Origin: a virus
Direction: 5' to 3' (one strand)
Length of the DNA stretch: 36,428 nucleotides
IMG/VR virus record: IMGVR_UViG_3300007539_000067
Coordinates: 1-36,428 of that record
Under the pieces are notes generated by a model. That model worked only from the letters and a program-made list of their open reading frames with translations. It was not told the origin of the DNA and made no database searches. Shown here piece after piece: positions 1 to 36,428 of the stretch; position 1 is the stretch's first letter; every line of letters begins with the position of its first letter. The translations under genes were made by a program, and so were the position numbers.

Positions 1-2
1 AC

Positions 3-80
3 TTATTTCTTCACGATAACGAAATAGGAGATACTATTGGAGAAGTGAAAAAGGTTGTAAAATGTGAGGAAGTTAAGTAG
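3..80 (+). CDS. Small hypothetical protein, C-terminal part (continues from 36318-36428)
   Basis: Open frame without a start, entering from the left edge and ending at TAG 78-80. It encodes 25 residues containing HDNEIGDTIGEVKK. The frame is the continuation of the ORF that runs off the right edge: if the shared ACTTA at 1-5 and 36424-36428 is counted once, the two parts join in frame into one 61-residue protein. I do not recognise a domain. The product is small, acidic at its N-terminal end and lysine-rich at its C-terminal end. It lies at the end of the recombination gene cluster, just before ninG. Confidence 0.7.
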   Translation, partial: LFLHDNEIGDTIGEVKKVVKCEEVK

Positions 81-93
81 GCTTATTACCTAC
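77..93. repeat. Short inverted repeat GTAGG-N7-CCTAC
   Basis: GTAGG (77-81) and CCTAC (89-93) are perfect inverted copies around a 7-base centre, overlapping the stop codon of the preceding small gene. A related sequence in reverse orientation (GGTAGTAAGCCTAC) lies at about 36278-36291. No T-tract follows, so it is not an intrinsic terminator. It may be an operator or an mRNA hairpin; function is unknown. Confidence 0.35.
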
Positions 94-107
94 AACTACC
101 TGCTAAA

Positions 108-122
108 TACACTTTTAGTGTA
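108..122. promoter_or_regulatory. Palindrome TACAC-N5-GTGTA, copy 1
   Basis: TACAC (108-112), TTTTA (113-117), GTGTA (118-122) form a short inverted repeat in the leader of ninG. A closely similar block stands at 24797-24813, and the likeness extends outward on both sides (a TACAACTA word to the left, an ACA-T-AT word to the right). Two intergenic copies of a palindrome with conserved flanks suggest a binding site for a dimeric regulator. No binding protein can be named. Confidence 0.4.
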
Positions 123-204
123 CATTATCGCAAATAAAGTACCATTAAACGGTTTAGTTTGTCGATATTGACGAAAAGAAAGGGAAACAATAATACAGAA
201 GTAA

Positions 205-750
205 ATGCCTAGAACCTGTAAAGTATGTAAAAAGAAGTTCGAGCCGCAATACAACTCGGTTCAAATGACGTGCAGTTACGGTTGTGCTATTAAATACGCC
301 AAAACAGAGCGTAAAAAGAATGAAAAGGCATTAAACGAACTAAGAGAGCAAAAGAAATCTAAGAACTCGTTACAAGCCTTAAAAACACATCTACGAATAA
401 CTTGCCATAATTACATAAGACTACGCGACAAGGGTAAACCGTGTATATCATGTGGCACTAAATGGAAAGATAACCACCAAGCAGGACACTTTTATAAAGC
501 CAGCGATTACAGTAACTTGAAGTACGAAGAAAACAACATCTTTGGACAGTGTGAACGATGCAACCTATTCTTAGACGGTAACAACCAAGAATACAGATTG
601 AGGATAACGGAGCGAATAACTGAAACCGAACTATTAGAACTTGACGAAAAAGCAAGAGAATATAAGAAAACATCGTTTAAATGGGATAGGCACGAACTAA
701 ACAAAAAACTAAAATACTATCAAGATAAATTAAAACAATTAAAGAAATGA
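205..750 (+). CDS. ninG: NinG/Rap-family recombination endonuclease
   Basis: A 181-residue protein of the lambda NinG (Rap) family, enzymes that act on branched DNA during phage recombination. The N-terminal zinc-binding pairs are C5/C8 and C23/C27. The second half has the family hallmarks: an RLRDKGKPCISCG block (C80/C83), AGHF around H95, and GQCERCN (C116/C119), together an HNH-like core. A lysine-rich helical tail ends the protein. The ATG follows an A-rich leader without a Shine-Dalgarno sequence. It overlaps the next gene by 4 bases (ATGA). It completes the recombination set formed by the ERF, YqaJ-type and SSB-like genes on the other side of the junction. Confidence 0.9.
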   Translation: MPRTCKVCKKKFEPQYNSVQMTCSYGCAIKYAKTERKKNEKALNELREQKKSKNSLQALKTHLRITCHNYIRLRDKGKPCISCGTKWKDNHQAGHFYKASDYSNLKYEENNIFGQCERCNLFLDGNNQEYRLRITERITETELLELDEKAREYKKTSFKWDRHELNKKLKYYQDKLKQLKK

Positions 751-1106
751 AAGCAGAAGAACTGAGAATAGGTAATTTGGTAAGAGAACCTTTTTATGAA
801 AGTTACGAAACCGAAGAATTTGTAACGGTTGATTGTATAGAGGTTGATAACAACTGGAAGGATTACGAACCAATACCACTAACAGAAGAATGGTTGTTAA
901 AGATGGGGTTTGAAAAAGATAATATTGATTCGGACGATTATCATTGGGAGTTAGAAAAATTTGATAGAAAGGTTTTAATATATAGTCAATTGAATTGTGA
1001 TTCAGAAGTTTACACATTAAGTTGTAGTAGAATATACTACTACGTCCACGAAGTACAAAACTTATACTACGCACTAACGAAAGAAGAACTAAAATTTGAA
1101 CTTTGA
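747..1106 (+). CDS. Conserved hypothetical phage protein
   Basis: A 119-residue acidic, aromatic-rich protein whose start overlaps the ninG stop (ATGA). The pattern RIGNLV near the start, IPLTEEWLLKMGF in the middle and VHEVQNLYYALTKEEL near the end is one I associate with a protein common in Bacteroidota phages and genomic islands, but no function is known to me. It has no signal peptide, membrane segment or catalytic motif. Coupling to ninG and the terminator at 1215 make it the last gene of the early transcript. Confidence 0.75.
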   Translation: MKAEELRIGNLVREPFYESYETEEFVTVDCIEVDNNWKDYEPIPLTEEWLLKMGFEKDNIDSDDYHWELEKFDRKVLIYSQLNCDSEVYTLSCSRIYYYVHEVQNLYYALTKEELKFEL

Positions 1107-1214
1107 CGAAAAAGTAATATATTTAAAGCGGTTAAATTTTCATAAATACAAAAGTAATTTAGGTAAGCACGATTGACAAGTGGCTAAAATGGTTTTTGTT
1201 TATTAGAGTAGAGA

Positions 1215-1241
1215 GGGGGCACGACATAGCCCCCTTTTTTT
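1215..1241 (+). terminator. Intrinsic terminator ending the early region
   Basis: GGGGGC (1215-1220), an 8-base loop, GCCCCC (1229-1234) and seven T (1235-1241). The perfect 6-bp GC stem followed by a T-run is a textbook rho-independent terminator. It separates the recombination genes from the packaging genes. Confidence 0.92.
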
Positions 1242-1258
1242 ATATTTATAATTATTTG

Positions 1259-1266
1259 TATATTTG
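1259..1266 (+). promoter_or_regulatory. Candidate Bacteroidota -7 box TATATTTG
   Basis: TATATTTG fits the TAnnTTTG -7 element used by the Bacteroidota housekeeping sigma factor. It lies just after the 1215 terminator and 25 bases before the 1292 start codon. No clear TTTG is present at the usual upstream distance because the T-run of the terminator occupies it. Likely the promoter that starts transcription towards the packaging genes. Confidence 0.5.
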
Positions 1267-1291
1267 CTTAAAAGATTAAAACGAAAAGATT

Positions 1292-1534
1292 ATGAACAAA
1301 TTCAAGACAATAGTAACCGCTAAAGGAATAACCTACGAAGATATAATAAAAGAATGCATGAACAGATACAGATACGACTTTATAACAGCGTTTAATATTG
1401 TCCGCGTAACAGAAGGATTAGCTGTAGCATCAAACGATGTAATATCATACTATAAAACAAGACAGCAAGTATTAGTACGAGAATCGTTAAGTAAAAATAA
1501 TGGCGTAATATTTATCGAGAACGAAACAAACTAA
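1292..1534 (+). CDS. Hypothetical protein
   Basis: An 80-residue soluble protein, first gene after the terminator and promoter. I see no recognisable family. It has a TAKGITYEDIIKECMNRY segment followed by predicted helices, weakly reminiscent of a small helix-turn-helix fold, but the likeness is too vague to claim DNA binding. The ATG follows an A-rich leader (ACGAAAAGATT). It is 6 bases from the next gene, so the two are probably co-transcribed. Confidence 0.65.
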   Translation: MNKFKTIVTAKGITYEDIIKECMNRYRYDFITAFNIVRVTEGLAVASNDVISYYKTRQQVLVRESLSKNNGVIFIENETN

Positions 1535-1540
1535 ACAATT

Positions 1541-1756
1541 ATGAAAGCAATACAATCTATTATAGGAGCATTATACACATGGCTATTATTTACCATCTAC
1601 ATTACTGATAAGATGATATGCCTACTTAGAACGAAATACACACCTTCTTTCGATAGTTGGGCATTCGACGAAAGAGGTAAACTACACCGCCAAAACTCCA
1701 CAATAAGAGTACTAACAATATTATTCTTATATTTGATGTACACATTAATATTTTAA
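1541..1756 (+). CDS. Small membrane protein
   Basis: A 71-residue protein with two hydrophobic stretches, at about residues 5-28 and 55-71, joined by a polar loop with several basic residues. This suggests two membrane-spanning helices. No family is recognised. It is followed immediately by another tiny membrane protein at 1757. A role in superinfection exclusion or lysis control is possible, but nothing in the sequence proves either. Confidence 0.6.
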   Translation: MKAIQSIIGALYTWLLFTIYITDKMICLLRTKYTPSFDSWAFDERGKLHRQNSTIRVLTILFLYLMYTLIF

Positions 1757-1885
1757 ATGATGGAACAAAAGCAAAAAGACGAACTAGAAAGAATTAGTAA
1801 AAACCTAGCATTCTTTGCATACCTAGCAATAGGAAGTATCTGTTTAGCAGTAGCATCAGCAGCACTATTAATAGGGGGTATCTAA
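1757..1885 (+). CDS. Very small single-span membrane protein
   Basis: A 42-residue ORF beginning directly after the previous stop codon (TAA then ATGATG; the second ATG at 1760 would give 41 residues). A charged helical N-terminus (EQKQKDELERISKN) precedes one long hydrophobic helix (about residues 18-42) running to the C-terminus. Tight spacing to the upstream membrane gene and clear amphipathic plus transmembrane design support a real gene. Function unknown. Confidence 0.55.
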   Translation: MMEQKQKDELERISKNLAFFAYLAIGSICLAVASAALLIGGI

Positions 1886-1925
1886 TTTTTTTGATTCAAT
1901 ATTCATTAATGATTTTTATTTGATT

Positions 1926-2225
1926 ATGGATGGACGAAAAAATAATGGAGGAAATAAAAACGCAGGGCGTAAAACAAAAGCGGAAGAATTAAAAGCACGT
2001 ACACAAATACTACGAGCAATTAAGCTTATCTATGGAGTCGAAACGGACGAGGAAGCAATAGATGAACACCTAAAGAGATTTATTGAAACAAAAGAGGGTA
2101 TGAAGTTCGTAAGCGAACACCTTTTAGGCAAAGCACCAGACAAAGTTGTATTCACTGATGAAGACGGCAATACGGTTAGACCTATGATATTATTTAACGG
2201 GGATGAAAAATCTAATAATAAGTGA
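1926..2225 (+). CDS. Putative terminase small subunit
   Basis: A 99-residue protein directly upstream of and overlapping the large terminase gene. It opens with a glycine/asparagine-rich basic segment (NNGGNKNAGRKTKAEELKA) of the kind seen at the N-terminus of many phage small terminases and small DNA-binding proteins. A helical middle and a short segment near VVFTDEDGNTVRP follow. Small terminases recognise the packaging site and present DNA to the large subunit. Assignment rests on position and the basic start, not on a strong family motif. A TTG two codons upstream (1920) is possible, but the ATG at 1926 is preferred. Confidence 0.55.
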   Translation: MDGRKNNGGNKNAGRKTKAEELKARTQILRAIKLIYGVETDEEAIDEHLKRFIETKEGMKFVSEHLLGKAPDKVVFTDEDGNTVRPMILFNGDEKSNNK

Positions 2226-3474
2226 AAAATATAAACCACTATGGACTACCGATAAACGATACATTCTAATAACTGGCGGTCGTGGTTCGTCCAAATCGTT
2301 TACTGTATCTGTAAATCAAGCTGAACAATCATTTAATGAACACTTCAAAGCCTTAGTAACGAGGTTTACAATGAAGAGCGCGAAAGACTCTATAATACCA
2401 GAGTTTAACGAAAAGATAGAATTACTAGGGCTACAAAATCACTTCAAATCAACCGCTACAGATGTAAAGAACTTAGTAACTGGTAACGAGATACTATTTA
2501 GAGGGGTTAAGACATCAAGCGGTGACCAAACAGCAAATTTAAAATCATTAGAAGGTATAACACACTTTATCGTTGAAGAGGGGGAGGAATTCACGGATGA
2601 GGACACATTCGACACAATAGATTTATCAGTACGTAATAAGAAAGCCGATAATAAGGTGATTTTTATCATGAACCCATCTAATACGAATCATTTCGCATAC
2701 AAAAGATGGATTGCAGCAACTCATAAAATAGTTGAAATAGATGGTATTAAAATACCTATAAGCACTCACCCTGACGTTTGCCACATACATACCACCTATC
2801 TTGATAACATAGATAATCTTGAAAAGGGGTTCTTAGACATTATAACCAAGGCAAAGAAAGACAAACCACTATACTACAAACATAAAGTTATAGGAGCATG
2901 GAAGAGCCACACAGAAGGGGCTTTATTAACAGACTTAAACACATTCAAAAGAGAGCGTTTAAACGATGAAAGTAGGTGTATTGGTTATATTGATGTGGCA
3001 GATGAAGGAAACGACTACACAGCGTACGTAATAGGGTACGTAACAGAGGATGGTATATTTGTTACAAATGTAATAAACGACCAAAGCAACACAAGCGTAA
3101 CACTTCCGAGGTGTTCTGCATTGTCGCACAAAACGAAACCAGCATACATTAGATGTGAGGCTAATAACATGGGGGCAATGTTTGGGCGTACTTTAAGGGA
3201 TGAATACAAGGGGGGTAAGGTGTTATTGATTAGCCAAACAACTAAGAAACACACCCGTATATTAATGGAAGCACCATTTATACAAGATTACTTTTACTTT
3301 TTAGTTGAAGAGGAACGTAGCGAAGAGTATCAAAAGTTTATTAACTTCATTTGTTCGTACGATAAAGACGAAGCAATTAATAAGAAGGTAGGAACACCAG
3401 ACGACCAAATAGACGCGTTAGCTGGATTGTCAGCAATGGCGCGAGGGTTTTACGGTAAAATATTCAACAAATAG
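2203..3474 (+). CDS. terL: Terminase large subunit (DNA-packaging motor)
   Basis: A 423-residue packaging ATPase and nuclease. The Walker A loop is GGRGSSKS at residues 25-32, and the Walker B strand with catalytic acids is HFIVEE at about 121-126. The C-terminal RNase-H-like nuclease has its first acidic residue near D264 (GYIDVADEG), an IRCEANNMG strand, and the closing TPDDQIDALAG motif with D400, D401 and D404. The architecture matches PBSX/Terminase_3-type large subunits. It overlaps the putative small subunit by 23 bases. Together they cut the DNA and pump it through the portal. Confidence 0.95.
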   Translation: MKNLIISEKYKPLWTTDKRYILITGGRGSSKSFTVSVNQAEQSFNEHFKALVTRFTMKSAKDSIIPEFNEKIELLGLQNHFKSTATDVKNLVTGNEILFRGVKTSSGDQTANLKSLEGITHFIVEEGEEFTDEDTFDTIDLSVRNKKADNKVIFIMNPSNTNHFAYKRWIAATHKIVEIDGIKIPISTHPDVCHIHTTYLDNIDNLEKGFLDIITKAKKDKPLYYKHKVIGAWKSHTEGALLTDLNTFKRERLNDESRCIGYIDVADEGNDYTAYVIGYVTEDGIFVTNVINDQSNTSVTLPRCSALSHKTKPAYIRCEANNMGAMFGRTLRDEYKGGKVLLISQTTKKHTRILMEAPFIQDYFYFLVEEERSEEYQKFINFICSYDKDEAINKKVGTPDDQIDALAGLSAMARGFYGKIFNK

Positions 3475-3552
3475 GAATACAATAATAAAAATCAATGTTT
3501 ATGGGCTACTACCCCCGTAAAATTTAAGACTTTTTATACGTTAGGATTACAA

Positions 3553-4752
3553 TTATAGACCAAGTAGTGCGTTTTGTTGCTCTTCATTTAGTAATATACC
3601 GTTTTCCCTAAGAGTCTGAATCGTATTAGCGTTAATGTTCATTGTTTCAGCTTCTTCTTTCTTGTCTTTTGCAAGCACATCAACACCGCTAAAGTCAGGG
3701 CATAAATACATTCCTTCTTTATCTAGGTCTAATTGTCTACCTATCTCGGCATACATCGCTGTAGTATCTGGTATAATTGTACTTCTGTACGCTTGTTTTT
3801 CTCCCATTTCAACGTTACTAAACGTTTGCCCTTTGTTGTCGATTGGCGCGAACATATTAACGTTTAACCCGTACGCATCAATAATGGCTGCTTTGTCTGC
3901 TGTCATTTCTTCAAACAACATAAGGTCTTTTGTGGGGAATGACATAGCATCCCACTTAGCTTTCTTGTCTGTTATAATTACCTTTCCTTTGTTTCTACGC
4001 ATTAAATCTTTCTGCATTTCTTGCTTTTCCTTGTCATCAATTGGAAGTGACGAAATACCATCGTTATTATCCATAGATAAAATACCCAGTGCAAACAGAT
4101 TCTTTAAAAGTACATTACGCTTTTCGTAAGTCTTAGCAATATTTGACAATGGGTATTTAAGTGCATCAAGTCTTGAATTAGTATTGAATAAGTTGATACC
4201 ATCTGGACGAGCTACGTAAATAACTTCATTCGGTTTAAATGTTTCAAAACTATTCATGTTATTTAATGGCACTTTGAACGAATCAATTATACCATTAACA
4301 GAAATCTGCTTATAACTCTTGCCAGTAGGAACAATCTTAACATTATTGTATGCAATAGGTGTAATACTGTATGTTTCGAAAGTACCTTTATTCTTTAGTG
4401 CAAGGTAGTTATTAGTAATGCAATCGTTAACAGCAAGAAAGTAAATAAAGTCTTTCCATGACTGCATAGCATTTGGTCGTTCTAATAAGTTAAAAATAAA
4501 ATGGTTGTTAGATTCAATTATAGCGCCTTCGGAATCTTTTATCACTGGTTGTGCTGACGCTACCATGTTAGAATATCTATTTATAACCGCTTGAAGTTCT
4601 GGTATTTGGTCGTAAAGAATAAACTTATTAGTGGTATCTATCCATTCTGGCACTGTGTCGCCTACTTGTTGAAAAGTGTAATAGTTGTTTTGTGTTGCAC
4701 TGTTATAACCAAATAAACGGTTAACTGCATCAATGATTCCAAAGTATCTCAT
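3553..4752 (-). CDS. Portal protein, HK97 type
   Basis: A 399-residue portal, the dodecameric ring at the head vertex through which DNA passes. Family signs include NRYSNMVASAQPVIKDSEG, the NHFIFNLLERPNAMQSWKDF block, FKPNEVIYVARPDG, and the C-terminal domain with DAYGLNVNMFAP followed by TFSNVEMGEKQAYRSTIIP. Length is normal for HK97-like portals. It is the only gene on the minus strand, between the terminase and the protease, which are both on plus. It has its own promoter candidate at 4775-4782. No truncation is visible, so it should be functional despite the inversion. Confidence 0.93.
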   Translation of the reverse strand: MRYFGIIDAVNRLFGYNSATQNNYYTFQQVGDTVPEWIDTTNKFILYDQIPELQAVINRYSNMVASAQPVIKDSEGAIIESNNHFIFNLLERPNAMQSWKDFIYFLAVNDCITNNYLALKNKGTFETYSITPIAYNNVKIVPTGKSYKQISVNGIIDSFKVPLNNMNSFETFKPNEVIYVARPDGINLFNTNSRLDALKYPLSNIAKTYEKRNVLLKNLFALGILSMDNNDGISSLPIDDKEKQEMQKDLMRRNKGKVIITDKKAKWDAMSFPTKDLMLFEEMTADKAAIIDAYGLNVNMFAPIDNKGQTFSNVEMGEKQAYRSTIIPDTTAMYAEIGRQLDLDKEGMYLCPDFSGVDVLAKDKKEEAETMNINANTIQTLRENGILLNEEQQNALLGL

Positions 4753-4774
4753 TATAATTTTTTTTGATAATATT

Positions 4775-4782
4775 CAAATTTA
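4775..4782 (-). promoter_or_regulatory. Candidate minus-strand promoter for the portal gene
   Basis: Read on the minus strand, 4782 to 4775 is TAAATTTG, an exact TAnnTTTG -7 element, 23 bases before the portal ATG (4752). No convincing -33 TTTG is seen at the usual distance. It gives the inverted portal gene a way to be transcribed on its own. Confidence 0.5.
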
Positions 4783-4795
4783 TATAAATTATTTT

Positions 4796-4803
4796 TATTT
4801 TTG
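4796..4803 (+). promoter_or_regulatory. Candidate plus-strand promoter for the protease-capsid operon
   Basis: TATTTTTG matches TAnnTTTG and lies 18 bases before the ATG at 4821. With the minus-strand box at 4775-4782 it makes a compact divergent promoter region of about 70 bp. A plus-strand promoter is needed here if head-gene transcription is not to depend on read-through antisense to the portal. Confidence 0.45.
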
Positions 4804-4820
4804 GTTAAAATATCGTCAAT

Positions 4821-4913
4821 ATGAATGACAAGAAACTAACCAAAGAGCAAATTGATAAGCTCAAAAAGGAGAAACAGAACAAGTTGAAAGGCGGTAAAAT
4901 TATTACGAAATGA
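4821..4913 (+). CDS. Tiny lysine-rich protein
   Basis: A 30-residue ORF (begins MNDKKLTKEQIDKLKKEK, ends GGKIITK) between the divergent promoters and the protease gene. Its stop overlaps the protease start as ATGA (4910-4913). It is highly basic and helical. The tight translational coupling and biased composition support a real gene, perhaps partly serving to couple ribosomes to the protease. No function is known to me. Confidence 0.55.
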   Translation: MNDKKLTKEQIDKLKKEKQNKLKGGKIITK

Positions 4914-5698
4914 TACCAACATTTGAAACTAAAGCAGAATTGTATAAGTATCTGAAAGATAATAAGTCAGATATTATTAAGATGAAAAAGGCATCTTTAA
5001 AAAGTTGTGATTCTGTAATTACTGGCGTTGAAACAGTGTCTAAAGCTATTCAAACTAACTACCAAGACGACATATCTAGTGGCGTAATTAAACGCACAAT
5101 TATCGGTAATACTTACAATTGGTTAGACTCTCACGGTGACGTACACGTAAAGAACACCTTTAAGAAATCATTTACAGAGAATAAGAATGTATTTCACCTT
5201 CACGACCACGAACACAAAGTAACGGCAAAGGTTGGAAGGTTTACAGATATTTACGAAAAGTTAGTTAACTGGACTGATTTAGGCGTAAACAAGCAAGGTC
5301 AAACACTTGTATTAATGGCAGATAGTAACATATCAAAAGACTTTAATAAAAGCGTGTTCGACATGTATTTAAACGGAGAAATAGACCAGCACTCAGTAGG
5401 TATGCAGTACGTAAAGATTGATTTAGCTGTTAACTCCGACGAAGAAGAATATAAGGAAGAAAAAGAAACATACGATAAGTATATAAACGACATAGGAAAC
5501 AAAGAAGAAGTAGAAAAGCTTGGTTATTTTTGGGCTGTCAGCGAAGCTAAGTTAATCGAAATATCTGCGGTTCTTATGGGTTCAAATATACTTACACCGA
5601 CCGTATCAAATGAGCCGCTTAAAAGCACTCAAAAAGAGCCGTCCGAAGACACTCCTAAAATTGACTGGTCAGAGGTATGCTCAAACATAAATTTTTAA
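4910..5698 (+). CDS. Prohead maturation protease (HK97 family)
   Basis: A 262-residue serine protease that cleaves the capsid delta domain during head maturation. The family pattern is visible: a strand with FHLHDHEH at residues 95-102 (catalytic histidine), the nucleophile block DQHSVGMQYV with S162, and the later EISAVLMGSN segment. The C-terminus is acidic and proline-containing, a likely self-cleaved tail. It sits directly before the capsid gene, the normal order. An N-terminal extension of about 55 residues precedes the protease core. Confidence 0.9.
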   Translation: MIPTFETKAELYKYLKDNKSDIIKMKKASLKSCDSVITGVETVSKAIQTNYQDDISSGVIKRTIIGNTYNWLDSHGDVHVKNTFKKSFTENKNVFHLHDHEHKVTAKVGRFTDIYEKLVNWTDLGVNKQGQTLVLMADSNISKDFNKSVFDMYLNGEIDQHSVGMQYVKIDLAVNSDEEEYKEEKETYDKYINDIGNKEEVEKLGYFWAVSEAKLIEISAVLMGSNILTPTVSNEPLKSTQKEPSEDTPKIDWSEVCSNINF

Positions 5699-5707
5699 AC
5701 AATAAAA

Positions 5708-6934
5708 ATGGAAGCACAAGAAGTAATAAAAGAGATTGAATCTAAGTTCCAAGAAAAATTGGACGGTTTAAATCTAGTTAACCGAGAAGAAGTTAACGCA
5801 ATTAAAGAACAATTAGAAGAGGTTAAAGGTATCGAAAAGTATGATGATACGGAGTTAAAGTCTGCATTTTCTAAATTGGAAGAATCAATTAACGCATTGA
5901 CAGAGCAAGCAGGTGACGTATCTAAAATGTCATTTACTGAGTCAATTCGCAAAGGATTGAAAGATAACGTTGAAAAACTTAAAGCGTTAAAGAACAAAGA
6001 TAGAAATGCTGTATTTGCATTTAAAGTGGCTGGTGACATGACTAGTAGCGGCAATATATCAGGCGGTAATGTTCCAGTTGAAGATAGATTGTCAGGATTT
6101 AACAGAATCCCATCAAGACGTATTCGTTTAATGGACTTAATGTCGCAGGGTACAACTTCTAGTACTGTCGTATCTTGGGTTTATCAAGCTAACCAAGATG
6201 GTTCAGCAGGATTTACGGCAGAAGGAGCGGCTAAGAATCAAATTGATTTTGATTTAGTAGTAGCAAACGAAACTGTTAAAAAGTACACTGCATACATCAA
6301 GGTGTCGGATGAAATGTTAACAGATATTGACTTTATCGAATCACAAATCCGTATTGAGTTATCACAAGAGTTGTTGAAATCTATTGAAGATGCTGCATAT
6401 GATGGTGACGGTACTGCAACTGCATTGAATGGTGTTTACACAGTGGCGACTAATTTCACTCCTGGTTCTTTTGCAACTGGTCAACCTAACGCAGTAGACA
6501 ATCCTAACAGCGTTGATGTATTAGGTGTGGCAATGAATCAAATCATGATTGCAGAACAAGATACACCTAACGCAATTTTAATGCACCCATCAGACGTTAC
6601 AGCGTTGAAGATGCAAAAAGTTTCATCAACAGATAAACGTTATGTTGAGCGTTTAGCAATGGTAGCAGGTGAGTTGTCTTTAGATGGTGTTCGTATCATT
6701 CCTACGACATTAGTTGACGAGGGAGATTACTTAATCGGTGACTTCACTAAAGCACAATTCCTAACACGTGATGCAATGAGCGTTGAGGTTGGATACGATG
6801 GTAACGACTTTACTAATAACATGCGTACTATCCGTGCTGAATGGCGTGGGGTTGTTCTTGTTAAGAATAACGATAGAACAGCGTTTGTTAAAGGTGACTT
6901 CGCAACAGATATTGCAGCTATTACAGCATCGTAA
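5708..6934 (+). CDS. Major capsid protein, HK97 fold
   Basis: A 408-residue capsid subunit. Residues 1 to about 100 are a charged coiled coil, the delta/scaffold domain expected to be removed by the upstream protease. The shell domain follows, with RRIRLMDLMSQGTTSSTVVSWV, a GFTAEGAAKNQIDFDLV loop, the KKYTAYIKVSDEMLTDIDFIESQI spine region (written here in part), and a C-terminal FLTRDAMSVEVGYDGNDFTNNM-type strand. This order of features is typical of HK97-like capsids with a built-in scaffold. It starts 9 bases after the protease stop. Confidence 0.93.
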   Translation: MEAQEVIKEIESKFQEKLDGLNLVNREEVNAIKEQLEEVKGIEKYDDTELKSAFSKLEESINALTEQAGDVSKMSFTESIRKGLKDNVEKLKALKNKDRNAVFAFKVAGDMTSSGNISGGNVPVEDRLSGFNRIPSRRIRLMDLMSQGTTSSTVVSWVYQANQDGSAGFTAEGAAKNQIDFDLVVANETVKKYTAYIKVSDEMLTDIDFIESQIRIELSQELLKSIEDAAYDGDGTATALNGVYTVATNFTPGSFATGQPNAVDNPNSVDVLGVAMNQIMIAEQDTPNAILMHPSDVTALKMQKVSSTDKRYVERLAMVAGELSLDGVRIIPTTLVDEGDYLIGDFTKAQFLTRDAMSVEVGYDGNDFTNNMRTIRAEWRGVVLVKNNDRTAFVKGDFATDIAAITAS

Positions 6935-6953
6935 TATTAACTATACTACACCA

Positions 6954-6977
6954 CCCCACTTCTTTCGAGTTGTGGGG
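6954..6977. other. Hairpin downstream of the capsid gene
   Basis: CCCCAC (6954-6959), a 12-base loop and GTGGGG (6972-6977) give a perfect 6-bp stem 19 bases after the capsid stop. No T-run follows, so it is probably an mRNA-stabilising hairpin or a partial attenuator that sets a high capsid-to-connector ratio. Confidence 0.5.
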
Positions 6978-7000
6978 ATTTGGTGGTAAAAGACATAACT

Positions 7001-7162
7001 ATGAAAATAGAATTTACAGAAGATTGCGCGAACGGCATTAAGAAAGGTGAAATTAGAATAGTTTCAGATAATGTTGGTAACGCAATTATAGCAAAAGGAA
7101 GGGCTAAAGAAGTAAAGGCTTCAAAGCCACGTAAAAAGAAAACAGAAGAAGTTAAAGATTAA
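7001..7162 (+). CDS. Small basic head-region protein
   Basis: A 53-residue protein starting at ATG 7001; an in-frame TTG at 6980 lies inside the preceding hairpin region and is less likely. The first part (KIEFTEDCANGIKKGEIRIVSDNVGNAIIAKG) resembles short beta-rich proteins found just after capsid genes, in which a lysine-glycine turn and a later alternating pattern recur. The C-terminus is strongly basic. It overlaps the next start by one base. Possibly a head decoration or connector accessory protein; function unproven. Confidence 0.6.
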   Translation: MKIEFTEDCANGIKKGEIRIVSDNVGNAIIAKGRAKEVKASKPRKKKTEEVKD

Positions 7163-7680
7163 TGGCAGTTACAGTAGATAGCTTTGTAGGTAGGTATCAA
7201 ATACCACAGCCTTTTAATGGTGATGTAACACTACAGGAGTACATAGACCACTATTCAAACTATTATTTTAATAATTTGTTCGGGGCTGAATTGTACCAAG
7301 AATATTTAACTGGTATCGGGACTTCTAACCCTATTTACACCAAGTTACGTGACCCATTCGCGGAAGATATACAGTTATATGATGATATAGATGAAAGGTT
7401 TTGTAATCAAGTTCTAATCTCTGAGGGTGTAGATAAGATGTTAATCTGTTTAATTTACGCACATTATCAGCGTGAAGACCTACCAACACCAACAGCAGGC
7501 GGAAATATAACGATAAATCCAAGTGGGGGCGAGTTGGAAAACGACGACAGAACAAATGTTTTCAATATCTACAATCAAGGAATTAACACCTATCAAGCTA
7601 TTCAACAGTACATTGTAGAAAATAGAACTGATTACCCAAACTTTAAAGGAGAATATAGAGGTAAAACGTGGTTAATATGA
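7162..7680 (+). CDS. Putative head-tail connector protein
   Basis: A 172-residue protein in the position of gp6/gp15-type adaptors, right after the capsid block. It is rich in tyrosine and asparagine, with predicted helices at about 20-60 and 80-110 and a glycine-rich loop with GGNITINPSGGE near residue 115. No signature is strong enough for a family name. Gene order (capsid, small protein, this gene, next gene, tail tube) supports a role in the neck. Confidence 0.55.
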   Translation: MAVTVDSFVGRYQIPQPFNGDVTLQEYIDHYSNYYFNNLFGAELYQEYLTGIGTSNPIYTKLRDPFAEDIQLYDDIDERFCNQVLISEGVDKMLICLIYAHYQREDLPTPTAGGNITINPSGGELENDDRTNVFNIYNQGINTYQAIQQYIVENRTDYPNFKGEYRGKTWLI

Positions 7681-8390
7681 GATTAATTCGCGACATAGTA
7701 CAGGATGAAATATTAAGTTACTTAGATACAGAGCTGAAGCTACAATCTATTGACGATACAACACCCACTACGCAAGACTTAACATTTTGTTGTTTGCGGT
7801 GGTTAAAGTTGTATAACTTTATAATTGTAGACGGGGTAAACTACGAGGTGAGCGAGTATCTTAATGATAATAGTGTGCGTATTAATTTAGATGGTAATTC
7901 CCCGTTAACGCTAAACAGTACCGTTAAGATTGGTACGCCGCTATTTTTTGATGGTACATTGAAGATATTAACGCTTGAATGGAACAACTTCTCTGATGGT
8001 CAATCACGAATTCAACTAAAAAGAAAACTTCCTTTTATATGGTTAGTATCTCCAACAAGCGAAGATTTTCAAGGAGAAGACACGAATATAGAGCGTTTAA
8101 GCACGCTTCAACTGTGGTTTGTACATTGGTCGGACTGGACGAAACTAAACCAATATAGACAAACAGAAAGCGTTAAACCTTTATTTTCTTTGGTAGATGA
8201 ATTTGTATCTACAATTGAAAGACGAAAAGAAATATTTGAAGAATTAGAAAATTATAATACGCGTGACTTCCCTATGTGGGGACAAGAAGACGCAAACGGA
8301 ATTACACAAGTGATTGCTGACAGCTCTCTAAGCGCAATTGAAGTAGGTTTGACAGCCACTATTTTAAAGCGCAACTGTAATAATTGTTAA
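7677..8390 (+). CDS. Hypothetical neck or tail-completion protein
   Basis: A 237-residue protein whose ATG at 7677 overlaps the previous TGA (ATGA); an in-frame GTG at 7668 is less likely. It has mixed alpha/beta composition with tryptophan-rich segments (FVHWSDWTKLNQYRQTESVK) and ends in a CNNC pair. No membrane segment is seen. Its place between a connector-like gene and the putative tail tube gene suggests head-tail joining or tail termination. I do not recognise the family. Confidence 0.55.
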   Translation: MRLIRDIVQDEILSYLDTELKLQSIDDTTPTTQDLTFCCLRWLKLYNFIIVDGVNYEVSEYLNDNSVRINLDGNSPLTLNSTVKIGTPLFFDGTLKILTLEWNNFSDGQSRIQLKRKLPFIWLVSPTSEDFQGEDTNIERLSTLQLWFVHWSDWTKLNQYRQTESVKPLFSLVDEFVSTIERRKEIFEELENYNTRDFPMWGQEDANGITQVIADSSLSAIEVGLTATILKRNCNNC

Positions 8391-8407
8391 ATAAAAAATA
8401 AATTAAA

Positions 8408-9346
8408 ATGGCAACATCATTATGCTCATGTAACGGAGCGATTGGAAACACAGGTTACCCGAACTTTAAACCTTTCGGAGTGACTAACTCTGTCTTTTTA
8501 GTGCCTTTGGTGGCTGACGACGGAACAAGAAATAAATTAGACGGTACTTCTTCTACATTAGGAGCTGACTTGTTAGCAATGGTTAACAATGCAGACCCAT
8601 CAAAAAGAGCGTACCCAATTCACGCGTTAAAAAACGTGACACATACAGAAGCTGACCCTATTTACGAAACAGCGGATAACACTGAGCGTTTCAAGGTTCA
8701 AAACGGTGTTAAAACATTGGCTTTTGAAAAGTGGGGTGTAACAAATCAATGGTTTGGTAAGTTGCAGGATATTTGCGTTGAATTCGGAGTGTATCTAGTA
8801 GACAACTGCGGTAATGTTCAAGGAGATAAAGACGGTGATAATCTTTACCCTAGAGCAGTAAACCAAGGTAGTTACGATGCTATGTGGATGGATGCAACAG
8901 CAACAACATCAGCAAAAGCAACATTCCAAATGGATTACAGATTAACAACTACTGACGGTAACCAATGGATGATTGCAGCGGATGCTTTCGGTGACGAGTT
9001 TAACCCGTTATACATGGAAGGTTTAATCGACGTAAATATTACGGTTGGAACTATCGCAGCTGGTACAATGGAATTTTCAACTACACTAGATTACGGGTAC
9101 TTAAATGACCGTAAAGTATATGAGGGAGCTACATTGGCTGATATTGAAGTATTTAACGTAACAACTGATTCTGTTGTAACTCCAGATTCATTAACGGCAA
9201 GCTCAACTGTAGACGGTGATTATACTTTAGCGTATTCAACTGGTGTAACAGCAGCGGATGAGTTAACTATTAAGGTTTACGAAGCAGCAACAGAGGCTAA
9301 CGTTAGCGGTTACGAATCTAAGAAAGCAACATGGACAGCTGTATAA
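8408..9346 (+). CDS. Putative major tail (tube) protein
   Basis: A 312-residue, beta-rich, soluble protein starting 17 bases after the previous stop. It sits where the tail tube gene is expected, before chaperone-like genes and the tape measure gene. From about residue 240, a threonine/serine/valine-rich section (VFNVTTDSVVTPDSLTASS and onward) looks like an added Ig-like or similar beta-sandwich domain, a common decoration on tail tube proteins. Three cysteines lie in the first 25 residues or so. Assignment is by position and composition. Confidence 0.65.
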   Translation: MATSLCSCNGAIGNTGYPNFKPFGVTNSVFLVPLVADDGTRNKLDGTSSTLGADLLAMVNNADPSKRAYPIHALKNVTHTEADPIYETADNTERFKVQNGVKTLAFEKWGVTNQWFGKLQDICVEFGVYLVDNCGNVQGDKDGDNLYPRAVNQGSYDAMWMDATATTSAKATFQMDYRLTTTDGNQWMIAADAFGDEFNPLYMEGLIDVNITVGTIAAGTMEFSTTLDYGYLNDRKVYEGATLADIEVFNVTTDSVVTPDSLTASSTVDGDYTLAYSTGVTAADELTIKVYEAATEANVSGYESKKATWTAV

Positions 9347-9498
9347 TTGTCGGTCGTCATTCTTTCTCACGTGAGTTTCTGACTACTAACACAAGAAAGG
9401 AGGCGGTTGATAAATTAAAACACATCAATAAATCAGTAGTCGAACAGGCTTGGTATCAAGTAAATCCAAGAAGAAAAAAGCGTAATACTGACAAATAA
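9331..9498 (+). CDS. Small basic protein overlapping the tail gene
   Basis: A 55-residue ORF in a different frame whose first 16 bases overlap the end of the putative tail tube gene. It contains TRKEAVDKLKHINK and ends in a basic tail (NPRRKKRNTDK). The TRKEAVDK string also occurs in the 40-residue protein at 31390-31512, which supports both as real and possibly related. It fills an otherwise empty stretch of about 150 bases before the 9506 terminator. Function unknown. Confidence 0.55.
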   Translation: MDSCIIVGRHSFSREFLTTNTRKEAVDKLKHINKSVVEQAWYQVNPRRKKRNTDK

Positions 9499-9505
9499 AA
9501 GGAGG

Positions 9506-9531
9506 GGGAGGGTTTAGGCTCTCCCTTTTTT
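9506..9531 (+). terminator. Intrinsic terminator inside the structural block
   Basis: GGGAGGG (9506-9512) pairs with CTCTCCC (9519-9525) with one G-T pair and a 6-base loop, followed by six T (9526-9531). It ends only 3 bases before the 9535 start codon, so it separates head/tube genes from tail assembly genes or tunes their ratio. Confidence 0.85.
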
Positions 9532-9534
9532 GTT

Positions 9535-9987
9535 ATGGCAATAGGGAACACAAAGATAGATGTACTGTTACGAAAGGCTAAACTATTTAACGATAGTCTA
9601 GCATGGTTGAATACGTTTCAAACGGCAGCAGATAGAAAGTACGTTTTAGACTTGGTAAGGGAAGAACAATTAAGAAGTAAGGGTGTTGATGGTGATAACA
9701 ACGTAATAGGATACTACTCTTTAACTACGAGCTTAATAAACCCTAAAAAAGTATTTAACACGCCTTACACGTTGTTTGATACAGGCGAGTTTTATCGTTC
9801 TTTTTGGCTTGTTGTGGGAGCACAGTACATCGAAATAAATGCAAACGGGGATAAGGGAAACGAAGACTTATTCGATAAATATGGGGAACAAATAATAGCG
9901 TTAACGGATGAAAGCTTTGAAAAACTTAAAGAAATGGTTTACAAGTCGTATCTCAAGCAGTTACGTAAACTACTATTCTCAAATTGA
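9535..9987 (+). CDS. Hypothetical tail protein (chaperone or completion position)
   Basis: A 150-residue protein starting immediately after a terminator. A central FDTGEFYRSFWLVVGAQYIEI block and a charged C-terminal helix (EKLKEMVYKSYLKQLRKLL) are visible. Genes between the tail tube and tape measure genes usually encode tail assembly chaperones, which this could be. The FDTGEF pattern recalls tail-completion proteins instead. The last 80 bases overlap the next gene in the +1 frame. Confidence 0.55.
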   Translation: MAIGNTKIDVLLRKAKLFNDSLAWLNTFQTAADRKYVLDLVREEQLRSKGVDGDNNVIGYYSLTTSLINPKKVFNTPYTLFDTGEFYRSFWLVVGAQYIEINANGDKGNEDLFDKYGEQIIALTDESFEKLKEMVYKSYLKQLRKLLFSN

Positions 9988-10402
9988 TGAAATGCCTTTG
10001 TATAATTGGCAGGAATGCGAGAAGGGTAATATAAAATTTGTAAACAAAGACCATGTATCAAGAAAAAACGACATTGAAATATGGTCAATATTATACAATC
10101 AATACTTAGAAAGGTTTGGTTTAGGTGTTGATTTTAGTGAAATAATACGATTGAAAAGGAAATTAATAGCCCTTAGATGTTCGTACATTATCAATGGTAA
10201 TAAAAAGATATTAAATCAAATTGCAATTGATGAAGCGAATTTGCTTAAATTAGAAGGTTTAAGCGTAAACGGGTTAACAATGGACGAAACTTTGGTTTAT
10301 TTAAGTAAATGGCTAGGGTATCGTTTAGATAAAAAAGTAATTACAATAGTTGAGTACAAAACATTAGTTGACGAGTATGGCAGAGCGCATAAAAAAGAGT
10401 GA
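9908..10402 (+). CDS. Hypothetical protein preceding the tape measure
   Basis: A 164-residue protein overlapping the previous gene by 80 bases. The ATG at 9908 gives a basic N-terminal helix (KALKNLKKWFTSR) before YYSQIDEMPLYNWQECEKG. A later ATG at 9992 would drop 28 residues, but it would cut just before the MPLYNW block, so the longer form is preferred. The rest is helical. Position and the long overlap fit a tail assembly chaperone, perhaps produced partly by frameshifting from the upstream gene. Confidence 0.55.
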   Translation: MKALKNLKKWFTSRISSSYVNYYSQIDEMPLYNWQECEKGNIKFVNKDHVSRKNDIEIWSILYNQYLERFGLGVDFSEIIRLKRKLIALRCSYIINGNKKILNQIAIDEANLLKLEGLSVNGLTMDETLVYLSKWLGYRLDKKVITIVEYKTLVDEYGRAHKKE

Positions 10403-13400
10403 TATAATCGAGGGTAAACCGTTTGAAGAACTCGGTAAAGAAATTGAAAAGGCGTTAAAAGTTCAAAATAGTTACAACGAAGAACTAAAAGAAACGGCTA
10501 AAGTATTAAAGCAGGTTAACAAAGAACAGAATAAAGACCTACAAACGTTAACTAAAATCAACAAGGCAGAGCGTGATAGTGAGAAGCTATTGCAAGAAAA
10601 GATACGTACAGAGAAGGCTACACTACAACTACAACAGCAAAAGGAACGTATTCGCAAGGCTGAAATAAAGGAAAAGGAACGATTAGAAAAGATTGAAGCT
10701 AGAAGATTAAAGCAACTAGCAGATGAAAACAACGCGTACAAAAAACTGGTAAAGGAAACCAGAGATTACAAAAACGAAAGTAAGCGTTTAGGGGCTGAAT
10801 TGTTAAGCCTAGAAGCAAAAGGAAAACGCAACACAAAGGAGTATGCAAAACTAGAGCGAGAATATCGACGAATCACAAAGGCAGCAAAGGCAGGAGATAA
10901 GCAATTAAAAAAGCTGGATAAAACCGTAGGCGATAACTTTAGAAACGTTGGGAATTATCGTAGTGCATTAGGTAAGCTAAATCAAACACTAGGAAGTTTA
11001 GGTATTGCCTTCGGTGGCGCAATGATTGCACGGGATGTTTTCGGAGTAGTTAAAGACTTTGAACAGGCGCAAGCAGACTTAGCTTCTGTATTAGGTGTTA
11101 ATGTTGACGAAATGTCACGACTAACTGACCAAGCGAAAGAACTCGGAGCTACAACTCGATTCACAGCAGCAGAAGTATCACAACTACAAACAGAGTTAGC
11201 AAAGCTAGGGTTCACAGAACAGCAGATTACAGATATGACTCCAGCAACATTAGACTTAGCAGAGGCAACTGGCAGCGACCTAGCAGAGGCTGCAAGTGTA
11301 GCAGGGGCAACTATGAACGGGTTCGGTCTTAGCGCGAAAGAAACCGAACGCGTTGTTAATGTAATGGCTAAGTCATTCTCTAGTAGTTCGCTTGACATGT
11401 CAAAATTTAGTACTGCAATGGCATCAGTTGCACCAGTAGCAAAAAATGCAGGTTTCAGCATAGAAGAAACGACCGCATTAATCGGTACACTTACAGATAG
11501 GGGAATTGACGCAAGCACGGCAGGTACAGGTTTACGTAATATGTTCTTAAACGCACAAAAGGCTGGATTAACTTTCAATCAAGCATTAGAGCAGATTAAT
11601 AACGCATCTGATAAAAGTGGAGAAGCATTAAAATTGTTTGGAACTAGAGGAGCGACTCTTGGAGTTATTTTAGCTGAAAATCAACAAGGGGTTGCGGATT
11701 TAACAAAGGAAATAGAAGATAACGAAAATGCCGCTGCAAACATGGCAAAAACCCAACGAGATACATTGGGTGGTGCATTGGCTGAGTTAAGGAGTGCTTG
11801 GGAAGGTTATATACTAGGTGTAAACGGTTCAACAGGCGCAAGCGAAAAACTAAAAGAGGCTGTCCAGTTTTTAAGTAAAAACCTTAGTACTATATTAAGT
11901 ACGATAGGTACATTAGTTAAAATATTCCTTATTTACAAGACAAGATTAATTGCTTTAAACTTAGCGCAAAAGATATTTAACGCTGGTAACGGCAAAATGA
12001 ACGTATCACTTAAGCAGATGACCAAAAACTTAAAGGAAGGTGCAAAGGCTGGAACTGGTTTAGGTGGTGCCTTAAAGGGTATTGGTTGGACTGCATTAAT
12101 AGCATTTGCGGCTGATTTTGCTATGGAGCTGTGGAATGTGGCAAGCGGTGCAAGTGCTGCTGAAAGTGCTGTTAGACGTTTGCAAAATGCAGGAGATAAA
12201 GCAGCAGAATCTACATCTAAAAACCTTGATATTATAAGGCAAAAAAGAGACGATGAAATAAATCAGATACGATTATCTGGAGCCTCACAAACTGAACAAA
12301 CAAAACAAATTCAAGCAGTAAACGAAAGGTATCAAAAAACACTGCAAAATGAAATTAACAGAACGATTGAATTAAAAAAAGCAAGTGCTGATTTGAGGGC
12401 AGAAAGAGGTCAGGCGGCTGCTGAGTACAAGGAACAAAATAGTATTTTAGGTGATTTAACTGGTAACGCATTCATAGAGTACAATAAACTGTATCAAGCG
12501 GCTGTTGATGCTGCTGAAGCAGATGAAGCTTATACTAAAAAGCTAGAATTGTTAAGAGCTGAGTTAACAAATGTTAATCAAGTAGTAGTAGATGGTACTA
12601 TTGATTTAAAAGAACAAAATAAAGCTACCAATGAAGCTGCTAAAAGTGTAAAAGAATACAAGGATGCTTTAGAAGATATTGAGAGTGTTTTCGAGCGAAT
12701 TAGAGAAGCAGAAACTACGAACAGAATAGAGGCTTTAGAGTTTAATATTGAGGACAATGATAAACGTATACAACAGGAAATAGAGTTCACGCAACGTACA
12801 GGAATAGCACGTGGAGAAATGGTTGATAAGATATTAGCAGAAGAAAGAAGAATGCAAGAGGAACTAATACAAATACGTTTTGAAGAAGAAATGGCGAATG
12901 CCACAAACAATTCAGAGAGACAGTTAGCTAGGGACAGAAGGAATAGAGAACTATTAAGACTAGATGAAAATCTACGTGATAAAAGAATAGAAATAATTAA
13001 TCAACTTAATGAAGCCCAAGAGTCTACAGATAAATCAGAAGTTGAAGCTACAGAGGAAAAGTATAACGAACTATTTAACATTTACAAGTCTTTCCAAGAA
13101 GCAATAACACAAGTTTTAACCGACCAAATAGATGCGCGTATAGAACAAAGTAAACGAGAAGAAGAAGCAGCAAAGGACAGACAAGATTATTTTGAAGAAC
13201 TTGCAGCACAAGGTAACATTTACGCACAACAATCGGTTGCAGAACAGATTGAAATACAACGCGAAGCACAGGCAGAGCAGATAAGATTAGAACAACAAAA
13301 GCAACGTGTTGAAGCTATAAGTGGTGGATTGGCGACATTTTCAAGCCTTATAGAGTCTGGAAAAACACCTCAAGAGGCACTAACGCAAACTGTTACAAGT

Positions 13401-13832
13401 ACACAGGCGTTAATATCAATCCTTAAAAACATACCATTCTTTGCAACGGGTACAAATTATGCACCCGAAGGTATGGCGGTAGTTGACGAACGAGGGGCTG
13501 AGATTATTACAGATAGACACGGTAATATAAAAGAGCTTGGTACGGATGGCGGAGCACGTTTAACGCATCTTAATCAAGGTGATAAGGTAATAACAGCAAA
13601 TAAAACTAAAGGTATCTTAGGGGGGCTAGAAACAAGCCAAGTTAAAAACGACAACGCTGGAAATAGTTACGACCTTTTAATTATGGGGGCTAAATTAGAT
13701 AAGATTGAGAGTGCAATTAAAAACATACCTACTAACGAAATGGATTGGGCTGGATTGTCTAAGGTGTTACCAGAGTTTACTAAAACTACTCGCGTAGGTG
13801 GTGACGTGATTAAAAACAGATATAGAAGTTAA
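10377..13832 (+). CDS. Tail tape measure protein
   Basis: A 1151-residue protein that sets tail length; ATG 10377 is chosen over an in-frame TTG at 10368. Residues 1 to about 200 are charged coiled coil. The TP901-type core follows at about 215-440 (DFEQAQADLASVLGV, AKELGATTRFTAAEVSQLQ, GLRNMFLNAQKAGLTF). Hydrophobic stretches occur near 500-530 and 570-600 and may insert into the membrane at DNA entry. A second long coiled coil fills about 750-1000. The C-terminus has a compact FFATGTNYAPEGMAVVDERG region. By far the longest gene here. Confidence 0.93.
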   Translation: MAERIKKSDIIEGKPFEELGKEIEKALKVQNSYNEELKETAKVLKQVNKEQNKDLQTLTKINKAERDSEKLLQEKIRTEKATLQLQQQKERIRKAEIKEKERLEKIEARRLKQLADENNAYKKLVKETRDYKNESKRLGAELLSLEAKGKRNTKEYAKLEREYRRITKAAKAGDKQLKKLDKTVGDNFRNVGNYRSALGKLNQTLGSLGIAFGGAMIARDVFGVVKDFEQAQADLASVLGVNVDEMSRLTDQAKELGATTRFTAAEVSQLQTELAKLGFTEQQITDMTPATLDLAEATGSDLAEAASVAGATMNGFGLSAKETERVVNVMAKSFSSSSLDMSKFSTAMASVAPVAKNAGFSIEETTALIGTLTDRGIDASTAGTGLRNMFLNAQKAGLTFNQALEQINNASDKSGEALKLFGTRGATLGVILAENQQGVADLTKEIEDNENAAANMAKTQRDTLGGALAELRSAWEGYILGVNGSTGASEKLKEAVQFLSKNLSTILSTIGTLVKIFLIYKTRLIALNLAQKIFNAGNGKMNVSLKQMTKNLKEGAKAGTGLGGALKGIGWTALIAFAADFAMELWNVASGASAAESAVRRLQNAGDKAAESTSKNLDIIRQKRDDEINQIRLSGASQTEQTKQIQAVNERYQKTLQNEINRTIELKKASADLRAERGQAAAEYKEQNSILGDLTGNAFIEYNKLYQAAVDAAEADEAYTKKLELLRAELTNVNQVVVDGTIDLKEQNKATNEAAKSVKEYKDALEDIESVFERIREAETTNRIEALEFNIEDNDKRIQQEIEFTQRTGIARGEMVDKILAEERRMQEELIQIRFEEEMANATNNSERQLARDRRNRELLRLDENLRDKRIEIINQLNEAQESTDKSEVEATEEKYNELFNIYKSFQEAITQVLTDQIDARIEQSKREEEAAKDRQDYFEELAAQGNIYAQQSVAEQIEIQREAQAEQIRLEQQKQRVEAISGGLATFSSLIESGKTPQEALTQTVTSTQALISILKNIPFFATGTNYAPEGMAVVDERGAEIITDRHGNIKELGTDGGARLTHLNQGDKVITANKTKGILGGLETSQVKNDNAGNSYDLLIMGAKLDKIESAIKNIPTNEMDWAGLSKVLPEFTKTTRVGGDVIKNRYRS

Positions 13833-15538
13833 TGGAGCCAATTAAATACATATTAGACGGTTTAGAATGTAATCCTGTAAACAAGGAAGAAATAGGGTAT
13901 AAGTTCGACTTTACAGATAGACTTGTGCGTGAGTTGGAATTGGACGTTGACGAACTAACATTCGTACGTGAAGACTTTAAACGCATTAAACAATGGAGAA
14001 GTAACTACGGTAATTACGTAGGGATGCCATTGACAATTCAATACAACGCAAACAACAGTATAAACTATCTACTTGATTTTAGCGATTCTTACGTCCAACG
14101 AACTAACTCATGTACTGTAAAGATTAAAAGGTATCAGGGGATTGATAACTTTTTCGATAATGCAGATGGGTTATCATTCGCGCAAGTACCATTTTTACAG
14201 TCTGATTTTGTTGATATTGATTATGTTATAGTAAAGGCTGACCAATTACCGTATTTTATTAGCCTATCACTTGCAACGTACACATTAACACAGTCCTTAA
14301 TAGAATCTATTTTACAGATACAGGAGAATATTAAGGATATTTCAAAGGCTGCTACGCCTACAGGTGTACCACCAGCGCCAAACTTTCCAGACATTATAGG
14401 TGCGGTTATTATGTTGGCGGCTAGAATAGCGTACACTATCGCGATAATTATAGCTTTAATTAAACTAATTCAAGAGATTGTAAACATAATTTTTCCTAAA
14501 ATACGCCAGTTTAAAGGTATTACATACAAAAAACTTATAGAAAAAGGGTGTCAACATTTAGGCTACACTTTACAAAGTACTTTACTTGATGATTTAGATA
14601 GATTAACAATCTGCCCCGTACCACTAAGGGAGAAAGACCCAAGTATGTTTAAAGAACTATTTGCGCCTTTATCTTTGGCTTACACTAATGGCTACCCTAG
14701 CGCAAGGGATGTTATACCGTCTTTAGGTTCGTCAATATCTACATTAGAAAGTATATTCCATGCGAAAACAAGGGCAGTAAATGGCGTTGTAACGATAGAA
14801 AGGCACTCTTACTACGAAAATAACGCAGGTCAAGCAATAGCGGACACATTTATAAATCAAGAAGCAATAACAGACAGTTACACTTTAAACAATGAAGAGA
14901 TTTTTAAGCGATTAACATGCGCTTATGCAGTTGACCCGAACGATATAAATACGTTTGACGATACAGCCTATTCGGTTTACGAGGTGTCTAGTGAGGTTCA
15001 AACAAGTATTGGTAACGGTTATAATTTAATCAAAGGTAACGACACTTTAAATATACCATTCGCTAGAGGTACGAGAAAGGGCAGTTTAACGGCTTTAGAA
15101 AAGGCAGTAAAAGTAATTGCACAAGCCTTTGATTTGTTCACAGGCGGAAGTATTGCAACACAAATAGAAGCAAGAAAAGATGTTATGCAAATATCAGAAC
15201 AATATTTTGGGGTTACAAAATTGCTTTGGATGAATGGTACTAAATTAGACCAAAACCAAACTAATTACATTGGCGCAAATGTTATTGTATCTGACTATCA
15301 CAATGATAGATACATCGAAAACAATCAGAAAGAAGTATATGAAGCCATGCAGATAGCTGTAAATCTTGATGATGTATTTGATATTATTGCAAATAATTAT
15401 GTAAATTTATCGAACGGGGATTTAGTGGAGGTATTAAGAATGGTTTGGAACGAACAACAAAACCAAGCCACGATTGACTTCACTAAAAAAGTGTCTAGCG
15501 TTAATGAACAAACAATAGTAATTAACGATGGGATTTGA
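13832..15538 (+). CDS. Putative baseplate or distal tail protein
   Basis: A 568-residue protein directly after the tape measure gene, where distal-tail and hub proteins are encoded. An N-terminal beta-rich domain (about 1-130) is followed by a strongly hydrophobic stretch at about 189-222 (from DIIGAVIMLAARIAYTIAII onward), unusual for a soluble tail component. A larger mixed domain then runs to the end. The late portion has NGDLVEVLRMVWN near the C-terminus. I do not recognise a named family. The hydrophobic segment may help the tail tip penetrate the inner membrane. Confidence 0.6.
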   Translation: MEPIKYILDGLECNPVNKEEIGYKFDFTDRLVRELELDVDELTFVREDFKRIKQWRSNYGNYVGMPLTIQYNANNSINYLLDFSDSYVQRTNSCTVKIKRYQGIDNFFDNADGLSFAQVPFLQSDFVDIDYVIVKADQLPYFISLSLATYTLTQSLIESILQIQENIKDISKAATPTGVPPAPNFPDIIGAVIMLAARIAYTIAIIIALIKLIQEIVNIIFPKIRQFKGITYKKLIEKGCQHLGYTLQSTLLDDLDRLTICPVPLREKDPSMFKELFAPLSLAYTNGYPSARDVIPSLGSSISTLESIFHAKTRAVNGVVTIERHSYYENNAGQAIADTFINQEAITDSYTLNNEEIFKRLTCAYAVDPNDINTFDDTAYSVYEVSSEVQTSIGNGYNLIKGNDTLNIPFARGTRKGSLTALEKAVKVIAQAFDLFTGGSIATQIEARKDVMQISEQYFGVTKLLWMNGTKLDQNQTNYIGANVIVSDYHNDRYIENNQKEVYEAMQIAVNLDDVFDIIANNYVNLSNGDLVEVLRMVWNEQQNQATIDFTKKVSSVNEQTIVINDGI

Positions 15539-15734
15539 TAAAGATATAGCTGCGCTATTAAAGCACCATGGCAAAACGGCTGAACATGCAAAGAAATGTT
15601 TAGATACGGCAAAGTCAGTACTGCATTCTTTTAACGTTGACGAACATAATGTAAGTGAAGCGTATAAAGATGAGCTTTCTAAGGCTATGGAAAATCTAAG
15701 ATTACAGGAAGAACGATTAAAACAACTAGGTTAA
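15528..15734 (+). CDS. Small helical tail-region protein
   Basis: A 68-residue, mostly helical protein overlapping the preceding gene by 11 bases and the next by 1. It contains histidine- and lysine-rich segments (ALLKHHGKTAEHAKKC) and a C-terminal amphipathic helix ending ERLKQLG. Its embedding between two large tail genes suggests a small structural or assembly factor. No family is recognised. Confidence 0.6.
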   Translation: MGFDKDIAALLKHHGKTAEHAKKCLDTAKSVLHSFNVDEHNVSEAYKDELSKAMENLRLQEERLKQLG

Positions 15735-18655
15735 TGGCTATAACTGTAACAAATAGAAACTATTCAACAAGAAATCATCCAACTGGTAACGATTTTTTAC
15801 TAGCGAATGAGGGTCAAATAGTAACCGAATCAATTGATTTTACGGTAGATTTTGACTTTGAATCAACATCTGATTTATCTACACAGATAACAAGCGAGTA
15901 TGATATTAAGTTACTCGGTGAAAATTGGGAAGACCAAGGTTATACGATAGGAGATAGTATAACTATTACGGGCGCGTATATAAACACTACGCCTATAATA
16001 ATTAACCTAACTACCACAATTACTGATTTACAATCAGATACTATGACGGTTGCCGACTCGTTAGGAGCTTCGGCAGTATCACAACTATTTCCTAATGCCC
16101 CCGCAAATACTGTAATGGGTATTACAAACAATACGAGAACTTCACCGCAAAGTGTTGAATTATTCCATAACTTAGTTTTAAATAGTTCACAAGGTTCAAA
16201 AAACAGCCTTCTTGATGGTGAGGTAAATAGATTCATTGTTAATAGTGTTGATAGTATGGCGGTTAACGATACACTACCAATGGAGCAATTAGGTGATAAA
16301 TCTGGCGGTAGTTATTTAAGCGCAGAATTAACTAGAAATACAGATGTTAGTTCTAATAGAGCTTATACAATAGAGCTGGAATATGATATACCTTATAAAT
16401 TTGAAGATACTGATTTCGATGAGCCTTCATATTTTGCTGGATTAGAAAGTCTAAAACCATTCTATGAGATTAATTGTTTGCCAGAAACGAACAACCCTAA
16501 TAGCGCACTAACTATTTCTTATGATTACTTTCAAGGTAATGTTGGATGGTACAACGAAAATTACAATCAAGGCGTAAACGATTTTACTAGCACTATAGAT
16601 TTTTCTGATACTTCTGGAAATACTATAAATGAAATTGATTACAACCAAGATACCATAGTTACTATTGATATTACAGGGACTAATCCAATAGTTCAAAAGG
16701 CAGAAGTACAAGTGTATTTAATACCACCAATTTCGACCGTTAAAAACAACTCAGAACGAAACGCAGATAATATTTATTTATGTTCATTCTTTGCTAATTT
16801 CGACGGCGTTAGTGTTGTTGAAACGAATAACTTTGGTAAAAATGGGGCTAATTTTACAACGTCAAATCACGCTGTAGTGTCAAGTTCTAATAGTGTTCAA
16901 ATAGTGTTCACTATATCACCTAACGCGGTTTTAACATCTGTTGTTGAGAATATGCAACCAAACGAAAGGTTGTATCGTGTAACGGCAAATATTGAGGAAT
17001 CTGGCGGAACTACAAACAATAATAATGCTGTTTCAATAATAGCAAGACAAAGTACACTAGATAAAGCAGAGGTAATAGGTGGAATATATCCAGCAAACTC
17101 ACTATTTTACAATCATGCACAAAATATTACCACTGGAACAGGTGAAATAATTTATAATGGCTGTACAGAAGATGATTTTATGTACGTATCAACATTGGAT
17201 TTAAACAAGTCGGATAGTTGGAAGACGTTAAATCTAAATGTACAAGTTGAAAGGTTGAGCGATGGCGCGGCGTTTGACTTGCTTACAAAATCTATTAATC
17301 TATCGCAGTATGTAGTTAGTCCAGATGGAACGCAAAACATAAACTATTTAGAGAATTTTACGCAATATTTAGAGGCTGACGAACGGAACAAATTAGAAGT
17401 AAAATTAACTGGTACAAGTACGGCAAGTACATACGAGGTTCAAATAATATGGTCATTATTAGCTAACTGGAGGTATTGGGTAGCTCAAAATAATGCGTTT
17501 ACAGATTTCTTTGATGTGAACATTCCTAACAATGGAATGAATGCAGAATGGGTACGTTATTTAGAATTGGCAGGATATAATTTAAGAGTGTATAATACCT
17601 TAGTTGACACGAATGATGTATCATATTATTTCACTAGCAAAGTAGATTTACAGGATTACGACGACGAACCAACAGTAACAAGTACAATTGTTTATTTAGA
17701 TGATACCGGAGCAGTACAAACGTCTTTAGTTGCAGGTCAAGAAATGATAGTTCGAGCAGACCATGTACTAAGCTCTGGAACATGGGACACTATGGATACT
17801 TGGGGGTGGGTTTCTGAACGACCTAGAGAAGCCGAACCAAACAAGCGCATTAGCAGTGAGTGGGATTGGACTTCACAAAATAGCCCATTAAAGCCAAAAA
17901 CAGGACAAACAAAGGCAGAGTTAACTTTCCCAAGTCCAAATACAGCTAGATTGGAATGTATTATTGATACGAATATTATAAATACGGGGGATTACAGCAT
18001 AATAAGTAGAATTGAATCACCTAAAGCACCAGAGTGTATTGGTGTTTGGGATTATGTTTTTGATTTTATTGAGGCTTACTCATCTAGTGAAAGTCAGTAT
18101 TTAGGCGCGCTAGACCAGTTAATGACATGGGGAAACAACGCGACAAAATCAAATATTTGTTGTCCTACATGTACTGCTGATATTAACGGGGACGGTACAC
18201 AAGTAGAAGTGTGGGCGTTTGGTAATGAAGTTGTAGTTGACGGGTATATTTCTAGTTGGTCAAGTGGTGAGCCTTGTTGTCGCGATGTGTACCAAACATT
18301 TGATACATGTGAAAGCGACTTTGATACAACAATAGATAGTATTATGGCTATTCTTGACGGTGATACAGAACTACTTTTAGACCGTTCACCAACACAGATT
18401 AACGCATACGGGACAACATTAGTAACACAATTACTGAACCGACTTACATCATTAACAACTGACGAGGCTATACGATACGCTATTATGTATCAACTTTTGA
18501 ATTTTGGTTTGAAGTTTACATGTGATGAGGACGGGAATAAATTTATAGGCTCTATTGTAACGCCTTACGTTCCATCAACTCAAAGTATGTATAAATGGAC
18601 TGAAAACGGAGTAACTAAATTTACAGAGATAGGACAACCTAAAAGCATTGAATAA
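15734..18655 (+). CDS. Large beta-rich tail/baseplate protein
   Basis: A 973-residue protein rich in Thr, Ser, Asn and Asp, with a repeated alternating pattern typical of beta-structured tail or fibre proteins. Near residue 580 a tryptophan-rich block (WSLLANWRYWVAQNNAFTDF) and a later GWVSERPREAEPNKRISSEW segment stand out. A C-terminal region from about 800 carries a cysteine cluster (ICCPTC, EPCC, DTCESD) and a DINGDGTQVEV string like an EF-hand/dockerin calcium loop. Likely part of the tail tip that carries the fibres. Start and stop are each coupled by one base to neighbours. Confidence 0.6.
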   Translation: MAITVTNRNYSTRNHPTGNDFLLANEGQIVTESIDFTVDFDFESTSDLSTQITSEYDIKLLGENWEDQGYTIGDSITITGAYINTTPIIINLTTTITDLQSDTMTVADSLGASAVSQLFPNAPANTVMGITNNTRTSPQSVELFHNLVLNSSQGSKNSLLDGEVNRFIVNSVDSMAVNDTLPMEQLGDKSGGSYLSAELTRNTDVSSNRAYTIELEYDIPYKFEDTDFDEPSYFAGLESLKPFYEINCLPETNNPNSALTISYDYFQGNVGWYNENYNQGVNDFTSTIDFSDTSGNTINEIDYNQDTIVTIDITGTNPIVQKAEVQVYLIPPISTVKNNSERNADNIYLCSFFANFDGVSVVETNNFGKNGANFTTSNHAVVSSSNSVQIVFTISPNAVLTSVVENMQPNERLYRVTANIEESGGTTNNNNAVSIIARQSTLDKAEVIGGIYPANSLFYNHAQNITTGTGEIIYNGCTEDDFMYVSTLDLNKSDSWKTLNLNVQVERLSDGAAFDLLTKSINLSQYVVSPDGTQNINYLENFTQYLEADERNKLEVKLTGTSTASTYEVQIIWSLLANWRYWVAQNNAFTDFFDVNIPNNGMNAEWVRYLELAGYNLRVYNTLVDTNDVSYYFTSKVDLQDYDDEPTVTSTIVYLDDTGAVQTSLVAGQEMIVRADHVLSSGTWDTMDTWGWVSERPREAEPNKRISSEWDWTSQNSPLKPKTGQTKAELTFPSPNTARLECIIDTNIINTGDYSIISRIESPKAPECIGVWDYVFDFIEAYSSSESQYLGALDQLMTWGNNATKSNICCPTCTADINGDGTQVEVWAFGNEVVVDGYISSWSSGEPCCRDVYQTFDTCESDFDTTIDSIMAILDGDTELLLDRSPTQINAYGTTLVTQLLNRLTSLTTDEAIRYAIMYQLLNFGLKFTCDEDGNKFIGSIVTPYVPSTQSMYKWTENGVTKFTEIGQPKSIE

Positions 18656-19503
18656 TGGGAGAAAAAATAAGTGATTACCCAGCGATAAGCGCGAGTACTT
18701 TTGCAGACGAAGATTTATTCGACGTATCCGTATGGACTGGCACGGGGTACGTTACGCGTAAAATGACGGGGGCGGAATTAAAAGTTGGCATACCTTCTGG
18801 AGGTGGTAATAATTTGGCAACATCAGACCAAGAAATAGATAGTACTGGTGAACGTAAGATTGTATTAGGTGGAGCAACATCAACAGACACTTTAACGGTT
18901 TACGACGAAACAGAATCTGACAAGCTTTTAAACATACAAGGGGATGGAGTAGTACAGACAAATGCCTTATACACTGAAATAAAGGGTAACACTCCCGTTA
19001 ATGGTGTTTTACGTGTTCGTTCAAGTCAAGCGAATAGCGGTATTGAATACTGGTATAATAATGCAGGTACATTAATTTGTGAACTTCGCGAAAGTGTAGG
19101 GGGTGTATTGTGGAATTTACGAAATGGAAGCGGTACAACAACAGTTCAGTTAAACGGTGGGGGAAACCCAGAAGGATTGTATTTATACGACAACAAAAGC
19201 ATTAAATTCGGTGCTTCAACAGGTGGCAAGATTGGAACGGCAACAACTCAAAAGATAGGATTTTGGAACACAACTCCAGTTATACAGCCTACCGCATTAA
19301 CAGCGCAGTTAACTGATATTACAGGTGATACAACGCCAACAACACCAGATTATGTAATGACGGCAACTAATGGCGGTTGGGGATGCGGTTCGCAAGATGA
19401 GTTTGAAACGTTAATGAGCGTTATTGCAAATCTGCAAGAAAGGGTACAAGAATTAGAAGATAAATTAAGTGCTGCCGCAGGTGGATGCGGTATCATTGCA
19501 TAA
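18655..19503 (+). CDS. Tail fibre protein
   Basis: A 282-residue fibre-like protein. The start (ISDYPAISASTFADEDLFDVS) is of the kind that attaches fibres to the baseplate. The middle is repetitive, glycine/threonine-rich and beta-structured. Near residue 205 the IGFWNTTPVIQPTALTAQ pattern is a widespread phage fibre segment. A short coiled coil (TLMSVIANLQERVQELEDKL) ends the protein and probably makes the trimer. It overlaps the upstream gene by one base. Confidence 0.75.
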   Translation: MGEKISDYPAISASTFADEDLFDVSVWTGTGYVTRKMTGAELKVGIPSGGGNNLATSDQEIDSTGERKIVLGGATSTDTLTVYDETESDKLLNIQGDGVVQTNALYTEIKGNTPVNGVLRVRSSQANSGIEYWYNNAGTLICELRESVGGVLWNLRNGSGTTTVQLNGGGNPEGLYLYDNKSIKFGASTGGKIGTATTQKIGFWNTTPVIQPTALTAQLTDITGDTTPTTPDYVMTATNGGWGCGSQDEFETLMSVIANLQERVQELEDKLSAAAGGCGIIA

Positions 19504-19513
19504 AATAATAACT

Positions 19514-19909
19514 ATGATAACCTTACAAACAACAATTCCAGTAACACATCACGACATGAGCACTTCGCCAGCGGTGGGAGGTACTATAAGTACAGTCGTT
19601 GAAATGACGATATATGATTATATGTTACGAAACAGAAATAATATTAATGAGTTTGTTGCAAAATACGAATACACATACACTGATAGTGGAACAGAATACA
19701 AATTACAAACTTTTAACAACGGGGTATTTAAGATTCCAGACGCAACACAAGCAAGCACAGAGGTTGAAGATATGAGTACGATACTAACGGCTACACTTCC
19801 AACACCAGCGAACATAGTTGAATTTTTACGAAACCATGTGATTGCAGTTGCTAAAAGTGAAATATCAACATTATTCGGGATAACAACAGCAGAAATTACA
19901 GTAATTTAA
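19514..19909 (+). CDS. Hypothetical virion-associated protein
   Basis: A 131-residue protein. ATG 19514 is chosen; an in-frame GTG at 19469 would extend into the fibre gene's coiled coil. It has mixed beta and helical composition with a YEYTYTDSGTEYKLQTF strand pair and a C-terminal helix (IVEFLRNHVIAVAKSEIS). It lies in the fibre gene block, with only one base to the next gene. No family is recognised. Confidence 0.55.
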   Translation: MITLQTTIPVTHHDMSTSPAVGGTISTVVEMTIYDYMLRNRNNINEFVAKYEYTYTDSGTEYKLQTFNNGVFKIPDATQASTEVEDMSTILTATLPTPANIVEFLRNHVIAVAKSEISTLFGITTAEITVI

Positions 19910-19910
19910 T

Positions 19911-20765
19911 ATGGCTAGAAACGTACATAAAAATGAAGTTTCGTTAATATCATTACCACAAGATGCAATTAGCGAAGATAAGGGGTTAAAGAATTGTAGT
20001 AAGCCACAATTAGTGGTTGCAGATGTTTTAGACTCTACATCTTGGAAAAATGATAAGACGGGGATAGCTTATTTATTTGATTCTATGACGGTAGAACTTC
20101 AAGATGCCGACGGTAATTTAACTACGGCTTTAGGCGAAACTATAACCTTTCCTAATCAATCAGATGCAGTAGGATTTGTAATTGATTGGCGACAACATCA
20201 AACGGCAGGCGTATTAGATAGTGGTTGTTATAAGGTTAAAATTAACTGGACTAAAGCAGGTAATAGCGGTTATTTTTATTACGGCTCTTTTGAGCTTAAA
20301 AGATACGAGCAAATAAACGTTGACCGTACTACGCGAATGTATGTTTCTTTAGATGATTATGTACGTAAACAGGGCATTGATTATACTGATAGCGGATTTT
20401 ATACAACACTTAGATTTTTGGGTGAGTTTGGATATATGCAGCCTAATTATCAAACTGAGAATCTTATCTATACTTCAAGGCAACGTGAAAAGATTAGAAT
20501 TGAAGCACTTAGAACGTATGAGCTTAGAACAAATCAATTGCTTGGTTGCATGACTAGACACCTAGACGAAAACCATTTATTGACTGCTAATCAAATATTA
20601 ATAACTGACCATAACGCAACAAATCACATACAAGATTATTACGATTTCCCTGTTATTATAGATGAAGAACAGTCACCTACAATTGAGTATAATGGTTCTG
20701 TTTATGCAAAAATGACAGTTTATTTTAAAGATAAAATTGCAAAATCAGAGAGTAAATTCGTTTGA
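19911..20765 (+). CDS. Hypothetical tail-region protein
   Basis: A 284-residue protein. Residues from about 60 to 135 look like a beta-sandwich (MTVELQDADGNLTTAL, CYKVKINWTKAGNSGYFYYG). The second half has many tyrosines and arginines. The fold recalls the beta domains of proteins encoded beside phage fibres, but no family name is justified. It is probably part of the virion or an assembly factor, given its place between two fibre genes. Confidence 0.55.
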   Translation: MARNVHKNEVSLISLPQDAISEDKGLKNCSKPQLVVADVLDSTSWKNDKTGIAYLFDSMTVELQDADGNLTTALGETITFPNQSDAVGFVIDWRQHQTAGVLDSGCYKVKINWTKAGNSGYFYYGSFELKRYEQINVDRTTRMYVSLDDYVRKQGIDYTDSGFYTTLRFLGEFGYMQPNYQTENLIYTSRQREKIRIEALRTYELRTNQLLGCMTRHLDENHLLTANQILITDHNATNHIQDYYDFPVIIDEEQSPTIEYNGSVYAKMTVYFKDKIAKSESKFV

Positions 20766-20779
20766 TTGTCAATATTTTG

Positions 20780-20787
20780 TATCTTTA
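20780..20787 (+). promoter_or_regulatory. Weak promoter candidate before the adhesin gene
   Basis: TATCTTTA differs from TAnnTTTG only in the last base. TTTG at 20761-20764 precedes it, but with a 15-base gap, shorter than usual. The 74-base gap before the 20840 start is the largest among the tail genes, consistent with a separate start of transcription. Confidence 0.3.
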
Positions 20788-20819
20788 TACTAGATTATTA
20801 ATTTGGGGAGTTATTGTTT

Positions 20820-20834
20820 AGTGTTAAAAACACT
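20820..20834 (+). promoter_or_regulatory. Hairpin next to the adhesin start codon
   Basis: AGTGTT (20820-20825), AAA, AACACT (20829-20834): a perfect 6-bp stem with a 3-base loop ending 5 bases before the ATG at 20840. In the mRNA it could control ribosome access to the adhesin start; as DNA it could be an operator. Confidence 0.4.
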
Positions 20835-20839
20835 GAAAA

Positions 20840-22663
20840 ATGAACAAACTTTATGTTACAGGAAACTACATTTATGTCGTAGTTTCGGGGGGTACGCCTA
20901 AACCTTACGGTAAAACAGGTACAAGATTTAGAGAAAAAAATAACAATCTTGAATTAATCGCATATAATACTGGCTTAATTTCTAATGCCTTTAGTAAGCG
21001 TACTATTTACACATTTGAAGACCCTACACAATGGTATGACCAAGCAGGTACAACACCATTCACAGAAGAATCGTTGCGTTCTTTTCTCGAAAATAATACA
21101 AATTTTAACCCAGCTTCGGGAGGCAGCGGAGCAGGCTCATCATTTAAAACGCCTTTCTTAATTGGAGATTTAGACCAAAGTATTTACGCAGACGGTCAAA
21201 AAGGAACGCAAGACCCAGACGGGATAGAAGGCTGGTATTTTAGAAATTCGGCAAGTTTAACGAATAAGATTAACTGGTACTATATTAATAATTTTAGTAT
21301 TACCAGTTCAATGACTATCAGCACTTTAACGGGTGGTTATGCGGTTATATTTGTACGAAGTGAAACAGTAGCACCGTTTTTAAATTTCTACACCAAGCGA
21401 AAAAATGACGGTCAAGACGTTTCGTGGTATCGCTCAAGAGTAGTATACAATGACCCAAATATTTTAACAGGTTATCTAAATCAAAACGTTGTTATCTATT
21501 GGGGAACAGAACCGAACGTATATCCAGACTATCCAAAACTGGAACTTCCTTTAGATACTTTCTCAACGGTTGGATTAAGAGAATCAGATGAAGAAATCTA
21601 TTTAGCTTCGTTAAGCACTTCGACAAATTATGCCGCTGGTAGTTTTGAATTTACGGCAAAATCAATAGGCTACTTTAATGACGGTCAACATATTAACTTA
21701 CCTTGTGTAAGTCATACAGATTTGGGCGCGTTAGAATCAAGAGTGACAGATTTAGAGGTATTAAGCCAATTCCTAATCGCTGCCGATTTAGGTAGATATT
21801 TTAGAGGTTATGTAAGCAGTCAGGCTAATATGGAAGCGTTGGCAAATCCGATAGATTACAACTATGTGGCCAGAACTGATACGGGTACTATTTGGCGTTA
21901 TTTAAGCGGTGCTTGGTCAGACACTACTATAACAATAAGCAACGAAGAAATAGCAGCCTTAGACGTTGAAGCAGCAGGGTACTCAAATACACATTATATT
22001 GATTTAGACGGTACTAATGATTATGTTGATTTAGATACAGGAGTAAATGCAAATGTATTAGATTACACTCAAACTTGGGCTTTAGGTTTTGAGATTGAAA
22101 GTGTTACAAGTATTAACGATTCAAGTTACACTACATTGTGGAAGCGTGGAGGTAATGAATTGACATTGAGAAAAGGAGGAACGAATTATGGGATTTATGC
22201 ATTTGCTAATGGTAATTCTGTTGGTCAGTCTAATACATGGAGATATCCCCAGCCAGGTAGTAAAGTGCTGTTTGTATGTAATGGTACACAATTAAAGTAC
22301 ACTATTTACTCGCCTAATCTAGATGAGGTTAAGACTTTTACAATGACACTTAATCAAACTAATGTAACAAACCACAACAACCCAAGCGGAAATTTAGAGA
22401 TTGGTCAAATGGGGGCAAGAGGTTCTAATTGGTACGGCGGTATTAATAACGCTTTTATTATGGAGGGCGCGGGAAGTGATTTAGGAATGGAACAGATTGC
22501 GGAATATTTCGGAGGTCAAGACGTCACCTTAATGTCGTTCTATGAAGAGATAGAGGATTTTTTACCACTAGGCGAAGACACATATCCAGCGGTTACAGGT
22601 ACTAAAGGCGTAATATCAGGTAATTTAATTAACGGAACTGCTAGCGATTTTGTAGCTAGATAA
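20840..22663 (+). CDS. LamG-like receptor-binding tail protein
   Basis: A 607-residue protein and the likely host-recognition adhesin. A short N-terminal domain (KLYVTGNYIYVVVSGG) and a beta-rich middle precede a concanavalin/LamG-like jelly roll from about residue 384 to 560, beginning HYIDLDGTNDYVDLDTG. The opening D-G-T-N-D-Y pattern is typical of LamG-like domains on Bacteroidota phage tails that bind surface glycans. A short coiled segment near 295 (LESRVTDLEVLSQF) may trimerise it. Confidence 0.75.
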   Translation: MNKLYVTGNYIYVVVSGGTPKPYGKTGTRFREKNNNLELIAYNTGLISNAFSKRTIYTFEDPTQWYDQAGTTPFTEESLRSFLENNTNFNPASGGSGAGSSFKTPFLIGDLDQSIYADGQKGTQDPDGIEGWYFRNSASLTNKINWYYINNFSITSSMTISTLTGGYAVIFVRSETVAPFLNFYTKRKNDGQDVSWYRSRVVYNDPNILTGYLNQNVVIYWGTEPNVYPDYPKLELPLDTFSTVGLRESDEEIYLASLSTSTNYAAGSFEFTAKSIGYFNDGQHINLPCVSHTDLGALESRVTDLEVLSQFLIAADLGRYFRGYVSSQANMEALANPIDYNYVARTDTGTIWRYLSGAWSDTTITISNEEIAALDVEAAGYSNTHYIDLDGTNDYVDLDTGVNANVLDYTQTWALGFEIESVTSINDSSYTTLWKRGGNELTLRKGGTNYGIYAFANGNSVGQSNTWRYPQPGSKVLFVCNGTQLKYTIYSPNLDEVKTFTMTLNQTNVTNHNNPSGNLEIGQMGARGSNWYGGINNAFIMEGAGSDLGMEQIAEYFGGQDVTLMSFYEEIEDFLPLGEDTYPAVTGTKGVISGNLINGTASDFVAR

Positions 22664-22674
22664 ATAAAGAAAAA

Positions 22675-23187
22675 ATGGCAGAAAAAAGATTTTTTATAGT
22701 GAAAAACATAACAAGTGGAGAGGTTAACTCTCCGCAAGTTATGAGGTTAGATGGAACAATTGGTGCTGATACATATAGTTTATTAAAAAAGGACGTAAAC
22801 GCAAGCGAACCGACTGGTGATTATGTGTACGAATATATGCTAGATGCTGATTTTAACGCTGCATTAAGTTTAAATATCTTTACGCCTGTATGTCATAACA
22901 TTAGGGCTTATAAAAGATATGACGAAATATTTTGTTCTGAAATAATTTTGGAGTTTCAATCTGATGCGGGTGCATTAAACATGGCAGACACGGAGAGTTT
23001 AATTTCTGAGTTTATAGATGGTACTGGCTTGCTCGATTCTACTTTTGTAAAGTTAGAGATTAACAGCCCTCACCACGCACGAACAAAGTTAAACGGTGTG
23101 ACACCCACGGCATTATTTCCTCAAGCGTTAAAAGACAAATACTTAGCTATTTTAGATGAGTATTTAGAAAAATATCCAAGACAATAA
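22675..23187 (+). CDS. Hypothetical protein next to the adhesin
   Basis: A 170-residue soluble protein starting 11 bases after the adhesin stop. An N-terminal beta segment (RFFIVKNITSGEVNSPQVM) and a C-terminal helical part ending DEYLEKYPRQ are visible; the middle has two cysteines. Adjacent placement suggests a tail-tip accessory or adhesin chaperone. No family is recognised. Confidence 0.6.
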   Translation: MAEKRFFIVKNITSGEVNSPQVMRLDGTIGADTYSLLKKDVNASEPTGDYVYEYMLDADFNAALSLNIFTPVCHNIRAYKRYDEIFCSEIILEFQSDAGALNMADTESLISEFIDGTGLLDSTFVKLEINSPHHARTKLNGVTPTALFPQALKDKYLAILDEYLEKYPRQ

Positions 23188-23225
23188 AAAAAATTAGTAC
23201 ATTTACTAAACTAAATACACAACAA

Positions 23226-23414
23226 ATGGCAAAATTAATTTACACAGATGGTAACGGGGTAGAGCAGACGATTACAGATGTAGATATCGCAGAGGATATT
23301 ACTATTAGTGAAATTCCAATAAATGAAGAATGGAAAAGCACACTAATACAAGATAATTTAGAAGCTTATACGTACGACTTTATCGGTGGTAGACCAAAAT
23401 CTAGCCGTAGATAG
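23226..23414 (+). CDS. Small hypothetical protein
   Basis: A 62-residue acidic protein with a basic end (GGRPKSSRR). It starts after a 38-base A/T-rich gap that contains TACATTTA, a near match to the TAnnTTTG box, so transcription of the lysis-region genes may restart here. Its last base is shared with the GTG start of the next gene. No family is recognised. Confidence 0.55.
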   Translation: MAKLIYTDGNGVEQTITDVDIAEDITISEIPINEEWKSTLIQDNLEAYTYDFIGGRPKSSRR

Positions 23415-23728
23415 TGAATAATTGGGCAAAAATAACATTATTAGGAGGGTTTGTAAGTCAAATATTGGCTTGCACCCTCTTAATTTATGTGCCATCATCG
23501 GTGTATTTTGTTTTAACTTCCGTATCTTTTTGCCTATTTACATTAACAATTTATCTTATGAGCCGTGGTAAATGGTCACTTGTAGCCTTTGTCGTGTTTC
23601 TTTCGTCATTCAATGCCTTACTTGACGAACTATTTTTTAACCCTAACGAAGTTGATTTAAACGAATATATAGGGTTTTTCCTAACCATACTACTAACAAT
23701 TAAATTTAAAAACAAATGGAGTCGATAA
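23414..23728 (+). CDS. Membrane protein, possible holin partner
   Basis: A 104-residue, very hydrophobic protein read from a GTG at 23414 that shares its first base with the preceding stop. Predicted spans are at about 7-27, 29-48, 53-72 and 83-96. It overlaps the next membrane gene by 13 bases. Position beside the holin candidate and lysin fits a holin, antiholin or other lysis helper. There is no sequence proof of which. Confidence 0.6.
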   Translation: MNNWAKITLLGGFVSQILACTLLIYVPSSVYFVLTSVSFCLFTLTIYLMSRGKWSLVAFVVFLSSFNALLDELFFNPNEVDLNEYIGFFLTILLTIKFKNKWSR

Positions 23729-24021
23729 CAGACGCTTTTAAGTACCTTGATGATTTTGGTATTCATTTGGCTTTAGTGGTGGCTGGAATGTTTGGAGCAT
23801 TCGTAATGATGGGTAAAAAAGAAGAATTAAACTTTTGGCAAAAGTTGGTTAGTGTCCTTTCTGGTGGTGGAGTCGCGAACTACATTACCCCTTTAGTATT
23901 TGACTTGGTAAACCTACCGCAAGACATACAATTTGGAGTAGCTTTTATCTTAGGTTATTTCGGTCTAGAATCTGTTAAATACATTCTACATAAATTAAAA
24001 GATAAGTACTTAGAAGATTAA
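23716..24021 (+). CDS. Putative holin
   Basis: A 101-residue protein with three hydrophobic spans (about 17-33, 43-66 and 72-90) and a lysine-rich C-terminal tail (HKLKDKYLED). The arrangement AGMFGAFVMMGKKEELNFWQ, then LSGGGVANYITPLV, then FGVAFILGYFGLE resembles holins of Bacteroidota phages. Holins form the inner-membrane holes that trigger lysis. The gene overlaps the upstream membrane gene and precedes the lysin and spanin-like genes by about 0.8 and 1.4 kb. Confidence 0.65.
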   Translation: MESITDAFKYLDDFGIHLALVVAGMFGAFVMMGKKEELNFWQKLVSVLSGGGVANYITPLVFDLVNLPQDIQFGVAFILGYFGLESVKYILHKLKDKYLED

Positions 24022-24036
24022 TTCTTTACAGTTCCT

Positions 24037-24067
24037 TTTGTTGTTTTAATAAATAGTTTTATATTTG
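24037..24067 (+). promoter_or_regulatory. Bacteroidota-type promoter TTTG-N19-TATATTTG
   Basis: TTTG at 24037-24040 and TATATTTG at 24060-24067 are separated by 19 bases, matching the -33/-7 consensus of Bacteroidota promoters. Transcription would begin near 24074, 10 bases before the ATG at 24084, giving a very short A/T-rich leader. Confidence 0.75.
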
Positions 24068-24083
24068 TTTAAAATTAAACGAT

Positions 24084-24311
24084 ATGAACGATTCAAATAG
24101 AACAGAAACATTAAGAGTATTATTAGATTTGTCCGAGCAATTAGACACGTTAAACAAGCATTTGAAGTTTCAGCAAGATGAAATGGATAACGCAAAAGAT
24201 AACACTACTAGAGGTATTTACGCTGGTTACGTGTCATACTCTAAAATGTCAATTGACAACCTTAAAACCAAAATGGATGCTTTATTGTTTAATTTAGGTA
24301 TTGATTTATAA
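24084..24311 (+). CDS. Small helical hypothetical protein
   Basis: A 75-residue protein directly after a strong promoter match. It is nearly all helical with heptad-like spacing (LLDLSEQLDTLNKHLKFQQ), so it probably forms a coiled-coil dimer. No membrane segment or catalytic motif is visible. The dedicated promoter suggests regulated expression independent of the tail genes. Confidence 0.6.
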   Translation: MNDSNRTETLRVLLDLSEQLDTLNKHLKFQQDEMDNAKDNTTRGIYAGYVSYSKMSIDNLKTKMDALLFNLGIDL

Positions 24312-24314
24312 CGG

Positions 24315-24446
24315 ATGAGTATAACACAAGTAAAACGAACGGATATGAAAAAATATTTTTACAAAATATTAATAGCAATACTTATTTTTATTTGCCTAAG
24401 ATTATGGATTGCAATAGCTATAGGTGAAAAGTGCATAGGTTGTTAG
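24315..24446 (+). CDS. Very small membrane protein
   Basis: A 43-residue ORF four bases after the previous stop; a second ATG at 24345 would give 33 residues. A basic start (KKYFYK) leads into one hydrophobic helix, then GEKCIGC. The stop codon lies inside a structured intergenic element (24442-24497). It may assist lysis or exclude other phages; neither can be shown. Confidence 0.5.
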   Translation: MSITQVKRTDMKKYFYKILIAILIFICLRLWIAIAIGEKCIGC

Positions 24447-24497
24447 TGAGTGTATTTGTGTTATACAATGTTATTGTGCGTTTTAATGCACTCTAAC
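24442..24497. repeat. Structured intergenic element 1 with CGTTTTAATG
   Basis: GTTA (24442-24445) and GAGTG (24448-24452) pair with CACTC (24489-24493) and TAAC (24494-24497), enclosing CGTTTTAATG (24479-24488). The left arm includes the stop codon of the preceding gene. The same CGTTTTAATG word occurs in two further intergenic hairpins, at 24768-24777 and 36249-36258. Confidence 0.4.
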
Positions 24498-24532
24498 GGA
24501 TTAGAATAAACGACTTTAAAAATTACGGAATT

Positions 24533-24724
24533 ATGGAAAATACTTTATTAAGTAAAAAAGAGGTTTTGGTTCTTGTGCAAAAACTTGAAGCACTAACTGG
24601 AATGACTTGCCAAAATGTTAAGCAATTAGATGAAAAAGCAACTGACAAAGAATATTATTTTGCCTGGAAACAAGACCGAAATTGGTTTAGAGGGTATGCA
24701 GATACTATATATGACCTAACGTAG
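24533..24724 (+). CDS. Small hypothetical protein
   Basis: A 63-residue protein standing alone between two structured intergenic elements (24442-24497 and 24749-24786). It is rich in lysine, glutamate and aromatic residues (EYYFAWKQDRNWFRGYAD). It has no recognised family, signal peptide or membrane span. The single ORF between related hairpins has a cassette-like layout. Confidence 0.5.
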   Translation: MENTLLSKKEVLVLVQKLEALTGMTCQNVKQLDEKATDKEYYFAWKQDRNWFRGYADTIYDLT

Positions 24725-24748
24725 TAATTTTTATTGCGTTTATTTATT

Positions 24749-24786
24749 GTTGTGCTTAACGAAGTGGCGTTTTAATGAAGTACAAC
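24749..24786. repeat. Structured intergenic element 2 with CGTTTTAATG
   Basis: GTTGTGCTT (24749-24757) pairs with AAGTACAAC (24778-24786) over 9 bp with one G-T pair. Inside, AACG and CGTT make a small second stem, and CGTTTTAATG is at 24768-24777. Its right arm runs into the palindrome at 24797-24813. Confidence 0.45.
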
Positions 24787-24796
24787 TAGCAAATAT

Positions 24797-24813
24797 GTAC
24801 ACCTTTAGTGTAC
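24797..24813. promoter_or_regulatory. Palindrome GTACAC-N5-GTGTAC, copy 2
   Basis: GTACAC (24797-24802), CTTTA, GTGTAC (24808-24813): a perfect 6-bp inverted repeat 32 bases before the lysin ATG (24845). It closely matches the palindrome at 108-122, including flanking bases, and is a good operator candidate for the lysis genes. Confidence 0.45.
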
Positions 24814-24844
24814 AATATTACATATTAATTAAATTGAAAGAATT

Positions 24845-25429
24845 ATGTATTACACAGCAGAAGAACTAATAACAAGAGCGCGACAATGTGAAGGGTTCGT
24901 AAAAATTCCTTCTGACTATTGGATAGCGTGCGTTCGTCGAAATCAAGACGACCAAAAGCCGAACGAATTTAACGATGTATTTTACTTAATGAAAGGTAAT
25001 AACATTGTAAAAGAAACAACTTGCACCACAACGGCAGGACTGCCAGCCCTTCAAGGTGGATTTAAAAAGTACAATTCAAAAGGTGCTGCGGTTGTTTGTA
25101 GTAATATTTGGATGAACGACTGCTTTTCATACGGTTTGCACGCAGGTAAGATGCCAGCACTACGACAAGTAAAAGAAATCTATACAACTCGTGATGGTAA
25201 CGGTAACAGCATAGCGGAGGAGTACGGAGAACGTTATAAAGGTATGTGGTACACTAACATTCACGCGGCTACTTATAACAAGCACGACAAACTATTGCGT
25301 AAATGGATAGGCAATTGGTCGTATGGTTGTATTGTTTTAAATTATCGACCTGATTACAACGGAATAATTGAACTAACAAGGAAACAAAAATCGGTATCGG
25401 TTATAATTTTAAAAGAGTTTAGTATATGA
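24845..25429 (+). CDS. Putative endolysin, L,D-transpeptidase-like fold
   Basis: A 194-residue protein in the lysis region. The motif NIHAATYN (H140) followed by IGNWSYGCIVLN (S159, C162) resembles the HxG...SxGC catalytic signature of YkuD-type L,D-transpeptidases, where cysteine is the nucleophile. Bacteroidota phages often carry such proteins as lysins, presumably cutting or remodelling peptidoglycan cross-links. No signal peptide is visible, so release probably needs the holin. It overlaps the spanin-like gene by 4 bases. A classical lysozyme or amidase gene is not seen elsewhere in the window. Confidence 0.7.
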   Translation: MYYTAEELITRARQCEGFVKIPSDYWIACVRRNQDDQKPNEFNDVFYLMKGNNIVKETTCTTTAGLPALQGGFKKYNSKGAAVVCSNIWMNDCFSYGLHAGKMPALRQVKEIYTTRDGNGNSIAEEYGERYKGMWYTNIHAATYNKHDKLLRKWIGNWSYGCIVLNYRPDYNGIIELTRKQKSVSVIILKEFSI

Positions 25430-25893
25430 ATAGATTACACAGAAACATATTAATTATCCTTTTGGCTGGTTTGGTTGGTTGCCTTGCTTCGTGCAAAGCG
25501 CAATACCACATAGAACGAATGGCAAAACATCAACAGAAAGCCATAAATAAGGGTGCTACGTTCACGAACGATACAACGGTAATACATGACACCATAACAG
25601 AAGTTAAGACGTTTACACGCAACGACACGGTGTTTATTGAAAAGGTTGTAACGTTAACCGAATACATCACTACTGAAGGCGAAATAAGATACATTACCAA
25701 GAAGGACAAGCGAAAGGAACGTAAAGAAGAAAAGAAGGAAGCAAAGCACGAACGTAAGGAAGCAAAAAAGAAAGCTAAACGAGATTATAAAATCGAAAAG
25801 AAAAAGGCTAAAAAATCTTATTGGTACGTTTGGCTTCCAGTACTCGCAGCATTATTGTACATCGTTTATTTACATAACAAAAGAAAAAATTAG
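25426..25893 (+). CDS. Putative unimolecular spanin (lipoprotein with C-terminal anchor)
   Basis: A 155-residue protein with an N-terminal lipoprotein signal (hydrophobic residues 8-18, lipobox LVGC at 16-19 or LASC at 20-23). A polar, threonine-rich beta segment (about 45-90) and a highly charged K/E helix (about 92-130) follow. A C-terminal transmembrane helix (YVWLPVLAALLYIVYL) ends in HNKRKN. Lipid anchor at one end and membrane span at the other is the layout of u-spanins such as T1 gp11, which join inner and outer membranes at lysis. It is coupled to the lysin by ATGA overlap. Confidence 0.75.
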   Translation: MNRLHRNILIILLAGLVGCLASCKAQYHIERMAKHQQKAINKGATFTNDTTVIHDTITEVKTFTRNDTVFIEKVVTLTEYITTEGEIRYITKKDKRKERKEEKKEAKHERKEAKKKAKRDYKIEKKKAKKSYWYVWLPVLAALLYIVYLHNKRKN

Positions 25894-25924
25894 TATTATT
25901 ATGGTATAACCATTATTAAATAAT

Positions 25925-26803
25925 ATGAAAATCAAAAGGTTAAACGAAAACGTACACCATATTACTGCAAAAGGTAATAGACTTGAAATGGCTGTACTTG
26001 GTTGCGTGCATTGGGATAATCCAAAATGCGACCGTAAATTATTAGACAAGCATTTAAAATACTGTTTAGAAAATTCAATCCCTATTATATTCAATGGGGA
26101 TTTGTTCTGCTTAATGCAAGGCAGGGGAGATAGACGCTCAAACAAAAGCGACATTCGACCAGAACACAACAATTCACACTATTTAGATTCTATCGTTGAT
26201 ACAGCGGTAAAGTATTTCAGTCCATACGCACACCTTATTAAAGTGGTGGGATATGGAAACCACGAAACTACAATAATTAAATACCAAGAAACAGACGTAT
26301 TAAAGAGGTTTGTCGAAAAAATGAACTTTGTAAATAATACAGATATACAAATAAGCGGTTACGGTGGCTGGATAGTATGGGCATTAGATTACAACAGCGC
26401 AAAATGTACTTTTCATCACAAGTTTTTCCACGGCTCTGGCGGTGGTGGAATAGTTACAAAGGGTGCAATTAATCTCACTAGGTCGCTCGAAATGATAGAG
26501 GGAATGGATTTATATACTTTAAACCATATTCACGAAAACTCAGCACGCAACGACGTAAGAGAAACGTTAGTAACGACAAATAAGAAAACATACCACACAC
26601 ATAAAGACATTCATTTAGCGGTATGCGGTACTTATAAAGAGGAGTTTGGAACAGGTGCAAAGGGATGGCACGTTGAACGAAACGCACCGCCAAAACCGTT
26701 AGGAGGTCGTCTATTTACCTTAGAGTTTAAACGTAAGAAGTTAAAAGATGGAACATATAGAGTTATTAAATCTATTGATTCTCGTAAATTCCCATTATTA
26801 TAA
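25925..26803 (+). CDS. Calcineurin-like metallophosphoesterase
   Basis: A 292-residue enzyme with the ordered metal-binding motifs of this superfamily: GCVHWD near residue 29 (in place of DxH), FNGDLF near 58, GYGNHE near 111, then HHKFFHG and LNHIHEN for the late histidines. Such enzymes hydrolyse phosphoesters; in phages they include nucleases and dephosphorylating enzymes, and the substrate here is unknown. Last gene before the terminator at 26864. It could act on DNA ends or nucleotides, but its late location separates it from the recombination genes. Confidence 0.82.
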   Translation: MKIKRLNENVHHITAKGNRLEMAVLGCVHWDNPKCDRKLLDKHLKYCLENSIPIIFNGDLFCLMQGRGDRRSNKSDIRPEHNNSHYLDSIVDTAVKYFSPYAHLIKVVGYGNHETTIIKYQETDVLKRFVEKMNFVNNTDIQISGYGGWIVWALDYNSAKCTFHHKFFHGSGGGGIVTKGAINLTRSLEMIEGMDLYTLNHIHENSARNDVRETLVTTNKKTYHTHKDIHLAVCGTYKEEFGTGAKGWHVERNAPPKPLGGRLFTLEFKRKKLKDGTYRVIKSIDSRKFPLL

Positions 26804-26804
26804 T

Positions 26805-26888
26805 TATATTTGAGTATCAATAAATCCCAATTCTGGGATGTTCATAATTTGATTCGTTTAATTACCCTCGTTAATTCGGGGGTTTTTT
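26805..26888 (+). ncRNA. Candidate small RNA 1 (promoter, hairpin, terminator)
   Basis: TATATTTG at 26805-26812 (TAnnTTTG) directly follows the phosphoesterase stop. A transcript from about 26819 would begin with ATCCCA-attc-TGGGAT (26824-26839), a perfect 6-bp hairpin, and end at the terminator 26864-26888, about 70 nt in all. No coding frame is seen. The -33 element is not clear, so the hairpin may instead be a 3' UTR structure. Confidence 0.4.
26864..26888 (+). terminator. Intrinsic terminator ending the lysis region
   Basis: ACCCTCG (26864-26870) pairs with CGGGGGT (26877-26883) with one T-G pair and loop TTAATT, followed by a T-run to 26888. It separates the late genes from the early region. 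Confidence 0.88.
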
Positions 26889-26928
26889 GTGTCTAATAAA
26901 AATATTTATAAAAAAAAGTTCAATAAAG

Positions 26929-26961
26929 TTTGGAAGTAATAAAAGTAAATAGTTATATTTG
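26929..26961 (+). promoter_or_regulatory. Early promoter TTTG-N21-TATATTTG
   Basis: TTTG at 26929-26932 and TATATTTG at 26954-26961 with a 21-base gap. It stands just after a terminator and before the first early gene (ATG 26990), so it is the likely main early promoter. Confidence 0.65.
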
Positions 26962-26989
26962 TTCAAACGAAACACAAAAACGAACAATT

Positions 26990-27208
26990 ATGAACATTTA
27001 CATTAAAACACGAATTGAATTAGAAGTAATGCCACGCGGTCAGTTTTGGGAATGCATTATTTACAACCATGTATTAGAAGGTACACCAAATTATACTATG
27101 ACTATATTGGAAACGTTCAAAGACGACGACCCAGTAAAAGCAAAGAACAAAGCAAAAGCATGGTTACACAATAACGGTATTACAAACTTAGAGGATGAAA
27201 CCAAGTAA
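26990..27208 (+). CDS. Small hypothetical early protein
   Basis: A 72-residue protein; the ATG at 26990 is chosen because an in-frame TTG at 26930 lies inside the promoter. It begins with a beta-rich segment (NIYIKTRIELEVMPRGQFWE) and ends with helices (DPVKAKNKAKAWLHNNGI), a small alpha/beta protein. First gene of the early transcript. It overlaps the next gene by 14 bases. No family is recognised. Confidence 0.6.
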   Translation: MNIYIKTRIELEVMPRGQFWECIIYNHVLEGTPNYTMTILETFKDDDPVKAKNKAKAWLHNNGITNLEDETK

Positions 27209-27548
27209 CCGTAAAAAGATTACACCGTATCAAAGCGAGGTATGTAAGAATATGCTCAAACTGTTATACTTAAACGGTAGGGTAGAGCTTGGCGAGATTT
27301 GTAAGTTGCTAGACCTAAACGAAGGAACTGTAAGTTATGTACTTAGTCACCTAATCGACGAAATAAAGCAGGAAAGCACGGGAAGAATTTCGTTTTTATC
27401 TCAAACACTAGGCAATAAATTAGAGCCTTACCAAGACGAAGAAACTATAAAAGAGGTTGAATACACGGTTGAAAGTTTAGAGGGTGACGAAAAAGGAATA
27501 TTACACTTAATAAACAACGGACAAATAAAAGTAGAACCATTAAAATAA
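27195..27548 (+). CDS. Putative winged-helix DNA-binding protein
   Basis: A 117-residue protein. Residues about 8-60 (PYQSEVCKNMLKLLYLNGRV, then ELGEICKLLDLNEGTVSYVLSHLIDEI) have the spacing of a winged helix-turn-helix, with LNEGTVSYVLSHL as the recognition helix. The C-terminal half is acidic. As an early-region protein it may regulate phage transcription, and it is the best candidate in the window for the protein that binds the TACAC palindromes, though nothing proves this. Confidence 0.6.
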   Translation: MKPSNRKKITPYQSEVCKNMLKLLYLNGRVELGEICKLLDLNEGTVSYVLSHLIDEIKQESTGRISFLSQTLGNKLEPYQDEETIKEVEYTVESLEGDEKGILHLINNGQIKVEPLK

Positions 27549-27553
27549 CAACC

Positions 27554-27895
27554 ATGACAATTCACGAAATAAATACAGTAGTAGACAGCTATTTTACTAA
27601 TCGTTCGGAAGCTATGAAAGTACGAATATTTTGCTATCGTTTTATGTCGAATTTACTACCTAAAGAAGTAGCTAGGTATGTTCGTATGAATCCAGCAGAT
27701 GTTAACAAGGTGGCTTTGGAAGTTTCGACGAACTCAAATAAAGCGTTTCAAGCGACTTTAAATAACGCACTAAACACAATACAAGCAGAAATACAAAAGA
27801 ACCGCTTAAAACAAAGCGCACGAAGTAATAGAGGTATTGCAAACCGTACCGACTTCAAAAGAGATATTTATAAATGTAAAATGAATCAATTATGA
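27554..27895 (+). CDS. Helical protein with a possible HTH
   Basis: A 113-residue, mainly helical protein. The block LLPKEVARYVRMNPADVNKVALEV (about 34-57; key residues E39, V40, A41 and the following turn) resembles the helix-turn-helix of terminase small subunits and sigma-like regulators. A basic C-terminus follows. It overlaps the next gene by 4 bases (ATGA). An early regulator or replication accessory is likely; a second small-terminase-like protein is an alternative. Confidence 0.55.
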   Translation: MTIHEINTVVDSYFTNRSEAMKVRIFCYRFMSNLLPKEVARYVRMNPADVNKVALEVSTNSNKAFQATLNNALNTIQAEIQKNRLKQSARSNRGIANRTDFKRDIYKCKMNQL

Positions 27896-28137
27896 ATTAC
27901 GCACTAAATACACTACTAGAAGAAAGGGAAAAGATACTTAACGAGTATTTAAAAGAAAAAATATTAGACGAAAAAAAATTTTGGAGCGACCAACGTTTAA
28001 CAGACTTAGAAAACGCAATAGAACTAATACAAGTGGGTAACGTCGAAAGCATACCTTTAACAAAAGAAGATATTAAAGAGTTTGTGTTCCCTTCGGAATC
28101 GACGAAAGCAGCATTTGATAAATTAACGAAAAATTAG
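27892..28137 (+). CDS. Small hypothetical early protein
   Basis: An 81-residue charged helical protein (begins MNYALNTLLEEREKILNEYL). It has no recognised domain and no membrane segment. It is the last gene of the first early block: a promoter and a terminator-bearing transcript follow before the next CDS. Confidence 0.6.
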   Translation: MNYALNTLLEEREKILNEYLKEKILDEKKFWSDQRLTDLENAIELIQVGNVESIPLTKEDIKEFVFPSESTKAAFDKLTKN

Positions 28138-28161
28138 AAACAGAAGATTACAATAGTTAAA

Positions 28162-28191
28162 TTGCAGATATGTAAAATAATACTATCTTTG
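28162..28191 (+). promoter_or_regulatory. Bacteroidota-type promoter TTG-N19-TATCTTTG
   Basis: TTG at 28162-28164 and TATCTTTG at 28184-28191 are separated by 19 bases. Transcription would start near 28198, at the GTTCC arm of the hairpin described next. Confidence 0.72.
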
Positions 28192-28196
28192 TAGTA

Positions 28197-28287
28197 GTTC
28201 CCGCTTCACATTATAGGAACAAAAGAAGTTATTAACCTCGATAATGAAAGTGAAGTGAAGCGCACTGGATTTGTCGGGGTTTTTTTA
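28197..28287 (+). ncRNA. Candidate small RNA 2 or attenuator leader
   Basis: About 90 nt between a promoter and a terminator, with no coding frame. GTTCC (28197-28201) pairs with GGAAC (28216-28220). The loop contains GCTTCAC (28203-28209), which can pair with GTGAAGC (28255-28261), giving a possible pseudoknot. The 3' end folds as AACCTCGA (28234-28241) with TCGGGGTT (28274-28281), enclosing AGTG/CACT, then a T-run. It may be a free small RNA or the attenuated leader of the replication gene that starts 19 bases later. Confidence 0.55.
28234..28286 (+). terminator. Terminator/attenuator before the replication gene
   Basis: The outer stem AACCTCGA/TCGGGGTT (one T-G pair) encloses an inner AGTG/CACT hairpin and is followed by a run of T (28280-28286). 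TTATTA (28229-28234) and TAATGA (28242-28247) could form a competing stem, the classic arrangement of an attenuator. Confidence 0.6.
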
Positions 28288-28305
28288 TAACTAATAATTT
28301 AATTT

Positions 28306-28902
28306 ATGGAACGTAAAGGGTATAGTTATCTTCGTTCTTACTGGGAAGTTTGGCAAGAGTTGGAAAGTGATGCTGATAAAGTAGCGTTTCACGAAGCTAT
28401 TTGTAATATGCAATTCGAAGGAAAAGAAACCGAATTAAAAGGTATAGCCAAACTTGCTTACGTATCACAGAAACACAGTATAGAAAAGAGTTTGAAAGGC
28501 TTTTTAGACGTGCAGAAACGTAAGAAAATAGTAACACCTTCGGTAAACCCTTCGCAAGGGGCTTCGGTAGGGGCTTCGCTAGACCCTTCGGAACAAGAGA
28601 AAGAGAAAGAGAAAGAAGAAGAACAAGAGAAAGAACAAGTAAAAGTAAAAGACATTAATACTAGAAAGGCGGAATTTAGAAATTCCTTACAACCTTTTTT
28701 AGAAAAGTATGGTAGAGATATTTTAAACGAGTTCTTTTACTACTGGACGGAACACAACGAGAAAGGACGTAAGATGAGGTTTGAAATGGCTAAAAACCAA
28801 CCTTTCAATATTTCACGTAGATTGGTAACATGGACGAAACGAAACAAATTAAGTAACAAACAAGGACTAACCGCAGGACAAAGAGCAGGTTGGGACGATT
28901 AA
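28306..28902 (+). CDS. Putative replication protein, DUF6291-like
   Basis: A 198-residue protein. Residues 1-60 (KGYSYLRSYWEVWQEL, then AFHEAICNMQFEGKETEL, then AKLAYVSQKHSIEKSLKGF) match the pattern of DUF6291 domains in Bacteroidota phages. A low-complexity linker follows, encoded partly by repeated CTTCG words, with a K/E run near 105-120. The C-terminal helical domain (FLEKYGRDILNEFFYYWTEH) resembles the primosome-type domain of phage replication initiators. Probable origin-binding or helicase-loading factor. Confidence 0.7.
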   Translation: MERKGYSYLRSYWEVWQELESDADKVAFHEAICNMQFEGKETELKGIAKLAYVSQKHSIEKSLKGFLDVQKRKKIVTPSVNPSQGASVGASLDPSEQEKEKEKEEEQEKEQVKVKDINTRKAEFRNSLQPFLEKYGRDILNEFFYYWTEHNEKGRKMRFEMAKNQPFNISRRLVTWTKRNKLSNKQGLTAGQRAGWDD

Positions 28903-28913
28903 ACAAATAAATT

Positions 28914-30317
28914 ATGAAAACAAAACAAACAAAACAGGCAAAACTTTTTACTGATAAAGTAGAAATGTTTAATGTAGAATCTGTCATAGGTTCTGGCTAC
29001 GAAGAAGAGGTGGCAAAACTTGCAATAGAGGATAAAATAGCATACAGGGCAGCACGTAAAAATATGCAAATTCACAGCGCAATTATATTAAAAATAAATG
29101 ATGAGTTTGCAGGTTTTTTTACTTACGAAATAAATCATGAAGCTAAAGAATACTGTTTATTGCAATCAGCAATGTATCCAAGGTTTGTAGATGTTGATAT
29201 ATACCAACAGATGGTCAATAAAATAATTGAGGGTAATGTTTATGGGTACCCAATGATTATGACAGTATCAAAAAAGCATAAATTAGAAAAACCTTCAGTA
29301 TTTGAGGAAATAGGTTTTAAAGTAAATATAGATAAAAACGACTTCAAATACATGTACTATGGAGAGCCAGAGCAAGTAAGAATGAAGCTGTTAGCACATA
29401 CAGCAATGACTAATCTATGGAAGTCTACATCTGGACTATGGTTAGCCAACAAAAGAAAATGGAATGAACAAATAGAAAATGCTGGTTTAAAGCATAATGT
29501 ACCAAACCCTAAATTTGCAAGTCGTGAAGGATGTTGGCAAGGTTCAAAAGGGTTTTCTAATGTTGTTTTGTCAAAGAATGAAATTAAAGATGGTAAAGTA
29601 GTACACAATAATAAAAAGTCTTTGAATGGTAACGCATCTGTATTAGACCCTACAGCATGTGAAATTATAGCTCGTTTTTGTATGCCAAAAGGGGGCAGTC
29701 ATATTTATAATCCTTTTGGTGGAGGTGTTCAAATGGGTTTTGTTGCTGGTGGATGTGGATTTTCTTACGAGTCATCAGAAATAAGACAAAACCAATGTGA
29801 TACAAATAATGCTATTTGCAGTGATTTTGAAGATGTAAAGTGGACTAAATCCGACACGTCAAAATATATTCCAGAAAGAGAAAGTGATTTAGTTTTTAGC
29901 TGTCCACCTTATTACAGAGTAGAAAAATATGTTGATTATGATGGGTTACCACCAGAGGGAGAAATAAACCATCTAGGTACATATGAAGAGTTTAGAGATA
30001 CTTTATTTGAGGGTTACAAAAACGCTATAAGCAAAATGAAGGATAATACTTTTTTTGTTGTCATGACAGGTGATAGCAGAGATAAAAAAGGTGCTTACTA
30101 TGGTGTAGAAGCTGAACACGAACTATTTTTTAAAAATCAAGGGCTTCATATTTACAATAAAATTATTTTCCTTGAAAGTGAGTTTACAAGATTTTCACAA
30201 GCAAAAAAGACTCTGCACAACAGAAAATATCCAAAGGCTGACCAAAAAATCTTTATGTTTTACAAAGGTGATATGAGTAAAATAAAAGAATTATACCCAA
30301 ATATTGGAAGATTATAA
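28914..30317 (+). CDS. GNAT-like domain fused to a DNA methyltransferase
   Basis: A 467-residue protein. Residues about 25-160 look like a GNAT acyltransferase fold: a beta hairpin with NDEFAGFFTYEI, a long helix DIYQQMVNKIIE, and the closing VFEEIGFK. Residues about 200-460 are a DNA methyltransferase of the phage modification type: DPTACEII, the SAM loop NPFGGG at 266-271, the catalytic SCPPYY at 329-334 (cysteine where N, D or S is usual), and a C-terminal RKYPKADQKIFMFYKGD. Base composition is more AT-rich than its neighbours, suggesting transfer. The radical-SAM gene follows after one base. Likely makes a modified base, possibly beyond simple methylation. Confidence 0.8.
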   Translation: MKTKQTKQAKLFTDKVEMFNVESVIGSGYEEEVAKLAIEDKIAYRAARKNMQIHSAIILKINDEFAGFFTYEINHEAKEYCLLQSAMYPRFVDVDIYQQMVNKIIEGNVYGYPMIMTVSKKHKLEKPSVFEEIGFKVNIDKNDFKYMYYGEPEQVRMKLLAHTAMTNLWKSTSGLWLANKRKWNEQIENAGLKHNVPNPKFASREGCWQGSKGFSNVVLSKNEIKDGKVVHNNKKSLNGNASVLDPTACEIIARFCMPKGGSHIYNPFGGGVQMGFVAGGCGFSYESSEIRQNQCDTNNAICSDFEDVKWTKSDTSKYIPERESDLVFSCPPYYRVEKYVDYDGLPPEGEINHLGTYEEFRDTLFEGYKNAISKMKDNTFFVVMTGDSRDKKGAYYGVEAEHELFFKNQGLHIYNKIIFLESEFTRFSQAKKTLHNRKYPKADQKIFMFYKGDMSKIKELYPNIGRL

Positions 30318-30318
30318 T

Positions 30319-31110
30319 ATGAGGGAGTATAAAAAATCAATTACACTTACACAGAACTCTAGGGGAATATGGTCATTAGACACTACCCTAGGGTGTGTTG
30401 GTGGCACTAAAAAAGATAAAAAGGGTTGTTATAGTGATTGCTATGCAGCCCGTACAGCAAAAAAATACGGTTACGATTTTAGTAAATTAGTATTGAGAGA
30501 TTTTGATAATGAAAAACATCTAAAAGAAATAAAAAATAAAATAAAAAAAGTAGATTTAAAATTTATTAGAATAGGTACTAATGGTGACCCTAGTGATAAT
30601 TGGGAACATACAATAAAAATAATACAAAAAATATGTTCAGATAGACAATTAAAACTATTTGATTATCAAGATAGACAAATTGTAATAATAACTAGGCATT
30701 GGAATAAGTTAACTGATGAACAACTTGCTATAATAAAAAAATACAATATTTGTATTAATACATCAATTTCAGCTCTAGACGATATTAAATTAATTAACCA
30801 TTGCTATGAACAGTATTTAAGATTAAAACCTTATTGTAAAAGTGTTTTAAGAGTAATTACAGCTGACTTTAATTTGAAAAATGACGAAGGGTTAGAAAGG
30901 TTGAAAATTCAAAAAAAACTACTAGAAAATGAAAACGTAATAGATACTGTCTTTAGGGTTTATAAAAACAGTCAATTTGTAAAGAAAGGTATAATTAACA
31001 TACATAAAACTAAGTTCTTAGGTAAGAAATGTTATGTAAGCAAATACAATAAAAAAACATATTTTGGTAAGTGCAAAAACTGTCTAGAAATGTGTGGTAT
31101 TAATCTATAA
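30319..31110 (+). CDS. Radical-SAM-like enzyme with extra cysteine cluster
   Basis: A 263-residue protein starting one base after the methyltransferase stop. The N-terminal block has cysteines C26, C37 and C41 (spacing C-x10-C-x3-C, then YAAR), similar to the GC...GC..CYA motif of the phage Gp37/Gp68 (DUF5131) radical-SAM group rather than canonical C-x3-C-x2-C. Later strands (KFIRIGTNGDPSDNW, QIVIITRHWNKLT) fit a TIM-barrel. C238, C252, C255 and C259 at the C-terminus could bind a second iron-sulfur cluster or zinc. Probably acts with the upstream methyltransferase on DNA. Confidence 0.7.
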   Translation: MREYKKSITLTQNSRGIWSLDTTLGCVGGTKKDKKGCYSDCYAARTAKKYGYDFSKLVLRDFDNEKHLKEIKNKIKKVDLKFIRIGTNGDPSDNWEHTIKIIQKICSDRQLKLFDYQDRQIVIITRHWNKLTDEQLAIIKKYNICINTSISALDDIKLINHCYEQYLRLKPYCKSVLRVITADFNLKNDEGLERLKIQKKLLENENVIDTVFRVYKNSQFVKKGIINIHKTKFLGKKCYVSKYNKKTYFGKCKNCLEMCGINL

Positions 31111-31121
31111 TTAAAATTAAA

Positions 31122-31385
31122 ATGGAAAATATAAATAAGCAAAAATTAATAACGATAACAATTTTAAATTTTTTACTATGTAATAAAATAGATGAAATTA
31201 ATGAAATTAATATCAAAGAATTTAAAGATTTAAAAAAGCATAGCAACGATTATAAAAAAATAAGTGAAAGCATTCTTACTAATATATGTGGAAATATGGA
31301 TGTAAGGGAAATGGATTATTTTACGCAAGTTGTAGAATTTATTGATATGCAATTAAACAACATTAATATAGAAACTAAATTATAA
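31122..31385 (+). CDS. AT-rich hypothetical protein of the modification cassette
   Basis: An 87-residue acidic/lysine-rich helical protein 11 bases after the radical-SAM gene. It shares that gene's strong AT bias and asparagine/isoleucine-rich composition, unlike most other genes in the window, so it probably arrived with the cassette. No catalytic motif is visible. It could be an accessory subunit or have no link to modification. Confidence 0.55.
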   Translation: MENINKQKLITITILNFLLCNKIDEINEINIKEFKDLKKHSNDYKKISESILTNICGNMDVREMDYFTQVVEFIDMQLNNINIETKL

Positions 31386-31389
31386 GTTA

Positions 31390-31512
31390 ATGAAAAGGTT
31401 TAAATTAATTGATATGGTTGGGCGTACTTATTTACAGTACGCTCAAACCAGAAAAGAAGCAGTAGATAAAGTTAGAATGTTTTACGGTGTTTACGCACAA
31501 ATAATAGATTGA
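31390..31512 (+). CDS. Very small protein with TRKEAVDK motif
   Basis: A 40-residue ORF starting 4 bases after the previous stop and ending 1 base before the next ATG (31514). Its composition returns to the style of the other early genes. It contains QTRKEAVDKVRMFYGV, whose TRKEAVDK string is also in the 55-residue protein at 9331-9498. Tight spacing and the shared motif support a real gene; function unknown. Confidence 0.5.
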   Translation: MKRFKLIDMVGRTYLQYAQTRKEAVDKVRMFYGVYAQIID

Positions 31513-31513
31513 T

Positions 31514-31762
31514 ATGAACGAAATAGTAAAGATACTAGCAGCGATGCAGTTGTTGAATGAGCAGTTAGACGAACTACAAGGAAACCCTATTTATTTTCAA
31601 AAGGTTAAACAGTTAACAAACAACTTGCAAAAGGAAATAGATAGAAAGTTAGACGCTACAGGAAGTTATTTTAATTTGAATGAGGGCAACCAATTTAATA
31701 ACTTGGTCGAAAGTTTACGAACACCATTAAACGAATTACAATGCACAACAACAGCGAATTAA
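31514..31762 (+). CDS. Small helical hypothetical protein
   Basis: An 82-residue protein, almost all helix, with leucine and glutamine at heptad-like spacing (MQLLNEQLDELQGNP). It overlaps the next gene by 22 bases. No family is recognised. It belongs to the run of small early genes between the modification cassette and the repair/recombination block. Confidence 0.6.
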   Translation: MNEIVKILAAMQLLNEQLDELQGNPIYFQKVKQLTNNLQKEIDRKLDATGSYFNLNEGNQFNNLVESLRTPLNELQCTTTAN

Positions 31763-32451
31763 TAGAACGATTAAGAAGAAAGGGTATAACCGTTACAAGT
31801 GTAGCGGTTGACTTCTTCTATACGAATCCAAAGCCAATGAACCAAGAAGAACGTAGTATGTGGTTTCCTCACTTGGTTAACACTTTGCGTACTTGGTCGA
31901 ATCAGTATCACGGAAAAGAACCCGACAAGAACATAACTACAACGATAGCCAATAAGATTAAAAAGGAATACGGTAATCTATCAATAAGTGAGATACATTA
32001 TTGCTTAGACCGTGTAACGAATGGCGACGAAGAAATAAAACAGGAATGGAACTTAAACGCGAATAGTATTTTAACAGTTTTAAAGCGTTATGCAGGTAAA
32101 AAGCAACGTATAAAAACAGAGCATTATGCGATGCAACGAGAAGAAGCAGAGCGATACGAAGCAGCAGGAAAGATACAATCTTTTTTAAGCGAAGCAAAGC
32201 ATAAATACAATGATGGTCAGGAATTGACTATTTACGAACGTAGCGTATTAGGAAAGGAACTATTAAAGAACGTACCGACGAACGAAATAAACGACTTTAG
32301 AAACTTATTCGATGAAAATAAAGACTATTGGAAAAAGCAGGAACAGAACAACGATAAGTTAAAATTGGGCGATGATGTTGTAAATTACATTCCTTTGATA
32401 ATAACAGAAGAAGTACTTTTTAATGCGAGGTACTTTGATACAAAAGCGTAA
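31741..32451 (+). CDS. Hypothetical early protein, possibly replication-related
   Basis: A 236-residue, mostly helical, charged protein. The first 100 residues (IERLRRKGITVTSVAVDFFY, then FPHLVNTLRTWSNQYHGKEP) are globular, and the middle is a lysine/glutamate-rich helix (EREEAERYEAAGKI type). No Walker or zinc motif is seen. Size and position near the putative initiator fit a replication accessory or helicase loader, but I do not recognise a family. Confidence 0.6.
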   Translation: MHNNSELIERLRRKGITVTSVAVDFFYTNPKPMNQEERSMWFPHLVNTLRTWSNQYHGKEPDKNITTTIANKIKKEYGNLSISEIHYCLDRVTNGDEEIKQEWNLNANSILTVLKRYAGKKQRIKTEHYAMQREEAERYEAAGKIQSFLSEAKHKYNDGQELTIYERSVLGKELLKNVPTNEINDFRNLFDENKDYWKKQEQNNDKLKLGDDVVNYIPLIITEEVLFNARYFDTKA

Positions 32452-32453
32452 AT

Positions 32454-32762
32454 ATGGAATTTAACCTAACCAAACACCCCGAAGCAGGATATTTGTACAA
32501 AGACTTAAAAGAGTGGTTTACGTCTAACCTCGACGAACTACCCGAAATGATAAACGGAGATAGGATAGTACAGTACAATCTAAAAGAAACGTGTTTAATG
32601 TGGTTAGATACAATACAGACGTTAATCGACGAAAAAAAGAACCCTAAAAAGTCTGAGTTAGCACTAAACGCAAAGAACAAACTCGCGATAGTTTACGAAG
32701 AATTACAAAACCCTAACAACTGGAATAGACAAGTTCCCCATTTGGGAACAATAAAATATTAA
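32454..32762 (+). CDS. Hypothetical early protein
   Basis: A 102-residue acidic protein starting 2 bases after the previous stop. It has helical segments (AGYLYKDLKEWFTSNLDELP and LMWLDTIQTLIDEK). Its final codons hold an inverted repeat GTTCCC-N5-GGGAAC (32733-32749) with no T-run. No family is recognised. Confidence 0.6.
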   Translation: MEFNLTKHPEAGYLYKDLKEWFTSNLDELPEMINGDRIVQYNLKETCLMWLDTIQTLIDEKKNPKKSELALNAKNKLAIVYEELQNPNNWNRQVPHLGTIKY

Positions 32763-32816
32763 TAATTACTTTTTTAATTTAATTAAAATATTTACTTTTA
32801 CAGAAAACGAAACATT

Positions 32817-33179
32817 ATGACACGAATAAACGCAAACATTCCAGTAAAAGAATTAACAGGTAAGCACTTATTAGCAGAACACCGAGAGATTAAACGAATA
32901 CCTAACACAATTACAAGCGGTAAAGCAAAGTTAGAAGGTATTCCGAAAGTATTTAAGTTAGGAACAGGACACGTAAAGTTCTTTTACGATAAGCAAAAGT
33001 TTCTGTTTCGTCGTTACTTGGAATTATACAACGAATGTATTTATCGAGGTTTTAAAGTGACTAATTACGCAAACGCATGGGACGGCATACCCTCTGACCT
33101 TTGGAACGATTACGAGTTTAGCGAACAAGAAAACGACATAGTTAGAGAAAGAATAAAGCAAAGATTAACTAACAGTTGA
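32817..33179 (+). CDS. denV: Pyrimidine-dimer DNA glycosylase, T4 endonuclease V family
   Basis: A 120-residue base-excision repair enzyme that cuts at UV-induced pyrimidine dimers. The hallmarks of T4 DenV are present: MTRIN at the start, so that Thr2 becomes the N-terminal nucleophile, HLLAEHREIKRIP with catalytic E24, then FKLGTGHVKFFYDKQKFL and ECIYRGFKV. It is slightly shorter than T4 DenV (138) and lacks part of the C-terminal tail. The leader is A/T-rich. Suggests a phage exposed to sunlight, with DNA repair during infection. Confidence 0.92.
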   Translation: MTRINANIPVKELTGKHLLAEHREIKRIPNTITSGKAKLEGIPKVFKLGTGHVKFFYDKQKFLFRRYLELYNECIYRGFKVTNYANAWDGIPSDLWNDYEFSEQENDIVRERIKQRLTNS

Positions 33180-33230
33180 TTACTAACGCTATGGGTATCG
33201 ATAGATTTTTAACGGTTTAAAAGCACTAAA

Positions 33231-33491
33231 ATGAAAGATTATAAACAAGAAGAGGAAATAGTAAAAGATTACACGGCAAGTACAACAGATGAGCAGATAT
33301 ACGAACTAGATTATAATTGTGCCGAGGTTGTTGAGTTAATGCAAACGGCAGTTAAAAAATTATCTATACCTGATGTTGTACACCAACGGGAACAGTTTAA
33401 GTCTATGGTCTTTGATATGGCTAATAAGTTAGCTATTGCAGGACATGGAGATGAGGCGGTAAGTATGCATAGAATACATAATAGACTTTAA
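33231..33491 (+). CDS. Small hypothetical protein
   Basis: An 86-residue acidic helical protein, set apart by gaps of 51 and 81 bases. Flanking these gaps, ATTACTAAC (33179-33187) and GTTAGTAAT (33540-33548) form a distant inverted repeat. No catalytic or binding motif is recognised. Confidence 0.55.
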   Translation: MKDYKQEEEIVKDYTASTTDEQIYELDYNCAEVVELMQTAVKKLSIPDVVHQREQFKSMVFDMANKLAIAGHGDEAVSMHRIHNRL

Positions 33492-33572
33492 TTGTGTACA
33501 ACCACCAAACAAAAGCCGTTTAAATGGATTTTGTATAAAGTTAGTAATTGACGAAAAAATAAAAATTAAATT

Positions 33573-33779
33573 ATGAACTGGAAGAAATTAACAGATGAAG
33601 AACCAAAGTTTGAAATTAAGAAAGTACTAGATAGATACGTTATGGAATGTAGTATTGAATTACTTTTAACAGATGGAGAAAGCGTATGGCATGAATATTA
33701 TTCAGAAGAAGACCCAGATTTATCAACTTATGCTACACACTGGGTAAGAGTTGACGAAATAGAAATGCCAAAAAACTAA
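33573..33779 (+). CDS. DUF551-like small protein
   Basis: A 68-residue protein with the DUF551 layout: an N-terminal NWKKLTDEEP, a central strand pair ELLLTDGESVWHEYY, and a C-terminal THWVRVDEIEMP. DUF551 proteins are common in phages and have no known biochemical role. Usual length. Confidence 0.7.
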   Translation: MNWKKLTDEEPKFEIKKVLDRYVMECSIELLLTDGESVWHEYYSEEDPDLSTYATHWVRVDEIEMPKN

Positions 33780-33791
33780 AAAGATAGAATA

Positions 33792-33983
33792 ATGGGAAGA
33801 CCAAAGAAAGACGACAAAAACAAAACAGTAACGATAACACTACCAGAGCCAACGATTAAATTTGGGAAGGGTAGATGTTTAGAGATTTACGGAAAGAATC
33901 GCGGATTTAGTACATACATTGCCGAACTAATCAAGCTGGACGAAAAGCACGACTTAATAAACAAGTATGGCGAAAGCAAGTAA
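33792..33983 (+). CDS. Small basic protein, possible ribbon-helix-helix
   Basis: A 63-residue protein with a basic start (GRPKKDDKNK), a beta-prone stretch (TVTITLPEP) and two helices (KGRCLEIYGKN and FSTYIAELIKLD). A short strand followed by two helices is the order of ribbon-helix-helix DNA-binding proteins. It overlaps the next gene by 17 bases. May be a small transcriptional regulator. Confidence 0.5.
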   Translation: MGRPKKDDKNKTVTITLPEPTIKFGKGRCLEIYGKNRGFSTYIAELIKLDEKHDLINKYGESK

Positions 33984-34245
33984 AGGAGATATAAAACTCT
34001 ATAAAGGTGTTTTTCTAGAAAGGATAGTAGAAGCACACAATGAACGCTACGAAGACAACCAAACAGACGTTAAAACCTTAGACGCATATTTAAAGTTCTT
34101 GTTGTTTGGTGACGAACATATAAGTATAAAAGACATATCTCACGAAGATATGCAGAATCTAAAGGAAAATGTAAAGTACTTCGCATTGAATAGATACGAT
34201 TTAGACCTAGACGATAACGACGACATAAAATTTAATTGGCGTTAA
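33967..34245 (+). CDS. Hypothetical early protein
   Basis: A 92-residue acidic protein overlapping the preceding gene by 17 bases. Helices at about 12-25 and 35-47 are followed by an Asp-rich end (YDLDLDDNDDIKFNWR). The high negative charge could mean DNA mimicry or calcium binding, but nothing more specific can be said. Confidence 0.55.
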   Translation: MAKASKGDIKLYKGVFLERIVEAHNERYEDNQTDVKTLDAYLKFLLFGDEHISIKDISHEDMQNLKENVKYFALNRYDLDLDDNDDIKFNWR

Positions 34246-34278
34246 TTTGGTTTAAACTATTTATTTTTATTATATTTG
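34246..34278 (+). promoter_or_regulatory. Promoter of the recombination operon, TTTG-N21-TATATTTG
   Basis: TTTG at 34246-34249 and TATATTTG at 34271-34278 with a 21-base gap, just after the preceding stop. The start point would be near 34285, ten bases before the ATG at 34295. It drives the zinc-finger, ERF, YqaJ and SSB-like genes. Confidence 0.68.
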
Positions 34279-34294
34279 TATAAACGAATTAATT

Positions 34295-34504
34295 ATGTAC
34301 GAATTAGAAGATTACTCAATTACTATTGAATGCGACGAGTGCCACGGTGACGGCACACAAGAAGTAAGAGATTGCAGAAACTGGTCAAACGAATGCTGCG
34401 GAGGTTGCTTTGTAGATGTAGAATGTCAACAATGCAAAGGTACAGGAACAATCGAAGTAGTAAAGATTGACTATGTAGAAGCTGGAATCATAAATTTAAT
34501 CTAA
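34295..34504 (+). CDS. DnaJ-type zinc-finger protein
   Basis: A 69-residue protein with two CxxCxGxG-like motifs, CDECHGDG near residue 13 and CQQCKGTG near 47. Between them is a CCGGC stretch (about residues 33-37) that may supply further ligands. The pattern matches the cysteine-rich domain of DnaJ without its J domain. It probably binds one or two zinc ions. It precedes the ERF gene by 13 bases, so it may assist the recombination proteins; its function is not known. Confidence 0.7.
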   Translation: MYELEDYSITIECDECHGDGTQEVRDCRNWSNECCGGCFVDVECQQCKGTGTIEVVKIDYVEAGIINLI

Positions 34505-34517
34505 TAAACAAAACAAA

Positions 34518-35156
34518 ATGAAAGAACTAACAAAAGAAGAAATGGAGCGCATTTCTAAAATGAACATTTTTCAAAGAATGTCATTAGTAACAAGCGAGGT
34601 TAAAAATATATCAAAAGATATGACCGTTGGTAAAGGTAACTTTGCTTATAAAGCGGTTTCAGATAACAACGTAACCCAAAAAATAAACGCAGCCGAGCAA
34701 AAGTATGGCTTGCATTCATACGCTAAACAGATTGAATTAGTTGAAAACAAAGAAATATCAACGGTTAATAATTCAGGTAAGGAGGTTATGTATTACGTCG
34801 AAATTATAAAGTTAACTTTGGTAATAGTAAACCTAGATAAGATTGATGAAAAAATAGAAGTTGTTTCTTATGGTCGTGGTTTAGATACTGGAGATAAAGG
34901 CTTTGGTAAAGCATCTACGTACGCACGTAAATACGCATTGTTGAACGCTTACAAGTTACCTACTGGTGAAGACTTAGACCAAGACGCATCAGTTCCAGTT
35001 AAGAAACAGTTACCAACATTAAACGAAGAACGGTTTAAAAATGCTTTAGAAGCTGTTCAACAAGGTAACACGACGATTGAAACTGTATCAAGAAACTTCA
35101 AGTTAACACCTGAACAAACAAAACGATTAAACGAAGCAAATGGAACTAATAGTTAG
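34518..35156 (+). CDS. erf: ERF-family single-strand annealing protein
   Basis: A 212-residue protein whose core has the ERF pattern: KGNFAYKAVSDNNVTQKI, then VSYGRGLDTGDKGFGKASTY, then YALLNAYKLPTGEDLD. ERF proteins coat and anneal single strands in phage recombination and genome circularisation. A flexible C-terminal region (about 158-212) follows. It overlaps the nuclease gene by 17 bases, the usual exonuclease plus annealase pairing. Confidence 0.9.
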   Translation: MKELTKEEMERISKMNIFQRMSLVTSEVKNISKDMTVGKGNFAYKAVSDNNVTQKINAAEQKYGLHSYAKQIELVENKEISTVNNSGKEVMYYVEIIKLTLVIVNLDKIDEKIEVVSYGRGLDTGDKGFGKASTYARKYALLNAYKLPTGEDLDQDASVPVKKQLPTLNEERFKNALEAVQQGNTTIETVSRNFKLTPEQTKRLNEANGTNS

Positions 35157-35775
35157 AGCGAGCGAGTGCGCAAAGATGATGACTAAAAGCAGAACTAAAA
35201 GCCAACCGTTAGGGGAAACAACCCTAACTTGGCTTAAAGAGAAAGCAATAGAAGCCGTTTTAGGTCATCGAAAGGTAATTAGTAATAAGTACATGGAGAA
35301 AGGAACGCAAGTAGAGGAACAATCTATCGAGTTATTAAACCAAGTGCTATTTACAAACTACACGAAACACGAAGGGCGAATTAATACAGATACTTTTACA
35401 GGTGAATGCGACATACTAACCAAAGACCATGTAAGAGATATTAAAAGCAGTTGGAGTGTATCTACATTCCCTTTCTTCTTAGAAGATGCAGTAAAGGCAG
35501 TTAAAAAAAGCGGTTACGATTGGCAAGTAAGAATGTATATGTTACTTTATGGTGTAGATGTTGCGTACATAGATTATTGTTTAGTAAACACCCCAGAAGA
35601 TTTAATAGGGTACGAACTCGAAGATTTACACATTGTAGACCATTTACCAGTAACCAAACGAGTAACAACGGTACGAATTAACCGAGAAGAAGAAAAAGAA
35701 GTTGAAATATTAGAGCGTTACGCACTATGCAACGAACAATTTAAGAAATTTGTAAACGAACTTAAAAACAAATAA
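35140..35775 (+). CDS. YqaJ-type recombination exonuclease
   Basis: A 211-residue PD-(D/E)XK nuclease. Signature elements are KGTQVEEQSIELL (helix acid), GECDIL followed by VRDIKSSWSV (the D...D-x-K core), and YDWQVRMYMLLYGVDVAYIDY (the QxxxY helix). Such enzymes resect double-stranded DNA to give substrate for the ERF protein encoded just upstream. Length is normal. The next gene follows after 2 bases. Confidence 0.88.
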   Translation: MELIVRASECAKMMTKSRTKSQPLGETTLTWLKEKAIEAVLGHRKVISNKYMEKGTQVEEQSIELLNQVLFTNYTKHEGRINTDTFTGECDILTKDHVRDIKSSWSVSTFPFFLEDAVKAVKKSGYDWQVRMYMLLYGVDVAYIDYCLVNTPEDLIGYELEDLHIVDHLPVTKRVTTVRINREEEKEVEILERYALCNEQFKKFVNELKNK

Positions 35776-35777
35776 AT

Positions 35778-36044
35778 ATGAGCAGTTTAATCAGCCTATC
35801 AATTAAAGGCAAAGACGGAGAGTATAAGAACTATACAATTAGCGTACAAGACGAAACGAACGAATGGGGGCAAAACGTAGCAATGTGGATAGAACAAACC
35901 AAAGAAGAACGCGAACGAAAAGACCCACGTAAATACATTGGTAACGGTAAAGTAATCTGGACGGATGGAAACGTAAAACTAGCCGAACGAAAAGACCAAC
36001 CACAACCAACCCAAACGAACGAAGAAGATGATTTACCATTCTAA
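35778..36044 (+). CDS. Small single-stranded DNA-binding-like protein
   Basis: An 88-residue protein starting 2 bases after the nuclease gene. It has beta-rich starts (LISLSIKGKDGEYKNYTISV), a KEERERKDPRKYIGNGKVIW block, and an acidic tail ending EEDDLPF, which is the tip used by bacterial SSB proteins to recruit partners. It is shorter than a full OB-fold SSB. Its position in an ERF/YqaJ operon supports single-strand binding during recombination and replication. Confidence 0.75.
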   Translation: MSSLISLSIKGKDGEYKNYTISVQDETNEWGQNVAMWIEQTKEERERKDPRKYIGNGKVIWTDGNVKLAERKDQPQPTQTNEEDDLPF

Positions 36045-36045
36045 A

Positions 36046-36231
36046 ATGAATTACCCTAACCACAATAGCTTAAAGGACTGGACGCTTATCGGGTGTCTGG
36101 TTCTTGGGCTTCTTTTAGTGGTATTTATGTGCATAAATAAGGCAGGGAACGAAAAGGTAAAAGACGAACGCAAAAGAATGTACGAAGAATCATTATTATT
36201 TAGAATACCCGAACCAGATGATAGCTACTAA
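36046..36231 (+). CDS. Small membrane protein
   Basis: A 61-residue protein with one hydrophobic helix (about 12-32, WTLIGCLVLGLLLVVFMCI) and a charged C-terminal part. ATG 36046 is chosen; an in-frame ATG at 36028 would overlap the acidic tail codons of the preceding gene. No family is recognised. Its stop codon lies in the left arm of the hairpin element around 36225-36282. Confidence 0.55.
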   Translation: MNYPNHNSLKDWTLIGCLVLGLLLVVFMCINKAGNEKVKDERKRMYEESLLFRIPEPDDSY

Positions 36232-36282
36232 CGGTTTGGCTATGAAATCGTTTTAATGTTTTATAGCCTTTGTTGTGGGTAG
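36225..36282. repeat. Structured intergenic element 3 with CGTTTTAATG
   Basis: GGCTAT (36238-36243) pairs with ATAGCC (36263-36268) around a 19-base loop containing CGTTTTAATG (36249-36258). Outer pairs TAAC/GTTG (36229-36232 with 36272-36275) and CTAC/GTAG (36225-36228 with 36279-36282) extend it. The left arm covers the preceding stop codon, as in element 1. Confidence 0.42.
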
Positions 36283-36317
36283 TAAGCCTACGAAAATTAA
36301 ACGATAAACTTAATTAT

Positions 36318-36428
36318 ATGAAAATTAAAATAGAATTAGAAATAGACTTGGGGGATAACTTTATAAACCAAAACGACAAAGAAGAAAGAGATTGGTTATT
36401 TAACCACATTTTAACTAAAAGCAACTTA
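36318..36428 (+). CDS. Small hypothetical protein, N-terminal part (continues at 3-80)
   Basis: An ORF from ATG 36318 that runs off the right edge after 37 codons (begins MKIKIELEIDLGDNF). Overlapping the shared ACTTA at the two ends continues it in frame to the stop at 78-80, giving 61 residues. It has an N-terminal beta strand followed by an acidic helical part (KEERDWLFNHILTK). No function is known to me. It is the last gene before ninG in the recombination operon. Confidence 0.7.
   Translation, partial: MKIKIELEIDLGDNFINQNDKEERDWLFNHILTKSNL

Follow-up and report, generated by a model that had tools for sequence, protein, structure and literature searches.

The window, the whole stretch of 36,428 nucleotides that was analysed (IMG/VR virus record IMGVR_UViG_3300007539_000067), carries two adjacent genes, one for a protein joining a GNAT-like domain to a methyltransferase-like domain with a CPPY motif (protein 1; family GNAT-CPPY) and one for a radical-SAM-fold protein (protein 2; family rSAM-a), and the pairing of GNAT-CPPY with a radical-SAM gene was found to be near-obligate in many uncultured phages. 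We give about an even chance to the reading that the two genes act together as a phage cassette for hypermodification of DNA bases, in which alkylation by the methyltransferase-like domain and functionalisation by the radical-SAM protein would shield the phage DNA and the GNAT-like domain would serve for binding. The co-occurrence evidence for a real and widespread phage module is strong, and the module is apparently previously undescribed: a literature search of partial coverage returned nothing linking radical SAM with phage DNA hypermodification, or with Mom and an acetyltransferase, and an earlier prediction may exist.

The earlier note on this DNA had placed two open reading frames, one base apart, at 28914-31110, and both are present there. 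The following features were assigned:

28914..30317, plus strand: GNAT-like/CPPY methyltransferase-like fusion protein, 467 aa (open reading frame; phrog_498, E 6e-38; AlphaFold2 model; 145 distinct relatives)
28959..29360, plus strand: GNAT-like domain, residues 16-149 (secondary structure; Z about 15 to RimI, NatC and GCN5; P-loop in 0/145)
29601..30314, plus strand: methyltransferase-like domain, residues 230-467 (Trm11/TrmN, Z 17-18; phrog_498 and phrog_12517)
29709..29726, plus strand: motif I NPFGGG, SAM binding (145/145 distinct relatives)
29901..29912, plus strand: motif IV CPPY, Cys330 first (143/145 relatives; 11/11 rows of the distant-homologue alignment)
30319..31110, plus strand: radical-SAM-fold protein, 263 aa from ATG (AlphaFold2, pLDDT 89; spore photoproduct lyase, Z 11.6; start from relatives and sequence)
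30394..30441, plus strand: CX10CX3C, C31/C42/C46 in TTG numbering, presumed radical-SAM [4Fe-4S] ligands (invariant in the alignment; CX9-11CX3C in distinct full-length relatives)
31072..31095, plus strand: C-terminal CX2CX3C, C257/C260/C264, probable auxiliary Fe-S or Zn site (invariant in the alignment; 120/126 distinct relatives)

The stop codon TAA of protein 1 ends at 30317 and is followed, as TAA-t-ATG, by an ATG at 30319. The listed reading frame of protein 2 begins at TTG 30304 (268 aa), and its real start is almost certainly the ATG at 30319 instead, because relatives begin there and it lies one base after the stop of protein 1. Purifying selection was observed on both genes (dN 0.09-0.12 and 0.32-0.38, dS 1.3 to saturated), and their evolutionary distances are correlated (r 0.55, against at most 0.13 in 1000 permutations), as is expected anyway for adjacent genes inherited together. 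Near the two genes, at 32817-33179 of the window, lies a match to the PHROG family of the endonuclease V N-glycosylase UV repair enzyme (E 7e-35).

Strict co-occurrence, together with the fusions and the exchange of partners, supports the functional link that had been proposed between the two genes. Of the 108 distinct GNAT-CPPY proteins with a length of 400 aa or more, rSAM-a was directly downstream in 77, upstream in 2 and fused N-terminally (rSAM-GNAT-MTase) in 11, and a second radical-SAM family, rSAM-b, was downstream in 15, one of which (L101) has only an 88-aa remnant of it. A fused chain in L017 has 786 aa. Contig ends account wholly or partly for the three proteins with no radical-SAM partner: the gene in L021 starts 49 bases in from the edge of the contig, and L022, to which it is most closely related, has the radical-SAM gene upstream; the gene in L165 begins at contig base 3 and groups with the fused proteins; and in L133 the next gene is a tandem GNAT-CPPY paralogue cut by the contig end. 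Scans of IMG/VR returned four loci with protein 2 as query, eighteen with protein 1 and 80 with each of the alignment queries, and wherever the locus is not interrupted by a contig end, rSAM-a adjoins or is fused with GNAT-CPPY. A further scan that targeted the divergent half of the rSAM-a family gave 80 loci; of the 73 newly fetched, 71 had an adjacent or fused GNAT-CPPY and the other two (L342, L398) were contig-edge cases. Sequencing or intron artefacts were considered for the split gene and rejected, since it is seen at few loci only (e.g., L004, L031). The bacterial and archaeal genome collection yielded five loci only, their assemblies being labelled as Massilibacteroides, Desulfobacula, Smithella, Desulfobacterales and, in one case, an unnamed bacterium, which would fit phages of anaerobes, and a tblastn search of 50,697 phage records with protein 2 gave no match, so that rSAM-a is absent there at that sensitivity.

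Protein 2 had been described as radical-SAM-like, with a CX10CX3C cluster and a second C-terminal cysteine cluster, and the predicted structure agrees with this description. The model was most similar to spore photoproduct lyase (rmsd 4.4 over 224 residues), followed by viperins (Z 10-10.6) and RlmN (Z 9.6), with TYW1 and MiaB also matched, and the rows listed were radical-SAM enzymes. The alignment shows no variation at any of the six cysteines, and full-length relatives retain them as CX9-11CX3C and CX2CX3C; where the latter was not seen, in six of 126 distinct relatives, the protein is truncated or the stretch searched in a long chain ends before it. Protein 2 is presumed to be a radical-SAM enzyme on the basis of its fold and cysteines. 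The profile searches gave no significant radical-SAM match: protein 2 had no meaningful Pfam match, PF04055 matched 0/15 rSAM-a members at E up to 1, the spore photoproduct lyase model TIGR04070 matched none of the 15, no Elp3 model was among their NCBIfam matches at E up to 0.5, and PDB sequence searches with the rSAM-a and rSAM-b profiles found nothing. Although spore photoproduct lyase is the nearest fold, rSAM-a has CX10CX3C instead of CX3CX2C, and carries the C-terminal CX2CX3C in addition.

The second family, rSAM-b, occupies the slot of rSAM-a and has the canonical CX3CX2C, with matches to PF04055 (E 9.5e-12) and, among the models of SplB/PA0069-type radical-SAM proteins (NF033668, TIGR04470), to NF033668 (E 2.5e-23). 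Comparison of the rSAM-a and rSAM-b profiles gave no significant alignment, and the two are treated here as distinct families, with a motif order that looks similar by eye. On a tree made by a quick method and containing some long branches, the distribution of rSAM-b takes 10 changes to explain, 6 or more of them forced by well-supported branches, and that of fusion takes 5, with 4 or more forced. The repeated changes to rSAM-b indicate that different radical-SAM families repeatedly fill one slot, and no other observation argues as strongly as this exchange that radical chemistry is part of the system.

The two genes could also be independent in function, with plain DNA methylation by protein 1 and an unrelated, co-regulated radical-SAM repair enzyme of, for example, the photoproduct-lyase type. 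The best fold match of protein 2 is in line with such a combination, as is the presence in the same phage of a protein whose PHROG family bears the annotation UV-repair endonuclease V, but fusion in a single chain and repeated exchange of the radical-SAM type are hard to explain by co-regulation, and rSAM-a separated from the methyltransferase was seen only at contig ends. We hold this explanation to be very unlikely.

At 77 further loci, rSAM-b was found with GNAT-CPPY at 14, with a ParB-domain protein lacking CPPY at 31, with a ParB-CPPY protein at one, with a CPPY-profile protein in which no ParB was detected at one, and with none of these at 30. The 31 viral loci at which this PA0069-like protein lies beside ParB proteins lacking the CPPY methyltransferase (within L178-L254) apparently represent a separate rSAM-ParB module.

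The methyltransferase domain that had been recognised in protein 1 from NPFGGG and SCPPYY was recovered as a class I methyltransferase fold, with Trm11/TrmN first and Trm11, TrmN and Trm14 at Z 16-18. Sequence profiles detect only this half of the protein: the phage DNA-methyltransferase family phrog_498, which shares CPPY, matches it, and PF01555 matches at 24 bits, just below the cut-off of 26.7, which the ParB relatives pass at 33-51 bits. For the GNAT half and for protein 2, no sequence profile names either with confidence. The motif IV of the PF01555 N4/N6 DNA amino-methyltransferases, [DNS]PP[YFW], is replaced by CPPY in 143/145 relatives. The cysteine, which the earlier note had taken for an odd substitution, is thus the family norm, also present in all 11 proteins of the distant-homologue alignment (nine of them distant phage relatives) and as FSCPPY in 63/66 distinct ZRG1-like relatives; the idea that it is a special feature unique to protein 1 was rejected. 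A C-terminal basic patch, RKxPKxxQ, is also conserved in the relatives.

A homologous methyltransferase-like domain, with invariant CPPY and motif I, is found in phage ParB-MTase proteins (phrog_498; Enterococcus phiFL3A gp36, Listeria B054 gp77, Mycobacterium phage Vincenzo gp1). These differ from protein 1 in that the N-terminal domain is ParB and not GNAT, and the partner is a SpeD homologue, a PLP enzyme or none, and rarely a radical-SAM protein. The N-terminal ParB domain of phrog_498-type methyltransferases was not found in protein 1, where the GNAT-like domain stands in its place. Because the methyltransferase domain belongs to a phage DNA-methyltransferase family usually fused to ParB, DNA is the likeliest target of the cassette as judged from sequence.

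The nearest folds of the methyltransferase-like domain, the tRNA m2G enzymes Trm11/TrmN and Trm14, would instead fit a cassette acting on tRNA or rRNA, in which this domain alkylates or methylates a base and the radical-SAM protein adds a second group, aiding translation or evading anticodon nucleases. The similarity of protein 2 to RlmN, TYW1 and MiaB (Z 8-10) points the same way, as does the occurrence of radical-SAM and GNAT together in tRNA biology in the form of Elp3 (PMC13315578). This reading is considered unlikely, as the sequence family is that of the phage DNA methyltransferases of phrog_498 with their ParB fusions, profile searches detected no RNA-binding domain, and rSAM-b often lies beside ParB proteins (31/77).

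The N-terminal domain of protein 1 had been called GNAT-like, and the AlphaFold2 model (mean pLDDT 74) bore this out, with the canonical GNAT order of strands and helices at residues 16-149 and Z about 15 to solved structures (RimI, NatC, ElaA, GCN5) over 130-135 residues at rmsd 2.2-2.6. The PDB sequence search with the GNAT profile gave a meaningless match only (E 0.59). Conserved motifs of the domain are AYRAARKNMQ and E[FY]CLLQS, and the acyl-CoA pyrophosphate loop [QRK]xxGx[GA] was found in 0/145 GNAT-CPPY members. The proposal that this domain elaborates the base is therefore not supported if it is read as active acyl transfer, although a domain that has lost the loop may still bind another ligand. 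The loop is present only in the tandem second GNAT-CPPY protein of L133 (L133:5254-5871, truncated by the contig end), which keeps it in canonical form as KWKGNGLA and has a weak Acetyltransf_1 match (E 0.0023), supporting descent of the domain from a working GNAT. A search for further relatives of this paralogue found none.

A relationship to phage Mu Mom had also been suggested. Mom resembles the domain in being a GNAT-superfamily enzyme acting on phage DNA, likewise with no canonical RxxGxG loop by eye, but no sequence relation was found: the Mom Pfam profile (PF25680) did not match protein 1 at E up to 1 (Mu Mom itself, 2.4e-75), and comparison with Mom showed that its invariant HYS and ELxR are absent from the GNAT-like domain. 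Mom also has no methyltransferase domain. Homology to Mom was rejected, the GNAT-domain profile having given nothing against the single Mu Mom sequence and the Mom profile no match.

Elp3, in which radical-SAM and GNAT can together modify a base (PMC13315578), has the two domains in one chain and in this order, as do the fused relatives, whereas in the window they are encoded by separate genes. The cassette differs from it in having no Elp3 profile match and no CoA loop, in its extra methyltransferase domain and in its cysteine spacing. By analogy with Elp3, the GNAT-like domain might provide acetyl or acetate from acetyl-CoA and the radical-SAM protein a carbon radical that adds to a DNA base, with the methyltransferase-like domain placing or methyl-esterifying the group. 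Such carboxymethylation or acyl-radical chemistry draws on the order of domains in the fused relatives, the GNAT fold and the L133 paralogue, but the CoA loop missing from 145/145 members argues against a direct copy of Elp3, no Elp3 family match was obtained, and the radical-SAM protein has other cysteine spacing and a nearest fold like that of spore photoproduct lyase; we regard it as quite unlikely.

Among distant CPPY relatives, whose N-terminal domain is usually ParB, other enzymes lie next to the CPPY gene. A gene for AdoMet_dc (PF02675; SpeD homologue) directly follows it in P2559S and ZRG1, and a SpeD homologue adjoins 57/80 CPPY genes of the phage ZRG1 branch. PALP-type PLP enzymes adjoin CPPY genes in Vincenzo and Mae-JY30, and in Pseudanabaena phage Pam4 (L173:1012-3498) a PALP domain is inserted within the ParB-CPPY methyltransferase itself, between motifs I and IV. 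One contig (L220) carries rSAM-b, ParB-CPPY and SpeD consecutively. The SpeD homologues, PLP enzymes and radical-SAM proteins beside CPPY genes suggest that the CPPY family is a DNA-acting core with exchangeable chemistry partners. The pair of ParB-CPPY and the AdoMet-decarboxylase homologue (L255-L334; L169, L170), often with terminase genes next, is possibly a separate DNA-modification module, and one contig with a GNAT-CPPY/rSAM cassette also carries a second CPPY methyltransferase with an AdoMet-decarboxylase homologue (L079:2671-3916, minus strand).

It is conceivable, and is put forward only tentatively, that the CPPY transferase attaches larger SAM-derived groups to the bases of DNA, for instance aminocarboxypropyl, or aminopropyl taken from decarboxylated SAM. 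SpeD, PLP enzymes and two kinds of radical-SAM protein would be its plug-in partners, and in the branch of the window radical chemistry acting directly on DNA would install the modification. Ornithine or arginine, and not AdoMet, is the substrate of many phage SpeD homologues (PMC10407285), so decarboxylated SAM would be only one donor option. A precedent for SAM-derived donors and tailoring enzymes in phage DNA hypermodification is provided by CmoA/CmoX/CmoY, in which a methyltransferase homologue works with a SAM-derived donor and a tailoring enzyme, often near ParB (PMC12783734). CmoX differs from protein 1 in being a C5-cytosine methyltransferase homologue with SPPC in place of CPPY and carboxy-SAM as donor, and the tailoring is by an amide ligase as opposed to the radical enzyme of the cassette (PMC12783734).

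For the hypermodification cassette we infer a DNA substrate, an order of steps, a chemistry and a protective effect, next to the folds, motifs, linkage, fusions and swaps that were observed. The CPPY domain would bind SAM or a SAM-derived donor and alkylate a base in DNA, and the radical-SAM partner, close by or in the same polypeptide, would then generate a 5'-deoxyadenosyl radical that functionalises a C-H bond of the base or of the substituent just added. The GNAT-like domain, in the position of ParB and with no acyl-CoA loop, may be a substrate- or DNA-binding module and not an ordinary acetyltransferase, which is a guess. Phage DNA carrying the product would be protected from nucleases of the host. 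Two SAM-binding enzymes together could also serve counter-defence by depleting SAM or modifying proteins, in which case no nucleic acid would be modified. Phages do deplete SAM (PMC7877911), but the DNA-methyltransferase-type core, the invariant motif IV and the basic patch suggest a nucleic-acid substrate, and counter-defence of this kind is highly improbable.

If the hypermodification reading is right, the cassette would be a widespread and apparently undescribed disguise of phage DNA in which a radical enzyme works with a methyltransferase-like enzyme, and a large phage family annotated as plain DNA methyltransferase may perform different chemistry. The cassette is also relevant to the role of GNAT folds that no longer bind CoA, and the candidate list is short, two genes or one fused gene, which can be directly expressed and assayed. 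Elsewhere in the window, a portal-protein gene (3553-4752, PHROG match E 2e-26) lies on the minus strand, with the flanking terminase and major head genes on the opposite strand, an arrangement that is unusual for a tailed phage.
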